Shown one piece after another: positions 1 through 64,000 of a stretch of DNA of 64,000 nucleotides. The stretch spans positions 248,001-312,000 of the forward strand of contig NZ_QFFK01000008.1 in the NCBI RefSeq assembly GCF_003149455.1, given 5' to 3'. Numbering within the stretch: the first letter of the stretch is position 1; each line of letters opens with the position of its first letter. The DNA comes from Chitinophaga deserti. GTDB lineage: Bacteria; Bacteroidota; Bacteroidia; Chitinophagales; Chitinophagaceae. Below the pieces are notes generated by a model. The model saw nothing but the letters and a program-made list of their open reading frames with translations. It searched no databases and had not been told where the DNA came from. Both the position numbers and the translations under genes were made by a program.

Positions 1-545
1 CCATTGATCTTCTCTACTTCCTTGATCACGTTTTTATCGTGGGGAGGCACCAGCTGGGCGCCATCGTTCCAGTAGGCTTTATAGCCGTTGTATTCGCGGG
101 GGTTGTGAGAAGCGGTGATAACGATACCGCCCTGGCAGCCCAGGTGGCGGATGGCGAAGGAAAGCTCCGGCGTAGGCCGCAGTGCTTCGAAAAGGTATAC
201 TTTAATACCGTTGGCTGCCATTACGTTGGCGGTAACCTCCGCGAAGAAGCGGCTGTTGTTCCGGCTGTCGTGCGCTATGGCTATTTTAACACCATCGGGG
301 AAAGACTGGTTCAGATAGTTGGCAAAACCCTGCGTGGCCATCCCTACGGTATATTTGTTCATACGGTTGGTGCCAACGCCCATAACGCCGCGAAGTCCGC
401 CTGTGCCGAATTCGAGGCTGCGGTAAAATGCGTCGGTCAGTTCTTCCGGGTTTTCTTTAATGAGTTTTTCAATGCTAGATACGGTATCAGCATCATAGCC
501 ACCTTGCAGCCATTGTTCTGCTTTGCTGAGAATGTTTGCGTCCAT
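1..545 (-). CDS. Phospho-sugar mutase (phosphoglucomutase/phosphomannomutase family), N-terminal part
   Basis: The frame opens at an ATG ending at 545 and runs off the window edge, leaving 181 N-terminal residues. FGTGGLRG at residues 46-53 and the phosphoserine-loop motif TASHNP at 144-149 are signatures of the alpha-D-phosphohexomutase family, in which the loop serine carries the phosphate moved between the 1- and 6-positions of glucose or mannose. The long N-terminal lead before FGTGGLRG fits the larger phosphoglucomutase/PMM subgroup common in Bacteroidota. A cytoplasmic role in sugar-phosphate metabolism is expected from the family. Substrate preference cannot be judged because the C-terminal domains are missing. 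Confidence 0.9.
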   Translation of the reverse strand, partial: MDANILSKAEQWLQGGYDADTVSSIEKLIKENPEELTDAFYRSLEFGTGGLRGVMGVGTNRMNKYTVGMATQGFANYLNQSFPDGVKIAIAHDSRNNSRFFAEVTANVMAANGIKVYLFEALRPTPELSFAIRHLGCQGGIVITASHNPREYNGYKAYWNDGAQLVPPHDKNVIKEVEKIN

Positions 546-627
546 GTTGTGAATTAACTTTAGAGGGCTTATTGACTAAAAACGGAATGTAAAATAAGGA
601 GAAAAAGGGAATTACGGGGGTAATGGT

Positions 628-635
628 TATTTTTG
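628..635 (+). promoter_or_regulatory. Bacteroidota -7 element (TATTTTTG) for pcm
   Basis: Exact match to TAnnTTTG, only 7 nt before the pcm ATG at 643, so transcription would start at or next to the start codon. No convincing -33 element was seen. Confidence 0.5.
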
Positions 636-642
636 CGGTAAT

Positions 643-1299
643 ATGAGGCGGTACGAAGACAACTACAAACAAAAAGGACTACGCAGACAATTGGTTGACA
701 ACATCAGAAGAAAAGGTATTACTGACGAGAACGTACTGGCTGCCATCAACAACATTCCCCGGCATTATTTCCTGGATACCGCGTTCGAAGGGATCGCGTA
801 TGAAGACAGGGCATTTCCGATCGGGGAAGGGCAAACGATATCGCAGCCTTATACAGTGGCCTACCAGTCGCAGCTCCTCGAAGTAAAACCATTTGAGAAG
901 ATCCTCGAGATCGGGACAGGAAGCGCCTACCAGGCCTGTGTGCTGGGTGAACTGAAAGCGAATGTCTACACCATCGAACGGCAAAAGAAACTGTTCGACC
1001 TGGTCAAGCTTTTTCAATTCAAATCCAAATATCCCACCCTCCGCTTTTTCTATGGAGACGGATATGAAGGCTTGCCTACCTATGCCCCGTTCGACAAAAT
1101 ACTCGTTACGGCGGCAGCTCCCCAAATCCCCGAGAAACTGCTCAAACAGCTCAAGATCGGCGGTAAAATGGTTATCCCCGTTGGCGGTGGCGATGTACAG
1201 CGTATGCTCCGCATCACCAAAGTGGCCGACGATAAGTTCGAGGAAGAGATCTTCGACGATTTCTCCTTCGTGCCTATGCTGGCAGGCAAAAACAGCTGA
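643..1299 (+). CDS. pcm: Protein-L-isoaspartate O-methyltransferase
   Basis: This 218-residue protein repairs damaged proteins by SAM-dependent methylation of L-isoaspartyl residues. GQTISQPY (63-70), the SAM-binding motif ILEIGTGSAYQ (87-97), GDGYEGLP (from 128) and DKILVTAAAP (141-150) appear in the order and spacing of the PCMT family. The length is normal and no signal peptide is present, so it should be cytoplasmic. It stands alone, divergent from the mutase at the window edge, and is followed by a strong terminator. A TAnnTTTG element 7 nt before the ATG suggests a leaderless or nearly leaderless message. Confidence 0.95.
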   Translation: MRRYEDNYKQKGLRRQLVDNIRRKGITDENVLAAINNIPRHYFLDTAFEGIAYEDRAFPIGEGQTISQPYTVAYQSQLLEVKPFEKILEIGTGSAYQACVLGELKANVYTIERQKKLFDLVKLFQFKSKYPTLRFFYGDGYEGLPTYAPFDKILVTAAAPQIPEKLLKQLKIGGKMVIPVGGGDVQRMLRITKVADDKFEEEIFDDFSFVPMLAGKNS

Positions 1300-1319
1300 G
1301 CCATAAAGGAATTATGAAA

Positions 1320-1355
1320 AAGGCTGACAGTCGCACCGGCTGTCAGCCTTTTTTT
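1320..1355 (+). terminator. Rho-independent terminator of pcm
   Basis: A perfect 9-bp stem (1322-1330 with 1340-1348) is followed by seven T residues, 20 nt after the pcm stop. Confidence 0.9.
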
Positions 1356-1372
1356 ATGCACATGCATCCATA

Positions 1373-1407
1373 AGAAAGCCGCCCCATCTTCCGGGGCGGC
1401 TTTCTTT
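1373..1407 (-). terminator. Terminator of the outer-membrane barrel gene
   Basis: A perfect 11-bp stem (1375-1385 with 1393-1403) with a 7-nt loop lies just past the minus-strand stop at 1430. T-rich tracts on both sides may make it bidirectional. Confidence 0.8.
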
Positions 1408-1429
1408 TAAGATGGGGGATATATGCCGG

Positions 1430-4009
1430 TTAGAAACCGCCCTGTCCGCCTTCCATCTGCATACCTTCGGCGCTGGATTTATTGTTCCTGCGTTTGAACA
1501 GCTGGGTGTCCATTTTACCGAAGCGATAGGAGAAATTGAGGCGCAGGATGCGTGATTCACGTTTGCGCAGCATGTATTGGGAGAAGTACATCGATTCCTG
1601 GTCGATCTCGAACTGGCGGGTGTTAAACACATCGCTCAGGGCAAGCGTGAGGGAAGCGGCTTTGTTCTTCAGGAAATCTTTCCTTACGGCCAGATCCACA
1701 TTGCTGAGGCCTTTGATGGTGCCTTGTGCCGATGCGGGGATCATACCCATAGGGCCTCCGCCACCACGGCCGCCACCACCGCCTCCGCTACCCTGCGGAA
1801 TAGTGATTGCAGGTGCCTGGTAGTTGGCAGTAACCTGGAAGGTGAAGTTAAGCGGCAGCTTCGTTTCGGAATTCACTTTTGCCAGCCAGGAGAAGCCGCG
1901 GTTGGTGTAATTCTCTTTATCGTTACGCACCGTCAGCTCCGTCTGGTACAGGTTCACGTTGGTAGTGATGTCCCATCCTTTCACGATCTGGTTCTTCACC
2001 GTCAGTTCCGCACCATAGCTGTAGTTCTTGTTCGCATTCACGAAAGTGGTGAGCAGCGTATCGTTACCGGCAGAAATGGGCGTGTTCAGTGTGCTGATGA
2101 GGTTATTGGTGTTACGGTAGTACAGCGATCCGAGGAAGTTGTGGTTTTTCCACTGCTTCATGTAGCTGAATTCCATGGAGTTGGTATACTCCGGCTTCAG
2201 GTTGGGGTTACCCTCGCGGTGGTTCAGCGGGTCGCTGAAATCGCGGTAGGGCACCAGCTGGAAGAAGTTAGGACGGTTTACCCGGCGGGAATAGTTCAGC
2301 TGCAGTTCCTGCTCCTTCGGCAGTTTGTAGGAGAGGTACACGCTGGGGAAGAAGCCCGGCACTGCCTTGGTAGGCTCAAACGTTTTGTTCTCGCTGGGGA
2401 TGGAGCCGGAATATACATACTGCTCCGCACGCAGGCCCGCCTGGTATCCTAAGTTCCCGATGGTATTGGAATAGTTGGCGTAGGCAGCGTAGATCTGCTC
2501 TTTATACTCGTAGTCGTTGGAGAGCGCATCGGAGTACTGGCCGCCCTGATACACATCGTAAATGCTCTTATAGTTGCGGAACTGGCCTTTTACGCCCGTT
2601 TCAAACTTACCGGTTTTACCCATGGGGTCCACATAATCTGCCTGGAAGGAGTAGAAGTCGGTATTGCCTTTTCCTTTGTTGGACTGCATGTAAGGATCGC
2701 CGGCCGGCTCCCCGTTAAGGTTTTGCGGGTAAGTAGTGAACCCGCCGCTGCGGTTATTGCTGCTTTTGTTCATAGACACATCGGCCGTGAGCTCCTTGTT
2801 AGGCTCCGCGAACAGGTGTTTGAAGCCCAGCGTGGTAGTATAGTTGTTGAAACCGAACTTACTGTCTGTGATACGTTGATTACGGCTGGTGAGCCCTTTA
2901 TCTGCATTCAGGTACCGGCTGCCCAGCTCTTCATGGTTTTTGAAGGAACCGCCAACGATGTTCTGCGACAGGGAAATGGTGTTCCGGTTATCGAGGAAGT
3001 AATCGACACCGATACGCCCGAACTGGAATTTACCACCGCCATAGCTGTCGGTTTCCTGGTTGATGAAGTTACGGGGAGAGGTGGCAGTGGGGAAGTTTTC
3101 CCTTTCGGTAATACCATCGCCCCAGTTACGGTTCATGTTGAGGTTGTAATTGGCAGACACGTTCCATTTACCCTGGCGTGCGGCAATATTACCGCCGAGG
3201 TTGTATTTGTCGTTGGTGCCAATGCCGCCCTGTATCTGTCCGTTGAAACCGGCTTTCTTATTCTTTTTGAGGACAATGTTGAGGATGCCGCTCATACCTT
3301 CCGCGTCGTAACGGGCGGAGGGATTGGTGATCAGCTCCACGCTCTCGATGGCATCCGCAGGGATCTGGTCCAGCGAAAGGGTGCTGGGCTTACCGTCTAC
3401 AAAGATGTTGGGAGAGGAGTTACGTACCTGTACATTACCGTCGATATCCACGTTTACAGAAGGTACTGATTTCAGTACGTCGGTAGCGGTACCGCCTACG
3501 GAGGTTAGGTTACGGTCTACATTAAACACTTTTTTATCAATCGCCATCTGGAAGGCGGAGCGCTGTCCGGTTACTTCCACTTCGTTGAGGGCTTTTACGT
3601 TGGGATCGAGGCGGATGTTGCCAAGGTCCTGCGCCATGGCCTGCGGGGTTACGGCCACCTTTTTGAAAAGGGTGGTATATCCCATGAAGTTGATGCGGAG
3701 GAGGTAAGGGCCGAAGGCCAGGTTCTCCAGGCTGAAGTCGCCATTGTTTTTGCTGAGCATCCCGGTTACTACGGAAGAGTCTTTGGCGCGGAGGAGGGCA
3801 ACGGATGCATATTCAACGGGTTGTTTTGTTTTCGCGTCTACCAGTTTACCATAAATGTGACCGATGGTGGGAGCGGCACCTCCCGGACCACCTCCGGGAC
3901 GCTGGCCACCCTGCTGGCCTCCGGGGCGTTGACCGGAAGGAGGAGCCTGGGCAATGGAATGAAGCTGGAAAAGGAACAGACCTGCAAGGAGGACGTATAT
4001 TTTTCTCAT
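1430..4009 (-). CDS. Outer-membrane beta-barrel protein with carboxypeptidase-regulatory-like and plug domains (TonB-receptor type)
   Basis: The 859-residue protein has a signal peptide (about 1-20), a Gly/Pro/Gln-rich segment (about 24-47), a carboxypeptidase-regulatory-like beta-sandwich (about 50-140), a plug-like region (about 150-255) and a long barrel of aromatic-rich strands to the C-terminus. This matches the Bacteroidota outer membrane beta-barrel family 3 receptors rather than the larger SusC proteins, and no SusD partner is present. A glycine-rich loop near residues 738-753 interrupts the late barrel. The gene is monocistronic with its own terminator. Its ligand cannot be inferred; import of a small molecule or a role in envelope assembly are both possible. 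Confidence 0.85.
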   Translation of the reverse strand: MRKIYVLLAGLFLFQLHSIAQAPPSGQRPGGQQGGQRPGGGPGGAAPTIGHIYGKLVDAKTKQPVEYASVALLRAKDSSVVTGMLSKNNGDFSLENLAFGPYLLRINFMGYTTLFKKVAVTPQAMAQDLGNIRLDPNVKALNEVEVTGQRSAFQMAIDKKVFNVDRNLTSVGGTATDVLKSVPSVNVDIDGNVQVRNSSPNIFVDGKPSTLSLDQIPADAIESVELITNPSARYDAEGMSGILNIVLKKNKKAGFNGQIQGGIGTNDKYNLGGNIAARQGKWNVSANYNLNMNRNWGDGITERENFPTATSPRNFINQETDSYGGGKFQFGRIGVDYFLDNRNTISLSQNIVGGSFKNHEELGSRYLNADKGLTSRNQRITDSKFGFNNYTTTLGFKHLFAEPNKELTADVSMNKSSNNRSGGFTTYPQNLNGEPAGDPYMQSNKGKGNTDFYSFQADYVDPMGKTGKFETGVKGQFRNYKSIYDVYQGGQYSDALSNDYEYKEQIYAAYANYSNTIGNLGYQAGLRAEQYVYSGSIPSENKTFEPTKAVPGFFPSVYLSYKLPKEQELQLNYSRRVNRPNFFQLVPYRDFSDPLNHREGNPNLKPEYTNSMEFSYMKQWKNHNFLGSLYYRNTNNLISTLNTPISAGNDTLLTTFVNANKNYSYGAELTVKNQIVKGWDITTNVNLYQTELTVRNDKENYTNRGFSWLAKVNSETKLPLNFTFQVTANYQAPAITIPQGSGGGGGGRGGGGPMGMIPASAQGTIKGLSNVDLAVRKDFLKNKAASLTLALSDVFNTRQFEIDQESMYFSQYMLRKRESRILRLNFSYRFGKMDTQLFKRRNNKSSAEGMQMEGGQGGF

Positions 4010-4331
4010 TTTTATCAGAATTGAAACGTAATTAGCTGAAAATTAGACGCTGTTTTTGGAAAGTACTTGCACCATTGTGTAAATTTTACATGAGTATGGT
4101 AGCAACGGTCTTTAACCCGGATGAAGCAGTCGGCGGAAGGATGGATTTCGGAATCACAGGTAGTTTCCCGGGTATTTGCTTTTAATACGGTATGTATGCG
4201 GTATTGATGCCGGGCTGATACTAAGCTGATACTATGCGTATACGGTAACAATACTGTTCTAATACGGTTACAATACGGTTAGAGACATATAACGTCCCTT
4301 TGAGCAATGTATCAATAATGGCGGAACCGGA
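4010..4331. other. Intergenic region with degenerate ATACGGT-type repeats
   Basis: No credible gene is seen in these 322 nt. Between about 4180 and 4285 the heptamer ATACGGT or close variants (GTATACGG, ATACTGT, GATACT) recurs, several at roughly 10-12 nt spacing. The stretch lies upstream of the barrel gene at 4009 and downstream of the DUF445 gene. Whether it is a regulatory array or only low-complexity sequence is not clear. Confidence 0.4.
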
Positions 4332-4928
4332 TTAAGCAATCAGTACGATCCAGAGCTGGATGAAGCCGATAATAAGGCCGATGCCTGCGCCTAAGAGGCT
4401 CATTACGGCAAGGGCGCCACCCATCTTCTCCCGAAGGCCTGCTTCCACCTTTTCGCTGGCGATACCGGCTATTTTGGAAGTAACGAGGGCGGCAGGGTTG
4501 AGGTCGGCCTGTGCTTTATCGAGGAACTGGCCGATGAGTTTGGGGAACAGGAGGTCCAGTTCTGCGGCAAGGGTAGTTTTGATCTGGGTAATGGTGCTGT
4601 CGCCGATGAACATGGAGATCATGGGCATAGCCTGCGGCAGTTTGTTGCGGAGGAAGTGATCGAGGTGTTCTTCCACTACCGGCTTCAGTGCGCTGATCTT
4701 TTCAGGATCGGTGAGCTTGGTGCGGATATCGTCAAAAGAAATGAACTGTGCCACAGCTTTACCGATGGCTTCCGCGATCTGGGGCTGCCTTTTAGGGAAA
4801 GCACCCTGGAGGGTGAAGAAACCCAGGTTAATGGGCTTTACGGGGTGAAACAGCAGCCAGAGAGCGGCGCGGTTTACAAACCAGCCGGTAAAAGCAGTCA
4901 GCAACGGAATAAGATACAGCATAACCAT
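4332..4928 (-). CDS. DUF445 family membrane protein
   Basis: The 198-residue protein has an N-terminal hydrophobic segment with WFVNRAALWLLFHP (about 16-29), the signature of DUF445 (YheB/YtlN-like) proteins, and a C-terminal membrane segment (about 177-197), flanking a helical middle. It is shorter than the 350-400 residue family members. The first ATG ends at 4928, but the AAAGGA-like sequence sits directly against it. The second ATG (at 4922) has better spacing, so the true N-terminus may begin MLYLIPLL. DUF445 has no established biochemical role. The gene lies upstream of no obvious partner and is separated from tRNA-His by a terminator. Confidence 0.8.
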   Translation of the reverse strand: MVMLYLIPLLTAFTGWFVNRAALWLLFHPVKPINLGFFTLQGAFPKRQPQIAEAIGKAVAQFISFDDIRTKLTDPEKISALKPVVEEHLDHFLRNKLPQAMPMISMFIGDSTITQIKTTLAAELDLLFPKLIGQFLDKAQADLNPAALVTSKIAGIASEKVEAGLREKMGGALAVMSLLGAGIGLIIGFIQLWIVLIA

Positions 4929-4955
4929 TTCCTTTTGATGCAGTTTGATCTAAAT

Positions 4956-4993
4956 GAAAAATGGTCTCCATGTTACCAGGAGACCATTTTTTT
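4956..4993 (-). terminator. Terminator following tRNA-His
   Basis: A perfect 12-bp stem (4958-4969 with 4979-4990) with a 9-nt loop. On the minus strand it is followed by a T run and begins immediately 3' of the tRNA, so it ends tRNA-His transcription before the DUF445 start. Confidence 0.85.
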
Positions 4994-4994
4994 G

Positions 4995-5069
4995 GGTGAT
5001 TGAGGGGTCTCGAACCCCCGACCCTCAGAACCACAATCTGATGCTCTAACCAACTGAGCTACAACCACC
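4995..5069 (-). tRNA. tRNA-His (anticodon GTG)
   Basis: The minus strand folds into a full cloverleaf. The 7-bp acceptor stem is preceded by the extra G(-1) at 5069, which pairs with C73 at 4995, the identity mark of tRNA-His. The D arm contains AGCTCAGTTGGTTAGAGC, the anticodon stem TCAGA/TCTGA encloses the loop TTGTGGT (anticodon GTG), and the T arm is GGGGG-TTCGAGA-CCCC type. CCA is not encoded. A terminator follows directly. Confidence 0.97.
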
Positions 5070-5158
5070 GTGTCGTTTGTTTTGCGGAGTGCAAAGGTAA
5101 TAATTTTCTTTTCTTATTTCCAAATAGTGGAAACAGTTTTTTTGAAAAATTTACAGCG

Positions 5159-5497
5159 TTATCCTAAAACCTTTATCATCCATGCTTTCGCTTCTTCCAT
5201 GGTCTTGCAGAATCTGACAACATCATGCCGCGCATGCTCCCTCGCCAGTTCCGTTACCCTTAATCCGAATCCATGATCCGCAGGCAGAACAATGGCTACA
5301 GGAAAACGGTAATTCACAAACTTCTGGAACGTTTCTCCCAGTATACCGTTCTTCAGATCGAAGAATTTCTCATCAATATCATCGAGCGTGAAAATCATCC
5401 CTGACATACCACTTTCCATCACCGTGATTGGATCTTCTACATGCGTTAATTTGAGCTTATGCTGGCTTGCCAGGAAATTATTTACCGATGTTTCCAT
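5159..5497 (-). CDS. DUF4180 domain-containing protein
   Basis: The 112-residue cytoplasmic protein has the DUF4180 features: a central LDDIDEKFFDLKNGILGE-like stretch (about 38-55) where the family has FFDLRTGIAGE, then FQKFVNYRFPVAIVLP (about 58-73), and a C-terminal helix with WMIKVLG. The domain's function is not established. It is sometimes annotated as an alpha/beta-hydrolase-like or STAS-like fold. The gene is monocistronic. A TACTTTTG element lies 30 nt upstream of its ATG. Confidence 0.8.
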   Translation of the reverse strand: METSVNNFLASQHKLKLTHVEDPITVMESGMSGMIFTLDDIDEKFFDLKNGILGETFQKFVNYRFPVAIVLPADHGFGLRVTELAREHARHDVVRFCKTMEEAKAWMIKVLG

Positions 5498-5526
5498 TAC
5501 TATACTTTATTGTTCGTTTTACTTTC

Positions 5527-5534
5527 CAAAAGTA
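5527..5534 (-). promoter_or_regulatory. -7 element (TACTTTTG) for the DUF4180 gene
   Basis: Exact TAnnTTTG match on the minus strand, 30 nt upstream of the start at 5497. Confidence 0.5.
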
Positions 5535-5797
5535 CTACCATTTTTCCCGGGTCTGATCAACAATGAAAATACAGGGCCCGTAAACCTCCGTTCCGCCCTG
5601 AAAATCAACCTAAAGCAATGGGTTAAATAATCGTTACTGTTGATTATCAGTATCTTATTGCATGGGTACGATGCCCCAAAATAAATGAAGCCCCGCCTTC
5701 TATATTTAATTATCTGAGCGTAAAGGCATTAATATATTCCGCAAAACTATCTGTGTCGAAGGGGCACTTATGCACAGGATTTCCACAAAAAATGGCG

Positions 5798-5805
5798 TAT
5801 ATTTG
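5798..5805 (+). promoter_or_regulatory. -7 element (TATATTTG) upstream of the 5892 gene
   Basis: Exact TAnnTTTG match. Transcription would begin near 5812, about 20 nt before a terminator-like hairpin. Confidence 0.5.
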
Positions 5806-5830
5806 CGGTTCGCAATCACCCGAAACTTAC

Positions 5831-5867
5831 TAGCCCAGCATGCGAAGTGCTGGGCTATTCTGTTTTT
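5831..5867 (+). terminator. Terminator-like hairpin in the leader of the 5892 gene
   Basis: A perfect 10-bp stem (5831-5840 with 5848-5857) with a 7-nt loop, followed by TTCTGTTTTT. It sits between the -7 element at 5798 and the start codon at 5892. It is therefore either an attenuator or the end of a short RNA of about 55 nt. Confidence 0.55.
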
Positions 5868-5891
5868 ACTAGTGAAGGATTTACTATATAA

Positions 5892-7127
5892 GTGACTGAA
5901 ACACAACAAAATTTGCATATGGATCAGCTAAAATTGAAATTGCAGGAGTATTACCAAAACTACCGGAAGCTGGATAAACAGCCGAAGCAGGAAGCCGTTG
6001 CCAAAGGGGCCAACGGTGTGCAGGATCTGGAGAGCGACATCCTCACCCAGTTTGGCCTGCCCGTTTCCAAAAGGTTTGTACAGATTCTGCATGATTTTGT
6101 GAACCACGGAAGCGTTAATGATCAACTTCTCGATTATGTCAGCCGTAAATTGCGCACCGCCGCACGGAAATATTTACTCTCACCCGTTATGAGCGATCTG
6201 GATCAGCTCACGCAGGCTATGGAACAGAAACGCAGCCCGTTTGACGTGCTCCCCGAACTGGGATACCCCGCAAACGACTATGGCGTATTCCTCATCGGGG
6301 AACTGCTCTACCGCCGTAACATGCCCGCGCAGGACATTCTCGATGAACTCCATCGCGTGCAGCAGCATAACAGCTGGGAAGATCTCATCGTACTGTCTAA
6401 AATCAGCAGCTACAGCTCCCACGAGCTTTACACCAAACTGAAGAAATATCAGCTCCGGTTCGTAGACGATTTTATCCAGCACATCCACCGGCAGGAAACC
6501 ACCCGCCCCGCAGCGAGGAAAAGACTGTCGCCCGCCGAAGAAGGGTACAAACCCAATTACAAAACCATTTCTAAAGTACTGGTAGAGGATATCGTGTTCG
6601 ACGATAAAACCACCCCCAGTCTCTTCGGAAAGCAGAAAACCGGCAGCCGTTATACCCGTATCACCATCGGACTGGAGTTCTCAGAACTGAACCAGCTGCT
6701 CATGGCCAGCGGGGACCTCGGCGTACAGATCAGCAACGCCATCAAAAAGCGCCTCGCCAATCCCGCCAGTGCCAAACCCCTGGTAATCGACATTAAAGCC
6801 GAATTCGGGGAGCCCCTGAAGCTGGACAGCGTATACCTCGAAGTATACAAACCCCAGCACCAGGAAAACGGGAAGTGGGCAGAAGATAAAGACCCTTTCT
6901 ACTTCGTGGATAAAATCCTGTCGAAGAAGGAATTCGAGAAGCGCTCAAAGGAAGCCGAAGTGAAAACCAAGATCCAGGAATGCCTGGAACTCATCGGCGG
7001 CTCTTATGTATACTACCAGCGCCTCCGCCGCCTCGGCATCACCGAAGATGAAGCCAAACTGCGCGCAGGCCTGCAGGATGAGCTACTGTACAAACTGAGC
7101 TACTATCTTAACAAACTGAAAGACTAA
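5892..7127 (+). CDS. Conserved-looking hypothetical protein, 411 residues
   Basis: I do not recognise this protein. It has no signal peptide or membrane segment and is rich in charged helices. An N-terminal helical half (to about 190) leads to a proline-poor linker. A more beta-like segment follows (about 240-320, with TRITIGLEFSELNQLL), and then a helical C-terminus rich in Lys/Glu (about 335-411). Codon use is like its neighbours and the gene is well terminated, so it is real. The start may be GTG at 5892 or ATG at 5919 (MDQLKLKLQEYY). Neither has a clear ribosome-binding site. It is preceded by an unusual hairpin leader. Function unknown. Confidence 0.75.
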   Translation: MTETQQNLHMDQLKLKLQEYYQNYRKLDKQPKQEAVAKGANGVQDLESDILTQFGLPVSKRFVQILHDFVNHGSVNDQLLDYVSRKLRTAARKYLLSPVMSDLDQLTQAMEQKRSPFDVLPELGYPANDYGVFLIGELLYRRNMPAQDILDELHRVQQHNSWEDLIVLSKISSYSSHELYTKLKKYQLRFVDDFIQHIHRQETTRPAARKRLSPAEEGYKPNYKTISKVLVEDIVFDDKTTPSLFGKQKTGSRYTRITIGLEFSELNQLLMASGDLGVQISNAIKKRLANPASAKPLVIDIKAEFGEPLKLDSVYLEVYKPQHQENGKWAEDKDPFYFVDKILSKKEFEKRSKEAEVKTKIQECLELIGGSYVYYQRLRRLGITEDEAKLRAGLQDELLYKLSYYLNKLKD

Positions 7128-7162
7128 GCAGTCATACCCAATGATCCTTGCTGTGTAAACAG

Positions 7163-7193
7163 AAAAGGCCTCCCATCCCGGGAGGCCTTTTCT
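7163..7193 (+). terminator. Terminator of the 411-residue gene
   Basis: A 12-bp perfect stem (7163-7174 with 7180-7191), 5-nt loop and T-rich tail, 36 nt after the stop. Confidence 0.85.
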
Positions 7194-7201
7194 ATGCCCG
7201 C

Positions 7202-7232
7202 AAAAAAAGCCCCCCGGATACCGGAGGGCTTT
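7202..7232 (-). terminator. Terminator of the MG2-like gene
   Basis: A stem of about 12 bp with one mismatch (7206-7217 with 7221-7232) and an ATA loop. On the minus strand it is followed by seven T residues. It lies back to back with the plus-strand terminator. Confidence 0.8.
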
Positions 7233-7253
7233 ATATACTGAGGTAAGTAAATG

Positions 7254-9689
7254 CTAGAAGTATTTTTCTACCCTGCCTACGCGGCCAAACTGGTCCATAG
7301 ACTCTACCACCACGCGGAAGTTCTTCGTCTGATCGTTGTTGTAGAAGATCATACGGGCCGTGTGGCTGATGGTATCCACCACCAGGTTGGGGCTCCAGAA
7401 CAGCGTGAGGCGCTTGTCGGGCAGCTCGTGCTGTGCTTTCTTCACCGCATAATCAGGACTGTAAAACTCCTTGATGATGCGGTAACCGCCTTTTTTCAGC
7501 AGCTCCAGCTTACGGGCATTGGGGTCAGGACGGGAATCGCCGCCTCTGCGCGTCCAGATGGCAATAGCGCCATTGGCACCACCCATACCGCCCATAAAGG
7601 GAGGCCGGAACACTTTAATCAGCGCTACATCCGCCATGGGGATATTAGCCACCGTACCTACATCTACCGGCATCTGGTCGAGGAATACACCGGGTGCACC
7701 GCCACGCCAGCTAAGGGTAGGGTTGCTGACATCTCCCTGGATCTGCAGGCCCGGAACTCGCGCCTGGAGGTACTGGAATACGTTGAAGTTAGTAGGCGTT
7801 TCATTCGTAAGGTCGAAGGTGTAACCGTTATCACTGCTGAACATACCGCTGGCGTAACGCGAAGAGGTAGTTTCTGCCGCAGTGGGTTTCCGTGCATTCA
7901 CATCCACCGCTTTCAGTTGAATAGTACGGTTGGTGATCATGCGGTTTACACTGTTGCCTTCCATTACAGTAGAGAGGTAATTCTTCAGGATGCGGTTATC
8001 CATCGGTGGGGGTGGTAATAACGGCACAGGTGTTTTCACAGGTGCATACACATCAAAGAAGTGCCGGTCGAATTCCACCACCACATCCCTGTTCTTCTTG
8101 GCATCCATCTGCCCCTGGAAATATAAAAGCGCCGTATCCCCGAATACGAGATTATTAAGTTCAAAGGTTCCGTCGGGCTTCACCGGGGCGGAGAGGAAGT
8201 TCTGTGAACTGTCTTTCGGTATGCGAACGAGGAAGTTCACATTACCACTCGTTAAAGGCTGCCGTGCAGTAGACATGGCTTTGCCCGTAATGCTAACACC
8301 CTGTTCGTAAGGGTACTTAATCGTAGGGAATTTATCCTGCAGGATCTCCTGCCAGCTAAACCTTCTCCATCCGTTGGTCATCATCACGAGGTCGAGCGCC
8401 TGAAGGGTGGAAGCACTATCGTTCCGGAAATACCAGTACGGGTTGTGTACATATCCTTTCAGGTCGGAAGTGAGGAAGGTATGGCTGATGATGTTATTGG
8501 CGTTGGGATCGAAAGCCACCTGGTCGGCATCCGTGATGGATGCACTGATGCGGCCGCGCATGGAGTCAGGCACCTGGAGCACCAGTTCGGTACGCATGCG
8601 GGGGGCTTTATTCAGCTCCTGCGGGTCGAGGAAGAATTCGAGGGAGTCTGTTTTGCCTTTTACATACACGATACGCTCGCTGAGGGGCGTGCCCTTCTGG
8701 TCGAACACCGTGAGCTGCATAATGCCCGTCGGCAGGTTATTGGCGGGGATGAGTCCGCTTACCTTTCCTTCAGACACATTGAGGTCGGCTTTATAAATCA
8801 CCTGGTTGCGCATCTGTGCAATGAGCAGCATCTGGTTCTGATCTGCCCCCAGCCCGTTAAAGCCGGTGAGGTAGAAGATGCGCTGCCCGCGGTTATAAAC
8901 CTTCAGGGCTATGCCGGAAGCTTTCACTGCAGGGAGAGCGAAGGTTTTTTCCTGTTTGGCCGCATTGGTGATCACGGCTTTATAAGTTTCTCCCGGTGCG
9001 GGCTTCAGTTCAAAAGAGCCCATACCGTCGTGCAGCGTTTCAATCACCGCGGCCTGGTTGCCCTTACTGTCGCGCACAACACCAGCCACTTTAATGGGAT
9101 ACCCGTTTTCATCGATGGCTTTAAAAGCCACGGCGCTGCTCACATCCTGGATCAGGTCGCCGCCTTCGGGGAAGAACTGAACGGAGTAATCTTTAGGCGC
9201 CGCAGTTTCACCGGCTTTCCCGGTTTTAGGATCAAACACCTGTATGTTTTTGAAGAACATAAACGTAGTGTCGAAGTTCAGCATCCAGGCGGTGTAAGCG
9301 CGCAGCTGATAAAGGCCGGGTTTGGTATTTTCCGCGAGGGTGAATTCACCGGCAGCACCGCCGTCGTAAATCAACAGCAATTCCTTCTGCACTACTACGC
9401 CCCTGGAATCGCGCAGCTCCGCATACAGGTTGCGGGCGCCATATGCCGGGAGGTCGTTCAGTGTCACATACCCTGAGAACCAGATCGTTTCGCCGGCGGC
9501 GTAATAATCTTTGTCCAGATGCAGGTATACTTTCTCCTGCGGGTAATTACTGGTGAACTTCTCTAAAGCCTGAATGATTCTTTCTGTCCAGTCTGCAGGT
9601 GTGGAGAAGCCCGAAGCTCCCCATGCGCCGAAGCCTAAAAGACAGGCTGCTAGCAGTACGCGGAGTTTTTTCAGGGATGTTTGTTGCAT
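7254..9689 (-). CDS. Large exported MG2-like / plug-domain protein
   Basis: An ATG at 9689 gives an 811-residue protein starting MQQTSLKKL with a signal peptide (about 1-26). An upstream in-frame ATG at 9725 would only add 12 residues before that signal. The N-terminal region (KVYLHLDKDYYAAGETIWFSGYV) resembles the MG2 macroglobulin domain of alpha-2-macroglobulin-like proteins. Further beta-sandwich repeats follow. Near the C-terminus a plug-like segment ends in VALIKVFRPPFMGGMGGANGAIAIWTRRG, reminiscent of the plug of TonB receptors but with no barrel. Such proteins are common and uncharacterised in Bacteroidota. An envelope or outer-membrane assembly role is inferred only. It has its own terminator. 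Confidence 0.75.
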   Translation of the reverse strand: MQQTSLKKLRVLLAACLLGFGAWGASGFSTPADWTERIIQALEKFTSNYPQEKVYLHLDKDYYAAGETIWFSGYVTLNDLPAYGARNLYAELRDSRGVVVQKELLLIYDGGAAGEFTLAENTKPGLYQLRAYTAWMLNFDTTFMFFKNIQVFDPKTGKAGETAAPKDYSVQFFPEGGDLIQDVSSAVAFKAIDENGYPIKVAGVVRDSKGNQAAVIETLHDGMGSFELKPAPGETYKAVITNAAKQEKTFALPAVKASGIALKVYNRGQRIFYLTGFNGLGADQNQMLLIAQMRNQVIYKADLNVSEGKVSGLIPANNLPTGIMQLTVFDQKGTPLSERIVYVKGKTDSLEFFLDPQELNKAPRMRTELVLQVPDSMRGRISASITDADQVAFDPNANNIISHTFLTSDLKGYVHNPYWYFRNDSASTLQALDLVMMTNGWRRFSWQEILQDKFPTIKYPYEQGVSITGKAMSTARQPLTSGNVNFLVRIPKDSSQNFLSAPVKPDGTFELNNLVFGDTALLYFQGQMDAKKNRDVVVEFDRHFFDVYAPVKTPVPLLPPPPMDNRILKNYLSTVMEGNSVNRMITNRTIQLKAVDVNARKPTAAETTSSRYASGMFSSDNGYTFDLTNETPTNFNVFQYLQARVPGLQIQGDVSNPTLSWRGGAPGVFLDQMPVDVGTVANIPMADVALIKVFRPPFMGGMGGANGAIAIWTRRGGDSRPDPNARKLELLKKGGYRIIKEFYSPDYAVKKAQHELPDKRLTLFWSPNLVVDTISHTARMIFYNNDQTKNFRVVVESMDQFGRVGRVEKYF

Positions 9690-9810
9690 GGATTGCGGGT
9701 CGTTTAATGTACCAAGATAATACATTACGAATAATTAGTAGGAGGGAGTCCCGTTTTTTTAACATTTCGTTTTTTGCGAAATTGCGCCCGTATACAGGCG
9801 AATAACAGAT

Positions 9811-11055
9811 ATGGAACATCCTCAAACCGAACAGGCCGACCTGATTGTGACCGGTGGCGGCGCCGCCGGATTTTTTTGTGCAGTAAACGCAGCAAGGCTC
9901 CATCCCGGTAAGAAAGTGGTGTTGCTGGAGAAGACGGGTAAAGTACTCTCCAAAGTAAAAGTTTCCGGTGGCGGAAGGTGTAACGTAACACATGCGCTCG
10001 ACAGTGTCAGCGAACTGGTGAAGCGCTACCCCCGCGGTGGTAACTTCCTCAAGAAGTCGTTCTCCCGCTTCTTTGTACCCGATACCATCCGGTGGTTCGC
10101 GGAGCGCGATGTAACGCTTAAAACGGAAGCCGATGGCAGAATGTTCCCCGATACCGACGATTCGCAGACCATTATCGACTGCCTCCTCCGCGAGGCAGAC
10201 CGCCATAAGGTGCAGGTACGCCGCCACGCCGATGTACAGTCACTCGAACGGGAAGCCGGTCAATGGAAAGTGTCCCTTGCAGGAGGAGCTTCGATCACTG
10301 CCCCCAACATCTGCATTGCCGCAGGCGGATATGCGGCTTCCGATAAATTCAGTTACCTCACGGCCACGGGCCATTCCATAGAAACACCCGCCCCTTCACT
10401 GTTCACCTTCAACATGCCCGGCAACCCGGTAACGGAACTCATGGGCGTGGCAGTGCCCGAAGCGGCTGTGCGCATCGCAGGGAGTAAACTGGCAGAGAAA
10501 GGCCCTTTGCTGATCACCCACTGGGGGATGAGCGGCCCCGCCATCCTGCGGCTCTCCGCATGGGGAGCACGTTATCTGCAGGAGCAATCCTACAAATTTA
10601 CCCTCATAGTGAACTGGCTGCCCGAAATGAATGAAAACGCCCTGCGCGATGCCTGGCCGCAATGGCGGCAGGAACTGGGGCGGCAAATGACGGGGACCCG
10701 CAATCCGTTCGGGCTCCCTTCCCGCCTCTGGCTGTTCCTCCTCGCCCAATCGGGCATCCCGGAAAGCACCCGCTGGGCCGAAATACCGGCAAAAGAGCAA
10801 AACAAACTCATCCGCCAGCTTACCGCCATGGAGTTCCCCGTTTCAGGGAAAACGACTTTTAAAGAAGAATTCGTGACCTGCGGAGGCATCCGCCTGCCGG
10901 AAATAGACCCGCTTACCATGCAGAGCCGCATAGCACCGGGGCTGTATTTCGCTGGTGAAGTAATGGATGTGGACGGTATCACCGGTGGCTTCAACTTCCA
11001 GCATGCCTGGACGAGCGGGTGGATAGCCGCACAGCTCGAAGGACAGCCCTTTTAG
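9811..11055 (+). CDS. NAD(P)/FAD-dependent oxidoreductase, BaiN/HI0933 family
   Basis: The 414-residue flavoprotein begins with a Rossmann dinucleotide motif VTGGGAAGFFCAVNAAR (about 10-26), followed by SGGGRCNVTH (about 51-60). It ends with GLYFAGEVMDVDGITGGFN (about 377-395), the conserved FAD-binding C-terminal block of the HI0933-like (TIGR00275) family. Members include BaiN and aminoacetone-oxidase-like proteins; the usual substrate is unknown. The length is typical and no signal peptide is seen. Its stop overlaps by 4 nt the stop of the convergent repeat-protein gene at 11052, so no separate terminator fits between them. Confidence 0.9.
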   Translation: MEHPQTEQADLIVTGGGAAGFFCAVNAARLHPGKKVVLLEKTGKVLSKVKVSGGGRCNVTHALDSVSELVKRYPRGGNFLKKSFSRFFVPDTIRWFAERDVTLKTEADGRMFPDTDDSQTIIDCLLREADRHKVQVRRHADVQSLEREAGQWKVSLAGGASITAPNICIAAGGYAASDKFSYLTATGHSIETPAPSLFTFNMPGNPVTELMGVAVPEAAVRIAGSKLAEKGPLLITHWGMSGPAILRLSAWGARYLQEQSYKFTLIVNWLPEMNENALRDAWPQWRQELGRQMTGTRNPFGLPSRLWLFLLAQSGIPESTRWAEIPAKEQNKLIRQLTAMEFPVSGKTTFKEEFVTCGGIRLPEIDPLTMQSRIAPGLYFAGEVMDVDGITGGFNFQHAWTSGWIAAQLEGQPF

Positions 11056-13043
11056 AAAAAGCTGATGCCAGCCTGCCAGCCCAGCCATCCCGATCGGCCC
11101 TGGTCGGAGGAGAAGCCGGGATATCCTTTCCATGGACGGTTCACGATCTTATTGTTATCGTCCGCGAAAGTGAATGCCGGCCCGCCGAATAAAGTAAACC
11201 AGTTGCTGACCTTCACCCGCAGGGAAGGAGAGAGGCGCCAGGCCTGCCCAAGCGTTTTCCAGTTGTTGTCGAAGTAATTCACCTGTACAATGTCTCCCGA
11301 AATGGAGAGCCTGCCTTTCAGGGTATAGTCTGCCCCGATACCCAGGCCCAGGAAGTGGAGATCGCTGCCTTTACCGCCGGTAAGGATGGAATAGAACCCT
11401 TTCCGGCCGCTTTTGAATTGAAGGTTTATGGGCGCCATATCACTGGCGAAGGCATCCAGCTTATAATATCCTCTTTTCTTTACGATGGTTACCAGCCCTA
11501 TGGACGCACCGCTGGAGCTGTCAGAAATGTTCACCAGCCCGAACTGCAGGCCGCGGTTGTAGCCTGCGCTGTTACCGAACAGGGATAACTGTAATCCCCG
11601 CATGGTATCACGCGCATGGTTCCAGCCGCCTGTTATCTGTACGCCATGGCCGGAGCCACGGTGCTGGTTATACAGCCCGGAGATCTGCATGCCGGGAGCT
11701 GCACCAGTGGGTAGTCCAAAGGGAGTAGGGGAAACCTCACCACCTATGGCAAGACTGCCCGCTGCGTGGTTGATAAGTCCAGCTATCTGTATGCCCTTCA
11801 TTTCCGATGCATAGTTGATGAGCCCGGTAATCTGGATGCCGGTGGCATTACCTGCCACGCGGTTAATAAGTCCGCTGATCTGAAGGCCGTTCAGGTAGCC
11901 GCCGCTATGGTTCAGCAATCCGCTGATCTGTCCGCCAACCACATTGCCACGGGTTCTGTTGTAGAGCCCTGCTATCTGGATACCATACACGGAGTCTTTG
12001 GCGCGGTTGAAGAGCCCTGTGATCTGAGCGCCTCTCAGTTTGCCATCGGCCACGTTGCTGATACCGCTGATCTGTGCGCCCAGTACCGATTCTATGTTCC
12101 GGTTAAAGAGGCCGGCCACCTGTACGCCTGTTACGGCGCCGCCTACGAGGTTGAAGATACCCGCCACCTGTGCGTATTGTGCGTCTTTTTTATTGATGTT
12201 ATAGCCGCCTGCAATCTCCACCCCGTCTACCCCCGCGGAATATCCGCCTACCAGGTTCAGGGAAAACTTATTGACTACACTGCCGGCCATTTTGCCGTGT
12301 GTACCCAGCGAAGGCAGGAGGGAGGTTTGTACCGGTTTGTTGGCAAGGAACCTGCCGATGTTGCGCGTCTGGCGGCGAAGGGCATCGCCGATAAGACGGC
12401 TGCCGGCCCATGTCTTGTCCACATTATCGGATACGGTGAACTCCCGCAGCTGCACCGGCATGGCGGGAGAAATGGCTACCGATATCTCCCGGTCGTACCC
12501 GGGGATGACGTACAGTGCCGTATCCATATAAAACTCTTTGCTGACGGTGATCTCCACGGAAGGGTGTTTGCCTTTGTCTTTCAACCGCAGGTGGAAGTAG
12601 CCTTCCTGGTTGGTGAAGGCAGACATGAGGTCGGTACGCTCATAAATACTGGCGTTTACGACCGATTGCCCGCTGGACTTGTCGCGCACATACCCGCTGA
12701 TCACGTAAAACCGTTCGCGGGTGCCTTCGGCGGCATGGAGGATGATGTGCCCGTCTACCACCGAATAGCGGATGCGGCCCTGGAAGAGCTGGTCGAGCAC
12801 CTGGCGTACGGGTTTGCGCTGTACGGTCATGGTAACCAGGCTGTCGCCCCGGAAAGGCCTTCCTGCATAGGAGAAGTTGAGTCCGGATTGAGCGGTGATC
12901 TTAGACAGTACGGAATCCACGGGCCATTGCACGGCACGGAAGGAAACTGCTTGCTGGAGTTGTTGCTGCGCCATCAGGCAGGAGGGCCAGAGGAGCATTA
13001 GGAATAGACAGTTACGGAGCAATTTGGAGCAGGGTTTGAACAT
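11052..13043 (-). CDS. Surface-repeat protein with STN and carboxypeptidase-regulatory-like domains (LA_2272-type repeats)
   Basis: The 663-residue protein has a signal peptide (about 1-25), an STN-like secretin/TonB domain (about 32-105) and a carboxypeptidase-regulatory-like domain (about 113-200). Next come about 14 repeats of roughly 20-22 residues with core xQIxGLxN (about 272-505), and then a C-terminal beta-rich part ending in aromatic FF, as in outer-membrane proteins. The repeats resemble the LA_2272 surface repeat known from Leptospira and Bacteroidota. Joining STN and regulatory domains to such repeats, without a TonB barrel, is unusual. A -7 element and a leader hairpin lie upstream. 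Surface display is inferred from the architecture. Confidence 0.75.
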   Translation of the reverse strand: MFKPCSKLLRNCLFLMLLWPSCLMAQQQLQQAVSFRAVQWPVDSVLSKITAQSGLNFSYAGRPFRGDSLVTMTVQRKPVRQVLDQLFQGRIRYSVVDGHIILHAAEGTRERFYVISGYVRDKSSGQSVVNASIYERTDLMSAFTNQEGYFHLRLKDKGKHPSVEITVSKEFYMDTALYVIPGYDREISVAISPAMPVQLREFTVSDNVDKTWAGSRLIGDALRRQTRNIGRFLANKPVQTSLLPSLGTHGKMAGSVVNKFSLNLVGGYSAGVDGVEIAGGYNINKKDAQYAQVAGIFNLVGGAVTGVQVAGLFNRNIESVLGAQISGISNVADGKLRGAQITGLFNRAKDSVYGIQIAGLYNRTRGNVVGGQISGLLNHSGGYLNGLQISGLINRVAGNATGIQITGLINYASEMKGIQIAGLINHAAGSLAIGGEVSPTPFGLPTGAAPGMQISGLYNQHRGSGHGVQITGGWNHARDTMRGLQLSLFGNSAGYNRGLQFGLVNISDSSSGASIGLVTIVKKRGYYKLDAFASDMAPINLQFKSGRKGFYSILTGGKGSDLHFLGLGIGADYTLKGRLSISGDIVQVNYFDNNWKTLGQAWRLSPSLRVKVSNWFTLFGGPAFTFADDNNKIVNRPWKGYPGFSSDQGRSGWLGWQAGISFF
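11529..12230 (-). repeat. In-frame tandem repeat array coding xQIxGLxN units
   Basis: About 14 degenerate units, each roughly 60-66 nt, encode VEIAGGYN, AQVAGIFN, VQVAGLFN, AQISGISN, AQITGLFN, IQIAGLYN, GQISGLLN, LQISGLIN, IQITGLIN, IQIAGLIN, MQISGLYN, VQITGGWN and weaker copies. One spacer is expanded by about 20 residues (about 430-450). A beta-solenoid or repeated barrel hairpins are possible folds. Confidence 0.85.
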
Positions 13044-13050
13044 GGCGGAC

Positions 13051-13077
13051 GCCGGCTCTTTGTAGAGACCGGCGGGC
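13051..13077 (-). promoter_or_regulatory. Leader hairpin of the surface-repeat gene
   Basis: GCCGG and CCGGC arms with an internal CTCT/AGAG pairing (about 13051-13073) form a hairpin in the short leader, between the -7 element at 13078 and the ATG at 13043. It may stabilise the message or occlude initiation. Confidence 0.4.
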
Positions 13078-13085
13078 CAAAATTA
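13078..13085 (-). promoter_or_regulatory. -7 element (TAATTTTG) for the surface-repeat gene
   Basis: Exact TAnnTTTG match on the minus strand, 34 nt upstream of the start codon. Confidence 0.5.
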
Positions 13086-13128
13086 GCGTAAAACGGCGAA
13101 TGGATAAAAGGGGAAAGAGGACAGACGG

Positions 13129-13722
13129 TTAGAAAAGGCCTGCTTTTACACCAAGATGGAAGCCGGGGGCGCTGAGCTTTTCATCGCTGATGTTTATACC
13201 ACCGGAGCCGAAAACCCTGCGGTAAGAGCCGCCTGCCACCACCCGGAGGTAATGGGTGATATTCATTTCCACCTGCACGAAGGGCTCGGCCACCACTACG
13301 GCGCTGGAAGCATAAACGGCATCCCTGCCCTTACCACGCTTTTCCCTTTCAGATACACCACCGCCACCGATGAGGGTACCGGCAGACCAATGGAACATTT
13401 TATCGGTATTGTGAACATACTCTGCTACGGCGCCGGTATACCAGAAGTTGAGGTATGGGCGGTCGGCCGATTCGAGGCGGATGTTGTTGGAGAGGTTTTT
13501 GGCACCCACTCCCAGCAGCCATTTCTTGTTGAGGAATACCCCGCCGTAAGCACCCGTCATCACGGCAAAATCTCCATTAATGGCGGTGATAGTGCCAATT
13601 CCTGCACCGTAGGCACCAAATTGTTTGGGCTTGAAGGATTTGCCGGAAAGGGTCTGTATTTCCTGTGCCTGCGTATGCGACATCATGAGCAGCAGGGCGA
13701 TAAATGTTACAAGTCTTTTCAT
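13129..13722 (-). CDS. Small outer-membrane beta-barrel-like protein
   Basis: The 197-residue protein has a clear signal peptide (MKRLVTFIALLLMMSHTQAQ). It then shows alternating hydrophobic/aromatic beta-strands rich in Gly, with WHW-type and YGG pairs, and ends in GVKAGLF, a C-terminal phenylalanine typical of outer-membrane barrels. The size suits an 8-stranded barrel. I do not recognise a named family. It lies 86 nt downstream of the surface-repeat gene's start region in the same direction but is probably transcribed first, as its own unit. Function unknown. Confidence 0.7.
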   Translation of the reverse strand: MKRLVTFIALLLMMSHTQAQEIQTLSGKSFKPKQFGAYGAGIGTITAINGDFAVMTGAYGGVFLNKKWLLGVGAKNLSNNIRLESADRPYLNFWYTGAVAEYVHNTDKMFHWSAGTLIGGGGVSEREKRGKGRDAVYASSAVVVAEPFVQVEMNITHYLRVVAGGSYRRVFGSGGINISDEKLSAPGFHLGVKAGLF

Positions 13723-13901
13723 ATAGGTAGCTATTTTGTGATTGCTGCTTATATGACGGACAAATCGCCCCTTCCCCCATAAGCCCCCTCAAATATTTTT
13801 TCTGAACGAAACTGAATAGTTGATTATCAGAATGAACAGAATGAACAGGATGAATACAGGTAAATTGAACTCACATCTATTCTGACTAAAACCTACAAAC
13901 T

Positions 13902-14108
13902 ATGGAAAACAAGTATTTCGGCTGCGAGCCGCTTGGCATGGAAGACATGCAGAATGTTCAGGGCGGTGCTTATGTAGCTAACCTCCTGACCCTCGTTAAA
14001 GGCGCTTATTTCCTGACAAAGAATTTCACACCCAACGTGCCCCTGGCCGGCCCGCTGGTATTTGGGTTGCTGACCTCGTTTGTGGACCCGCTGGTAACAG
14101 CAGCGTAG
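13902..14108 (+). CDS. Double-glycine leader peptide, bacteriocin/RiPP-precursor-like
   Basis: This 68-residue peptide begins MENKYFGCEPLGMEDMQNVQGG. The stretch LGMEDMQNVQGG matches the double-glycine leaders that are cut by C39-type peptidase ABC transporters, in which hydrophobic residues at -4, -7 and -12 precede GG. The following core of about 46 residues is hydrophobic and rich in Gly/Pro/Leu, with no cysteine. It is followed at once by a very strong terminator, so it is a dedicated short transcript. No transporter, maturase or immunity gene is visible nearby. Direct repeats of GAATGAACA precede it (about 13831-13855). A role as exported signal or bacteriocin is inference. Confidence 0.7.
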   Translation: MENKYFGCEPLGMEDMQNVQGGAYVANLLTLVKGAYFLTKNFTPNVPLAGPLVFGLLTSFVDPLVTAA

Positions 14109-14134
14109 TACACAGGCATTTCACACCGATTTTC

Positions 14135-14172
14135 GATAAGCAACCTGCGCAAGCAGGTTGCTTATCTCTTTT
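14135..14172 (+). terminator. Strong terminator of the GG-leader peptide gene
   Basis: A perfect 14-bp stem (14135-14148 with 14153-14166) capped by a GCAA tetraloop and followed by TCTTTT. It may also serve the convergent kinase gene ending at 14187. Confidence 0.9.
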
Positions 14173-14186
14173 ATACCAAACCTGAA

Positions 14187-14810
14187 TTATAAGTAATGTA
14201 CCCCCGGCGCATAATCCTTCTCCAGCGCCGCCAGCAATGCCTGGAAATCAGACGGGCTCCGCAGGAAATCCATCTTCGTGGTATCCACCATCAGCGTACG
14301 CATAGGGTATTGGCGGATAAACTGCATGTACATCTCCTGCACACGCTTTAAATAACTATCCTTTATCTGCTGCTCATAAGGCCTCCCGCGCTTACGGATA
14401 TTACTTTGCAATTGCGCCACCGGCGCATTGAGGAATATCAGTATATCGGGCTGGGGGAGCTGGGGGTTAATAATATCAAACAGCTTCTGGTACAGCGAAT
14501 ACTCATCCGCTTCCAGGTTCATTTTCGCAAACAGCAGGCTTTTAATAAACAGGTAGTCACTCACGGTATGTGCCGTAAAGAGGTCGGGCGCCGTGTTCAT
14601 ATCCTTCAGCTGCTTGTAGCGCTCGGCCATAAAGAACAGCTCCAGCGGAAAGGCATACTGCGACGGATCTGCATAAAACTTGGGCAGGAAAGGGTTATCG
14701 GCAAATTCCTCTAATACCAGGCGCGCCCGGAAATGGTCGGAGAGCTGATGGGCAAGGGTGGTTTTACCCGAACCAATATTACCTTCTATGGTTATAAACC
14801 GGTATTGCAT
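14187..14810 (-). CDS. Deoxynucleoside kinase
   Basis: The 207-residue protein phosphorylates deoxynucleosides to their monophosphates for nucleotide salvage. The P-loop GNIGSGKTT (about 10-18) opens the protein. EEF (about 34-36, the substrate-binding glutamate), the PFLPKFY region, and the lid RGRPYEQQI (about 120-128) are typical of the dCK/dGK-type family. The length is normal and the protein cytoplasmic. The start lies 3 nt after the stop of folK on the same strand, so the two genes are co-transcribed. The specific nucleoside cannot be assigned. Confidence 0.92.
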   Translation of the reverse strand: MQYRFITIEGNIGSGKTTLAHQLSDHFRARLVLEEFADNPFLPKFYADPSQYAFPLELFFMAERYKQLKDMNTAPDLFTAHTVSDYLFIKSLLFAKMNLEADEYSLYQKLFDIINPQLPQPDILIFLNAPVAQLQSNIRKRGRPYEQQIKDSYLKRVQEMYMQFIRQYPMRTLMVDTTKMDFLRSPSDFQALLAALEKDYAPGVHYL

Positions 14811-14813
14811 GGG

Positions 14814-15308
14814 TTAGTGAGGAGCAGTAACGAGCTTTACGGCGGGCAACGGGTCCGGACAGGCAGCCAGTAACTCAGCCACCGTCAGCTGCAGAATAGG
14901 GTGTACCCTCTCTGCCGCGATCTCTGCCAGCGGCGCCAGCACAAAGCGGCGGTTCTGTAACTGCGGATGCGGTACTTTCAGCTGCGGAAGGGTAATCACT
15001 TCATTGTTGAAAAACAGGAGGTCGATGTCAATTACACGGGAACCCCATTTCATCCGGCGCACCCGGCCTATCCTCCGCTCTATGTCCAGCATAAGGGCCA
15101 GCAGGGCAGGAGCATCCAGTTCCGTATGCAGTTCCAGGGCCTGGTTGAGATAGTCGGGCTGTTGCACGCCACCCCAGGCAGCCGTTTCATATAAGGCTGA
15201 TTCACGGGCTATTATACCGGCTTCCGCCTGCAACAGCTTTATGGCCTTTTGCAGGTTGGCGGAGCGGTCTCCCATATTGCCTCCTATCAGTAATATTGCA
15301 GTATTCAT
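14814..15308 (-). CDS. folK: 2-amino-4-hydroxy-6-hydroxymethyldihydropteridine diphosphokinase
   Basis: This 164-residue enzyme transfers pyrophosphate from ATP to hydroxymethyl-dihydropterin in folate synthesis. GGNMGDRSANLQKAI (about 9-23), ALLALMLDIERRIGR (about 89-103) and the signature RMKWGSRVIDIDLLFF (about 84-100 region) are HPPK motifs, followed by PHPQLQNRRFVLAPLAEIA. The gene is first in a two-gene operon with deoxynucleoside kinase. Its promoter element TACTTTTG lies 13 nt upstream of the ATG, back to back with that of sppA. Confidence 0.95.
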   Translation of the reverse strand: MNTAILLIGGNMGDRSANLQKAIKLLQAEAGIIARESALYETAAWGGVQQPDYLNQALELHTELDAPALLALMLDIERRIGRVRRMKWGSRVIDIDLLFFNNEVITLPQLKVPHPQLQNRRFVLAPLAEIAAERVHPILQLTVAELLAACPDPLPAVKLVTAPH

Positions 15309-15321
15309 GAATTTGACGGTC

Positions 15322-15329
15322 CAAAAGTA
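15322..15329 (-). promoter_or_regulatory. -7 element (TACTTTTG) for folK-kinase operon
   Basis: Exact TAnnTTTG match on the minus strand, 13 nt before the folK start. Confidence 0.5.
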
Positions 15330-15340
15330 CCCATATTCCG

Positions 15341-15348
15341 TATTTTTG
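15341..15348 (+). promoter_or_regulatory. -7 element (TATTTTTG) for sppA
   Basis: Exact TAnnTTTG match, 41 nt before the sppA ATG. It is divergent from and 11 nt away from the folK element, so the two promoters share one short control region. Confidence 0.5.
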
Positions 15349-15389
15349 AGAAAATTAATATAGTTTCCTTTTCAATAACCAGATAACAC

Positions 15390-17141
15390 ATGCGCAGTTT
15401 CCTCAAATTTTTCCTGGCATCCTTTGTAGCCCTCATTATCTTCTCTTTCCTCTCCTTCCTATTCATGATCATGGTATTTGCAAGGATGGGCACGAAGAAA
15501 AAGGTAGTAGTAGGCTCCAATGCCGTAGTAGTGGTTGACCTTGCACAGACCTTCCACGAACTTCGGACAGACGATCCCTTCCTTGGCCTCTACACCTCCG
15601 AATCGGGCAATGTTCCCGGCCTTTTCGATGCCGTTCGCAACATCCGCGCCGCCGCTACCGATAATAATGTTAAAGGCTTATTTATTAAAGCAGACGGCAA
15701 TGGCAACGGTTTCGCCGGCAGCGAAGAGCTTCGCCGCGCCATCACCGATTTCCGTAAAAGCGGCAAATTCGTATATGCATATGCGGAATCCCTCTCCCAG
15801 AACGCTTACTATATAGCCTCAGCGTCTTCTAAAGTTTATGTTCACCCCAAAGGCGGGGTCGACTTCACCGGTTATTCCATGACCATGATGTACCTCAAAG
15901 GCCTGCTGGAAAAACTGGACATTGAACCGCAGATCTTCTACAATGGCCGATTCAAATCCGCCACGGAGCCCCTGCGCGAATACAAAATGTCGGACGCCAA
16001 CCGCATCCAGACCACCGAATTCCTCAATGAACTGTATGGCGACTTCCTCTCCAGGGTAGGAGAGTCCCGCAAAATAGATACCGCCACCCTACATGGTTAT
16101 GCCAACGAAGGCCTCATCCTCGAACCTTCCGATGCAGAACGCTATAAACTGATCGACGGCCTCCGCTACGATGACCAGGTGATGGATGAAATCAAACGCA
16201 GTCTCGCCATCGGCGGGGAAGAAGAAGTGAATTTCATTTCCCTCAATCGCTATGCTTTCGCAAAGGGAGGTTTTGGTGATGACTATGGCAACATTGCCCT
16301 CATCTATGCCGAAGGCGAAATACGCACCGGGGAAGATGGTGATATCAAGATTGCCAGTGACGATTATGTGAAAATGATCCGTGAGGCACGGCAGGATAAG
16401 GAGATCCGCGCCATCGTGTTCCGGGTGAACTCTCCCGGCGGCAGCGCCCTTGCTTCCGAAAACATCTGGAGGGAACTGAGCCTCGCACGCAAAGCCAAAC
16501 CCGTTATCGTAACCATGGGCGACTATGCAGCTTCCGGCGGGTATTACATTTCCTGCATGGCCGACAGTATTTTCGCCGAGCCCAATACCCTCACCGGTTC
16601 CATCGGGGTATTTACCGTACTCCCCAACATGCAGGGCTTCTTCAACAGCAAACTGGGTATTACGTTCGATGGTGTAAAAACCGCTCCGTTTGCAGATGCG
16701 GGTTCAGTAAACCGCCCGCTTACGGATAAGGAAAAAGTACTCATCCAACGGTCGGTAGACAGTATCTATGCTACTTTCAAACACCGCGTGGCAGAAGGCC
16801 GTAAGCTGGATGCCGCTATTGTGGACAGTATTTCACAGGGCAGGGTATGGACAGGCCGCCAGGCGCTGAAACTGGGGCTGGTAGACCGCCTCGGTGGTGT
16901 GCAGGATGCCATCGACTGTGCCACCCGTATGGCTAACATCCCCGAACCTAAACTTATTACATACCCACGTCCGAAAGATACCTTTGAGAAGCTTTTTAAA
17001 GGGTTTAGTAAAAGTATAAAGGCGGACTACCTGAAAGAAGAGCTGGGTAACGATTACCGTATTTACGAGACCATCAAAAAGGTTCGTGCCATGCAGGGCG
17101 AAGCCCAGGCTAAGCTGCCTTATGAAATGGTTATCCAATAA
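15390..17141 (+). CDS. sppA: Signal peptide peptidase SppA, 67-kDa type
   Basis: The 583-residue membrane protease digests released signal peptides. An N-terminal membrane helix (about 7-32) anchors two tandem ClpP-like domains, the full long form found in E. coli. The catalytic dyad is visible: lysine in GRFKSATEP (K189) and serine in GDYAASGGYY (S382). VNSPGGSALAS (about 347-357) forms the usual oxyanion region and NTLTGSIGVF follows. It is monocistronic with a strong terminator. The active site faces the periplasm in characterised homologues. Confidence 0.95.
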   Translation: MRSFLKFFLASFVALIIFSFLSFLFMIMVFARMGTKKKVVVGSNAVVVVDLAQTFHELRTDDPFLGLYTSESGNVPGLFDAVRNIRAAATDNNVKGLFIKADGNGNGFAGSEELRRAITDFRKSGKFVYAYAESLSQNAYYIASASSKVYVHPKGGVDFTGYSMTMMYLKGLLEKLDIEPQIFYNGRFKSATEPLREYKMSDANRIQTTEFLNELYGDFLSRVGESRKIDTATLHGYANEGLILEPSDAERYKLIDGLRYDDQVMDEIKRSLAIGGEEEVNFISLNRYAFAKGGFGDDYGNIALIYAEGEIRTGEDGDIKIASDDYVKMIREARQDKEIRAIVFRVNSPGGSALASENIWRELSLARKAKPVIVTMGDYAASGGYYISCMADSIFAEPNTLTGSIGVFTVLPNMQGFFNSKLGITFDGVKTAPFADAGSVNRPLTDKEKVLIQRSVDSIYATFKHRVAEGRKLDAAIVDSISQGRVWTGRQALKLGLVDRLGGVQDAIDCATRMANIPEPKLITYPRPKDTFEKLFKGFSKSIKADYLKEELGNDYRIYETIKKVRAMQGEAQAKLPYEMVIQ

Positions 17142-17172
17142 ACCGGAAATGAAAAAAAGTCTGATATTGCGG

Positions 17173-17206
17173 TGCCGCTTCCTGTAGGGAGCGGCATTTT
17201 GCTTTT
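17173..17206 (+). terminator. Terminator of sppA
   Basis: A 10-bp stem with one G-T pair (17173-17182 with 17187-17196), a TGTA loop and the tail TTTTGCTTTTT. Confidence 0.85.
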
Positions 17207-17218
17207 TAAAATCCCTTT

Positions 17219-18004
17219 ATGCAGCGTTTGAAATACTTACTCCCCGTAGCATTTGTTTGTGGAATGGCCGCCTGCCAGCAGGGTGCCGCTACTAATGGTG
17301 CCGATACCACGAAGGCAGACCAGCAGGCCGACAGCCTGATCGAAGCCACCGGCCCTGAATTATCCAGCGATACGGCATTACCCGGCCCGGCAGGACTGCC
17401 CGATACCCTCACGCTGAACGGACAATTATACCGCGTGGTACCTTCCACGCAGGAGCTGTTCGCAAGTGCGAAGGAGTTTACACCCGATACCAGTGAGGAA
17501 AAGAATATCGCGCAGCAGAAAGACCGTGTGCGCCGCCACGGAGATACGCTCACGATGCAGCTGACGAACGGGCAAGTGAAGCAGCTGGTGAATAACCTGA
17601 GTGACGGGGAAGACCTTGCCCACTTCACTTACCAGGGCTATATCCCTGCACTGAAAAGTTATGTGGTACACCTGTATGGGTATGAATATTTTGATGTGCA
17701 GGTGGTGAATGAAAATACGGGGGAGCTGGTACAGATGATAAACCTCCCGCAGGTATCGCCCGATGGGAAGCAGGTGATCGCCAGCAATACCGACCTGATG
17801 GCGGCCTTTACAACAAACGGCCTGCAATGTTTCAACGTAACACCCAAAGGGCTGGTGCTGGCGTATGAATACCAGCCGGACCGCTGGGGGCCTGAAAGGA
17901 TCAAGTGGCTGGACGAAAAGGTGCTGGTAGGTATCTTTTCCGTGACTACGAAAGATATGGACGTGATAGAACACTACGTGCGGCTGGAGCCGGTGCGGAA
18001 GTAA
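17219..18004 (+). CDS. Hypothetical lipoprotein, 261 residues
   Basis: The N-terminus (MQRLKYLLPVAFVCGMAACQQG) is a lipoprotein signal peptide with the lipid cysteine at residue 19. A low-complexity Thr/Asp/Ala linker follows to about residue 60. The rest is beta-rich with repeated motifs such as YQGYIPALKSYVVHLYGYEYFDVQVVN. It has no recognised domain. The WD-like alternation and SPDGKQVIASN stretch (about 181-191) hint at a small beta-propeller-like fold, but this is speculative. It sits 77 nt after sppA, beyond a terminator. Confidence 0.7.
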   Translation: MQRLKYLLPVAFVCGMAACQQGAATNGADTTKADQQADSLIEATGPELSSDTALPGPAGLPDTLTLNGQLYRVVPSTQELFASAKEFTPDTSEEKNIAQQKDRVRRHGDTLTMQLTNGQVKQLVNNLSDGEDLAHFTYQGYIPALKSYVVHLYGYEYFDVQVVNENTGELVQMINLPQVSPDGKQVIASNTDLMAAFTTNGLQCFNVTPKGLVLAYEYQPDRWGPERIKWLDEKVLVGIFSVTTKDMDVIEHYVRLEPVRK

Positions 18005-18185
18005 CCGGAAAGGCCGGTCCCCGGGGCGGGGAAAACCATAACATCGGGATATAGTGACCGGCATGGAATCCCCGACCCCCGGTGCAGTAAAGGCATCGCC
18101 TTGTTGGCCGGACCGGAAAATAGCCGGCTTCTAGCAGCCTTGAATTGCCGGCTTTAGTTGGCGGTATGAATTTTCAGGGAGCGGA

Positions 18186-18524
18186 TCAACCCTCTTCTGT
18201 GTAAACGGGGTCGCGCTCTTCCGGCGTAAGGCGGATAACGTTGTTGTGGTTTTCGTCCACGATCTTCTGGGCCTGCATACGGAGGCGGCGGAGGCCGTCT
18301 GCCAGTGCTTCCATAGACTTTTCTGCGGATTCCGCAATCTCATTATGATGGCGGATCACGCTGCTCAGACGCTTGATGTGCTCGTTAATTACATTGCAAA
18401 TGATTTGTGATGCACTAAAGGCATCGAATTCCTGGAGGTTTTGCAGTATTTCATCGTAACTGCGGCACATGTGCTCTACCACATTGGTAGAAGCTTCGGT
18501 GGTTTGAACTTTTTTCTCGGCCAT
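18186..18524 (-). CDS. Small helical hypothetical protein
   Basis: This 112-residue cytoplasmic protein is predicted largely alpha-helical, with a heptad-like middle (HIKRLSSVIRHHNEIAESAEKSMEALADGLRRLRMQAQKI, about residues 50-90), suggesting a coiled coil or helical hairpin. It has no signal peptide and no recognised family. It is isolated between a convergent lipoprotein gene and a divergent ABC permease. Function unknown. Confidence 0.65.
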   Translation of the reverse strand: MAEKKVQTTEASTNVVEHMCRSYDEILQNLQEFDAFSASQIICNVINEHIKRLSSVIRHHNEIAESAEKSMEALADGLRRLRMQAQKIVDENHNNVIRLTPEERDPVYTEEG

Positions 18525-18718
18525 AATTGGTTGATTTTAAAGGGGCCCTTGCGGCAAAATTGACAGACGTAATACGCGGATAACTTGAAGATGCAGGTGC
18601 AAACTAAGAAATGACCCCTCCACGGAATGTTAAGCGCCGGTTATTGGTGGGTCATTACCCAGCAGCAGACCCTGGTAGCCGCTTAGCAGATTTAGGGGGA
18701 TAATTGACCGTTGTTTGC

Positions 18719-18726
18719 TAGTTTTG
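18719..18726 (+). promoter_or_regulatory. -7 element (TAGTTTTG) for the ABC permease gene
   Basis: Exact TAnnTTTG match, 23 nt before the ATG at 18750. Confidence 0.5.
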
Positions 18727-18749
18727 CCCCTTGTTAAAGAAAAATCAGC

Positions 18750-19850
18750 ATGGCGTCAGTATATAATCAGCGTAAGGCAATGTGGGCAATCACGAAGGCA
18801 AGTATCCGGGCAATGTTCCGCAGCCCTTCGGCGGTAGTGTTCAGTCTCGCCTTCCCGCTGGTATTCATTTTAGTATTCGGTTTTATCGGCGGTAACGGAG
18901 ATACGGTAAGGATAGGGGTCGATAAAAATTCGGATACCGCCAGCCTCGTATACAAAAATCTCGCCTCCGCTCCCCATATCCGCCTCATCACCGATCAGGC
19001 CCAGCCCGATATGGAAACCGCCCTCCGCAAAGGGAGTATGACGGCCATCCTCCGCATCGATACCGGCGGCACCGCCACCGCACCGGCTTATAAAGTACAT
19101 GTAAAAACTTCCACCGCCACCAATGCAGACAGTAAAGCGCTTCTCTTAAACGCACTGCAAACCGGCATCAATGCTGCCAACGATAAAGTATATCCCCGCC
19201 CCACAGTAGCAGAAGTAATTCCGGAAACCGTTCCGGGGCGTATTTATAAGCCCATCGATTTTATCCTGCCCGGCCAGCTGGGATTTTCCCTGCTCAGCGC
19301 CGCAGTATTCGGTACGGCGTTCCTGTTTTTCAGTCTCCGGCAAACGCTGGTTCTGAAACGCTTTTTCGCCACGCCCATTCACCGCATGTACATCATCCTC
19401 GGTGAAGCGCTCAGCCGTTTGCTGTTTCAGTCGTTCGGTTCCATCATCATCATCGGCCTTGGTTATTTTGCTTTCGGCTTCACGCTGGTGAACGGATTTG
19501 TAACTTTCCTCGAAATGCTGGTGTTATGTTTATTCGGCCTCATCGTATTCATGGGTTTCGGATTTGTAGTAAGCGGCATCGCCAAAACGGAAAGTACTAT
19601 TCCGCCCATGGCCAACGTGGTAACCCTTCCGCAGTTCCTGCTGGCGGGCACCTTCTTTTCCGTGGATGTGTTCCCGGCATGGCTGCAGCCCATTTGTAAG
19701 ATCATGCCGCTCACTTACCTGAACGATGCGTTGCGTAAAGTAGCTTTTGAAGGCCTTCACCTCTGGCACCTGGGCCCGCAGCTGCTGGTACTCACCATCT
19801 GGGGAGTAGTGGTATATGCCGTGGCCGTGAAAGTGTTCCGCTGGGAATAA
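18750..19850 (+). CDS. ABC-2 type transporter permease
   Basis: The 366-residue membrane protein has the ABC-2 layout. A first transmembrane helix (about 24-46) leads to a soluble extracytoplasmic domain (about 47-170), and then five hydrophobic segments (about 180-205, 225-250, 255-280, 285-305, 340-360). PQFLLAGTFFSVDVFPAWLQPICKIMPLTYLNDALR (about 290-325) is typical of the family's late transmembrane region. It probably forms half of an exporter, but no ATPase subunit is adjacent. The ATPase must be encoded elsewhere. An SRPBCC protein follows 27 nt downstream, likely in the same transcript. Confidence 0.85.
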   Translation: MASVYNQRKAMWAITKASIRAMFRSPSAVVFSLAFPLVFILVFGFIGGNGDTVRIGVDKNSDTASLVYKNLASAPHIRLITDQAQPDMETALRKGSMTAILRIDTGGTATAPAYKVHVKTSTATNADSKALLLNALQTGINAANDKVYPRPTVAEVIPETVPGRIYKPIDFILPGQLGFSLLSAAVFGTAFLFFSLRQTLVLKRFFATPIHRMYIILGEALSRLLFQSFGSIIIIGLGYFAFGFTLVNGFVTFLEMLVLCLFGLIVFMGFGFVVSGIAKTESTIPPMANVVTLPQFLLAGTFFSVDVFPAWLQPICKIMPLTYLNDALRKVAFEGLHLWHLGPQLLVLTIWGVVVYAVAVKVFRWE

Positions 19851-19877
19851 TCAACATTAACTGTAATCAGACCTGAT

Positions 19878-20423
19878 ATGAGACTCATCAAATTTTTCCT
19901 GCTTTCCATGGGCATCCTGGTAGTACTGGGCTTCGTGCTGTCGCTGGCCTTCCCTTCAACCGCCCTGCTGGAGCGTTCCGGCGCAATAGAAGCACCGGCC
20001 GGTAAGGTGTTCGACCGGCTGTCGGACCTAAAAACATGGAAGGAGTGGAACCCCTGGCATCCGGAATACAACCCTAAACAGGGTGTTACCGTTACCTACG
20101 GCCCCATTACCTCCGGAGCAGGCGCCATGTATACCTGGGAAACCCCGGGCACCAAAGGCCTGGGCCGTGTTAAGATCACGGAAGTGGTACCGGGCAAAAG
20201 CATTACCTACATCATGACGCATCCGGATATGAAACACATTACCGCACACTTCGACCTGAAGCCTACTGCTGATGGTAACGGTACCGCCATCCTCTGGCGC
20301 TTTGAAGCACATGTGGGGATGACGCCCTGGTGGAAGCTCCGCGGGTTTATGATGGACAGGATGTTCGGCGCCACGATGGAAGAGGGGCTTAACCATCTGA
20401 AACGTATTGCAGAGATGCCGTAA
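19878..20423 (+). CDS. SRPBCC family protein with N-terminal membrane anchor
   Basis: This 181-residue protein starts with a hydrophobic helix (about 5-27). It continues with a polyketide-cyclase/START-like (SRPBCC) fold: EAPAGKVFDRLSDLKTWKEWNPW (about 39-61) is the hallmark start of the domain, with the binding-cavity strands and a long C-terminal helix following (about 155-178). The anchored form is common in Bacteroidota, and the ligand is unknown. Closeness to the ABC permease suggests co-expression. No shared function can be shown. Confidence 0.85.
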   Translation: MRLIKFFLLSMGILVVLGFVLSLAFPSTALLERSGAIEAPAGKVFDRLSDLKTWKEWNPWHPEYNPKQGVTVTYGPITSGAGAMYTWETPGTKGLGRVKITEVVPGKSITYIMTHPDMKHITAHFDLKPTADGNGTAILWRFEAHVGMTPWWKLRGFMMDRMFGATMEEGLNHLKRIAEMP

Positions 20424-20504
20424 TGGCTTTTATGTTGAACGGTTTGGTTTTCTACCTTTTTCCGGCGTAATTTCAGTGTTCAATTTCATCAAATCCTATT
20501 TTTT

Positions 20505-20999
20505 ATGAAAAGCATGTTAATGGGCCTCGCCCTTCTGTTCTCCGCCACAGCCGTGCTGGCGCAGGATCCTCCGAAAAGCCCGCTGGTTTCCGCCAAAGGT
20601 GACAATGTGGAAATCTCCTACAGCCAGCCTTCCAAAAGAAACCGTGAGATTTTTGGTGCACTGGTACCCTACGGCGAAGTATGGCGTGCAGGCGCTAACA
20701 AGTCAACCGACATTACTTTCAAGAAAGATGTGACTTTCGGCGGTAAGAAAGTAAAAGCTGGTTCTTATGCCCTATTCATCGTTCCCACAGCTACGGATTT
20801 TACGGTGATCCTCAATGGCGTAACCGGCCAGATGGGTTCTTCCCAATACGAAGCCAATAAAGAAAAGAATGTTGCTGAAGTGAAAGTTCCCCGTCAGAAA
20901 ACTGCCTCTACCGTAGAGAAACTGACTTACTCTTTCCCTAAAGGCGCACTGCAAATGGAATGGGACGATACCAAGATCTCCGTTCCCATGAAATTCTAG
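20505..20999 (+). CDS. DUF2911 domain-containing exported protein
   Basis: The 164-residue protein has a signal peptide (MKSMLMGLALLFSATAVLAQ) and the DUF2911 core: a beta-sandwich with ISYSQPSKRNREIFGALVPYGEVWRAGANKSTDITF (about 38-75) and KKVKAGSYALFIVP (about 82-95). DUF2911 proteins are abundant and uncharacterised periplasmic proteins of Bacteroidota. The gene is monocistronic, with a strong terminator 32 nt after the stop. Confidence 0.9.
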   Translation: MKSMLMGLALLFSATAVLAQDPPKSPLVSAKGDNVEISYSQPSKRNREIFGALVPYGEVWRAGANKSTDITFKKDVTFGGKKVKAGSYALFIVPTATDFTVILNGVTGQMGSSQYEANKEKNVAEVKVPRQKTASTVEKLTYSFPKGALQMEWDDTKISVPMKF

Positions 21000-21031
21000 C
21001 AGTTAACAGTCAACACAGCCAACGAATTTGG

Positions 21032-21060
21032 AGCCCCCGGTAACCCCGGGGGCTTTTTTA
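21032..21060 (+). terminator. Terminator of the DUF2911 gene
   Basis: A perfect 9-bp GC-rich stem (21032-21040 with 21046-21054) followed by six T residues. Confidence 0.9.
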
Positions 21061-21355
21061 TGCCCTGTAGCCCCGTGAATGCGCAATACCTGCTTCAGGG
21101 TAACGCCGTGCTTACTTCAGGGATACTCCGTAGTTAAAGAAGGGATACTTGGGGGTTAAAGCAGGGTAAAGGTATATTTAAGGGGGATAGATGCAATGCA
21201 GTAGCGGCTTGTATACAACTCTGTATACCTGAAACTTCGAAGAAGGATACTATAAGTTACCCTGCAGTAAACCTTTTGTACGATAAAAGTACCCTATTAG
21301 TAAAAAGTAAGTGATAATACTGTAAAGAGAAAGGAGGTTTACCCTGGAAACAGCC
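21061..21355. other. Intergenic spacer with recurrent GGGATACT words
   Basis: No gene is seen in about 295 nt between two convergent genes. The word GGGATACT or GGATACT recurs (about 21119, 21143 and 21245) along with GGGTAAAGG and TACCCTG variants. No tidy hairpin was found. It may be a decayed sequence or a weak repeat. Confidence 0.35.
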
Positions 21356-22645
21356 TTATTTTCCCTTTCCGGCGGTGTACGCTGCCAGCATTTCTAGGAT
21401 GCTGTTGTAGGTGGCCTCCAGCTGCGCATCGGTGATGCAGTATGGCGGGAGGATGTAGAGCGTATTGCCAAGGGGGCGGAGCATCACGCGCTTTTCACGG
21501 AAAAAGGCATGCAGGAAGCCCGAAAGGTCGTTGATATAGCTGTCTGCCTCCCCGGTCTGGATTTCAAACGCCACGATCGTGCCCGTTTGCCGTACATTTT
21601 TGACCGCAGGATGCTCCCGGAGGGTGTTGGTGAAGGTTTGGTGCTGCCGGGCGATGCGGAGACGGTTTTCGGCGCAGGAAGGGGCTAAAAAGAGTTCAAG
21701 GCTGGCGAGAGCCGCCGCGCAGGTTAGCGGGTTAGCCGTGAAGGAATGCCCGTGGAAGAGCGTCTTCAGCTTATCGTTACTCAGGAACGCTTCATACATC
21801 TCCGCTGTACAGGTAGTGATGCCCATGGCCATGGTGCCCCCGGTAAGCCCTTTAGAGAGGGTGATCATATCCGGAGGGGTAGCTACCTGGTCCATCGCGA
21901 AATTTGTACCCGTGCGGCCGAAGCCGGTCATGATCTCGTCGGCAATGAGCAGGATGCCTTTGGACTTGCAATGCGCCAGCAGGATATTGAGTGCAGCCGC
22001 TTCGTACATGAGCATACCACCCGCTCCCTGAATGAGCGGTTCAAAAATGAAAGCTGCGGTATCATCACCCAGCGCATCTATCTGCGCTGTAAGTTCGGGA
22101 AGGTTATCCGTTGTTGGGAGATCAAGGAAAGTGACTTCGAAAAGATAGTCGTCGAACGCCCGGGTGAACACGCTGCGTGCACTCACACTCATAGCCCCGA
22201 AGGTATCGCCGTGGTATGCATCATGGAAGGCGAGCAGCTTGCGGCGGGGGAGGCCCTTGTTCTGCCAGTACTGGATCGTCATCTTCAATGCTACTTCCAC
22301 CGCAGTGGAGCCATTGTCTGAATAAAACACCCTGGCCTGTTTATCGGGCAATACGGGCAGCAGCTGCTCTGCCAATGCTACGGCAGGTTCGTTGGTATAG
22401 CCCGCGAAAATGGAATGGTGGAGTACGGCGGCCTGCGCTGCCAGTTTTTGCGTGATGTAGGGATGGGCATGCCCGTGTATATTCACCCACCAGCTGGAAG
22501 TAGCGTCGATGTATTCATTGCCCGCCTCGTCTGTCAGAAGGGCGCCTTCGCCCTTAACAATGCCCACAGGAGCGGGGGCGGTTTGCATTTGCGTGTAAGG
22601 ATGCCAGATTACGGCCTGGTCGCGTTCACTTAAGCTTTTTTGCAT
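21356..22645 (-). CDS. bioA: Adenosylmethionine-8-amino-7-oxononanoate aminotransferase
   Basis: Starting at the ATG at 22645 gives 429 residues. This PLP enzyme makes 7,8-diaminopelargonate in biotin synthesis, using SAM as amino donor. SSWWVNIHGHAHPYI, YSDNGSTAVEVALKM, AFHDAYHGDTFGAMS and the PLP-lysine motif LSKGLTGG are visible in order. An in-frame ATG at 22687 would add 14 residues, but a TACATTTG -7 element (22650-22657) with a TTTC 19 nt upstream lies inside that extension, so the shorter start is preferred. No other bio genes are adjacent. Biotin genes are often dispersed, but this could also be a related class-III aminotransferase. Confidence 0.9.
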   Translation of the reverse strand: MQKSLSERDQAVIWHPYTQMQTAPAPVGIVKGEGALLTDEAGNEYIDATSSWWVNIHGHAHPYITQKLAAQAAVLHHSIFAGYTNEPAVALAEQLLPVLPDKQARVFYSDNGSTAVEVALKMTIQYWQNKGLPRRKLLAFHDAYHGDTFGAMSVSARSVFTRAFDDYLFEVTFLDLPTTDNLPELTAQIDALGDDTAAFIFEPLIQGAGGMLMYEAAALNILLAHCKSKGILLIADEIMTGFGRTGTNFAMDQVATPPDMITLSKGLTGGTMAMGITTCTAEMYEAFLSNDKLKTLFHGHSFTANPLTCAAALASLELFLAPSCAENRLRIARQHQTFTNTLREHPAVKNVRQTGTIVAFEIQTGEADSYINDLSGFLHAFFREKRVMLRPLGNTLYILPPYCITDAQLEATYNSILEMLAAYTAGKGK

Positions 22646-22649
22646 TTCG

Positions 22650-22657
22650 CAAATGTA
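22650..22657 (-). promoter_or_regulatory. -7 element (TACATTTG) for bioA
   Basis: Exact TAnnTTTG match only 4 nt before the bioA ATG at 22645, with TTTC 19 nt farther upstream as a plausible -33 element. It predicts a leaderless message. Confidence 0.55.
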
Positions 22658-22737
22658 TAGCTTCATTTGTACATCGGAAACAAGCATGTCACATATTCAT
22701 GTTTCCTGTAATTAATCTGGGGTGCCAACCAATTGCC

Positions 22738-22745
22738 TACCTTTG
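22738..22745 (+). promoter_or_regulatory. -7 element (TACCTTTG) for the GNAT-to-AlkD operon
   Basis: Exact TAnnTTTG match, 94 nt upstream of the first gene at 22840. Confidence 0.45.
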
Positions 22746-22839
22746 TGTTGTAATGAGATGGCACGCCTTTTGGTTATCGGTGCCCCGTTAATATTAGCCA
22801 TATCAAACCAGATTCCTGTTACAACCCAAAAGTGAAAAT

Positions 22840-23139
22840 ATGGATGCGAAGCTGATCGAGATCAAGGAGAACTTAAATGCAAAACAATTCGAGACCCGTG
22901 TAAACGGATTTCTTGCGAAAGTAGAATATATGGAAGGCGGTAACCGCATCTTCCTCACGCATACCGAAGTGGCGCCCCAGCTGGAAGGCCAGGGCGTTGC
23001 CGCAGCGTTGGTGGAGCGCGTGCTGGCCATCCTCGATGAGCGCGGCGCCAAAATAGTGCCGCTTTGCCCTTATGTAGCTACCTTTATCCGGAAAAATCCG
23101 GAGTGGAAACGCCTCCTTGCTCATGGTATCAACGTCTGA
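22840..23139 (+). CDS. Small GNAT family N-acetyltransferase (YjdJ-like)
   Basis: This 99-residue protein is a minimal GCN5-related acetyltransferase of the PF14542 type. HTEVAPQLEGQGVAAALVERVL (about 46-67) carries the acetyl-CoA pyrophosphate loop, and VPLCPYVATFIRKNPEW (about 73-89) is the family's C-terminal signature. The substrate is unknown. In E. coli yjdJ neighbours yjdI; here the yjdI-like gene lies two genes downstream in the same operon, so the association is kept across phyla. Confidence 0.85.
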   Translation: MDAKLIEIKENLNAKQFETRVNGFLAKVEYMEGGNRIFLTHTEVAPQLEGQGVAAALVERVLAILDERGAKIVPLCPYVATFIRKNPEWKRLLAHGINV

Positions 23140-23160
23140 CACACTTTAATTTATAAACAT

Positions 23161-23532
23161 ATGCCCTTAACGAATTTTGACAAGCTTCATCACCAACACC
23201 AGGAATGGAAGAAAGATCTGCTGCTGAACGAAAAAGAAATCAAATCGCTGCGCGAAGAACTCACCGAACTGGCCGCAGGCCGTGTGGATCACGACACCGC
23301 CGTTAAAGTGGAACATTTCCAGAATGCCCTCATCCGCCAGAAAGAAGTAGTGAATGACCTCCTCGGTAACGTCACCAAAGGCGATAAAATGATGTCGGAA
23401 GCAGAAGGCGATAACGCACAGCTCCATATGCTGCACAATAAGCTACAGGACGACATTGAAACCTTCGACCGCCTGTTCATCGAACTGCGCGAAGAGTTCA
23501 AAGCATTCAAGCAGCAACTGGTTCAATCTTAA
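23161..23532 (+). CDS. Coiled-coil hypothetical protein
   Basis: The 123-residue protein is almost wholly alpha-helical with heptad patterning (LLLNEKEIKSLREELTEL and LHNKLQDDIETFDRLFIELREEF), and has no signal peptide or cysteine. It resembles no named family I can place. It is inserted between the YjdJ-like and YjdI-like genes with spacings of 21 and 11 nt, so it is co-transcribed with both. Confidence 0.7.
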   Translation: MPLTNFDKLHHQHQEWKKDLLLNEKEIKSLREELTELAAGRVDHDTAVKVEHFQNALIRQKEVVNDLLGNVTKGDKMMSEAEGDNAQLHMLHNKLQDDIETFDRLFIELREEFKAFKQQLVQS

Positions 23533-23543
23533 AATGCCTGCCC

Positions 23544-23774
23544 ATGGATATGCAACATGAATATACCAACGGAGAAGTAACGGTGGTATGGAAACCGCGC
23601 ATCTGCCGGCATACCGGTATCTGCGCACGCGGGCTGCCAACCGTTTTCCTGCCCAAAGAGAAACCCTGGATCAGGATGGATGCGGCCGATACCAGCGCCA
23701 TCATACTCCAGGTAAAACAATGCCCTTCGGGAGCATTAAGCTTTTATATGAACGCAGATAAACCGAAAGACTAG
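23544..23774 (+). CDS. YjdI-like mono-cluster (4Fe-4S) protein
   Basis: The 76-residue protein matches the PF06902 (Fer4_19) family. RICRHTGICARGLPTVF (about 19-35) and VKQCPSGALSF (about 57-67) give cysteines at 21, 27 and 60 with a conserved His at 23. This is the ligand set of small Fe-S divergent ferredoxin-like proteins. The function of E. coli YjdI is not established. Spacing to the flanking genes is 11 nt on each side, so it is within the operon. Confidence 0.88.
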   Translation: MDMQHEYTNGEVTVVWKPRICRHTGICARGLPTVFLPKEKPWIRMDAADTSAIILQVKQCPSGALSFYMNADKPKD

Positions 23775-23785
23775 CCCATTCCCGC

Positions 23786-24658
23786 ATGCAGCAATACCGC
23801 AGCGTACAGCATGTACTGTATGCAGACCAGAAAGATATGGGCGATATGCCCGTGAGGCAGCCGTTTCCCTCCGTTCATGCCGACCGGATAGATCCCTTCC
23901 TGCTCCTTCACCACATCAATGTAAGAGTGCCCGACTACCTGCCGCCACGCCAGGCAGGGGTAGGCCCGCACCCGCACCGCGGCTTTTCGCCCGTTACGTT
24001 TATTTTCAAAGGCGGCGTGCATCACCGCGACAGCCGGGGTAATAACTCCATCGTGCGCGCCGGAGGCACGCAATGGATGCATGCCGGCATGGGCATCGTT
24101 CACAGCGAGCGCCCGCCCGATGATATTCATGATACCGGCGGAGAGCAGGAAATGATCCAGATATGGGTGAATTCCCCTGCCAGCCATAAAAGAGACCAGC
24201 CTTCCTACTTTCCCCTCCACGCATCGGATACACCGGTGGTGAAGAGTGAAGACGGGCTGGTGACCATCCATGTGGTAGCGGGTGAACTCATGGGTGTAAA
24301 AGGCCCCGTGCCAACCATTACCCCCGTTAATACCTTTACCGCACATTTCCGCAAAGGCGGACATTTCTATATCCCCCTGCCCGAAACGCATCATGCTTTC
24401 ATGTACCTGCTCGACGGGGAGCTGAAAGTGACAGGCGCCAGCGTATACACCGGGTTTCACTGCCTCGTGTTCCGGGAAGACGGGAAGGGGATCGGCATTA
24501 CCGCCGAAGAAGATACCCGTGTATTCATCGCTTCCGGTGAGCCTATCGGTGAAAAGATAGCTGCCAACGGACCGTTCGTCATGAACACCGAAACGGAAGT
24601 GCTGGAAGCCATGCGCGATTATCAGATGGGAAAAATGGGTATATTAATAGAAGAATAA
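23786..24658 (+). CDS. Pirin family protein
   Basis: The 290-residue cupin-type protein has the pirin N-terminal metal site GPHPHRGFSPVTF (about 58-70) and GTQWMHAGMGIVHSERP (about 93-109), which supply three His and one Glu in characterised pirins. A second cupin-like C-terminal half follows. Bacterial pirins are variously quercetinase-like or regulatory, and the substrate here is unknown. It is the fourth gene of the operon. Confidence 0.92.
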   Translation: MQQYRSVQHVLYADQKDMGDMPVRQPFPSVHADRIDPFLLLHHINVRVPDYLPPRQAGVGPHPHRGFSPVTFIFKGGVHHRDSRGNNSIVRAGGTQWMHAGMGIVHSERPPDDIHDTGGEQEMIQIWVNSPASHKRDQPSYFPLHASDTPVVKSEDGLVTIHVVAGELMGVKGPVPTITPVNTFTAHFRKGGHFYIPLPETHHAFMYLLDGELKVTGASVYTGFHCLVFREDGKGIGITAEEDTRVFIASGEPIGEKIAANGPFVMNTETEVLEAMRDYQMGKMGILIEE

Positions 24659-24667
24659 ACCCCTGAC

Positions 24668-25375
24668 ATGACGCTTGCAGAAACCATGGCGGCCATCAAC
24701 GCCGCCGGAACCGCTCAAACGAAGAAAACGCTGATGAACCACGGCGCCCGTGAACCTATTGCAGGTGTGAAGGTTGCCGACCTGAAAGTGATCCTGAAGC
24801 AGATCCGGAAAGATCAGTCGCTTGCACTGGCCCTATACGAAACGGGCCATTACGATGCACAGTATCTGGCCGGCCTCGCTGCCAATGGAGCGCTGATGAC
24901 GGCCGCACAGCTGCGCAATTGGGCGGAAACTGCCAATGCCGGTGGCATCAGTGAATATTCAGTACCCTGGGTAACGGCGGAGCATCCCGATGCATGGAAC
25001 ATTGCGCTGTCGTGGATAGACGATGCTTCACCAGAAGTGGCCGTCAGCGGATGGGCCACCCTCGGCGGACTGGTATCCCTGCTGCCCGATGATCAGATCG
25101 ATGTGAAGCAGGTACTGGCACTGTTGAAGCGGGTGGAGAATGAGATTCATGATGCACCCAACCGGGTTCGCTATGTCATGAACGGCTTCGTGATCGGCGC
25201 AGGCACCTATGTGGATGCTGCGCATCATGCAGCGGTGGAAGCAGCCCGGAAGATAGGGGCCGTAACGGTAAATATGGGAAATACTGCCTGTAAAGTACCG
25301 GATGCGGAAGGGTATATTGCCGCTTCGCGCGGGAGGCCCGGAGGGGCAAAGAAAAAGAAGACGCTTAAATGTTAA
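24668..25375 (+). CDS. DNA alkylation repair protein-like (AlkD family)
   Basis: This 235-residue protein consists of HEAT-like helical repeats. GVKVADLKVILKQIRKD (about 31-47) and SWIDDASPEVAVSGWATLG (about 115-133) match the AlkD-like family, some members of which are DNA glycosylases removing alkylated bases. It ends in a basic tail (RPGGAKKKKTLKC). It starts 9 nt after pirin and is last in the operon. A recJ-like gene fragment begins 23 nt after its stop. Activity on DNA is plausible but not demonstrable here. Confidence 0.85.
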   Translation: MTLAETMAAINAAGTAQTKKTLMNHGAREPIAGVKVADLKVILKQIRKDQSLALALYETGHYDAQYLAGLAANGALMTAAQLRNWAETANAGGISEYSVPWVTAEHPDAWNIALSWIDDASPEVAVSGWATLGGLVSLLPDDQIDVKQVLALLKRVENEIHDAPNRVRYVMNGFVIGAGTYVDAAHHAAVEAARKIGAVTVNMGNTACKVPDAEGYIAASRGRPGGAKKKKTLKC

Positions 25376-25398
25376 ATGGGGATATCCCGTAGATATGG

Positions 25399-25637
25399 GT
25401 GACCAAAAACGTTATGAACAGCGGCTATTCAAGAGTAGTGAAAGACAACCACATCAAATTTTCCCTGCGCCAGGAAAACATACTCTTCAACGGCATTGGG
25501 TTCAACATGGCCCGCAAATTCCACCTGCTGCAGGAGCAGAAGCCGATCGACATTGTTTCACCCTCGATGAGAACGTTTGGAACGATGAAAAACACCTGCA
25601 ACTAAAAGTGATCGACTTCCGGTTATCCGAAGCATAA
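25399..25637 (+). pseudogene. Frameshifted 3'-end fragment of a recJ-like gene
   Basis: Translating from 25399 gives HIKFSLRQENILFNGIGFN...EQKPIDIV, then the reading breaks near 25555-25558. It resumes in another frame as FTLDENVWNDEKHLQLKVID and a stop at 25637. From memory this is the C-terminal domain of RecJ single-strand exonucleases (GIGF, VDIVF, ENEWNG, LQLKV.D). GTTTCACC where the family's codons need GTTTTCACC points to a single-base deletion. The 5' part of the gene is absent, with an in-frame stop at 25390. It is a truncated and broken relic. Confidence 0.75.
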
Positions 25638-25748
25638 CCAGCATTGATGGATTCACATCAATAAACGATACATCAAAAGCTGGATAATAGAAGACGGCAA
25701 CTACCTGCTACTCCTTCCTCGGAATGAACGCCCCCAAAGCCTGACAAC

Positions 25749-27122
25749 CTAAAACCTGAACTGTACAGTAGTGCCCGTAAGCAAAATATCCTCGCCTGAA
25801 CTTACCCCCTTCAAATAAGAACCGGCTTTAAACCAGGTAAGTTCAGCACTCAGGAAAATAAAACCATTCGGCGTATAAGAAACATCAGTAGCCAGTTGCC
25901 CACCAATATACTTGTCAGCAACATTTCTGCCCGTATACAAAGGCGCCATATTCACTCCATAAATCCCATCATTAACACTATAACGCCAGAAAACATCGTA
26001 ATCTATACCCACCTTTACCTTCTTCAATAGGCTTACCGACAAAGAGGGATGAACATCGATCAGGTTGGCCGGGCCTATCAAAGCAGCAAGGCCGAAATAA
26101 GCACCTTTCGGAAAAAGCGGATTAAAAGTTTGTAGCCTGCCATCATCATAATGCCTGTCGCCACTGATCAATTCAGCCTTCAGGCCCAGTTCAGGCCGTA
26201 ACTTCACGTTACTTAACAAATAAGAAGTATTAAGAGAGGCAGTCCAGGCACTAATCGTTTTACCGGCAAAGCGCCCGGTCTGGTAAACAACCTCGGCATC
26301 ATACCGCCAGTTCCTTTTATCATCCCATATCCTTACCCCAAAAGAATGCCTCCGCTCCTTCCCCTGGCCATCATCAAAAAAAGCACTGCGCTTCCAAAGC
26401 CCCAGATAATAAACATCTACATTCCTGATCACGGCAACCTGTTGCTTCACTACATACAAACCCCACAAACGTATATCCCTGTTAAGGCCGTCATCAAAGA
26501 TTCCATCCTTGGCCGTCACATAATAACTGTAAAACAGGTCAGCCTTATAATCCCCCGCCACCAGCAAAGAACGCACAGCATCAAAAGATTGCCGGTTATT
26601 GGGCCGTTCACGTACCGAAACCAAACGCTGAGATCCATAAGATAACTCCTGCCGTCCCAGCCTCAACACCAGCTGAGACCGGCGGGCGGGCGCTATACGG
26701 AAATCCATAAAGCCCTGGTGCACCTCCAATGGGTTCTCATCCACCGGCCCCGCAGATACCAGGCTGCCGGCAATACTACTCTGCAACTGCACAAACGTTC
26801 TGAAATGCTCCCCCGCATGAAAATCGGCATGCGCAAGATACCTTGACAACACATAACCATCCCTATCGTCTGGATCGTCCCCCCAATTTGCATTATTTAC
26901 ATAGAAATACTGAAAACGCACCTCACCCCCATAACCTATATACGTTCGCCCATCCTTCGACAACGGAGAAAACTTCATCCGCTTATACCAGTCGCCCGAA
27001 GAATCCTTGCTAAATAACCGGTAATCTTCATCATACCGCAACAACTTAAAAGGAGGCACGGATTGCCCATCAACCTGCACAAAACACAGTAACAACAATA
27101 TGAAAAACAGCTTGCACACCAC
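25749..27122 (-). CDS. Alginate-export-type outer-membrane porin
   Basis: The 457-residue protein has a signal peptide (about 1-19) and then a long beta-strand series ending in a C-terminal phenylalanine (TVQFRF). RYLAHADFHAGEHFRTFVQLQ, RLGRQELSYGSQRLVSVRERPNNRQSFDAVR and the late strands match the alginate export (PF13372) porin family, which forms 18-stranded channels in other phyla. The start lies 3 nt downstream of the amidohydrolase stop, so it is last in a three-gene operon. Codon use is A-rich, unlike its neighbours outside 25.6-29.9 kb. It may pass the substrate or product of the two exported hydrolases. Confidence 0.8.
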   Translation of the reverse strand: MVCKLFFILLLLCFVQVDGQSVPPFKLLRYDEDYRLFSKDSSGDWYKRMKFSPLSKDGRTYIGYGGEVRFQYFYVNNANWGDDPDDRDGYVLSRYLAHADFHAGEHFRTFVQLQSSIAGSLVSAGPVDENPLEVHQGFMDFRIAPARRSQLVLRLGRQELSYGSQRLVSVRERPNNRQSFDAVRSLLVAGDYKADLFYSYYVTAKDGIFDDGLNRDIRLWGLYVVKQQVAVIRNVDVYYLGLWKRSAFFDDGQGKERRHSFGVRIWDDKRNWRYDAEVVYQTGRFAGKTISAWTASLNTSYLLSNVKLRPELGLKAELISGDRHYDDGRLQTFNPLFPKGAYFGLAALIGPANLIDVHPSLSVSLLKKVKVGIDYDVFWRYSVNDGIYGVNMAPLYTGRNVADKYIGGQLATDVSYTPNGFIFLSAELTWFKAGSYLKGVSSGEDILLTGTTVQFRF

Positions 27123-27125
27123 TTA

Positions 27126-28913
27126 TCATTTTGAATACTGGTATCCTCCAAAATATTTCACCGGGCTCCAGGAAGGAATTACCGGCAGCGCAGCAGGCGC
27201 CAAAGACTTGAAAACGTCATCACCATATACCACCTTTCCATCCACCATCGTAAGCACAGAACTTATAGAACTTATCTCTCCCTCAGGAATAGTCAAATAA
27301 TCCTTATTAAGGATCACGAGGTCTGCATAATTGCCCGGCCTAATACTTCCCTTTCCTTTCTCCTTAATTAGAGAATAGCCACCTGCAGTCAACAGGCGCA
27401 AAGCAGTCAGCCTGTCTAAAGTATGCTCCTTAGCCATTACCTGAGAGCCGCCGATTGATTTACCGGTAGTGATCCAGTACAGCGTCACCCACGGATTATA
27501 ACTCGCTACCCGTGTGCCATCCGTACCCAGCCCCACGGGTAGGCCTATCTCCAGCATCCGCTTTACCGGTGGCGCCGCCAATGCAGCCTTCTTACCGTAC
27601 CGGTGAATAAAACTTTCCCCCTGGTAAGCCATGCGATGCTGCACAGCTATACCACCACCCAAAGCCATAATACGTTGCATATTTTCTTCACTAACCGTTT
27701 CAGCATGATCTATCAGCCATGCCAGCCCATTCAACGGAGTTTCCTTATCCACAGCTTCTATTACAGACAGCGCCCGGCTGATACTCTCGTTATAAGTTGC
27801 ATGCAAGCGGAAAGGCCAGCGCTTCTTTACCAGCAATTGTACCACAGCCTTCAGGTTGCCTTCCAGGCTGGCCGGCAGTTCGGGACGTGGAAACATGAAA
27901 TTCTCAAAATCGGCCGCATCCATGACCAGGTTCTCACCACCACCCCTTACATAATAATCTACCCCATTAATACCATTATCCCCGTGATCGTCGATTTCCA
28001 CCATGCCCGTCCATTTTCTAAAATCATCCAACTCAGTACCCTTCTTCTGCGCAAACAGAAAATAAGGCAACCGAACAGATATCTTACCCAGCCTGTTCAA
28101 CGAATCAGTAATACCATAATCATCCGGGAAATTCTGAAAGCCTCCACCGGCATCCATTACAGCCGTCACACCCAGCCGATTCAGCTCCGTCATATACTGC
28201 AGAGTAGAATTTACCTTTTCCGCAGTCGTGAGTTCCGGCAGTTTGGCCAGTGTAGAATACAGGATAAACGCATTCGGCTCGGCAACTAACAAACCAGTTG
28301 GATTGCCTTCATCGTCTTTTTCAATCAAACCACCAGCAGGATTGGGCGTGTTGCCATCGATGCCTAACTGCTGTAAACCAGCTTTATTTAACCAGGCCTT
28401 ACCATACAGATATAAAATAAAAGCCGGAACATTACCCGTGGCTGCATTGATCTCTGCAAGCGTAGGTAGCCTTCTCTCGTCAAACTGATACTCGTTCCAT
28501 CCGCCTACCACCCTTACCCATTGACCAGCCGGAGTCCGCTGGGCTTGCTCTTTCAACATTTCCAGCGCCCGCTTCAGAGAGCTCACACCGTCCCACCTCA
28601 GCTCCGTATTATAAAACCTCCCACCACGTATCACGTGCAAATGACTATCAAACAATCCCGGGATCACCCGTCGGCCGCCGGCATCTATTACTTTTGTCTG
28701 CTTCGTCTTTAGCTTAAGCACCTGCGCATCAGTTCCGGTAAACAATACCTTATTACCGGCTATGGCTACAGCCTGAGTCTCCCTTTCACCATCAACAGTC
28801 GTTACCTTGCCATTCACAACAATAACATCAGCTTTGGTTTGCCCCTGCGCGGTCAATACAGTTCCCGTATAACCCGCCATCAGCAGTGGCAGGAATACAT
28901 ATAACCTTTTCAT
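27126..28913 (-). CDS. Exported amidohydrolase (amidohydrolase_3 / YtcJ-like)
   Basis: The 595-residue metal-dependent hydrolase has a signal peptide (about 1-24). DSHLHVIRGG (about 89-98) supplies the HxH metal motif, and DHAETVSEENMQRI and GTDGTRVASYNPW (about 470-485) the later His/Asp positions. The composition and the VNGKVTTVDG start match the amidohydrolase_3/YtcJ-like family, which acts on varied amides or imines. Export to the periplasm is unusual in the superfamily but common in Bacteroidota paralogues. It lies 56 nt after the isochorismatase-like gene. Its substrate is unknown. Confidence 0.85.
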   Translation of the reverse strand: MKRLYVFLPLLMAGYTGTVLTAQGQTKADVIVVNGKVTTVDGERETQAVAIAGNKVLFTGTDAQVLKLKTKQTKVIDAGGRRVIPGLFDSHLHVIRGGRFYNTELRWDGVSSLKRALEMLKEQAQRTPAGQWVRVVGGWNEYQFDERRLPTLAEINAATGNVPAFILYLYGKAWLNKAGLQQLGIDGNTPNPAGGLIEKDDEGNPTGLLVAEPNAFILYSTLAKLPELTTAEKVNSTLQYMTELNRLGVTAVMDAGGGFQNFPDDYGITDSLNRLGKISVRLPYFLFAQKKGTELDDFRKWTGMVEIDDHGDNGINGVDYYVRGGGENLVMDAADFENFMFPRPELPASLEGNLKAVVQLLVKKRWPFRLHATYNESISRALSVIEAVDKETPLNGLAWLIDHAETVSEENMQRIMALGGGIAVQHRMAYQGESFIHRYGKKAALAAPPVKRMLEIGLPVGLGTDGTRVASYNPWVTLYWITTGKSIGGSQVMAKEHTLDRLTALRLLTAGGYSLIKEKGKGSIRPGNYADLVILNKDYLTIPEGEISSISSVLTMVDGKVVYGDDVFKSLAPAALPVIPSWSPVKYFGGYQYSK

Positions 28914-28969
28914 CGCTCAAAAATTAAGCTGCAGAATGATCCTGCCCCTGCGTAATAAAACAAATATTA

Positions 28970-29671
28970 CTAATGCTTCAGCATTTCATGTGCATACTGA
29001 ATACCAATACCATAAGCACCACCGTATTTTTTCACAAGATTGGTAACAGCCTCATAAGTCTCACCCCTGGCCCAGTCGCGTTGTAACTCCAGCAAATACT
29101 GAATGGAAGTCATTGGCTTTATACCTTGCTGCACCATACGATTGATGGCCATCTCATGCGCTTCCGTACTCACATCACCACTGGCATCAGTGATCACATA
29201 CACGTCATAACCATCAGCCTTGGCAGATAAAGCGGGACCTACTATGCATACACTGGTCCACAAACCGGCCAACACGATCTTCTTCTTACCCTTACCTGTG
29301 ATAGCCTTATGCGCATTCACATCCTCCCAGGAATTCATCGTTGTTCGGTCGATATAAGGAAACTTACCTGGAGGATAAAACTCGGCTACTTCAGCGAAAA
29401 CCGGTCCACTGAATGATTTCTCTGCAACGGTAGTAACTACCGTAGGCACCTTGAATATACTGGATGCACCGGCTACAATTGCCGTATTATGCCTCAACTG
29501 TTCAATAGGAATATTCTTGACAGCAAAACCCATCTGACTTTCATGATCTATCAACACCAACGCATGGTTGGTAGGGGTCAGCAGGTCTGATGAAGGCTTC
29601 TGAGCGTTGGCAGCCACCCCTGCAACAACAGCGATAACTATAGCGGTCATTGATCTGATTATCTTTTTCAT
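28970..29671 (-). CDS. Exported isochorismatase-family hydrolase
   Basis: The 233-residue protein has a signal peptide (about 1-23) and the cysteine-hydrolase fold. The acid is in LVLIDHESQMGF (D41), lysine in KGKKKIVLAG, and the nucleophile in LAGLWTSVCIVG (C at about 147). It is closest to the YcaC-like group, of unsettled substrate. It is first in the operon with the amidohydrolase and porin. A TAATTTTG element lies 53 nt upstream. Composition is A/T-rich like the rest of this islet. Confidence 0.85.
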   Translation of the reverse strand: MKKIIRSMTAIVIAVVAGVAANAQKPSSDLLTPTNHALVLIDHESQMGFAVKNIPIEQLRHNTAIVAGASSIFKVPTVVTTVAEKSFSGPVFAEVAEFYPPGKFPYIDRTTMNSWEDVNAHKAITGKGKKKIVLAGLWTSVCIVGPALSAKADGYDVYVITDASGDVSTEAHEMAINRMVQQGIKPMTSIQYLLELQRDWARGETYEAVTNLVKKYGGAYGIGIQYAHEMLKH

Positions 29672-29864
29672 ACTCTTTTTAGTTTGAATTGTTCTTCTGT
29701 TTTTTGATAAAAAATCTATGACACAAAATTATCACTGTAGAAAGATGAAGGCAAGTGACATATAATGAAAGTAGTTGTACATATCATCTAGTGGCCCGGT
29801 GAGAAGAATAAACTACCACTTGCAGAGCAATGAGTAGAAAAAACGACCCGCTTTTAACAAACCC
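29672..29864. other. Operon promoter region beside the miniature element
   Basis: This A/T-rich spacer holds the TAATTTTG element at 29724-29731 for the isochorismatase operon on the minus strand and no gene. The miniature element begins at 29865. Confidence 0.6.
29724..29731 (-). promoter_or_regulatory. -7 element (TAATTTTG) for the isochorismatase-amidohydrolase-porin operon
   Basis: Exact TAnnTTTG match on the minus strand, 52 nt before the start at 29671. Confidence 0.5.
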
Positions 29865-29894
29865 TTGGGGCTGACCCAAAAGGTTAGCTTTTTT

Positions 29895-30020
29895 GGAGAC
29901 ATCAAACACAGTATGGGCTTCCGTCGCTACCACCTGGGTGGCCTGCGCAAGGTAAAAACAGAGTTTGCACTGGTGGCCATGGCCCATAACCTGCGAAAAG
30001 TTTATCTCAAGGGTATTCAA
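29895..30020 (+). pseudogene. Remnant of IS1182-type transposase C-terminus
   Basis: The frame encodes GDIKHSMGFRRYHLGGLRKV...ALVAMAHNLRKVYLKG, matching the end of IS1182/IS5-like transposases (FGxIKxNxGFRRFxLRG...xAHNLKK). No catalytic DDE residues remain. Not a functional gene. Confidence 0.75.
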
Positions 30021-30116
30021 AAGGCTCCTGATAGGGAAAACAAGCTCAATGCAGCTCTTTTATTTCCTGATCTTCTCGCAGCCCCTATACAACCTCCTCA
30101 AAAACTTGCTGATCCT

Positions 30117-30154
30117 AAAAAACATATAGCCCGCCAGGGCGGGCCATATGTTTT
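30117..30154. terminator. Bidirectional terminator-like hairpin inside the miniature element
   Basis: AAAAAACATAT and ATATGTTTTTT arms surround GCCCGCC/GGCGGGC with an AG loop. A-run and T-run flanks let it stop transcription in both directions, possibly insulating the element. Confidence 0.75.
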
Positions 30155-30207
30155 TTACTTTTTCACGAAACTGACCTTTTGGGTCAGCCCCAATGCAGGG
30201 TTTCCCT

Positions 30208-31530
30208 TCAGTTCTTCTGTAACCATACCTCATAAATGGTGCCTGATGAATTGGTGGGATTCAGCCCGCTGCTTTGCGGCGCGGTAGCTTCTATCCCGCC
30301 ATACATCCATCCTATTAATGTATTGCCCGAACCTAATCTGGCGTAATCAATCACATCAGTAGTTTTGCTCATCACCGGGGTGTTAGGTGCAATGATAAAT
30401 GCTGCATTGGCGCCGATATAACCAGGCAGCGTGGTATTTTTCTGCGGATATTCCTTTGTGGTGTTGGCGGTACGCACAATGGTAGATACCCGGTTGAACC
30501 AGGGCATGAAATTGGACGCATTGCCGGGAACTTCGTTTCCGTTATCGTCGATATACCAGTCGGTAATGCCGCCGATGAAGGAGATATATGCTTCCGTGGT
30601 GGCGGAGTTGTAGCATGATATGGCTGCGCAGTCGTACATGCAGAACCGTTGCTTAAAAGAGGTATCTACCCGTGCAAGGGTATTAAAGCCCATATCCTCA
30701 AAATACACGGGGTTCACGAAGGGGCCACCCTGGTTATTAAACACACCGGCAAATACGCCTACACCCACGTTCCGGTTGGCAGGCATCACCATTGTTACGG
30801 AAGGGTAATCGCGCCGGTGAAACTGATTGGCGCCGTTGTACTGCTCGCCGGTGGTAATGGTTGTGTAATTAGAGACAACCGGGTTGCCGCCGCTGGTGCT
30901 GATCTTGAAACGGGCAATCTGTTCCGTGTATTTACCGGTAACCGCTCCGGAATATTTGCCGGTGTAATTCTGCCCCATCACAAGGTGGAACCAGTCGTTC
31001 AGTTTTACAAGGTAGCCACCGGTTACGGCCATGCGACTATCCTGCGTGGTAGTAATGTAATTGTTGAGTGCAAACCCGTTCTGCACACCGGCAATGGTAC
31101 GTTGTACGTCTATTGCCGTGATCTGTCCGAAGGTCTGATAACAGCCGTCGTTCGCACATCCCGCACCATATCCGCCTATGCAGTACAACGTATTGCCGTC
31201 CTGGTAAAATGCGATGTTGGTGGAGCTGAGCTGGTATTGCAATGCCGTGGGGATATTCCCTTTCCAGGATTTGTTATTGACAGGGTCTATCACCCAGATG
31301 AATTTGTTGGATTCCGAGGAAGGAAAGGTGGAGCCGGAGCCGGCGGTTCCGTGGAAGCCGTTGGTGCGCCCGCCTACTACCAGCCACAGACCGTTCTGAA
31401 CGGCGATGCAGAAAGATTGCAGGGCAGGGGCGGGTTGATTGGCAGCTTTTTTCAGGCTGATGGTGTAGGGCGCCTGTGCGGCAGCCGTTATGGTGGCGCA
31501 AAGGAGAAGGCCAAGTATAAGGTGTTTCAT
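30208..31530 (-). CDS. Exported kelch-like protein, 440 residues
   Basis: The protein has a signal peptide (about 1-19). Kelch-type blades recur, with motifs such as LWLVVGGRTNGFHG and NTLYCIGGYGAGC (hydrophobics followed by GG), and long inserts between them. This suggests a beta-propeller of the galactose-oxidase/kelch class. No catalytic residues can be assigned. The start lies 12 nt from the stop of the VioB-N-like gene upstream, so both are one operon. Having one exported and one non-exported product in the pair is odd. Confidence 0.65.
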   Translation of the reverse strand: MKHLILGLLLCATITAAAQAPYTISLKKAANQPAPALQSFCIAVQNGLWLVVGGRTNGFHGTAGSGSTFPSSESNKFIWVIDPVNNKSWKGNIPTALQYQLSSTNIAFYQDGNTLYCIGGYGAGCANDGCYQTFGQITAIDVQRTIAGVQNGFALNNYITTTQDSRMAVTGGYLVKLNDWFHLVMGQNYTGKYSGAVTGKYTEQIARFKISTSGGNPVVSNYTTITTGEQYNGANQFHRRDYPSVTMVMPANRNVGVGVFAGVFNNQGGPFVNPVYFEDMGFNTLARVDTSFKQRFCMYDCAAISCYNSATTEAYISFIGGITDWYIDDNGNEVPGNASNFMPWFNRVSTIVRTANTTKEYPQKNTTLPGYIGANAAFIIAPNTPVMSKTTDVIDYARLGSGNTLIGWMYGGIEATAPQSSGLNPTNSSGTIYEVWLQKN

Positions 31531-31542
31531 GGATGGATGTTT

Positions 31543-33627
31543 TTAAGGGTTAATGACTTTGAGGCACCAGGCATTGAGCAGCTTCCTGCGGGAGTCTGAC
31601 AGGTCGCGGGTGCGGGGCATGGCACTGGCTGTATTCCATACGTCCAGACTGATGCGCCCCATCAGCGCACGGGCCATCACAGGATCTTTCCAGATGGCAG
31701 GGTCGCTCAGGTTCACTACCTGGCTCATGGCAGGGTAGAGGAGGTAATAATTACGCAGCACCTTGTTGTAAACCACATCCCACGTCAGCTTATCGTTGCC
31801 GGTTGGGGTGGGCGAATTCGGGTCTTTGTAATACTGCGAATAGTCTTCGTCGTTAGGCAGCACCCGCACGTTGATGATGGAACCGGTGAGCGGGTTAAAC
31901 TGGGCGTAGCAGGAAGGGGGTGGTGTATCGGAAGGTGTACAGGTAATGAGTACATTCCCTTTTTTGCAGACAGGCAGTGAAATGGGATCACCGAGGTTGT
32001 AATTGTCCTGCAGTTTCATGGCATTGCCCGGTGCCTGGTTAGGCGTGGTATCGTAATACCAGAGCTGGTAATTGTACCCGCCATTGTTCGTTAAAGGCAC
32101 CCCGTTTTTGTAACCGATGAACGAGATGGGCACTGTACCCGGACCGTAATCCCTGAACTGCGTAGTAGTGGCATTGGGTGTTACGGTATTCTGTTCTGCA
32201 TATACGCCGGAGGTTTCCGAGAAAAGGAATAACGGCTTTTCGATATGGATTGCCTGATTGATACCCATAGGACCGGAAACGTATAGGAAGAATGGTTCGC
32301 CATTGTTGACTTTGGCGTTGATGAAAGCGTTCCAGGTGAAGTCGAATACCCAGCCGTTTGCATCGTTCGCCTGCAGGTCCATGTAATTGATCTGCCCCAG
32401 TACGAGGGTGTTGGGATCGTTGAGATTAGCGGGATTACCGATGGCGAGGTAGAGCTGTCCCATATCGAATTTGGGATTGTTGCCGGTAACCATGGGGTCA
32501 TAATTACCCAGATACATATCCGGCAGCACGGCGGATAGATCTATCGATATCTGCCCGGGTATTTGTTTGAACTGGTCGTAATTGCGGTAATACAATATAG
32601 CGGGTGGTATCTGCATTTGCGGTGCTCCCATCCTGTTTCCTTTCCATCCTATGGGCCATGGGAAGGTTTGTGGTTCGAGGTAGCGGCCTGTGGTTTGCGA
32701 AATGGCATCGCCCTGGAACCATGGGGCAATGGTACCCTGTATCTCAAGGAAGTCTGAATTGGTGCCCTGTGTGGCATACAGGGCCGTCATGGCATCTATA
32801 TAAGCCTGGCCTTTGTATTTAAAAACATTGATTTTCTGCAGTGGCCTGTACACCGTAAACCGGCATACGATACCGGTGAGCGACTGGCAGGTAGGAGAAG
32901 TTGCAGGCATGCCCTGCAGGATGGGCTGGCCGGTTAGTTCACTCATCGGGATCACGCACTGGAACATGGCAGCGGCGCCGTTAGGCCCGGTGAGGTTGCC
33001 ATTCTTGAAGAAGTTGATCCAACGTGTCATGGCCTTGGAAGGCTTGCCGGTGAAAACTGCCGTATCACCTGAGATAAGGCTGAGGAAATCGGTGTAGATC
33101 TGGGTGTTGGTAGGGTCTTCCGGATTGATGTCTATCACCATGCCCGAACTGCGGCCATTGGGGCCTGTGCGGTTGAGGAAAGACAATTGGCTGGATTGGA
33201 TGGTGCTTTTCAGGGAAGAGGGAATGAAGTTTTTGGGATCGTTGATACCGGTTACTTTAACACCGATCATATCCAGTCCCATATCGCCATAGTAGTTCCA
33301 TTCTCCGGGGAAAATGGTGTCGTTGGTGGTAACTTCTACCGAAGGGGCAGGCCGTTCACCTTCGAAGCGTTTGGCAGTAATGGCGCAGGGGTTGGAAGGA
33401 GGCGGGTTATAAACCCCCAGCGGGGTAACGGCCCATTTCACCCACGTGGCATCGTCCATTCCGTAGGTCATGGGCTGTACGCTGGCAGAATCCGCGAGCC
33501 TTACAGGCTGGCCGTTGTATGGACCGCCAACAAACTGTTCTCCGGAATAGTCGTCGTTGTTGGCCGTACCTACGTTAATGGAAATCAGGCCCTTGTAATT
33601 GATCCTGGGATAATCAAAGATAGACAT
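31543..33627 (-). CDS. Protein resembling the N-terminal half of VioB/RebD
   Basis: The 694-residue protein has no signal peptide and begins MSIFDYPRINYKGLISINVGTANND, very like the start of the violacein enzyme VioB (MSILDFPRIHFRG...N.PTANRD, recalled from memory). Its end, INVRVLPNDEDYS...VYNKVLRNYYLLYPAMSQVVNLSD...MPRTRDLSDSRRKLL, matches the close of VioB's N-terminal half. The ferritin-like iminophenyl-pyruvate dimer synthase domain that follows in VioB is absent here and not adjacent. So this looks like the beta-rich N-terminal module as a free protein. Its role is unknown. A kelch-like gene follows 12 nt downstream. Confidence 0.6.
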   Translation of the reverse strand: MSIFDYPRINYKGLISINVGTANNDDYSGEQFVGGPYNGQPVRLADSASVQPMTYGMDDATWVKWAVTPLGVYNPPPSNPCAITAKRFEGERPAPSVEVTTNDTIFPGEWNYYGDMGLDMIGVKVTGINDPKNFIPSSLKSTIQSSQLSFLNRTGPNGRSSGMVIDINPEDPTNTQIYTDFLSLISGDTAVFTGKPSKAMTRWINFFKNGNLTGPNGAAAMFQCVIPMSELTGQPILQGMPATSPTCQSLTGIVCRFTVYRPLQKINVFKYKGQAYIDAMTALYATQGTNSDFLEIQGTIAPWFQGDAISQTTGRYLEPQTFPWPIGWKGNRMGAPQMQIPPAILYYRNYDQFKQIPGQISIDLSAVLPDMYLGNYDPMVTGNNPKFDMGQLYLAIGNPANLNDPNTLVLGQINYMDLQANDANGWVFDFTWNAFINAKVNNGEPFFLYVSGPMGINQAIHIEKPLFLFSETSGVYAEQNTVTPNATTTQFRDYGPGTVPISFIGYKNGVPLTNNGGYNYQLWYYDTTPNQAPGNAMKLQDNYNLGDPISLPVCKKGNVLITCTPSDTPPPSCYAQFNPLTGSIINVRVLPNDEDYSQYYKDPNSPTPTGNDKLTWDVVYNKVLRNYYLLYPAMSQVVNLSDPAIWKDPVMARALMGRISLDVWNTASAMPRTRDLSDSRRKLLNAWCLKVINP

Positions 33628-33756
33628 TGGGGGAGGTGTATTAGATTAACAATGCATTAACGGACGCAATTAAGGGAATTCAGGCTGGTTAAAATGTTAA
33701 TGCATGTTATGACACCAACGTACAAACGAATTGGCCATCAGTAAAATAGGGGTATT

Positions 33757-33782
33757 CCCCGCCGGAAAGGTACCCGGCGGGG
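33757..33782. repeat. GC-rich hairpin between divergent or convergent transcripts
   Basis: CCCCGCCGG (33757-33765) pairs with CCGGCGGGG (33774-33782). It has no clear T run on the minus strand, so it is only a weak candidate terminator for the epimerase gene ending at 33808. Confidence 0.4.
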
Positions 33783-33807
33783 ATATGTTAAGCATACGCT
33801 GAAATAC

Positions 33808-34677
33808 TTAGAAAAAAATTGCAGACCACTCCCGCTGGAAGATGGCTTCAGGGGCAAGATCGATGATGCCTTCCTTCTTCTTAAGCTCCCCGCTGGCATC
33901 CGTATGGTCCGCGATGCCGCACCAGGGTTCTATACATACAAAATCTGCGTCCTTCGCGCTCCAGATGCCCATATAAGGGAATCCGGGGAAGCGCACTTCC
34001 AGCCCGTGGGGTGTGCTTTCACTGCGGATGGCAATGGCATTGGAAGCAAGGTGTTTAAACACCAGGGCGTCTTTATAGAAAAGCTTCTTCGAAATCGGCA
34101 GTACTTCAGAATTAGAGAAGAAGGCTTCCGGTTCGGGGAGTATTTGTCCTTCGGGAGAAAGTGGCCATAAACCGGCATTCTCGGGAGCATTGAAGTGCAG
34201 GGCGTAATCGCTGTACGCTGTACCTTCCACCAGCGGCATTTTAAATGCAGGGTGCGCACCAACAGAGAAATACATGGCAGCATCGCCCGTGTTTTGTACG
34301 GAATACCGCACGGCCAGCGTTGCATCGGTTATGGTATAACGGATACTCAGGCTGAATGGGAAAGGGTAGTGGCTGAGCGTATCTTCGTCATCCGTCAATA
34401 CAAAGGTGGCCGAATGCGGTGTGTGCTCTGTCAGCTCAAAAGTTTTATCCCTGGCAAAGCCATGGCGCCCCAGTTCATAGGTTTGACCGTTGTAACGGTA
34501 ACGGTTGTTCTTCAGTCCGCCTACAATGGGAAACAGTACAGGACTTTTCTTCCCCCAGAAAGCGGGGTCGCCGCTCCAGAGGTATTCCAGGTGATTATCT
34601 TTTCTGCTGATGCTTTGCAGTTCAGCACCTTTGGCACTGATCTGCACGCGGAGGATTTCATTCTCGATAGTGGTCAT
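33808..34677 (-). CDS. Aldose 1-epimerase family protein (LacX/YihR-like)
   Basis: This 289-residue cytoplasmic protein has the galactose-mutarotase fold. NEILRVQISAKGAELQSI (about 5-22), FPIVGGLKNNRYRYNGQTY (about 47-65, with GRHGFARD after) and the hallmark CIEPWCGIADH (about 249-259) match the LacX-like branch of aldose 1-epimerases, which act on hexose or hexose-6-phosphate. It is shorter than GalM. A TAAATTTG element sits 4 nt before the ATG. It is near the PL6 lyase but not clearly co-transcribed. Confidence 0.85.
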   Translation of the reverse strand: MTTIENEILRVQISAKGAELQSISRKDNHLEYLWSGDPAFWGKKSPVLFPIVGGLKNNRYRYNGQTYELGRHGFARDKTFELTEHTPHSATFVLTDDEDTLSHYPFPFSLSIRYTITDATLAVRYSVQNTGDAAMYFSVGAHPAFKMPLVEGTAYSDYALHFNAPENAGLWPLSPEGQILPEPEAFFSNSEVLPISKKLFYKDALVFKHLASNAIAIRSESTPHGLEVRFPGFPYMGIWSAKDADFVCIEPWCGIADHTDASGELKKKEGIIDLAPEAIFQREWSAIFF

Positions 34678-34681
34678 GCTG

Positions 34682-34689
34682 CAAATTTA
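34682..34689 (-). promoter_or_regulatory. -7 element (TAAATTTG) for the epimerase gene
   Basis: Exact TAnnTTTG match 4 nt before the ATG at 34677, predicting a leaderless message. It overlaps the stop codon of the upstream DUF5009 gene. Confidence 0.5.
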
Positions 34690-35865
34690 CAGTTTCAGGC
34701 GGATTCCTCTTTTACTGATCCATCCTGTTATCTGTACAATGATCAAAGCGAATGCCAGTGATTTCAGCAGGCCGATCCATCCGCCATAAGGGAACATGAG
34801 TGAAATGCCCGTCATCCCCACAAGGGCATATGCGTAATAAGGCATGAGGTAGCAAAGGAGCGTGTCGGTACCGGCGGGTTTTATGATCCGGAATTTATCC
34901 GCCTGTCCTTTCAGATCCGCCAGCCAGTATATTACCGCGAACAGTACGATGGTAATACCGCTGCAGATGAGTACCCAGCTGGGTGTCACCAATACTTTGG
35001 AAATACCCCAGAAAGGACGGGTAGCTAATCCGGCAGCAATCAGTCCGGCAGCTATTAATGTTAACCATCCAATAACGGAAGCGGAGCGTTCCTTAGCCGT
35101 TAAATGGCGGAAGATCATGGAAGTGAAGGCACCACCCAAAACGAGGGCTACATGGCCGCCATCGCCAAGGGGGCCAATGATTGGCCGTATCCAGTGATCG
35201 CCGGGAATGAGGTTACCATGAACTGCCATGTTCAGGGCGGTAAATACCGCCCATGCACCCAGTACCACGGCAAGGGAGCCTTTCCCGAGGATGTAAACCA
35301 CCGCACTTACGAGGTAAGCCCATCCTATCAGGCCCAGGATGCCCCACCAGTAAATGGAAAACGTATCCGTGCCATCGCCTCCGCGGGCAATCCAGGCAAG
35401 GAACAGCAGCATGGCGATACCAAGGCCTTTAAGCCCATATTTGAGGGCTTTGGAAGTTGTGGCGGCATATTGGTGCCAGAGGAGGATAAAGGCCGTGCAG
35501 CCGATGACGTTGAACAGTCCGCGTGATATGCCCGTGGCTTCCGCATTCAGGTATTCCCCGTTCACCAGTACGAGGCCCATCACCAGTAAAGCCAGTCCCC
35601 GTTCACCGGCATGCCGTAGGAGGGCAGGGGTATTGTCGCCTTTCTTAATCCTGGCGGCTATGGCATAAGGGAGGCTCATACCTACGAGGAAGAGGAAGGC
35701 AGGGAACACCGTGTCTGCCAGGCCCATACCGTCTTCATTTGGTTTGGTATGCTCCAGCCAGCCCGGGATGCCGTGCAGCGTCCAGAGGTCGTTCACGAAT
35801 ATCATGAGGGTCATGGTGATGGCGCGGGTAATATCTATCGACGCGATCCTGTGCGAATTGGTCAT
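34687..35865 (-). CDS. DUF5009 / heparan-acetyltransferase-like membrane protein
   Basis: The 392-residue polytopic membrane protein has about 10 helices. RIASIDITRAITMTLMIFVND (about 5-25) and GLADTVFPAFLFLVGMSLPYAI (about 48-69) match the start of the DUF5009/NAGAT-like family related to human HGSNAT, which transfers acetyl groups across a membrane. Bacterial members are thought to acetylate sugars or polymers, but no substrate is known. Its stop overlaps the promoter of the downstream epimerase. Confidence 0.85.
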   Translation of the reverse strand: MTNSHRIASIDITRAITMTLMIFVNDLWTLHGIPGWLEHTKPNEDGMGLADTVFPAFLFLVGMSLPYAIAARIKKGDNTPALLRHAGERGLALLVMGLVLVNGEYLNAEATGISRGLFNVIGCTAFILLWHQYAATTSKALKYGLKGLGIAMLLFLAWIARGGDGTDTFSIYWWGILGLIGWAYLVSAVVYILGKGSLAVVLGAWAVFTALNMAVHGNLIPGDHWIRPIIGPLGDGGHVALVLGGAFTSMIFRHLTAKERSASVIGWLTLIAAGLIAAGLATRPFWGISKVLVTPSWVLICSGITIVLFAVIYWLADLKGQADKFRIIKPAGTDTLLCYLMPYYAYALVGMTGISLMFPYGGWIGLLKSLAFALIIVQITGWISKRGIRLKL

Positions 35866-35890
35866 GGGGAAAGTGGAATTTGTGTTAAGA

Positions 35891-35926
35891 TAAAAAACGG
35901 GGCCGGTATTTTCAACCGTACCCCGT
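35891..35926 (-). terminator. Terminator of the PL6 lyase gene
   Basis: An imperfect stem (ACGGGG 35897-35902 with CCCCGT 35921-35926, plus internal CGGT/ACCG pairs). On the minus strand it is followed by six T residues, just past the stop at 35953. Confidence 0.75.
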
Positions 35927-35952
35927 GTCCATTCTGGTTGTAACCTCAGAAA

Positions 35953-38136
35953 TTATCGTGCTACCACCAGCCGTATCTGCTTTTCCAGCCGGCCGGCCTG
36001 TAATTGCAATATATACACCCCTGCAGGCTGCGGTACCGCCGGCCAGCGAAGCGTGTGCTCACCTGCTTCCTGACGGGCATTCAGCAGGGTTTCTGTTTGT
36101 CCGTTCATGTTATGCACCAGCACCCGTACCACCGCAGCTTCGGGCAAACTGTACTTTATGGTGGAAGCCCCGCCCGATACCGGGTTGGGATATGCCTGCA
36201 GCGCAACTTCCTTCGGAGCTGCCGCTTTCTCTTCGGGTAATTTGCGTGCCATCATTCCTACCGCGGCACTTTCTCCAAATACCCGTAACTCCGCAATACT
36301 GGCCCAGGTGCCGGTATAATCTGCCGCGCCGGTCACTGTAATGCGTACATACCGTGCCTGAACCGGACCAAAGTTGTCGGTAATGGGTGCAGCAGCAGAG
36401 CCGCCCTGTGTATTGGCCGAACGGTTCACGATCTGCGTATAACTGCCGCCGGATGTGGTTTTGGACTGTATGGTAAACTGATAGGCCCGGTCGTTCAGGC
36501 ACACTACTTCCGTTTTGGAAATATTATACACCGCTCCCAGGTCCACTTCCAGCCACTGCGGATATACACTGGCCGACCAGCGGGTGTTCACATCCCCGTC
36601 TACCGCCGCTGCTGCTGGGTTCTCCGGCTGTGGGGCACTGCTTACTGTAACGGATTTATTAAGCGCCAGGTTTACGAGGACAGGAGGGGTACCGGGTTCT
36701 GCAGGGCCGCCCAGCCAGGCCGGACCAACGTCCATGGAATCCAGCGCCCGGTTGGTTACCGTGCCGGAGGTGCGCTCATCGGCGCCTACGTCTTTTGAGC
36801 TGGTGCGTGTTTGTCCGTCGATGTCAAGAGATACATTCACGTCTACCGGTAATCCGGAAATGGCGAGTACGCCGCCCCATCCGCCAACACCGGCGTCTAT
36901 AGCCGGACTGGCAGCACCTATCCTCCAGCTGCCTGCAGATTCCAGTTGGGGATTGGCCATGGTAATACCGCCGGGGTTCGTTATGCCGAGGGTGCCTGAG
37001 AAGATGTTGCCCATCCAGGTTTCTGAACCTGTGAGGTTATTGGCTACGAGGGTCTGGTTGGCATCCACGGCAATATTATTCGCCACTTTCACGCCGGTGG
37101 GCGATAGCGGTCGGGAGCCGTTGTTCACATCAATAGCCTTGCCGCTGTTGAACTCCCCGATGGTATTGTACGCTATCACACAACCGTTGATCTGCGGGTT
37201 GTAGCGTACTTCCCCGGCAGGGTAGGTTTGCCCTTTCTGCAGGATGATCACTGCATCGCCGGTAGAGTTTTCGGCATCAAGTCCGTAGAAGAAGTTGTTG
37301 ATGATATAGTTCTGAGAGCCTATCACACGTACGCCGCCGGTCTTGGCTTTTCCTTCACCGAGGAACCAGTTGCCGTAGAGAACGTTACGGTCGCCATGCC
37401 GGAAGCAGAACTGTCCTTCTGAGCGGCGGAAGGTGTTGTAGCGGTAGAGGTTCTCCGAGCTTTTGTTGGAGATGATCTCATTTTCCCCGTCGCATTCGCG
37501 GAACAGGTTGTACTGGAAGAGGGTGCGGGAGATGTTATCCATCTGCCCGGAATACCCTACCCGTACTGTTTCCCCGCCATTCACACCCAGTGGCGGGCGG
37601 CGGGAGAAGTGGTTGTATTCCACCACGTGATAGTCGGCCGTCATGTCCCGTACCTCAATCTGAAAGGTGGGGTCTACGGTGTTTTTGCCTTCGAAATGGC
37701 AATGGTCTACCGTAGCCCGGAGACCGTCGAGTACCATCCATTTGCTGCCTGAATTGTAATTGATCATGGCGCACTGGGTGATGCGGTTGTAGCTGCCTTT
37801 GATGGTGACTACGTTGCCGGTAACGGTGCCGTTGGTCCATTTGAAGCCGTGCACCACGAGGTAGGTACCGGTAACGGTGAGGGTGGAGTTCCCGGAAAAG
37901 GTAACGCCGCCGGGTGTTTGTGCCCTCATTTCAATGGGGGAGCCGGAGGTGCCTGCCGAGCTGAATGTAATTGCGGCATTGTTCCATACACCGTTCTGGA
38001 GGATGATACGGTCGCCCGGTTGTGCTGCTGAAATAGCAGTGTTAAGTGCCGTCATGTTCGACACGTTTCGGTCGATGGCCCATGCGCCGGCGCACAGGAG
38101 CTGAAGGCTCAGTAATAATTGGTAACGTTTTCGCAT
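35953..38136 (-). CDS. Polysaccharide lyase family 6-like enzyme with F5/8-type C domain and T9SS sorting domain
   Basis: The 727-residue protein has a signal peptide (about 1-20), a right-handed beta-helix of the PL6/chondroitinase-B class (about 22-400), a discoidin-type domain (about 480-625) and a T9SS type A sorting domain (about 645-727, ending GVYILQLQAGRLEKQIRLVV). NGGETVRVGYSG and DGENEIISNKSSENLYRYNTF are PL6 signatures, with the KSSENL region holding catalytic basic residues. PL6 enzymes cleave alginate or dermatan sulfate. The domain set predicts export via T9SS and binding to a polymer. The gene is under a LacI-type operator. Confidence 0.88.
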   Translation of the reverse strand: MRKRYQLLLSLQLLCAGAWAIDRNVSNMTALNTAISAAQPGDRIILQNGVWNNAAITFSSAGTSGSPIEMRAQTPGGVTFSGNSTLTVTGTYLVVHGFKWTNGTVTGNVVTIKGSYNRITQCAMINYNSGSKWMVLDGLRATVDHCHFEGKNTVDPTFQIEVRDMTADYHVVEYNHFSRRPPLGVNGGETVRVGYSGQMDNISRTLFQYNLFRECDGENEIISNKSSENLYRYNTFRRSEGQFCFRHGDRNVLYGNWFLGEGKAKTGGVRVIGSQNYIINNFFYGLDAENSTGDAVIILQKGQTYPAGEVRYNPQINGCVIAYNTIGEFNSGKAIDVNNGSRPLSPTGVKVANNIAVDANQTLVANNLTGSETWMGNIFSGTLGITNPGGITMANPQLESAGSWRIGAASPAIDAGVGGWGGVLAISGLPVDVNVSLDIDGQTRTSSKDVGADERTSGTVTNRALDSMDVGPAWLGGPAEPGTPPVLVNLALNKSVTVSSAPQPENPAAAAVDGDVNTRWSASVYPQWLEVDLGAVYNISKTEVVCLNDRAYQFTIQSKTTSGGSYTQIVNRSANTQGGSAAAPITDNFGPVQARYVRITVTGAADYTGTWASIAELRVFGESAAVGMMARKLPEEKAAAPKEVALQAYPNPVSGGASTIKYSLPEAAVVRVLVHNMNGQTETLLNARQEAGEHTLRWPAVPQPAGVYILQLQAGRLEKQIRLVVAR

Positions 38137-38246
38137 AAGTGGAATTTTGGGTGATGATATGAAAGACTGGTAAAGGGAAAAATGGATAGTTTTTATCCTG
38201 ACAGATGATGCTTTTTCATAACGCGGTTAAATGGTAACCGAATGTA

Positions 38247-38260
38247 TGCAAACGTTTGCA
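38247..38260. promoter_or_regulatory. LacI-family operator (TGCAAACGTTTGCA) on the PL6 promoter
   Basis: A perfect 14-bp palindrome with central CG, the classic LacI/GalR half-site arrangement. It overlaps the -7 element (38259-38266, minus strand) and the predicted transcription start, so binding would block initiation of the lyase gene. No lacI-type gene lies in the window. Confidence 0.75.
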
Positions 38261-38266
38261 AAAATA
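38259..38266 (-). promoter_or_regulatory. -7 element (TATTTTTG) for the PL6 lyase gene
   Basis: Exact TAnnTTTG match on the minus strand, overlapping the LacI-type palindrome by 2 nt. The leader to the ATG at 38136 is about 115 nt. Confidence 0.6.
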
Positions 38267-38381
38267 TAGATGCTTTTTTGCTGAAATCAGGTAGTTTTTT
38301 GCTCTGGGGAGGGTGAGGCTGATGCTATATATACTATAGTCAAGAAGAAGGGGGAGGGGTATGATAATATGGGGAACATTA

Positions 38382-38416
38382 AAAGGGCCGTCTCAATAGT
38401 ATGAGACGGCCCTTTC
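38382..38416 (-). terminator. Terminator of map
   Basis: A perfect 14-bp stem (38382-38395 with 38402-38415), 6-nt loop, and T-rich flanks on the minus strand, 19 nt past the map stop. Confidence 0.9.
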
Positions 38417-38434
38417 ATTATTTCGTTCGTGTGA

Positions 38435-39199
38435 TCAGTTCCAGATATCGTTCCCGGCGGTGAGCAGTACGGGAGCGCCATCGGTTACCATGATGGTGTG
38501 CTCATGCTGGGCAACAAAGCTGCCGTCTTTGGTTTGCAGCGTCCAGCCGTCACCATTCTCGTAAGCCCAGGTGGCTTTGGTGGAGATGAAGGTTTCGATG
38601 GCTACTACACCATTTTTCTTAAAGCGGTTGCGGTTGTATTTGTCGTAGTAATTGGCGATGGAGTGCGGCTCTTCATGCAGGCTGCGCCCGATGCCATGAC
38701 CGGTAAGGTTCTCGATAACGCGGTAGCCTCTTTTTTTGGCTTCTGCTTCTATCAGTCCGCCTATCTCGGCGATCTTCACACCGTCGCGGATATTATCGAT
38801 GGCTTTGCGGAGGATCTCGCGGGAGGCATCTACCAGTTTCTGGTGGCCGTGGATATCTTCCCCGAGTACAAACGACCCGCCGTTATCGGCCCAGAAGCCG
38901 TTTAGTTCGGCAGACACGTCTACGTTCAGCAGATCGCCTTCATTCAGTATACGCTTATTGGAAGGGATGCCGTGGGCGATTTCGCTGTTGACGGAGATGC
39001 AGGTCCAGCCGGGGAATCCATATGTTAATTTAGGGGCGCTTTTGGCGCCAAAGGAGGCCATTACGGCATTCCCGAATTCGTCCAGCTCACCGGTAGACAT
39101 TCCCGGGCGGGCATATTCCCGCATTGCTTTTAAAGTAAGGGCTACCGCCTCTCCGGCTGCCCGCATGCCCTGGAGCTCTGCTTCGTTCGTTATTGACAT
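38435..39199 (-). CDS. map: Type I methionyl aminopeptidase
   Basis: The 254-residue enzyme removes N-terminal methionine from new proteins. HGIPSNKRILNEGDLLNVDVSAELNGFWAD carries the two metal-binding aspartates, and GHGIGRSLHEEP the metal-binding and catalytic histidines. The distal glutamates appear in VAIETFIST and EHTIMV. The length is the short bacterial type. Map is often part of a ribosomal-protein operon, but here it is a lone gene, so it may be a second copy. It lies downstream of the merR gene with a 58-nt gap. Confidence 0.95.
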   Translation of the reverse strand: MSITNEAELQGMRAAGEAVALTLKAMREYARPGMSTGELDEFGNAVMASFGAKSAPKLTYGFPGWTCISVNSEIAHGIPSNKRILNEGDLLNVDVSAELNGFWADNGGSFVLGEDIHGHQKLVDASREILRKAIDNIRDGVKIAEIGGLIEAEAKKRGYRVIENLTGHGIGRSLHEEPHSIANYYDKYNRNRFKKNGVVAIETFISTKATWAYENGDGWTLQTKDGSFVAQHEHTIMVTDGAPVLLTAGNDIWN

Positions 39200-39257
39200 G
39201 GGCGTAGGTTTATCAGTTACTGCAATGTACGGAATACTACCCGGTATCGTCTAGGCA

Positions 39258-39584
39258 TTATTGCTTAGGTGCTTTACCCGGCTTACTAAGCTGCTTCAGC
39301 GCTTTGTCAATTGTTTCCATGCGCTTGCGGATCTTCTCCGCCGCCGAATCAAGGGTGTACCCTTCATCGATCAGCTCTTTAATGAGGAGCATCTTCTTGA
39401 TATTGGCGTAGTCATAACGGCGGTTCTTCCCTTCTTCTTCGGTCAGGCTCACAATGATCCCCTTATCTTCCCAATACCGGATCTGCCGTGCGGCAATGCC
39501 TGTAATCTGGGATACTTCCCCTATGCCTACCACCAGCTTCCCCAGGAAAGCAAAGTCGAATTGCAGCTCTTCGGATGATTCCAT
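39258..39584 (-). CDS. MerR family transcriptional regulator
   Basis: The 108-residue regulator has the N-terminal winged helix-turn-helix (about 17-80: VGIGEVSQITGIAARQIRYWEDKGII, then RRYDYANIKKMLLIKELIDEGYTLDSAAEKI) and a short coiled-coil tail. It has no metal-binding cysteines or drug-binding domain, so it is a small MerR/SoxR-like or CueR-like form with unknown inducer. Two palindromes with arms TTGTAA/TTACAA lie upstream, the first only 1 nt before its ATG. It probably controls itself and the divergent SnoaL-like gene. Confidence 0.85.
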   Translation of the reverse strand: MESSEELQFDFAFLGKLVVGIGEVSQITGIAARQIRYWEDKGIIVSLTEEEGKNRRYDYANIKKMLLIKELIDEGYTLDSAAEKIRKRMETIDKALKQLSKPGKAPKQ

Positions 39585-39585
39585 T

Positions 39586-39602
39586 TTGTAAATTATTTAC
39601 AA
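39586..39602. promoter_or_regulatory. MerR-type operator 1 (TTGTAAA-TTA-TTTACAA)
   Basis: A perfect palindrome with 7-nt arms around a 3-nt centre. It abuts the start codon of the MerR gene, so occupancy would affect its expression directly. Confidence 0.7.
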
Positions 39603-39642
39603 TGATTGTTGTAAAATTAGAAAGGATTCCTTTAATTTGCAA

Positions 39643-39659
39643 TTGTAAATAACTTACAA
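39643..39659. promoter_or_regulatory. MerR-type operator 2 (TTGTAA-ATAAC-TTACAA)
   Basis: A second palindrome with the same TTGTAA/TTACAA arms, centred 57 bp from operator 1, upstream of the divergent SnoaL-like gene at 39731. Confidence 0.7.
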
Positions 39660-39730
39660 TAATGGCCATTTATTAGCATTGTTTACGAAGTCCGCCATGG
39701 GCGGCACATTACTCTTCAAAACACCCTAAA

Positions 39731-40228
39731 ATGAAACGTTTATTATTAGCTGTTTGTCTGGCCGGAGCTATTGCCCCGGTACAGGCCCGGAACCTCCATG
39801 CCATCTCTTCCCGTGCTGATAAAGCACCTGCCAAAGCCACCGTTCAGGCATTCTTTGCCGCATTCGGGAAAGGCGATCTCGAAGCCCTCGTTCAGACTTT
39901 TGACCCCAATGCGGAAATCACCGCAGTACGTACCGGAGAAAGGGCTGCCGGACAGCTCTACGGTTCTTACAAAGGCCACACCGGCGTAAGGGAATTCGTG
40001 TCCGGGCTGGGAGCTGCCTTCAGCACCAAAGCCTTTACGGTAGATCAGGTGATCGGCGAAGGAGAGATCGTATTTGCCAGCGGTAAGTTCACGCATGAAG
40101 TGAAAGCCACGGGTAAACTCTTTTCCAGCGACTGGGCATTAAAATGCGTGGTGCGAGGGGGAAAGATCGTATCCTACCATTTTTATGAAGACTCGGCCGC
40201 TTTACTGCAGGCCAGCGCTGGTTCCTGA
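39731..40228 (+). CDS. Exported SnoaL-like (NTF2-fold) protein
   Basis: The 165-residue protein has a signal peptide (about 1-20) and a SnoaL/NTF2-like cone fold. VQAFFAAFGKGDLEALVQTFDPNAEI (about 38-63) is the typical first helix pair and strand, and KIVSYHFYEDSAALLQA (about 146-162) the closing segment. These domains serve as isomerases or ligand binders, often in stress or secondary metabolism, so the function here is open. It is divergent from the MerR gene and shares its two operators. Confidence 0.85.
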   Translation: MKRLLLAVCLAGAIAPVQARNLHAISSRADKAPAKATVQAFFAAFGKGDLEALVQTFDPNAEITAVRTGERAAGQLYGSYKGHTGVREFVSGLGAAFSTKAFTVDQVIGEGEIVFASGKFTHEVKATGKLFSSDWALKCVVRGGKIVSYHFYEDSAALLQASAGS

Positions 40229-40239
40229 CCGGAGCTTTA

Positions 40240-40287
40240 CCGCTGTACCACGGAGTTGCTGTTATCAGCGGCTCCGTGGTTTCTTTT
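40240..40287 (+). terminator. Terminator after the SnoaL-like gene, with overlapping alternative stem
   Basis: ACCACGGAG (40247-40255) pairs with CCTCCGTGGT-type arm (40272-40280) and is followed by TTCTTTT. A second pair, CCGCTG (40240-40245) with CAGCGG (40266-40271), overlaps it so that both together would form a pseudoknot or two exclusive folds. Confidence 0.7.
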
Positions 40288-40341
40288 CAGGCAATGTTGT
40301 AAAATCATGTAATACCGGCTTACCGATTGGGTTAGTATCCG

Positions 40342-40349
40342 TAATTTCG
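40342..40349 (+). promoter_or_regulatory. Possible -7 element (TAATTTCG) for pepE
   Basis: One mismatch to TAnnTTTG, 4 nt before the ATG at 40354. Weak by itself, but in the same position as other abutting elements in this window. Confidence 0.35.
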
Positions 40350-40353
40350 GGAC

Positions 40354-41058
40354 ATGCGAAAGATTGTTTTAGCCAGTACATCAACATTATCCGGAGAGGA
40401 ATACCTTGCTTACCTCGGGCCGGCTATCCGTGAACTTTTTGCCGGTATCCCGGAGATTGTTTTTATCCCGTATGCGCGCCCCGGCGGTATCAGTCATGAT
40501 GAATATACCGCACGTGCAGCGGAAGCATTTGGCGAATGGGGCATAGCCGTAAAGGGCCTGCATACCTTTCCTGATCCGGAAGTAGCCATCCGTCATGCGA
40601 AGGGGTATTTCACCGGCGGCGGTAATACCTTCCTGCTGGTAAAGCAGTTACATAATCTAAAGCTGATGGATTTGCTGGCGGCCGAAGTGGAAGGAGGGAA
40701 GCCCTACCTTGGTACGAGTGCAGGCAGTAATATCGGCGGGGTGAATATGCAGACCACCAACGACATGCCCATTGTTCTCCCGCCCAGTTTCCAGACCATG
40801 AACCTGGTGCCTTTCAATCTCAACCCGCATTACCTCGATCCTATTCCAGGACTAAATCATATGGGAGAAACGCGGGAAACACGCATCCGTGAGTTCCATA
40901 CCCAGCAGAACATACCGGTGGTAGGTTTGCGGGAAGGCAGCTGGATAGCAGTGGAAGGTACGGAAATAGCCCTCCGCGGCCCTCACAGCGCCAGGATCTT
41001 TAAAGCCGGCCATGAGCCTTACGAACTGGCTGCCGGCGGTAATCTTTCCCTGATCTGA
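40354..41058 (+). CDS. pepE: Dipeptidase E-type peptidase (peptidase S51)
   Basis: This 234-residue cytoplasmic peptidase cleaves Asp-X dipeptides in characterised homologues. The nucleophile is in LGTSAGSNIGG (S122), with TGGGNTFLLVKQL (about 87-99) and a histidine in NPHYLDP (about 157) as expected of the S51 family. The length is normal. It stands alone with its own terminator. Confidence 0.92.
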   Translation: MRKIVLASTSTLSGEEYLAYLGPAIRELFAGIPEIVFIPYARPGGISHDEYTARAAEAFGEWGIAVKGLHTFPDPEVAIRHAKGYFTGGGNTFLLVKQLHNLKLMDLLAAEVEGGKPYLGTSAGSNIGGVNMQTTNDMPIVLPPSFQTMNLVPFNLNPHYLDPIPGLNHMGETRETRIREFHTQQNIPVVGLREGSWIAVEGTEIALRGPHSARIFKAGHEPYELAAGGNLSLI

Positions 41059-41084
41059 TCCTGATAATGAAAATCATATGACCA

Positions 41085-41114
41085 CAGGCGGTTAATACCG
41101 CTTGTTGTTTTTTT
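41085..41114 (+). terminator. Terminator of pepE
   Basis: A short GCGGT-TAAT-ACCGC hairpin with extra pairs on each side (41085-41104), followed by TTGTTTTTTT. Confidence 0.75.
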
Positions 41115-41245
41115 ATGCCGTTCTATCTGCTGAATTGATTATTTCTTCCAGAATTTTCACCGTTAGTGGAGGAAATCAGAAAAAAGTGGAAATGTTTATT
41201 AATTTAACCGGCTCTTTATTGTCAATAAAGCTCAACCAATTCATT

Positions 41246-42709
41246 ATGAGTTCAAATCGGAGAAATTTCCTTCGCCACCTGGCGATCGGCTCTGGCGCCC
41301 TTGTTGCAGGCATCCCTTCTTTTGCATCCCCGGCGGCTACGCCAACTGATGCGGAACTGAAACATGCTCTCGATCAGTCTAAAAAAGCACAACGCTTTAA
41401 CATGAGCGGTTATGCTGCTCCCAAAATCGATAAAGTCCGTATCGGCTTTATTGGTCAGGGGATGCGTGGTCCCGGTGCGGTTCAGCGTATGTCGTATATC
41501 GACGGCGTTGAGATCGTTGCCATCTGCGACCTGATGCCTGAGCGTGCCACCAAATCCAATGGCATTGTTACCAAAGCCGGCCGCCCTGCCGCAAAAGAGT
41601 ATTCCGGCGAAAATGGCTGGAAGGAAATGATCGATAAGGAGAAGCTGGACCTGGTATACATTACCACTCCTTGGCATCTCCACACCCCCATGTGCCTTTA
41701 CGCCATGGAACACGGCAGCCACGCAGCTTCCGAAGTGCCCATCGCACTCACACTGGAAGATTGCTGGAAACTGGTGGAAACATCAGAGCGTACCAAAAAG
41801 CATTGTATGATGCTGGAAAACTGCTGCTACGACTTCTTCGAACTGCTTACCCTCAACATGGCGCGCCAGGGCCTCCTCGGCGAAATCGTACATGCAGAGG
41901 GCGCTTATATCCACGATCTGCGCGACCTTAACTTCTCCAAGAAAGGTTACCAGAACATGTGGCGCCTCCGCGAGAACATCGCGCACAACGGCAGCCTTTA
42001 CCCTACACACGGTCTTGGCCCCATCGCCCAGTGCATGAACATCAACCGCGGCGATAAAATGGATTACCTCGTTTCCATGTCGTCTAACGATTTCATGATG
42101 GCAGATATGGCGAAAGCCAAAGCTGCTGAAGATCCGTTCTTCAATGAGTTCGTAGGCGTTAAATACCGTGGTAACATGAATACCACTACCATCAAAACAG
42201 CCAAAGGCAAAACCATGATGGTGCAGCACGACGTTACCACGCCGCGCCCTTATTCCCGCATCCACCTTGTGAGCGGCACCAAAGGTGTTGCCAGCAAATG
42301 GCCCGATCCTGAGCGTATCGCTTTCGGTCACGGTTGGATCAAGGAAGATGAACTGAAGAAACTGTACACCCAGTACACCCCCGAAATCGTTCAGAAGATC
42401 GGTGAAATGGCTAAGCAGATCGGCGGCCACGGTGGTATGGACTTCATGATGGACTGGCGCCTGATTGACTGTCTCCGCAACGGTCTTCCCCTGGATCAGG
42501 ACGTATACGATGGTGTTTCCTGGAGCAGCATCTTCCCGCTCAGCGGAAAGTCTATTGCCAAACGCTCTTCCAGCGTGGATATTCCTGACTTTACCCGTGG
42601 CGCCTGGAAAACCAACGCTCCTGTTGAACTGACGCTGAAAGGCGGCGGCACTACCGGTGTTATCGGCGTAGGAAAGAAAGGTGAGTCCAAGCAACTGAAC
42701 GTGCACTAA
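41246..42709 (+). CDS. Exported Gfo/Idh/MocA oxidoreductase, GH109-like
   Basis: Starting at the ATG at 41246 gives a 487-residue protein with a twin-arginine signal (SSNRRNFLRHLAIGSGALVAG). KVRIGFIGQGMRG (about 54-66) is the NAD-binding Rossmann motif. VYITTPWHLHTPMCLYAMEHG, MLENCCYD and HNGSLYPTHGLGPIAQ match the glycoside hydrolase family 109 group, which cleaves alpha-N-acetylgalactosamine by an NAD-dependent mechanism. Non-GH109 relatives acting on other sugars look similar, so activity is inferred. An upstream start at 41102 would place junk before the Tat signal and is rejected. Confidence 0.85.
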   Translation: MSSNRRNFLRHLAIGSGALVAGIPSFASPAATPTDAELKHALDQSKKAQRFNMSGYAAPKIDKVRIGFIGQGMRGPGAVQRMSYIDGVEIVAICDLMPERATKSNGIVTKAGRPAAKEYSGENGWKEMIDKEKLDLVYITTPWHLHTPMCLYAMEHGSHAASEVPIALTLEDCWKLVETSERTKKHCMMLENCCYDFFELLTLNMARQGLLGEIVHAEGAYIHDLRDLNFSKKGYQNMWRLRENIAHNGSLYPTHGLGPIAQCMNINRGDKMDYLVSMSSNDFMMADMAKAKAAEDPFFNEFVGVKYRGNMNTTTIKTAKGKTMMVQHDVTTPRPYSRIHLVSGTKGVASKWPDPERIAFGHGWIKEDELKKLYTQYTPEIVQKIGEMAKQIGGHGGMDFMMDWRLIDCLRNGLPLDQDVYDGVSWSSIFPLSGKSIAKRSSSVDIPDFTRGAWKTNAPVELTLKGGGTTGVIGVGKKGESKQLNVH

Positions 42710-42730
42710 TCACGCATGTATCTTATATTT

Positions 42731-42764
42731 GGCGCTCTCCACACCAGGAGAGCGCCTTTTTTTT
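42731..42764 (+). terminator. Terminator of the GH109-like gene
   Basis: A perfect 10-bp stem (42731-42740 with 42747-42756) followed by eight T residues. Confidence 0.93.
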
Positions 42765-42785
42765 ATTCCAATCCTGCTACCCTTT

Positions 42786-44501
42786 ATGAAACAATTCTTT
42801 ACCTGCTGCCTCTTGTTCGTTGCCGCTTCCGCCACGGCACAGCAATCCGATACCGACCTCTATGCCCAATCGAGCGAAGTCAACAACATCATGGTGCAAT
42901 ACGAGGCCGACCGGGGTATCCTCCAGCGGTTTTATGCTATCCGTAACGCTCCCGAAAGGCGCCAGCGGCTCGAAAAGCTGCAGGCGGATTATATGCAAAG
43001 GCTCAGTGCGCTGAACTGGGACAAGCTGCCCACCGGCTCCCGCGCGGATTATATTCTCTTCCGCCGCAACCTGCAGCAGGAGCGGAATGCATTGACTAGT
43101 GAGAAGGTAGAATCTGAAGCAGTAAAGCAATACTTTCCTTTTGCAGATTCCTTATATGCCGCAGAAGCCCGCAGGCGCAGAGGGCTTACCCCGGATGCAC
43201 GTGCGCTCGCCGCAGCATGGAACGCTGCGGGGAAAGAAGTCATAAAGCAGAAAGCCCTGCTGGGGAAAGACAGTACACTGGCGCCGGCCTTTGCCCAAAG
43301 GGGGCTTGGTATCACCCGGGGATTACAACAGGCTATTAAAAGCACCTATGATTTCTATTCCGGCTTCGACCCTCAATTCTCCTGGTGGATGCCTGCACCA
43401 TACCGGCGCCTCGACAGCCTGCTGAACGATTACGCAAATACCTTCCAGCAAATTGCACGGAAAGCACCCTCTCAGAAAGACGATGGCTCCGGCATCATCG
43501 GCCAGCCCATTGGCCGTGTAGCCATACAGGTATTGCTGCAGCATGAAATGATCCCCTACACCCCCGAAGAGCTGATCGATATCGCGAATAAAGAATTTGC
43601 CTGGTGCGAACAGGAGATGCTGAAAGCCACAAAGGAAATGGGCTTCGGTACCGACTGGAAAGCTGCCATGGAGAAAGTGAAAGGTACCTCCGTGGAGCCG
43701 GGTAACCAGCCGGAGGCTATGCTGGGATTATACAATGAATCCGTTGCGTTCCTGAAAAAGCACAACCTGATATCGTTGCCTCCGCTGGCAGCAGAAACCT
43801 GGCGAATGAATATGCTGTCGCCCGAAAGACAATTGATAGCCCCGTTCTTCCTCGGTGGGGAAGAGCTGCTGATTGCATTCCCGACCAATACTATGCAGCA
43901 CGATGATAAAATGATGTCTATCCGCGGAAATAACCCCCATTATTCCCGTGCTGTGGTGCACCACGAGCTGTTGGCGGGCCATGGCCTGCAGCAGTTTATG
44001 AACGACCGCTACAAATCTTACCGCCGCTTTGATACCCCTTTCTGGACAGAAGGCTGGGCATTGTACTGGGAGCGCCTCCTCTGGGATAAGGGCTTCCCCC
44101 GCGGGCCGGAAGATAAAGTGGGCATGCTCTTCTGGCGCATGCACCGCTGCGCACGCATCATCTTCTCACTCAGTTACCATACCCACAAATGGACGCCGCA
44201 GCAGTGTATCGACTTCCTCGTAGACCGTGTGAATCATGAACGTGCCAATGCGGAAGGAGAAGTGCGCCGCTCATTTACCGGTGGCTACGGCCCCCTTTAC
44301 CAGATCGCTTACATGATCGGCGGGTTACAGTTCGAAGCGCTGAAGAAGGAGTTGGTAGACAGCGGAAAGATGGATATCCGCGCTTTCCACGATGCTATCA
44401 TTCGTGAAAACGCCATGCCGGTAGAAATGGTGAGAGCCATACTACTGAACAAATTACCGTCGAAGGACTTTAAAACTTCCTGGCGGTTTTATCCGCTCTA
44501 A
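42786..44501 (+). CDS. DUF885 family exported protein (putative metallopeptidase)
   Basis: The ATG at 42786 gives a 571-residue protein with signal peptide (MKQFFTCCLLFVAASATAQ). The fold is the helical DUF885 family, relatives of M2/M3-like zinc peptidases. The active-site motif, usually HEAYPGHH, reads HHELLAGHGLQ here (about 392-402), keeping HE and the later H but losing the proline and the last His. A peptidase role is inferred. Its stop overlaps by 4 nt the end of the convergent NUDIX regulator gene. Confidence 0.82.
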   Translation: MKQFFTCCLLFVAASATAQQSDTDLYAQSSEVNNIMVQYEADRGILQRFYAIRNAPERRQRLEKLQADYMQRLSALNWDKLPTGSRADYILFRRNLQQERNALTSEKVESEAVKQYFPFADSLYAAEARRRRGLTPDARALAAAWNAAGKEVIKQKALLGKDSTLAPAFAQRGLGITRGLQQAIKSTYDFYSGFDPQFSWWMPAPYRRLDSLLNDYANTFQQIARKAPSQKDDGSGIIGQPIGRVAIQVLLQHEMIPYTPEELIDIANKEFAWCEQEMLKATKEMGFGTDWKAAMEKVKGTSVEPGNQPEAMLGLYNESVAFLKKHNLISLPPLAAETWRMNMLSPERQLIAPFFLGGEELLIAFPTNTMQHDDKMMSIRGNNPHYSRAVVHHELLAGHGLQQFMNDRYKSYRRFDTPFWTEGWALYWERLLWDKGFPRGPEDKVGMLFWRMHRCARIIFSLSYHTHKWTPQQCIDFLVDRVNHERANAEGEVRRSFTGGYGPLYQIAYMIGGLQFEALKKELVDSGKMDIRAFHDAIIRENAMPVEMVRAILLNKLPSKDFKTSWRFYPL

Positions 44502-45208
44502 CGGAGGGAGTCCGGATTGGGAATGAAATTGAGGAAAGCGTTGAACTTCGTCTGATACTTCCTTTTATCAAGTTTGTAATAGAAAGCGCCTCTTTTCGAA
44601 GAGGTTCTTTCTTTGTCTTTCTGCTTTACCAGCAGGCCGGTTGAGAGTACCTTCCGGGAGAAGTTACGTTTGTCCATCAGCGTATCGAAAATGCCTTCGT
44701 AAAGGTGCTGCAACTGGGGCAGTGTGAACTTCTCCGGGAGCAATTCGAATACGATGGGATGGAAGGCGGCTTTGTAACGCAGCTTCTGCTGGGCTAAAGT
44801 CACCATATCGCGATGGTCGAAGATGAGGGAAGGGAGTTTTTTAAGGGGGAACCATTCGGCATGGTAATCCTGGTTGATCTGCTGCGTGTAACGGTTAATA
44901 TCGATCAGGCTGCTGTATAATACCGACAGGGTACGGTCTACCGGATCGCGCTCTACTTCCCCGAAGGTGCACAATTGTTCCATATACACATTTTCAAGGC
45001 CTGTGAGTTCCTTAAGTACTCGGGAGGCGGCGTGGTCGATGGTTTCGTCGCGCTTCATGAGTCCGCCCATTAGGCTCCATCGGCCCTTCTCGGGCTCAAA
45101 GCCCCTTTTGATGAGCAGCAGCTTAAGCTCTGTTCCGTCAAATCCAAAAATAATGCAGTCTACTGCCACCAGCATCCTGTTTTTGCTGGCATATTGGGCG
45201 ATTTTCAA
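44498..45208 (-). CDS. NUDIX-type transcriptional regulator (NrtR/AraR-like)
   Basis: The 236-residue protein has an N-terminal Nudix fold (about 12-150) and a C-terminal winged helix (about 155-236) with TSSKRGAFYYKLDKRKYQ. The Nudix box (49-71) keeps Gly and Arg but replaces key Glu residues (RVLKELTG in place of REUxEExG), so it probably binds a ligand rather than hydrolysing it. This is the design of NrtR and the Bacteroidota AraR-type sugar regulators. It is divergent from the aldose 1-epimerase gene, a likely target. The start codon is probably TTG at 45208, with ATG at 45175 as the alternative. Confidence 0.85.
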   Translation of the reverse strand: MKIAQYASKNRMLVAVDCIIFGFDGTELKLLLIKRGFEPEKGRWSLMGGLMKRDETIDHAASRVLKELTGLENVYMEQLCTFGEVERDPVDRTLSVLYSSLIDINRYTQQINQDYHAEWFPLKKLPSLIFDHRDMVTLAQQKLRYKAAFHPIVFELLPEKFTLPQLQHLYEGIFDTLMDKRNFSRKVLSTGLLVKQKDKERTSSKRGAFYYKLDKRKYQTKFNAFLNFIPNPDSLR

Positions 45209-45236
45209 AGCGGATCAGTTTTTTCGTGGTAACGAT

Positions 45237-45259
45237 TTAAATGTCGTGCAGACAATTTA
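45237..45259. promoter_or_regulatory. Imperfect palindrome between the NUDIX regulator and galM-like genes
   Basis: AAATGTC-GTGCA-GACAATTT is a near-symmetric sequence in the 147-nt divergent spacer. It is a candidate operator for the regulator; the evidence is position and partial symmetry only. Confidence 0.35.
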
Positions 45260-45355
45260 TCAAACATTCCTGAAAGTTTGCCTGAAATTTTCGGGATTTA
45301 ATCCTGATATTTAAAGGATCAAACCATGTTACAATTTTAAAATTTCACGTTCTGC

Positions 45356-46483
45356 ATGAAAAAGCTATCCACCCTCATGGCGTTGTCTACCGGCGGCATC
45401 ATGGCTTTTACCGCCTGTGGCGAAGGCGGCGGCAAGGCTCCGGCCGTATCACTCACCAGTGCTAAGTACGGGGAAACCGGCGGCGCTGAGGTGACCCAGT
45501 ACACCCTGACCAATGCCAACGGCATGATCGTCAAAGTCCTGAACTACGGTGGTGTGATCACCGACATTATTACGCCCGACAAGAGCGGCGCTCCCGGAAA
45601 CGTGGTGCTGTCGTTCGACAGTCTGAGCGGTTACCTGCAGGGCGGCAACCCCTATTTCGGGACGCTCGTGGGCCGTTATGCCAACCGCATTGCCAAAGCT
45701 CAGTTTACGCTGGACAGTGTTACCTACAAGCTGGCACCCAATAACAATGGCAATACTCTCCACGGCGGTATCAAAGGATTCGATAAGGTTATCTGGAAAG
45801 CCACCCCGCAGGCGGGCGACAGCAGCCTGGTGCTCGAATACCGCAGTGCCGACGGTGAAGAAGGCTACCCCGGTAACCTCGATGTGAAAGTGGTGTATAC
45901 CCTCACGGCAGATAATGCCCTTCAGATCGATTATACAGCTACCACAGACAAGGCTACCCATGTAAACCTGACGAATCACAGTTACTTTAACCTTTCTGCC
46001 GGCGGGGCGCCTGATATCCTGGGGCATGAGCTGCAGCTGCGCGCGCCGCAGTATACACCGGTGGATGATAAGCTCATCCCGGTGGGGCGTCATGATTCAG
46101 TGAGCGGTACGCCCATGGATTTCACCACGCCCCATAAGATCGGGGAGCGCATCAGCCAGGTACAGGGTGGTTACGACCATAACTGGGTGATCGAAGCAGG
46201 TGAGGGGCTGCAGGAGTTTGGTATGCTGTACGATTCTGTTTCAGGCCGTGTTATGACCGTGGCTACTACCGAGCCGGGCGTTCAGTTCTACAGCGGCAAC
46301 TTCCTCGATGGTTCATTGAAGAATACACGTAATAACGCTGTATACGGCAAGCATGCCGGTATGTGCCTGGAAACACAGCACTTCCCGGATTCTCCCAATC
46401 AGCCATCGTTCCCGAGCACTATTCTGCGCCCGGGCGAAACATATAAGCAAACCACGGTTTACCGCTTTGGCGTGCGTAAATAA
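45356..46483 (+). CDS. galM: Aldose 1-epimerase (mutarotase), lipoprotein form
   Basis: This 375-residue mutarotase interconverts alpha and beta sugars. It carries a lipoprotein signal ([21 protein letters not shown]), so it probably acts in the periplasm or at the cell surface. [17 protein letters not shown] (about 138-154) and [11 protein letters not shown] (about 205-215) supply the conserved histidines, and [15 protein letters not shown] (about 305-319) the catalytic glutamate. Lipid-anchored GalM fits the handling of imported sugars in Bacteroidota. It is divergent from the NUDIX regulator. Confidence 0.93.
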
Positions 46484-46500
46484 CGGAATTGCATACAACA

Positions 46501-46538
46501 ACAAAGCCGTCTGTACCAGTTACAGACGGCTTTGTTGT
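46501..46538. terminator. Bidirectional terminator between galM and the reductase gene
   Basis: A perfect 15-bp stem (46501-46515 with 46521-46535), CCAGT loop and T-rich tail. It sits between the convergent stops at 46483 and 46555. Confidence 0.9.
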
Positions 46539-46554
46539 TTATAGCTTACCAGGC

Positions 46555-47556
46555 TCAGGCCTTTACGATCATTTTCCCTTTGTTTTTGCCGGAGAAGAGG
46601 CCGAGCAGGGCTTCGGGTAGTTTCTCGAATCCTTCTGCGATGGTTTCTTCCGACTTTATTTTACCGGCTTTCACGAGCGGGGCGAGGAACTCAATGCCTT
46701 CACGGAAGCGGGAAGCGTAGTTGCGGATGATGAAGCCCTGCATGAGGATGCTGCGCGTCACCATCAATCCCTGCCAGCGGGGGCCGGTGGGTACTTCGGT
46801 AGCGTTGTAGTAGGATATTTGTCCGCATAAGGGCACGCGGGCGAAGAAATTGAGTTGTTTCATCACTGCATCTGACACGGTGCCGCCTACGTTGTCGAAA
46901 TAGATATCCACGCCATCGGGGCATGCGGTGGAAAGGCGGTCGTCGAGGCCGGGTTCGTTATAATTTATGGCGGCATCGAAGCCGAATTCTTCTGTGAGCA
47001 GTTTCACTTTATCGGCTGATCCTGCAATACCTACAGCGCGGCAGCCGAGGTGTCTGGCGATTTGTCCCACCACGGAGCCTACGGCACCAGCGGCGCCGGA
47101 AACTACTACCGTTTCACCGGCTTTAGGTTTCCCTATGTCCATGAGGCCGATGTAGGCGGTAAGGCCCGTCATGCCCAGTACGCCAAGGTAATAGCTGGGC
47201 GGTGCAATGGAGGCGTCTATCTTCTTGACAGTACCTGCTGGTACGGTCATTTCAGTGCGCCAGGGTAAGTAAGGGCCGATGACTATATCACCCGGGGAGA
47301 AATCGGCTGCCCGGGAGGTGGTTACTTCCGCTACTACACCTCCTTCAAGTGCCTGATCGATCTGGAATGGCGGTACATACGATTTGGCATCGTTCATACG
47401 GCCGCGCATATAAGGGTCTACTGAATAGTACAAGCCTTTCAGCTGTAGTTCTCCTTCTTTCGCATCGGGCAGCACAACAGTGTCTATCCTGAAAATGGAA
47501 GCATCCGGGAGGCCGGAAGGGCGTGCTGCCAGCGTTATCTGTTTTACCTGTTTCAT
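46555..47556 (-). CDS. NADP-dependent oxidoreductase of the MDR superfamily (CurA/YncB-like)
   Basis: Starting at the ATG at 47556 gives 333 residues, the usual length. A GroES-like N-terminal domain with KGLYYSVDPYMRGRM (about 37-51) and a Rossmann domain with VSGAAGAVGSVVGQIARHLG (about 146-165) match the zinc-free medium-chain reductases such as YncB and curcumin reductase CurA, which reduce alkenals with NADPH. The substrate is unknown. An in-frame extension to 47670 lacks family support and would overlap the divergent sigma-factor gene, so it is not used. Confidence 0.88.
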   Translation of the reverse strand: MKQVKQITLAARPSGLPDASIFRIDTVVLPDAKEGELQLKGLYYSVDPYMRGRMNDAKSYVPPFQIDQALEGGVVAEVTTSRAADFSPGDIVIGPYLPWRTEMTVPAGTVKKIDASIAPPSYYLGVLGMTGLTAYIGLMDIGKPKAGETVVVSGAAGAVGSVVGQIARHLGCRAVGIAGSADKVKLLTEEFGFDAAINYNEPGLDDRLSTACPDGVDIYFDNVGGTVSDAVMKQLNFFARVPLCGQISYYNATEVPTGPRWQGLMVTRSILMQGFIIRNYASRFREGIEFLAPLVKAGKIKSEETIAEGFEKLPEALLGLFSGKNKGKMIVKA

Positions 47557-47661
47557 GATGAAATAACCAACTGGTATGCGGTTTGGTTGAAGGGCTTTCA
47601 CGGAAAGTGAATTTTTTACGAATAATGCATACCTTACCTGCACGAAAGCAGCCAAAACAGC

Positions 47662-48246
47662 ATGTCTCAAGACAATTTACCTCCAGCCACAGATCCGGGC
47701 TGGGAGGATTTTAAAAAGGGCGACCGGGATGCATTTGCGAAATTGTATGATGAACACGCTCCGCCGCTGATTGTTTACGGCATGCGGGTAAGTGGAGAAG
47801 AAGCAGTGGTGAAAGATGTGGTCCAGGATCTTTTCGTAGAGCTATGGCGCTCCCGCGCGCAATTACAGTCTGTCCGCTCCGTAAGGGGTTATTTACTGAA
47901 AGCCCTCCGCTATAAACTCATGCGGAAGGCTGCCGTACGCCTGTTATACAAAGAAGAATTACCCGAACAGGCAGACCCCGTTAACCCCGAAGCCATCATC
48001 CTCGAACATGAAGACGAAATTATCCGCCGACAGCTCATCCGCCGTGCGGTAGACCGTTTACCCCGCCGCCAGCAGGAAGTGGTCAATCTGCGCTTCTACC
48101 AGGGCCTGTCCACCGAAGAAGCCGCTGAAATCATGGCGGTGAATTACCAGTCGGCCGCCAATCTCCTCCACAGGGCGGTAGACCAGCTCCGTAAAATACT
48201 GGGTCCCGGTGCCCTCACGCTCCTCATTTTATACCGGGAAGGATAA
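47662..48246 (+). CDS. ECF-type RNA polymerase sigma factor
   Basis: The 194-residue sigma factor has region 2 (about 25-95, with DEHAPPLIVYGMRV...VVQDLFVELWRSR) and region 4 (about 128-185, with RLPRRQQEVVNLRFYQGLSTEEAAEIM). This is the ECF type dedicated to SusC/SusD loci in Bacteroidota. FecR follows 78 nt downstream and SusC beyond it. In the known pathway, SusC-type receptor signalling through FecR frees the sigma factor to transcribe the locus. Confidence 0.93.
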   Translation: MSQDNLPPATDPGWEDFKKGDRDAFAKLYDEHAPPLIVYGMRVSGEEAVVKDVVQDLFVELWRSRAQLQSVRSVRGYLLKALRYKLMRKAAVRLLYKEELPEQADPVNPEAIILEHEDEIIRRQLIRRAVDRLPRRQQEVVNLRFYQGLSTEEAAEIMAVNYQSAANLLHRAVDQLRKILGPGALTLLILYREG

Positions 48247-48324
48247 TTTTTTAAAGAAAGTTTGTTTTTACTGAGTATTGGGCGGCATTTTTTGTCACCT
48301 ATACTGGAAAGACCATCGTAGCGT

Positions 48325-49362
48325 ATGTCATACACCCAAGCGGAACTGGAAGCATTATTGCAGAACGACGAATTTGTACAGTGGGTACTTCGGCCGGATG
48401 CGGCTGGCAACAGCCGCTGGGAAGCCTGGATGCACGAGCATGCCGACAGGCCGGCACTGATTGCCCGTTGCAAACGCATTGTGCTGGATTTACAGGCGGC
48501 GGAAGGCGCCGTTCCTGCAGAAATGCTGGCTGGGGAGATATGGGAGGAGATGCAGGCTGAATTGCGCCCTAAAATGCATTTTATGCGCTATGTGGCTGCC
48601 GCTACCATACTACTGCTGTTGGCCGGGGCCGGATGGTGGTGGATAAAAGGGGCAGGGCAGCAGGAAACCCCTGTGGCAGCCATGCCTGCCATTATGCGGG
48701 AAGGAAATGGTGAAATACTGGCCGTAAACAACGGAAAAGGGCTGCAGACCGTATTAATGGTAGACGGATCGCGGATCACGCTCAGTCCGGGTGCTAAAGT
48801 ACACTACAAAAGCCTCCCCGGGCCGGATGCCCGAAATGTACGGCTTGAAGGGTCTGCCTTCTTCGAAGTAGCGCCAGATGCGCAGCGGCCATTCACGGTA
48901 TTTGCCGGTAAACTGGTAACGCGTGTGCTGGGAACCAGTTTCCGTATCAGCGGGGAGGGTACCATTACGGTAGCGGTACGCACGGGGAAAGTGTCTGTTT
49001 CACACGATGGGGAACGCAGGTCATGGATACTTTTGCCCAATGAACAGGCAGTATTTGATGCCGGACGCAACACGATCGACAAGTCGGTTGTTATACATAA
49101 AGCGATCCTTGAGAACCCCAATCTGCCCGCTCCCCGGTTTAGCTTCGACGAAACGCCCGCTCCCGCCATTGTGGATGCGCTGGCTGCCACGTATGGTGTG
49201 GATTTCCGGTACGACAGGCGGCTGTTCGAGAAATGTAAAATCACCGTGTCTTTAGAAGAAGGCACTTTCTACGATAAACTGGATGTGCTCTGTAAAGTAC
49301 TGGGCGCAACATATGAAATAGTGAACTATGAAGTGCGGATCGCCGGTCCTGGCTGCCAATAG
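48325..49362 (+). CDS. FecR-type anti-sigma factor
   Basis: The 345-residue protein has an N-terminal cytoplasmic domain, one transmembrane helix (about 90-107), a FecR domain (about 135-230, with NGKGLQTVLMVDGSRITLSPGAKV) and a C-terminal DUF4974 domain (about 270-345). This is the normal layout for a partner of an ECF sigma factor and a SusC receptor. It lies between the two, matching the standard order. Confidence 0.93.
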   Translation: MSYTQAELEALLQNDEFVQWVLRPDAAGNSRWEAWMHEHADRPALIARCKRIVLDLQAAEGAVPAEMLAGEIWEEMQAELRPKMHFMRYVAAATILLLLAGAGWWWIKGAGQQETPVAAMPAIMREGNGEILAVNNGKGLQTVLMVDGSRITLSPGAKVHYKSLPGPDARNVRLEGSAFFEVAPDAQRPFTVFAGKLVTRVLGTSFRISGEGTITVAVRTGKVSVSHDGERRSWILLPNEQAVFDAGRNTIDKSVVIHKAILENPNLPAPRFSFDETPAPAIVDALAATYGVDFRYDRRLFEKCKITVSLEEGTFYDKLDVLCKVLGATYEIVNYEVRIAGPGCQ

Positions 49363-49426
49363 CCTCCCCCTCCGTAACTGAAAGACAGAGAGCAATAGCA
49401 TTTAATATCAACCAAATAACAAGCGT

Positions 49427-52400
49427 ATGAACACCTATCGTTTCATGATGCGGGTAGCGCTGTTGAACACTTTCCTGTGCATATTCCTGATGACTGCTTC
49501 CGCTGCGGCCACCGGTATACAGGGCGTGCTCGACAAGAAGATTTCCCTTACCGTAGCCAACAAGGAATTGAAAAATGTGCTCGGGCGTATCGAAGAGGCG
49601 GCTTCCGTCAAATTCGCTTATGCTACCCAAACCATTCCACTGTCCAATCTCGTCAGCCTTAACGTACAGGATACACGTCTGGGCGACGTACTGCAATCAC
49701 TCCTTTCCCCTTACAAAGTGGCGTATGAAGTAGTGGGCAACCAGATCATCATCCAGCGTAACGGGGTGAAGGTGGTACTCACCGAAGATGCCGCATTCAA
49801 GAAAATTACCGGCCGGGTAAAAGCGGCCGACGGCACCAGCGTTCCCGGTGTTACCGTTACCGTTAAAGGTACCTCCAAAGGTACCGTTACAAATGTGGAC
49901 GGCTATTTCGAGATCGATGCCGAAGAAGGCGCCGTACTCGTATTCACCGCCATTGGCTTCGCCACACAGGAAATAACCATCGGTACAGGCAGCACCTATG
50001 ATGTGGCGCTCCTCGAATCCAAACGGGAGCTTTCCGAAGTAGTGGTAACCGCTCTCGGACAGCGTAAAGAAAAACGCTCGCTGGGTTATTCCGTGTCGGA
50101 AGTAAAAGGGGCCGACCTCGCTGTTACCAATGAAGTAAATCCCATCAACGCACTGCAGGGTAAAGCACCCGGTATTAATATCGATCAGGGTTCGGGCGGC
50201 CTCTTCGGCAACTCGCGTATCCTGCTCCGTGGTAACTCCACCCTCAGCGTCAATAACCAGCCTATTTTCGTGATCGACGGGGTGATCCTCGATAACGACG
50301 CCTTCGATGGTAAAGGCCGCGATTTCGGGAACGATCTGAAGAACCTCAACATGGAAGAGTTCGAAAGCGTATCCATCCTGAAAGGTTCTGCTGCCGCAGC
50401 CCTCTACGGCACCCGCGCTATTAACGGCGTAGTGCTCATCACTACCAAGAAAGGGCGTACCAAAAAAGGATGGGGCGTATCCGTGAGCCAGTCCGTCAAC
50501 ATCCAGGACCCTTACCGCGGGCCCGATTTTCAGAATGAATATGGCGGCGGTACTGTAGGTGCTTTCTTCACCGATACCCGCGATCCCGGATATCCCAACG
50601 GTACCAACTGGCAAACAAAGGTGTTCCCTTCCAACTCCGCAGGCGAACCATATATAGACCCGCAGAAGAACCGCGAACTGGAAAACTGGGGACCCAGATT
50701 CGCCAACCAGCGCGTAAAGAATTACGATGGTACCTGGACCGAGTATAAAGCAGTTCCCAACAACTACCTCGACGCATTCCAGACAGGCGTAGGCTACCTC
50801 ACGAGCGTAGCGGTAGACGGGGCAACGGATAAATCCAGCTTCCGATTATCCTATTCCCGCAACCAGGCAGAAGGCATCAACTTCCGTAACAAGATGAACA
50901 AAAATGCCTTCTCGCTGCGTGCCACGCATAACCTCACCAGTTTTATCAGTCTGGATGCCGGCGCGGATTACACCTCGCTGAAAGGAGAGAATCCCCCTCA
51001 GCTGGGCCTCAATAACTACATCTGGATCTTCCCCCGTAACTACGATACCAAATACTGGATGCAGCGCAGCAAGTACACCAGTACACTGGGCGGGGTGCCT
51101 AAAGTATACGATCCCAACGAAACTAATTTCGTTCCCGGGGCCGACTACTGGTTCCGCATCTTCGAGAACGATTATCTGCAGGATGAACAGATGTTCCGCG
51201 GGCGCCTTACTATCAACGCTACCCTTACCAACTGGCTGCGTTTGCAGCTGGAAGGGAACTTCAGCAACATCGCCATCAAGAATGAAACGAAAGAGCTGGG
51301 ACAGGGTTATGAATTCAAGGGCGATGATAACCTGAACGGCGGTAAATATGGCCTCGGCCATTCACAGAAGCGCGCATGGTTCATGAAGTGGATGGGCATC
51401 GTTACCAAACAGCTGACGAAAGATCTTTCCCTGAACGGTTATGTAGGCGGTGAAACACAACGTTACTTCACTACCTATAACTACTCGGAAACCGATGGCG
51501 GCCTCATCTTCCCCGACAACTATTTCCTCGGCAACTCAAAACGCCTGCCCATCGCAAACGGCGGTATCCGCAACCGTAAAACGATCAATTCTATCTACGC
51601 CAGTGCCGACCTTGCCTGGAAAGAGCAATTGTATCTGCAAACCACCTGGCGTGGCGACTGGTCATCTGCACTTACCTATTCCGACGGAACGGGTAACAAC
51701 TTCTACAACTATCCGGCGGTGAGCCTTTCGTGGATATTCTCCGAATCGTTTAAACTGCCCTCTTTCATATCGTTCGGTAAACTGCGTGGTAACGTGGCCT
51801 GGCTGGGTGGAGACCTTGATCCTTTCCTGATCAACCCCGGCTTCCAGCTGAGAGGATTCTCGCAGGCAAATGGCGGTAATAACCCCATGCTGGCCTATAT
51901 CCTGAATGCAGAAGGTCAGTCTTATACCGTGGATAAGAACATCAAGCCCCTGCGTAAACGCGCCATAGAAGCGGGGTTGGATGTGCGCTTCCTGAAAGAC
52001 AGACTGGGCTTTGATGTAACCGTGTATAAGGATAATACCTTCAACCAGGGTATCCTCATCCCGGCAGCTGCTGAGTCTGGCGTGAACAGCCAGCTTATCA
52101 ACGCCGGTAATATCCAGAACCGCGGGATAGAAGTGGCGCTGACGGCAACCCCCATTCAATCAAACAGCTTTAACTGGAATACAACGCTCACCTTCACAAG
52201 GAACCGTAACAAGATCATAGAGCTGTATGGCGACCGGGAATACTATCCGCTCGACGCGGAAGGCCTTGGCGGTAACGACCAGATCCCTTACGCTAAAGTT
52301 GGAGGAGCATACGGTGTGATCCGTACAAGGATTCATTCCAAAAGCTACCAGGCATTTGATGCCAGCGGCAAACCGATTGACCATCCCAATAATGGTAAGA

Positions 52401-53140
52401 CAGTACTGGCCTGGCGCTCCGATGCAAGAGCAGCATTCCCTCAGCGCAGCAATGAATGGATGGATGTAGGGGATATCAACCCCGATTTCCGTTCCAGCTT
52501 CGATAATACATTCCGGTATAAGAATATTTCGCTGAACGTACTATTCGATGCCAAGTTTGGCGGCGATATGGTGATGCACTCCATGCGTTATGGTACGCAC
52601 ACCGGTATCTTCAAATCGTCTCTGCAGGGCCGCGATGCTTCTCATGGCGGTATCTCCTGGACCAGCAAGTACCCTAATGACCTGGGTACTTACGACGACG
52701 GCATCCTTCCGGAAGGCGTGTTTGATAACGGACAGCGCATTGAGCAGCCCGATGGTTCTTCCGTAGATGTGTCTGGTATGACCTTCCGCGAAGCTTATGA
52801 GAAAGGCTATGTAGAACCTACGCATCTTCCGCAGTTCAGTTACCGTTATGGTTCCTTCTCCACTGCGGTGGGCGATTACTGGGTAGTTGAAAACTCCTGG
52901 ATTGCATTGCGGCAGGTGGCATTGAATTATACACTGCCTGCTTCTGTGGCTGCAAAGCTTCACCTGAATAATCTGCAGGTGAGTCTGCTGGGCCGCGATC
53001 TGGGATACCTGCATAATACGCTGCCAAACAATTTCAACCCGGCCGCCAATAATTCCAACAGAACGAGTGTGAATAAGGAAGAAGGTTTTGTGCCGCCAAT
53101 GACGCGCTCATTTGTGTTCACCATCCGCGCCGGATTCTAG
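49427..53140 (+). CDS. SusC/RagA-type TonB-linked outer-membrane receptor with STN domain
   Basis: The 1,237-residue protein has a signal peptide (about 1-28) and an STN domain (about 38-112). A carboxypeptidase-regulatory-like domain starts at 127 (ITGRVKAADGTSVPGVTVTV), followed by the plug (about 215-330, with ALQGKAPGINIDQ and AAALYGTRAINGVVLITTKKG) and a 22-strand barrel to the final IRAGF. The STN domain marks receptors that signal to FecR, matching the upstream genes. It forms a pedal-bin transporter with SusD. The substrate, often a glycan, cannot be inferred from the sequence. Confidence 0.95.
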   Translation: MNTYRFMMRVALLNTFLCIFLMTASAAATGIQGVLDKKISLTVANKELKNVLGRIEEAASVKFAYATQTIPLSNLVSLNVQDTRLGDVLQSLLSPYKVAYEVVGNQIIIQRNGVKVVLTEDAAFKKITGRVKAADGTSVPGVTVTVKGTSKGTVTNVDGYFEIDAEEGAVLVFTAIGFATQEITIGTGSTYDVALLESKRELSEVVVTALGQRKEKRSLGYSVSEVKGADLAVTNEVNPINALQGKAPGINIDQGSGGLFGNSRILLRGNSTLSVNNQPIFVIDGVILDNDAFDGKGRDFGNDLKNLNMEEFESVSILKGSAAAALYGTRAINGVVLITTKKGRTKKGWGVSVSQSVNIQDPYRGPDFQNEYGGGTVGAFFTDTRDPGYPNGTNWQTKVFPSNSAGEPYIDPQKNRELENWGPRFANQRVKNYDGTWTEYKAVPNNYLDAFQTGVGYLTSVAVDGATDKSSFRLSYSRNQAEGINFRNKMNKNAFSLRATHNLTSFISLDAGADYTSLKGENPPQLGLNNYIWIFPRNYDTKYWMQRSKYTSTLGGVPKVYDPNETNFVPGADYWFRIFENDYLQDEQMFRGRLTINATLTNWLRLQLEGNFSNIAIKNETKELGQGYEFKGDDNLNGGKYGLGHSQKRAWFMKWMGIVTKQLTKDLSLNGYVGGETQRYFTTYNYSETDGGLIFPDNYFLGNSKRLPIANGGIRNRKTINSIYASADLAWKEQLYLQTTWRGDWSSALTYSDGTGNNFYNYPAVSLSWIFSESFKLPSFISFGKLRGNVAWLGGDLDPFLINPGFQLRGFSQANGGNNPMLAYILNAEGQSYTVDKNIKPLRKRAIEAGLDVRFLKDRLGFDVTVYKDNTFNQGILIPAAAESGVNSQLINAGNIQNRGIEVALTATPIQSNSFNWNTTLTFTRNRNKIIELYGDREYYPLDAEGLGGNDQIPYAKVGGAYGVIRTRIHSKSYQAFDASGKPIDHPNNGKTVLAWRSDARAAFPQRSNEWMDVGDINPDFRSSFDNTFRYKNISLNVLFDAKFGGDMVMHSMRYGTHTGIFKSSLQGRDASHGGISWTSKYPNDLGTYDDGILPEGVFDNGQRIEQPDGSSVDVSGMTFREAYEKGYVEPTHLPQFSYRYGSFSTAVGDYWVVENSWIALRQVALNYTLPASVAAKLHLNNLQVSLLGRDLGYLHNTLPNNFNPAANNSNRTSVNKEEGFVPPMTRSFVFTIRAGF

Positions 53141-53164
53141 TTGTTCACCCATTAAACGCATCAC

Positions 53165-54844
53165 ATGAAAAAGTTAACGATCCTTTCCATCATATCAGCC
53201 GCCGCGCTCTTTTCCGCCTCCTGTAAGAAGGACTTCGCGGAAACGAATACCGATCCCAGCGTGGTGTCTACACCAGACGTAGGTGCGCTGTTTGCCTATT
53301 CGGCCGAAAGCCTGGAGAATTATCAGGGTGCTGAATGGGTTTGGGAAAACCTGGAGCAATTGCTGCGGTTTTCACAGCACCTCACCACAGATCCTTATGA
53401 GTTGTCGAATAACATCAACAGCCGCTACCGCGTACTGTATAACAACGTACTTCCCAACCTCGTGGAGATCCGCAGGTACACCAGCGGTTTGCCCGACAGG
53501 GACCGTTACCGTAATATCCGTGCAGCTACTTACGTTCTTGGTATTGTGCAGGCATTGAAAACTACGGACATGAATGGCTCCATGCCTTACACGCAGGCCA
53601 TGCAGGCACGTACTACCGGGGAAATCAGACCTGTGTACGATTCACAGCAGCAATTGTATGATACCTGGCTGAACGAGCTGTCTAAAGCCCTCGATTCACT
53701 GGCAATGCCGGCCGGTAACCAGATTCTGTTCGGGCAATCGGATATTTACTACAAGAACAACTGGCTGCACTGGTCTAAGCTGGCCAATACACTGAAATTG
53801 CGAATAGCAGTTCGGTACGAACGGGCCGATGTAAATGTGACAAAAAGGGTATTCCGGGAAGTAATGGAAAGTGCTGCCGGTCCTATCGATACCGATGAAT
53901 CGCAGTTTGTATATACACGCCCGCAGTGGAACCCCATTGGCAATGATATTGATTACCGCAGTCCGCGTTTCGGCACTTCGTCTATCATCAATTTCATGAA
54001 ATCCACCAACGATCCGCGGTTGCCGATTTATTTCACACCCAACGACCTGGTAGGTTCTTTCAAGGATACCCTTACCAAATACGGTAAAACCCTTCCAGCA
54101 TTCATCGACGTAAATGATCCGCTGGTACGCTGGCAGGGCGGTCCGGCAGACTGGACTACCGACCCGGTAAAAGCCACCTGGTACAAATCCACTTTCGATG
54201 TAAGTGCTAATAACAAATGGCGCCTCATTGGTTTCATCAATAAGAAGTTCTTCGCACCCCGCTATGGCGGTAATGCTACAGGCGAGCTGCTGGATTATAT
54301 GGTGACCCGTGCAGAAGTATGTTTCTACATCGCAGAGATGGTACAGAAAGGATATGGTGCCGGTTTTGATACGAAAGGCACTGCCGAAGACTGGTACAAA
54401 CGCGGAGTGGAATCATCGCTGCGTACCATGAACACCATTGCTGTGGCTGCAGCCAGCACTACCGGCCTTACCGGTAATGGTGATGCACAGGTGCAGGCAT
54501 ATCTGAATCATGCCAATGTGAAATTCAATGGCGTCAACAAACTTGAAAGGATTTATATCCAGCAATATCTGAACTTCTACCGCCTGGCCAACGAAGCGTT
54601 TACCTTCTGCCGCCGGACGGGATATCCAAGGAACAATTCCACCTACTACCCCCGCAATGCCTGGAACGAGCCTATTCCGCGGCGTTATCCGCTGGAAGAG
54701 CCTGCGCTTGGCACCAACAATGCCAACTGGCTGAAGGCACAGCAGGAGCAGGGCTTTACGCCTAACGACCGTACGGCCACCACGCTGGCGGCTCAACGCC
54801 TGTGGTTCGATAAGAACAGTCCGGCTTTCGGGCAGGGGAATTAA
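53165..54844 (+). CDS. SusD/RagB-type surface lipoprotein (SusD-like 2 family)
   Basis: The 559-residue lipoprotein has its lipid cysteine at residue 20 (IISAAALFSASCKKDF). The helical TPR-like body with AATYVLGIVQALKTTDMNGSMPYTQAMQ (about 121-148) and WNEPIPRRYPLEEPALGTNNANW (about 500-522) match the SusD-like 2 (PF12771) group. It captures the ligand and lids the SusC barrel. It starts 24 nt after SusC and ends the operon at a strong terminator. No glycoside hydrolase genes are attached, so the transported molecule may be a peptide or small oligomer. Confidence 0.93.
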   Translation: MKKLTILSIISAAALFSASCKKDFAETNTDPSVVSTPDVGALFAYSAESLENYQGAEWVWENLEQLLRFSQHLTTDPYELSNNINSRYRVLYNNVLPNLVEIRRYTSGLPDRDRYRNIRAATYVLGIVQALKTTDMNGSMPYTQAMQARTTGEIRPVYDSQQQLYDTWLNELSKALDSLAMPAGNQILFGQSDIYYKNNWLHWSKLANTLKLRIAVRYERADVNVTKRVFREVMESAAGPIDTDESQFVYTRPQWNPIGNDIDYRSPRFGTSSIINFMKSTNDPRLPIYFTPNDLVGSFKDTLTKYGKTLPAFIDVNDPLVRWQGGPADWTTDPVKATWYKSTFDVSANNKWRLIGFINKKFFAPRYGGNATGELLDYMVTRAEVCFYIAEMVQKGYGAGFDTKGTAEDWYKRGVESSLRTMNTIAVAAASTTGLTGNGDAQVQAYLNHANVKFNGVNKLERIYIQQYLNFYRLANEAFTFCRRTGYPRNNSTYYPRNAWNEPIPRRYPLEEPALGTNNANWLKAQQEQGFTPNDRTATTLAAQRLWFDKNSPAFGQGN

Positions 54845-54887
54845 CCACGCCTTGTTTATTGTTGATATAAACGATCATTCACACAAC

Positions 54888-54919
54888 GCCGTCCCTCTTC
54901 CGGGGGACGGCCTTTTTTT
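54888..54919 (+). terminator. Terminator of the sigma/FecR/SusC/SusD locus
   Basis: A GC-rich stem (54888-54895 with 54904-54911) followed by seven T residues. Confidence 0.9.
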
Positions 54920-54952
54920 AACACATGGCCTTCTTTTTGTGTTAAGGGTGGT

Positions 54953-55918
54953 ATGGAGATACCGTTCATTATCCGTCATGGATGGCAATTGCTGAAGTGT
55001 GCAGGCAATGATTTTATGGAAGATAAAGTGCTGAAGCTTAGCGCCTCCCTTGCATATTCCACCATCTTTTCCATTGCCCCCATGCTCATCATTATCCTGT
55101 TTTTCAGTGATATATTCCTGGGGCGCGAAGCGCTGGAAGGCAATCTCTACGCCCAGTTGCGCGACCTGGTGGGGGCTTCGGCCGCCGTACAGATACAGGA
55201 TGTGGTGGCCAAATCCTACCTCTCTCCTGACATCGGATGGTCTACCATCATCGGTTTCCTGACCCTGATTATTGGTGCCACAGGTGTGTTCACGGAAATA
55301 CAGGACTCCATCAACCTCATCTGGCGGCTGAAAGCAAAGCCAAGGAAAGGGAAAGGACTGTTGAAAATTCTCCTCACCCGGTTGCTTTCCTTCTCACTTG
55401 TAGCCAGTTTAGGTTTTGTGCTGGTGGTATCGCTGGTACTGCACGGGCTTATTGAGGTATTAATGGACCGTCTTACAGCCCTTTTCCCTGACGTTACGGT
55501 GGTGATCATATATGTTGTGAACCTCGTGTTTACTTTCACGGTGATTACGGCATTATTTGCTATTATCTTCAAAGTATTGCCCGATGCCAAAGTGAAGTGG
55601 CGGCATGTGTGGGTGGGGGCTATGGTTACCGCGGTACTGTTTATGTTAGGTAAGAGCCTGATCGGAATGTATCTCGGCTCCAGCAGTATTGGCACCACAT
55701 ATGGCGCAGCAGGCTCGCTGGTAGTGTTATTGGTATGGGTATATTATTCTGCCGCCATCCTGTACTTCGGAGCGGAATTCACAAGGCAATACGTGCAAAA
55801 GAAAGGGGAACGCATTTACCCCAATGATTATGCAGTTTGGGTGGAACAGGTAGAGCTGGAATCGAAAGGCCTGATCCCTGAAAAACAGGCTGCTACCACC
55901 ACCACTACACCACCCTGA
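54953..55918 (+). CDS. YihY/BrkB family membrane protein
   Basis: The 321-residue protein has six transmembrane helices in the YihY (BrkB) arrangement. DKVLKLSASLAYSTIFSIAPMLIIIL (about 24-49) opens the core, and GTTYGAAGSLVVLLVWVYYSAAILYFGAEFTRQY (about 247-280) is the family's closing signature. Once called ribonuclease BN in error, its role is not settled; transport is often suggested. A hydrophilic tail ends in a run of threonines. Its last 14 nt overlap the convergent DeoR gene. Confidence 0.9.
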   Translation: MEIPFIIRHGWQLLKCAGNDFMEDKVLKLSASLAYSTIFSIAPMLIIILFFSDIFLGREALEGNLYAQLRDLVGASAAVQIQDVVAKSYLSPDIGWSTIIGFLTLIIGATGVFTEIQDSINLIWRLKAKPRKGKGLLKILLTRLLSFSLVASLGFVLVVSLVLHGLIEVLMDRLTALFPDVTVVIIYVVNLVFTFTVITALFAIIFKVLPDAKVKWRHVWVGAMVTAVLFMLGKSLIGMYLGSSSIGTTYGAAGSLVVLLVWVYYSAAILYFGAEFTRQYVQKKGERIYPNDYAVWVEQVELESKGLIPEKQAATTTTTPP

Positions 55919-56651
55919 TTCCCAGCTGGCGGTAAGCTTCCAGCATTTCCAGTTCAGGATTGTCGGTAATAATCGTATCGATATCGGTAATGTCGCAAAC
56001 CTTAAACGGTTCTGCCGTGCCCATTTTATCGCTGGTAGCCAATGCTACAATGCGGTTGGCAGATTCCACCATCGTCGTTTTTACTTCTGATTCTTCCAGA
56101 TCCAGGCCCGTTACGCCTAAAATAGGGTGCAGGCTGCAGATGCCCATGAAACAGAGGTCTGCCCGCACACGGCGCAGCATACGCATAGTGTCCTGCCCGC
56201 CTGCGGTCTGTGCATCTTTATTAACCCTCCCGCCGGTAAAGATCACTTCGGTTTTGGGGTGTTCTATCAGTAAGGAAGCAATGGGAACGCTGTTGGTGAT
56301 TACAGTTATCTTCAGGCTGGGCGGGAATATCTTCACGATGGAAAGGGTGGAGGTGCCACCATCCAGGATTACCGTTTGCCCGTCGTGCAGCATATCCAGG
56401 GCCTTTCGGGCCATATTCATCTTATCGTCGGTATGTAAAAGACTGCGCTCCTTGAAAGAATAGGGGTTGGGTGAGTGGGGGATGGCCCCGCCACGCACTT
56501 TTATCAGCAGTCCGCTCTGCGCCAGGGATTCCAGGTCGCGGCGAACCGTGTCTTCCGACACCTGCAGATCCGTACTTAGCTCTGTCTGGAGCACTTTCTG
56601 GTCGGCTTTGAGCTTCTTCAGGATATAATCCAGCCTTTCTTCTTTTAACAT
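55905..56651 (-). CDS. DeoR/GlpR family transcriptional regulator
   Basis: The ATG at 56651 gives a 248-residue repressor with an N-terminal DeoR helix-turn-helix (about 3-57: RLDYILKKLKADQKVLQTELSTDLQVSEDTVRRDLESLAQSGLL). A C-terminal ribose-phosphate-isomerase-like sensor (about 70-230) follows, with ILDGGTSTLSI and FTGGRVNKDAQTAGG. The inducer is normally a sugar phosphate. A TAAATTTG element lies 17 nt upstream of this start, inside the longer reading to 56723, so the shorter start is chosen. It is divergent from a 5'-nucleotidase gene, a possible target. Confidence 0.9.
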   Translation of the reverse strand: MLKEERLDYILKKLKADQKVLQTELSTDLQVSEDTVRRDLESLAQSGLLIKVRGGAIPHSPNPYSFKERSLLHTDDKMNMARKALDMLHDGQTVILDGGTSTLSIVKIFPPSLKITVITNSVPIASLLIEHPKTEVIFTGGRVNKDAQTAGGQDTMRMLRRVRADLCFMGICSLHPILGVTGLDLEESEVKTTMVESANRIVALATSDKMGTAEPFKVCDITDIDTIITDNPELEMLEAYRQLGIRVV

Positions 56652-56668
56652 ATTCCTGCGGTTTCTTG

Positions 56669-56676
56669 CAAATTTA
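56669..56676 (-). promoter_or_regulatory. -7 element (TAAATTTG) for the DeoR-type gene
   Basis: Exact TAnnTTTG match on the minus strand, 17 nt before the ATG at 56651. Confidence 0.5.
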
Positions 56677-56722
56677 TGCGATAAATAGCAATATTCAGAT
56701 TTTATTATTCCGAAATGTTGCA

Positions 56723-56730
56723 TAACTTTG
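56723..56730 (+). promoter_or_regulatory. -7 element (TAACTTTG) for the 5'-nucleotidase gene
   Basis: Exact TAnnTTTG match, 16 nt before the ATG at 56747, in a short divergent promoter region shared with the DeoR gene. Confidence 0.5.
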
Positions 56731-56746
56731 CATTAAATAGCAGAAT

Positions 56747-57307
56747 ATGGCAAAGAAACGTATAGCAATCGATATGGACGGGGTGATGGCAGATCTGAAT
56801 CAGCATTATTGCGACTGGTACTTTGAGCGCACAGGCGAGCGGGTAACTAAGGAGCAGCTGAAAGGCCTGCCGGAAACCACAGGCTTCCCGCAGGAAGGGA
56901 TCGTGCATCATTTCCTGCATACCCCGGGTTTTTTCCGCACCGCCCCGGTAATGGAAGGCAGCCAGCGGGTGATCCTGGAGCTGATGGAGAACTATGAAGT
57001 ATTCATCGTTTCTGCTGCCGTGGAATTCCCGCAATCGCTTGTAGAGAAGATAGACTGGCTGAAGGAGCATTTTCCCTTCATCAGCTGGAAGAACATTGTG
57101 TTCTGCGGCCTTAAAACCATCGTTAAAGCCGATTATATGATCGACGACTACGATAAGAACCTGCGCTATTTCGATGGAGAGCGCATGTTATTCTCCGCTC
57201 CCCACAACTCGGGTTATGAGGATTACAATCGCTACGATACCTGGGATGATGTGGCGAAGTTCTTCGCTGCACAGCAGGTGCCCGCAGCACAGCAACAATT
57301 AGTATAA
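56747..57307 (+). CDS. 5'(3')-deoxyribonucleotidase-type 5'-nucleotidase (NT5C family)
   Basis: This 186-residue HAD-superfamily phosphatase shows IAIDMDGVMADLN (about 5-17) with the DxD nucleophile pair, and KADYMIDDYDKNLRYF (about 125-140) with the metal-binding aspartates. VSAAVEFPQSLVEK is the middle motif. This matches the bacterial NT5C-type deoxyribonucleotidases that dephosphorylate deoxynucleotides. It has a terminator downstream and a divergent DeoR-type regulator upstream. Confidence 0.9.
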   Translation: MAKKRIAIDMDGVMADLNQHYCDWYFERTGERVTKEQLKGLPETTGFPQEGIVHHFLHTPGFFRTAPVMEGSQRVILELMENYEVFIVSAAVEFPQSLVEKIDWLKEHFPFISWKNIVFCGLKTIVKADYMIDDYDKNLRYFDGERMLFSAPHNSGYEDYNRYDTWDDVAKFFAAQQVPAAQQQLV

Positions 57308-57348
57308 TAGAATGGACATATACCCATGATATTGGGTAAGGAAAGAAG

Positions 57349-57378
57349 AGCCGGCAAATCATTGCCGGCTATTTTTTT
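57349..57378. terminator. Bidirectional terminator between the nucleotidase and collagen-like genes
   Basis: A perfect 9-bp stem (57349-57357 with 57362-57370), ATCA loop and seven T residues on the plus strand, between convergent genes. Confidence 0.9.
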
Positions 57379-57380
57379 GC

Positions 57381-57944
57381 TTAGTTGGTAAGTCCGTATG
57401 TCCGTTGCAGTTCGCTCCAGGACGGTGGTGCAGCACGCCGGAAGCTGTTGCCCTGAACAATAACCAGTTTGCAGTTGATGCCAATGACACCGGTGTCGGT
57501 ATTATCAGAATACCGGGTACGGATACGAAGCATCCCCACGCTGTTGCCAAAGGAGACGAAAAGCAGTTTTGGATCAGTACCGAGGGTAAGCGGCAGGGGC
57601 GTCCAGGAATCCGTGTTGGCAGCTACATATACGAGTACCATACCGGTGTTTATAATGTCTGCCGTGATTTCAGGAACAGGCACCTGGATCGTGCGGTAAT
57701 TGATGCCCAGTATCGTTTCCTTATTCCAGGTGTAGGCTGTGGAAGAAAACGTTTTGACGATGACGTTGGCGTTGCCGTTGGTGCCGGGAGTACCGGGTGT
57801 TCCTTGCGGGCCCTGTGCGCCAGGTGTACCCTGGGCGCCGGGATTTCCCTGCTGGCCCTGTGGTCCGGCAGGCCCTGCAGGACCTTCTTTGGAACAGGCG
57901 GCCAGCATTAATGCGGCAATAGCGGGGAATAAGAGCTTTTTCAT
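57381..57944 (-). CDS. Collagen-like lipoprotein
   Basis: The 187-residue lipoprotein (lipid cysteine at 17) has about 13 Gly-X-Y triplets (about 21-59: GPAGPAGPQGQQGNPGAQ and so on) and then a beta-rich C-terminal domain (about 60-187). Short collagen-like stalks linking a lipid anchor to a globular head occur widely in Bacteroidota surface proteins. The head has no recognised family. The gene is monocistronic. Confidence 0.85.
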   Translation of the reverse strand: MKKLLFPAIAALMLAACSKEGPAGPAGPQGQQGNPGAQGTPGAQGPQGTPGTPGTNGNANVIVKTFSSTAYTWNKETILGINYRTIQVPVPEITADIINTGMVLVYVAANTDSWTPLPLTLGTDPKLLFVSFGNSVGMLRIRTRYSDNTDTGVIGINCKLVIVQGNSFRRAAPPSWSELQRTYGLTN

Positions 57945-58168
57945 GTGGGGATTGGATTAGGGATATGAATTGACGGGGCTTAAAATACCAAAGTGGTTCC
58001 AAATACCGCAGCAAATGGCACGCGATTGCATATCCGGCGGTTTTCGGAGGAAAGGCGGTATGTAATGGCAAAAAACTGCCATTCATACCGGAGATATACG
58101 GGAGTACATCTTCAGTACTAAACTACATGAAGCCCGGGTGTACCCCAAGCGTACTAATACCTGAAAAA

Positions 58169-58954
58169 TTACTTGTTGCCCGGCAGCTTACGGATGCGGA
58201 TGTTCCGGAAATCAATGGGCTGGCCTTCGCTCTGCAGTGCTATGTGCCCTGAGGTAAGTGCCTTGCCGTCGATCTTCTGTGCAGGATCATACCGGTTAGC
58301 TACGCCGCCACCAATAGAAGGCTTGCTGTATTGGAGCACCGTATCACCGTTAATGATATGCTGGATGAGGGAGTCGCCGTAAACGATGAGTTCTGCTTTC
58401 ACCCATTCCCCTTTCTCATAGGTTTTGGAGCTGGAATTAATGCAATGCTGGGTGTTGAACTTGCCCTGGTACACGATGTTGGTACCGGGAGAGCACATAT
58501 TGCCTGTAGGGCGCGGCTGCCCGTCGCCCAGGCCTGCCAGGAACTGCATTTCCACGGATATGGGCCAGTCCTGTTCCACCGGCATGGTGCGAGGGTCCTG
58601 TGAATGGAACATGACACCACTGTTGAGGATGGTATAGGAAGGCGCGGTTTTTTCCCATGGGTCTACGAAGCGGTACTCCATCTGGAGGTGGTAGTGGGAA
58701 AAGGGTGTTTTATAGTAAAGGTGGCCGTATTGCTCATTGAAATCGCCGTACTGATCGTACCGCACCTGTATCATGCCATCCTTCACCCGGAAAGTATTAC
58801 CGAAGTTTTTCCCAACGGGGTGATGATGGATCTTCACGATCCAGTTTTTCAGGTTCTTACCATTGAACAGGGAGGTCCATTCACCATCGCCGGGGGCGGG
58901 TGCGGAAGCGGAAAGTGCAACGCAGGCCAGGAGGCCGATCCAAAGTTTTTTCAT
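58169..58954 (-). CDS. DUF1080 (3-keto-disaccharide hydrolase-like) exported protein
   Basis: The 261-residue protein has a signal peptide (about 1-22) and the DUF1080 jelly-roll fold, with WTSLFNGKNLKNWIVKIHHHP (about 27-47), YYKTPFSHYHLQMEYRFV (about 81-98) and NGDTVLQYSKPSIGGG. Some DUF1080 proteins cleave 3-keto-glycosides, others act as binding modules. Activity here is inferred only from the family. No sugar-utilisation genes adjoin it. Confidence 0.85.
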   Translation of the reverse strand: MKKLWIGLLACVALSASAPAPGDGEWTSLFNGKNLKNWIVKIHHHPVGKNFGNTFRVKDGMIQVRYDQYGDFNEQYGHLYYKTPFSHYHLQMEYRFVDPWEKTAPSYTILNSGVMFHSQDPRTMPVEQDWPISVEMQFLAGLGDGQPRPTGNMCSPGTNIVYQGKFNTQHCINSSSKTYEKGEWVKAELIVYGDSLIQHIINGDTVLQYSKPSIGGGVANRYDPAQKIDGKALTSGHIALQSEGQPIDFRNIRIRKLPGNK

Positions 58955-58991
58955 ACAGTTAAAAGAGTAGATCGGCTTCCAAAATAAGCAA

Positions 58992-60236
58992 TTACTTCTT
59001 TTTCTTCTTCTTTTTTGCAGCCTTCATCTGGGCTTCGTGCTGCTCGATAAGCAGCTGCACGTTTTCGTTGGGTACTTCCTCTGAGAACTGGATGGTGGCT
59101 TCGTAATCGGATTTGGAGATAGTCATCTGGCTAACAGGCTTGCCGATGTATTCCTGTATGGCATCGAGCAGCGGCTTTTCTTCCTTGCTGCAGAAGCTGA
59201 TGGCCTGGCCTTTCTGCGTACCGCGGCCAGTACGGCCAATGCGGTGCACATAGCTTTCGGGGTCTTCCGGAAGGTCGTAGTTCACCACGTAATCCACATT
59301 GGGAATATCGATCCCTCGGGCGTTTACATCGGTGGTGATCAGCAGTTTGATATCGCCCTTGCGGAACTCGTTCATCACATTCAGGCGGTCGTCCTGCTCT
59401 TTACCGCCGTGCATGGAAAGACTTTTGATTTCCACCCTTTCCATGGCGGCCACTACGCGCTCTGCGCGCACTTTGGTGCGTACGAATACGAGGATCTTTT
59501 TATCGGGGAACTCGCGCACGAGGCGTTCGAGGAAAAAGCGTTTATCGTCCATATCCACCCAGGCCACGGCATGGCTCACGTTCTTGGAAACGGGATCATC
59601 AGGCGATATCTGGATACGGATAGGATTGCGGACCACGGAATAGGCGAGGTCTTTAATATGTTCGTCGATAGTTGCAGAGAAGAAAAGCGTCTGGTGATTG
59701 TGGTGGATGTGTTTGATAACATCGCGGATATCACGGATAAAACCAAGATCGAGCATGTGATCGGCCTCATCGAGGATGAGGGTTTGTACATGGGAGAGAT
59801 CGAGGTGGCCCTGGGCGCGCAGGTCAAACATGCGGCCGGGAGTGGCGATCAGAATATCTACTCCCTTATTCAGTTTCTTGATTTGTGCATCCTGGTCTAC
59901 CCCGCCAACGAGGCCGAGGATATCAACTGGGGTGTATTTGCCCAGCTGCTTAAACACATCCGCGATCTGAATGGCCAGTTCGCGGGTAGGTACCATAACG
60001 AGGCATTTCACTTCGCCACGGGTTCGTTTAGAACGGTGGCGCTGCTGCATGAGTTGGATGATGGGAATGGCGAAGGCGGCAGTTTTACCGGTGCCGGTTT
60101 GTGCGATGGCCAGTACGTCATCGCCCTTCAGAATGGAGGGGATGGCTTTATATTGAATGTCTGTCGGCCTTTTGAAGCCCAGTTCCTCCAGGCTACGCTT
60201 CAGCTCTTCCGATATACGGTATTGTTCGAATTTCAT
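58992..60236 (-). CDS. DEAD-box RNA helicase, RhlE-like
   Basis: The ATG at 60236 gives a 414-residue ATP-dependent RNA helicase. The motifs run in order: Q-motif (FEQYRISEELKRSLEELGFKRPTDIQYKAI), AQTGTGKTAAFAIP, PTRELAIQ, TPGR, DEAD, SAT and HRIGRTGRG. The C-terminus ends in a run of eight lysines, an RNA-binding tail. A TACCTTTG element lies 6 nt upstream of the chosen start. Extending to 60332 would overlap the divergently read methyltransferase region and skip that promoter, so it is rejected. It acts in RNA remodelling or ribosome assembly. Confidence 0.95.
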   Translation of the reverse strand: MKFEQYRISEELKRSLEELGFKRPTDIQYKAIPSILKGDDVLAIAQTGTGKTAAFAIPIIQLMQQRHRSKRTRGEVKCLVMVPTRELAIQIADVFKQLGKYTPVDILGLVGGVDQDAQIKKLNKGVDILIATPGRMFDLRAQGHLDLSHVQTLILDEADHMLDLGFIRDIRDVIKHIHHNHQTLFFSATIDEHIKDLAYSVVRNPIRIQISPDDPVSKNVSHAVAWVDMDDKRFFLERLVREFPDKKILVFVRTKVRAERVVAAMERVEIKSLSMHGGKEQDDRLNVMNEFRKGDIKLLITTDVNARGIDIPNVDYVVNYDLPEDPESYVHRIGRTGRGTQKGQAISFCSKEEKPLLDAIQEYIGKPVSQMTISKSDYEATIQFSEEVPNENVQLLIEQHEAQMKAAKKKKKKK

Positions 60237-60242
60237 GCGGCA

Positions 60243-60250
60243 CAAAGGTA
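60243..60250 (-). promoter_or_regulatory. -7 element (TACCTTTG) for the DEAD-box helicase gene
   Basis: Exact TAnnTTTG match on the minus strand, 6 nt before the ATG at 60236. It supports the short start and predicts a leaderless or very short leader message. Confidence 0.55.
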
Positions 60251-60261
60251 GGCAAATTCCA

Positions 60262-60780
60262 TCACGGTGCGGGCGATGGTTGCGATATGATACACACGCA
60301 GGGCGCCGGAGCCAGTTTTTTAAACAATACATCCCGGATTACATAGCCCCCGCTTTCCAGTTGTGCGGAAATACGGTCCGCAAATCCTTTGGCCGTTTCC
60401 ATACTGTCTGTAGGTGGCGGCTGATGGAATACGTACAGCGCCCCCAGCGGCGCCAGGTAGTTCCGGATAAGGGATAATTCCCGGCAGGCATCATTGAGGA
60501 AGATGTTCACGTTAAAGGCGAAAATCTTGTCGAACTGCTGCTCGAGGCTGGTGTCGCAGAAGGTTTGATGAATGAAATCAGCCTCAACTCCTTCATTTTT
60601 ACGCTGTGCCTTGTCGATCATAGCGCGGGAACTGTCTATCGCGGTGATAGATCCTGTTTTTAGCCTTGGGGCAATAAGAGAAACGGCAATACCATGGCCG
60701 CAACCGATCTCGAGGATATGGTCGTCCGGGTTAATATGCAGCATTTCAACTGCCCAAATAAATCGGTCGTTCACTTTCAT
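60262..60780 (-). CDS. Class I SAM-dependent methyltransferase
   Basis: The 172-residue protein has the methyltransferase Rossmann core: HILEIGCGHGIAVSLIAPRL (about 21-40) is motif I, followed by ITAIDSSRAMIDKAQ and FDKIFAFNVNIF (motif IV). It is short and complete. The substrate is unknown. The stop lies 11 nt upstream of the helicase promoter element on the same strand, so the two may partly share transcription. Confidence 0.85.
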   Translation of the reverse strand: MKVNDRFIWAVEMLHINPDDHILEIGCGHGIAVSLIAPRLKTGSITAIDSSRAMIDKAQRKNEGVEADFIHQTFCDTSLEQQFDKIFAFNVNIFLNDACRELSLIRNYLAPLGALYVFHQPPPTDSMETAKGFADRISAQLESGGYVIRDVLFKKLAPAPCVCIISQPSPAP

Positions 60781-61138
60781 GCTTGTATGCGAATGTTGGG
60801 ATATAAATATATTATTTTTTTGAATTATGTGCGCTGCAGTGTGATTTGGTTGATTCTCAATGAATATACGAAAAATTGGGTTGAAAAGGATGCCCGTAAT
60901 TGATGGCAGGATGGTGGGAAAGGGTGAAAATGCGGTGGGTTGAGGTACTTATTAGCATCATTACAGCACAAACCTCCGGATCACCTCTTCTAATTCTTAA
61001 AATTCCAGCATTACCAGCTCCTCAAGTTTCGCCGGGAACTTTTAGAAAACGATTGATGGCCTCTTTAAGTGCTGAAATTCAATTAAATATGCGTTTTTCT
61101 TTATTTACTGCTTCATGCAGAACGATTTGCAAAACCTA

Positions 61139-61247
61139 CTGCCATCCTCCATCGATCCTCCATCGATCCTCCATCAGTGCTCAGCATTGGAGCGGGTTTG
61201 AAGGTGTTTGGGTGGAGGATGGATGGAGGATCGATGGAGGATGGCAG
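61139..61247. repeat. 26-bp perfect inverted repeat built on ATCGATCCTCC units
   Basis: The left arm 61139-61164 (CTGCCATCCTCCATCGATCC then TCCATC) is the exact reverse complement of 61222-61247. Each arm contains repeats of the 11-mer ATCGATCCTCC, and the left side carries one more copy beyond the arm. The loop is about 57 nt. It would fold as a long hairpin in RNA or a cruciform in DNA. No coding sequence overlaps it convincingly. Confidence 0.85.
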
Positions 61248-61328
61248 GTGTTTAAGCGGGAGTTGAAAGGGAGGCTGGTATTATGCTGCGATCATCTCAA
61301 TGAAGCGTTCGGGGAAGCATGGAAATTA

Positions 61329-61362
61329 CAAAGGGGGCACTTCAACAGAAGTGCCCCCTTTG
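61329..61362 (-). terminator. Terminator of the glutamate-synthase-like gene
   Basis: A perfect 14-bp stem (61329-61342 with 61349-61362) with a 6-nt loop, 19 nt past the stop at 61381. T content after it is modest on the minus strand. Confidence 0.8.
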
Positions 61363-61380
61363 GGAAATGGATGTGGGATG

Positions 61381-62967
61381 TTACATCCAGCGGTCTGCGA
61401 ACGCCTGTTCGAAGTCTTGCTTATATTTTTCCGGGATGCGGTTTTCGCGCATACAGCTCGGTTCCAGACTGGGGAAGATATCTTCAAAGGTGCGCACTTC
61501 ATTCATAAATACCCGGCGGTAGATATGGGAGCGCGTCAGCTTCTTGTAATCATCGATACCGGCGGCACCCATGAGTTCCACGAAGGTTTTAACCGTGTTG
61601 TCATGATAATTGGCTACTCGCTGTTTCTTATCGGCTACCACGAGGCCCACGGTAAGTGCGGGGTCTTGTGTGGCTACACCGGTGGGGCACTTGTTGGAGT
61701 TGCACTGGAGTGCCTGAATACATCCAATAGCCATCATCATGGCGCGGGCGCTGTTGCAGGAATCTGCCCCGAGGGCCACAGCACGTACCAGATGGAAACC
61801 GGATAGGATCTTACCGGAAGCAATCACTTTCACATGCTGGCGGATGTTGAAGCCATTGAGCATGTTGTGTACGAATGCCAGTCCATCGAGTAGGGGAGCA
61901 CCCACGTGGTTGCTGAATTCCTGAGGAGCGGCACCGGTTCCGCCTTCGCCACCGTCAACGGTAATGAAGTCGGGGTAGATATCCAGCTCTATCATGGCTT
62001 TACATATACCTATGAATTCGCTTTTACGGCCGATGCAGAGTTTGAAGCCAACGGGCTTGCCGCCGGAGAGTTCGCGCATACGGTGAATGAAAAGCACCAG
62101 TTCTTTCGGGCTGTTGAAAGCCGTGTGATAAGGCGGGGAATAAATAGTAGTGCCGGGCTGTACGTGACGGATGGCGGCGATCTCCGGGGTGTTCTTCTTA
62201 GCCGGGAGGATACCACCATGGCCGGGCTTGGCGCCCTGGCTCAGCTTCAGCTCTATCATTTTGATCTGGGGCTTCAGGGCGTTCTGTTTGAACACTTCGT
62301 CGGAGAACTTCCCTTCATCGTCGCGGCAACCGAAATAACCGGTACCGATCTGCCAGATGATATCGCCTTCATGTTTCAGGTGATATGGGCTGATACCGCC
62401 TTCGCCGGTGTTATGGGCGAAGTTGCCGATTTTAGCACCTGCATTGAGGGCTTCAATAGCGTTGCTGCTGAGGGAGCCGAAGCTCATGGCCGATACGTTG
62501 AAGATACTGGCGGAATAGGGCTGTTTGCAATCCTTATTCCCGATCATTACGCGCGGGTCGTGATTCAGTTTATGAAAATCTTTGGGGGCTATGGAGTGGC
62601 TCATCCATTCATAGCCTTCTTCATATACATCGAGCTGCGTACCGAAAGGCATGGTGTCTGTTTCTTTCTTGGCACGCTGGTAAATAGTGGAACGGTCGAT
62701 CCGGTTAACGGGGCGCCCGTCGATGTCAGACTCTACGAAGTACTGGTACATTTTGGGGCGGAGGGCTTCCATCCAGTAGCGCATCCGCCCAACAACAGGG
62801 TAGGTCCGCATAATGGAATGTCTCGTCTGCATCATGTCGTTGATTCCCATGGCTGTCAATCCGGCCGTCATAGCCGTGAGCACGTACCACCAGGCGCTGG
62901 CGTACCAGCCGAGGAGGAAGGTGCCGGCAAGTGCGATGACGGCGCTGATAATAAATCCTTTCCGCAT
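61381..62967 (-). CDS. FMN-binding glutamate synthase family protein, membrane-anchored
   Basis: The 528-residue protein has two N-terminal hydrophobic segments (about 7-43) and then the glutamate synthase FMN barrel. NTGEGGISPYH, IGTGYFGCRDDEGKFSD, KLSQGAKPGHGGILPAKK, DGGEGGTGAAPQEF and the Cys-rich CIQALQCNSNKCPTGVATQ (Fe-S cluster) are family motifs. It lacks the glutaminase and GXGXG domains of full GltB, so it is a stand-alone FMN-domain protein of unknown reaction, common in Bacteroidota. A TATTTTTG element lies 24 nt upstream. Confidence 0.92.
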   Translation of the reverse strand: MRKGFIISAVIALAGTFLLGWYASAWWYVLTAMTAGLTAMGINDMMQTRHSIMRTYPVVGRMRYWMEALRPKMYQYFVESDIDGRPVNRIDRSTIYQRAKKETDTMPFGTQLDVYEEGYEWMSHSIAPKDFHKLNHDPRVMIGNKDCKQPYSASIFNVSAMSFGSLSSNAIEALNAGAKIGNFAHNTGEGGISPYHLKHEGDIIWQIGTGYFGCRDDEGKFSDEVFKQNALKPQIKMIELKLSQGAKPGHGGILPAKKNTPEIAAIRHVQPGTTIYSPPYHTAFNSPKELVLFIHRMRELSGGKPVGFKLCIGRKSEFIGICKAMIELDIYPDFITVDGGEGGTGAAPQEFSNHVGAPLLDGLAFVHNMLNGFNIRQHVKVIASGKILSGFHLVRAVALGADSCNSARAMMMAIGCIQALQCNSNKCPTGVATQDPALTVGLVVADKKQRVANYHDNTVKTFVELMGAAGIDDYKKLTRSHIYRRVFMNEVRTFEDIFPSLEPSCMRENRIPEKYKQDFEQAFADRWM

Positions 62968-63308
62968 AATTTGTTCTTTTTAAAACAACTGCAAAAATAG
63001 TGAATATTAGTATTGGCGCGTGTTTTGGAGGATTTTCCCACTTCTTCCTGCTTTTCAAAATACTATTCATTCAATCCGCACTTTCCTTGACTTTTGTCCA
63101 AAAAAGGGAAGGAAACTTAGATATCCTCTTTTCCTTCAGAAATTCACTCATTACAACAACAGGCACCTTTTGGTTGTTATGTTAATATCGTTGGCCCGTC
63201 AAATATTCAGTTGCGTATGGATGAAATTATACCCCTCCATCATTAAACAGTCCCTGATCCCATTTTAGTTACATGGCGATGGACCATCCACCGCTCAAAA
63301 CCTTTGGT
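62968..63308. other. Divergent intergenic region
   Basis: About 340 nt between divergent genes. The minus-strand side holds the TATTTTTG element of the glutamate-synthase-like gene. On the plus-strand side AACCTTTG at 63298-63305, one mismatch from TAnnTTTG, lies just before the start at 63309. Nothing else is recognised. Confidence 0.5.
62992..62999 (-). promoter_or_regulatory. -7 element (TATTTTTG) for the glutamate-synthase-like gene
   Basis: Exact TAnnTTTG match on the minus strand, 24 nt before the start at 62967. Confidence 0.5.
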
Positions 63309-63839
63309 ATGAGCAAACTGATGATGACGTTACTGGGTACGCTGATAAGCAGTGTTTCCCTTTTTGCGCAGGACACTGCGCAGGCCGAGGTGCCTTTTTC
63401 GGAAGATGTGGTACTCCGGCTGTTTGGCCGCACGCGCGAAGCGGTATTTACCGAAATACTCCGCGTAGGCCGTGGTGAACAGCCCGTTTTCCTGGAAACT
63501 TTCTACGAATATGCACAGGAGAAAATGCCTATCGCTCAAATGCGCGGGGTATTGCTCCGGGAGTATAACGAGAAGTTCCAGATGCTGGACGAACCCGTTC
63601 TGCACAACCTAACGAAAAGTATTCTTAAAAACGACCGTGAATTTGTGGATCTGCAAACCCGCTATCACCGGCGGATGGTAAAACTGTTGGGAGCCAGCCG
63701 CGCGGCGATGTTTTTTCAGCTCGACAACTACCTGGATCAAAGCGAACGGCTCTACCTGCAAAACGGGCTGCCTTTCATCCGTGAGCTGGAAACAGGCCGC
63801 CGCCTCGCCGCCACCAGGTTGCAACCGCCCGGTCACTAA
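63309..63839 (+). CDS. Exported hypothetical protein
   Basis: Starting at the ATG at 63309 gives 176 residues with a signal peptide (MSKLMMTLLGTLISSVSLFAQ). An earlier ATG at 63273 would only prefix it with 12 residues. The mature part is helical and charged, with VFTEILRVGRGEQPVFLETFYEYAQEKM and a C-terminal helix. No family is recognised. It is 6 nt ahead of the epimerase gene, so the two are co-transcribed. Confidence 0.65.
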   Translation: MSKLMMTLLGTLISSVSLFAQDTAQAEVPFSEDVVLRLFGRTREAVFTEILRVGRGEQPVFLETFYEYAQEKMPIAQMRGVLLREYNEKFQMLDEPVLHNLTKSILKNDREFVDLQTRYHRRMVKLLGASRAAMFFQLDNYLDQSERLYLQNGLPFIRELETGRRLAATRLQPPGH

Positions 63840-63845
63840 TACGAT

Positions 63846-64000
63846 ATGGAAAGTATGCAAACAACCCTCAGGCAATCAATTGAACGGGAAAGAGACAATA
63901 TCCTCACCTTCTGGGACCAGGAAATGACGGATCACCGCTTCGGCGGATTTTACGGTAAAATGGCCGCCGATGGCCAGCCAGACCCTTTTGCGCTGAAAGG
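63846..64000 (+). CDS. AGE family epimerase/isomerase, N-terminal fragment
   Basis: The frame opens at the ATG at 63846 and runs off the window, giving 51 residues. ERERDNILTFWDQEMTDHRFGGFYGKM matches the N-terminal helices of N-acylglucosamine 2-epimerase-like enzymes such as cellobiose 2-epimerase (IL.FW......D...GGFYG). These interconvert C2 epimers of sugars. Only the first helices are present, so the specific enzyme cannot be told. Confidence 0.75.
   Translation, partial: MESMQTTLRQSIERERDNILTFWDQEMTDHRFGGFYGKMAADGQPDPFALK

Follow-up and report, generated by a model that had tools for sequence, protein, structure and literature searches.

The locus at positions 13902 to 14166 of the window (the whole stretch of 64,000 nucleotides of Chitinophaga deserti DNA that was analysed, part of contig C22) raises the question of how a double-glycine (GG) leader peptide leaves the cell, and to what end, when no exporter gene adjoins its own. 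The gene lies on the plus strand at 13902..14108, stop included, running from an ATG to a TAG at 14106-14108, and encodes a precursor of 68 aa. The original prediction had described an N-terminal leader ending in GG followed by a hydrophobic core of 46 residues, and both are borne out. The leader (13902..13967, plus strand), MENKYFGCEPLGMEDMQNVQGG, is 22 aa long, bears the FGC signature, and ends in G21-G22, after which a cut by a C39 peptidase is predicted. The mature core (13968..14105, plus strand), which begins with AYVANLL and has a GRAVY of 0.98 and a net charge of +1 over its 46 aa, contains no Cys, the sole Cys of the precursor being in the leader. Two helices are predicted in the core with low confidence, AlphaFold gave no confident model of the peptide (mean pLDDT 52.5), and comparison with Pfam and NCBIfam returned no family up to E 10. 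The 64-kb window has 279 ORFs of 40-140 aa that start with ATG, and of these the gene alone follows a GG rule that also restricts the residues at -4, -7, and -12.

The gene has a minus-strand gene on each side, a protein gene upstream and a convergent deoxynucleoside-kinase-like gene downstream (both named by eye), and thus forms a single-gene unit, as the predicted short transcription unit of its own would have it. The 14-bp, GCAA-capped terminator was likewise correctly foreseen: an intrinsic terminator hairpin occupies 14135..14166 on the plus strand, with a 14-bp stem, a GCAA loop, and a T-rich stretch after it. The 34-mer 14134-14167 folds at -25.4 kcal/mol and is followed directly by CTTTTAT. 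A stable hairpin follows the stop codon in 16 of 16 window-type genes, with differing stem sequences and energies of -18.6 to -31.7 kcal/mol, those in the orthologues each being the best of many windows and taken without a shuffle control. Upstream, TAAATTG at 13861..13867 (plus strand) is a weak candidate for the -7 promoter box, judged against the Bacteroidota -7 consensus; its TA..TT column is conserved in the orthologue alignment. The immediate neighbours, all on the opposite strand, resemble housekeeping genes, and no immunity gene was recognised among them, immunity proteins being a group without a reliable signature.

The window gene is present at E<1e-10 in 16 of 79 Chitinophaga genomes, this one counted, weak matches above E 0.01 being treated as chance. 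Fifteen copies are intact and one is frameshifted, in genome G064, where the neighbouring genes are also broken up and completeness is given as 65%. The nearest named record, C. pinensis isolate 3, has a peptide 99% identical to that of the window. Flanking gene order is the same in all 15 other genomes with the gene. Homologues keep the cut site, a test set with the original prediction, GG being invariant in 17 of 17 aligned relatives, and omega is 0.02-0.15 in 10 of 11 orthologue pairs, the eleventh pair being saturated. The gene is under purifying selection. Given the same-locus homologues in 15 other genomes, the invariant GG, and the low omega, the ORF is a real gene.

The leader is the feature by which the gene can be tied to others. 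Aligned leaders share the pattern M....(F/Y/L)GC..L........GG. The docking residues of the window leader are V19 (-4), M16 (-7), L11 (-12), and Cys8 (-15), at the positions (-4/-7/-12/-15) named for docking on C39-peptidase ABC exporters (PCATs) in PMC7018657. Cys at -15 is constant in the FGC leaders listed; exceptions at the docking positions are Q, A, or S at -7 in some relatives and T at -4 in one leader on contig C12. A leader-only search with the single sequence found itself alone, and the sister peptides were found by the family profile and the leader profile. The latter, covering 25 positions, has hits below E 1e-6 in 22 of the 79 genomes, these being partly by construction in those genomes (G000, G005, G021, G049, G055, and others) that contributed rows to it as profile A2, and G008 and G032 give weak, partial matches. 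Outside the genus, no FGC leader was found at E<=0.01 in the 394 family genomes drawn, and matches occur in one of 101 genera.

In this genome the leader profile finds three genes, that of the window and the two members of a tandem pair on contig C12 (G000:C12:488980-489407; L125:9531-10108, minus strand). The pair encodes peptides of 93 and 74 aa with the FGC leader and Gly-rich cores, and an xthA-like gene lies on one side of it in 20 of 20 other genomes examined. The codon pattern GC[EQK][ED][LF], outside which the window leader (GCEPL) falls, occurs at 20 places in the genome, and the GG leaders among these are the two of the C12 pair only. A third GG peptide, on contig C1 (G000:C1:913543-913755; L319, minus strand), was located via a search for the tight form of the TGAAC element described below. 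It has a different leader, MHTNNFLTLSTEDMRLIAGG, and a hydrophilic, Pro-rich core, and relatives of it occur in 8 of 79 Chitinophaga genomes. The search of the genome for further GG-leader peptides, named as a check when the locus was first described, was productive. The label of orphan given to the window gene holds in that no exporter gene adjoins it and fails in that unlinked genes carry the same leader and upstream element.

The upstream alignment of the orthologues falls on a repeated TGAAC. Two direct repeats of this type lie upstream of the window gene on the plus strand, a distal pair, TGAAC-N5-TGAAT, at 13803..13817 and a proximal repeat, TGAACAGAATGAACAGGATGAAT, at 13833..13855 with three half-sites in 9-bp steps; two TGAAC pairs, about 28-30 bp apart, are also seen in several orthologues. 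Taken as TGAA(C/T)-N4/5-TGAA(C/T) within 250 bp upstream on the same strand, the element precedes GG-peptide genes at unlinked loci in 46 of 48 cases (16/16 window-type genes, 22/24 other FGC-leader genes, and 8/8 relatives of the third peptide on C1), a tally in which the orthologues are non-independent and for which the element was defined after inspection of the first two gene sets. The background is 3/564 ORFs of at least 150 aa on the same strand and 23/564 on either strand, many of the latter being divergent neighbours of a peptide gene. Dinucleotide shuffles gave means of 0.12, 0.18, and 0.07 genes for the three sets and never more than 2. Among peptides beside PCATs, 3/16 have the element on either strand. 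Half of the six closest copies in this genome (C4:145990, C12:22926, and C12:23184) have no GG peptide after them. Because the TGAAC repeat is common to unlinked peptide genes, co-regulation is probable, and the genes that carry it are probably switched on together. The tandem N4/5 form was not visible by eye before the HlyD-PCAT genes at the peptide-less loci described below, so co-regulation with the exporter is unsupported. At G000:C12:22926-23197 (L261, L262), TGAACAAAATGAAC occurs twice in exact form, at a spacing of about 260 bp, ahead of a 399-aa ORF that has a secretion-like N-terminus and is not a GG peptide.

A genome search for C39-peptidase ABC exporters, the other check attached to the original prediction, returned three Peptidase_C39 matches, one on contig C8 and two on contig C1. 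None is in the 64-kb window or elsewhere on its contig, C22, and the expected lack of nearby processing genes is thus confirmed for C39. The C8 match is a PCAT (G000:C8:63842-66016) with a HlyD-type ORF directly before it; it scores above the cut-off of TIGR01193 (peptide cleavage/export), and no GG peptide was found near it in the 20 kb examined. On C1 the matches are to a PCAT with its own HlyD-like ORF and, weakly, to a non-PCAT protein. Both belong to a natural-product-like cluster (L042:15941 to L043:7822, G000:C1), in which the weakly matching protein is without the DCG-type Cys and whose precursor (L042:17744-18010) is an 88-aa, Cys-rich GG peptide with a leader other than FGC.

PCATs of the C8 type are present in 32 of 79 genomes (E<=1e-120, with 14 candidates scored per genome). 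They can be divided into two kinds. The first, beside which no GG peptide was seen, is found in 22 genomes, the stretch examined being 5 kb either side in most and ending about 1 kb after the PCAT in G072. One survey took 13 of these 22 loci and a scripted survey all 22. From the scripted survey, seven hits within smpB and a 22-aa hit in G064 were dropped as false; it also missed three peptides of G023 that the other survey shows. The second kind, with GG peptides alongside, is found in 10 other genomes, and G021 and G046 have both kinds. Relatives of RNase H, SmpB, or AccD flank the peptide-less PCATs and lie beside none of the 10 others. A strict C39 motif pattern is matched by 25 of 36 related PCATs; in the other 11, Cys, His, and DP are retained as judged by eye. 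Related PCATs elsewhere in the genus (L107-L112, L187-L194) have one to four varied GG peptides alongside. One peptide beside a related PCAT resembles PF10439 weakly (E 0.0044, below cut-off).

The 22 genomes with the FGC leader are the same 22 that have the peptide-less C8-type PCAT. A strong leader match is found in 0 of the remaining 57 genomes (Fisher p 5e-20, a value that ignores shared descent), the leader being absent from 10/10 genomes with solely peptide-flanked C8-type PCATs and from 47/47 without a PCAT match at E<=1e-120. With C39 exporters in the genome and the GG site kept in the homologues, neither of the two conditions set to refute the original prediction holds. The proposal that the window peptide is exported by a remote transporter is strengthened, since across the 79 genomes the orphan PCAT and HlyD pair on C8 goes with the leader type. 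An SppA tree that covers 76 of these genomes (G053, G068, and G077 left out) gives the FGC state one change, with support of 100/98, so the co-occurrence of leader and PCAT counts as one historical event kept through the radiation, not 22. Genome G007, inside the clade, lacks the window gene at its syntenic place, keeps the PCAT, and has a C12-type pair. The peptide-less state takes two changes on the PCAT tree, and the state of a PCAT with peptides alongside takes seven on the SppA tree, a patchy spread that would fit mobile clusters.

The window peptide is probably one of several dispersed and co-regulated GG peptides that share a single remote PCAT as their exporter, with a core most likely acting on the membranes of competitors. 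The window gene would give a GG-leader precursor, of which V19, M16, L11, and Cys8 would dock on the C39 domain of the C8 PCAT. Cleavage would take place after G22, and the 46-aa core would exit via the C8 PCAT-HlyD pair and an outer-membrane channel. The same PCAT probably also serves the Gly-rich C12 pair, which has the same FGC leader, and perhaps the hydrophilic C1 peptide, which has the same upstream element and another leader. Once released, the core would act on competitor membranes much as unmodified class II bacteriocins or microcins do; the main alternative is that it serves in signalling or at the surface. A wider reading, to which belief and doubt are given in equal measure, is that of a secreted peptide regulon in part of Chitinophaga. 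Three or more GG-peptide families at unlinked loci, their cores unrelated (hydrophobic, Gly-rich, and hydrophilic), would share one TGAAC direct-repeat operator and leave the cell as a mixture through a single stand-alone PCAT that lost or never had its own peptides, in contrast to the mobile-looking PCAT clusters that keep theirs. The case also hints at a path by which mobile bacteriocin-like clusters could become a fixed secretion system of the core genome. Leader signature, upstream element, and genome-wide co-occurrence point together to one exporter, and the peptides it would serve are of a sort that escapes cluster-based mining.

Comparison with known systems bears on what the core may do. 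Its GG leader end, its docking residues, and the C39 exporter in the genome place the window peptide among double-glycine peptides; of the marks of a class II bacteriocin or microcin, an exporter gene in the same cluster and a curated family match are missing. It stands as a candidate class II bacteriocin. Class II microcins such as colicin V and E492 combine a hydrophobic or Gly-rich core and a GG leader with a PCAT and a HlyD-type adaptor in a Gram-negative cell. The exporter and immunity genes of colicin V and E492 sit in one cluster, whereas none of these was recognised beside the window gene. Prochlorosins and synechococsins have GG-type leaders. As described in PMC10783134, their precursor genes can likewise be scattered and rely on one common enzyme set, but they are lanthipeptides modified by LanM; here no such enzyme is evident beside the gene and the core has no Cys. 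The pneumococcal ComAB, BlpAB, and RtgAB systems, described in PMC7018657, share with the present one the GG leader with residues at -4/-7/-12/-15, a C39-ABC exporter, and specificity by leader type. They differ in that the host here is Gram-negative, a HlyD adaptor is present, the precursor genes are unlinked to the exporter, and Cys stands at -15 in place of a large hydrophobic residue. PMC7018657 treats the matching of orphan GG peptides to exporters as an open problem. Bacteroidetocins of the Bacteroidales, as described in PMC6671954, are also GG peptides of Bacteroidota with a core of about 42-46 aa, a C39 ABC transporter, and no immunity gene found. Their leader is 15-16 aa as against 22 aa, they contain at least two Cys where the window core has none, and genes for a TM protein, a thiol-oxidoreductase, and a transporter adjoin them, unlike the window gene. 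A bacteroidetocin was ruled out on leader length, the lack of core Cys, and the differing neighbours, and a TIGR04149 rSAM-modified GG-Bacteroidales precursor by the absence of a model match for the window peptide; the precursor of the C1 cluster matches TIGR04149 weakly (E 0.014, below cut-off). The window and sister peptide families have no curated model match above cut-off. GG peptides, PCATs, orphan GG peptides, and scattered precursors are already known. In the open-access literature, no report was found of GG peptides in Chitinophaga or of orphan GG peptides in Bacteroidota, nor of a stand-alone exporter in Bacteroidota whose peptides share both their leader signature and their upstream element.

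Antibacterial action of the core, judged a little short of evenly balanced, is favoured because of the bacteriocin-type export (TIGR01193) and the weak PF10439 similarity beside a related PCAT. Signalling and surface roles retain some weight because of the strong conservation, the lack of a recognised immunity gene, and the kinase-like gene at the C12 pair. That gene is central to the best of the alternatives, itself unlikely, in which the GG peptides are pheromones and a histidine-kinase-like protein is their receptor or a part of their circuit. A 671-aa ORF, by eye a TPR histidine kinase, lies divergent from the C12 pair, and a relative adjoins the pair on the side away from xthA in 17/20 other genomes examined; the upstream element common to unlinked peptides and the strongly conserved core would also agree with a signal. 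Against it, the kinase is missing beside the pair in 3/20 genomes, no receptor lies next to the window gene, and the cores are long and hydrophobic or Gly-rich. Less likely again is a role as structural or surface material, for biofilm, as a surfactant, or in gliding, the peptides then being neither weapons nor signals. Vertical inheritance at a fixed locus, strong purifying selection, and the Gly/Leu-rich sister cores are consistent with such material, but the similarity of peptides beside related PCATs to class II bacteriocins, weak and below cut-off as it is, argues against it.

That the exporter is the PCAT of the C1 natural-product cluster and not that of C8 is improbable. The C39 match of the C1 PCAT is intact (114.5 bits) and an adaptor gene accompanies it, and two PCATs, ComAB and BlpAB, are known to share substrates (PMC7018657). 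However, the C1 cluster has a precursor of its own without the FGC signature, and no TGAAC pair was found on the 20-kb stretch L042 of that cluster, while the C8 PCAT has no peptide nearby and, across the genus, goes with the FGC leader. A chance reading frame or decayed remnant, which the shortness of the ORF, the empty Pfam and NCBIfam searches, its absence at the syntenic place in G007, and the frameshift in G064 might suggest, was rejected as most improbable on the 15 intact copies among 79 genomes, the fixed synteny, the low omega, the conserved upstream element, the hairpin in every window-type gene, and the uniqueness under the GG rule in the window, with the G064 frameshift itself weakened by the broken neighbours and incompleteness of that genome. 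In G056 (L015:1501-2035), the window-type gene is directly followed by a second FGC-leader peptide of 77 aa with another core.
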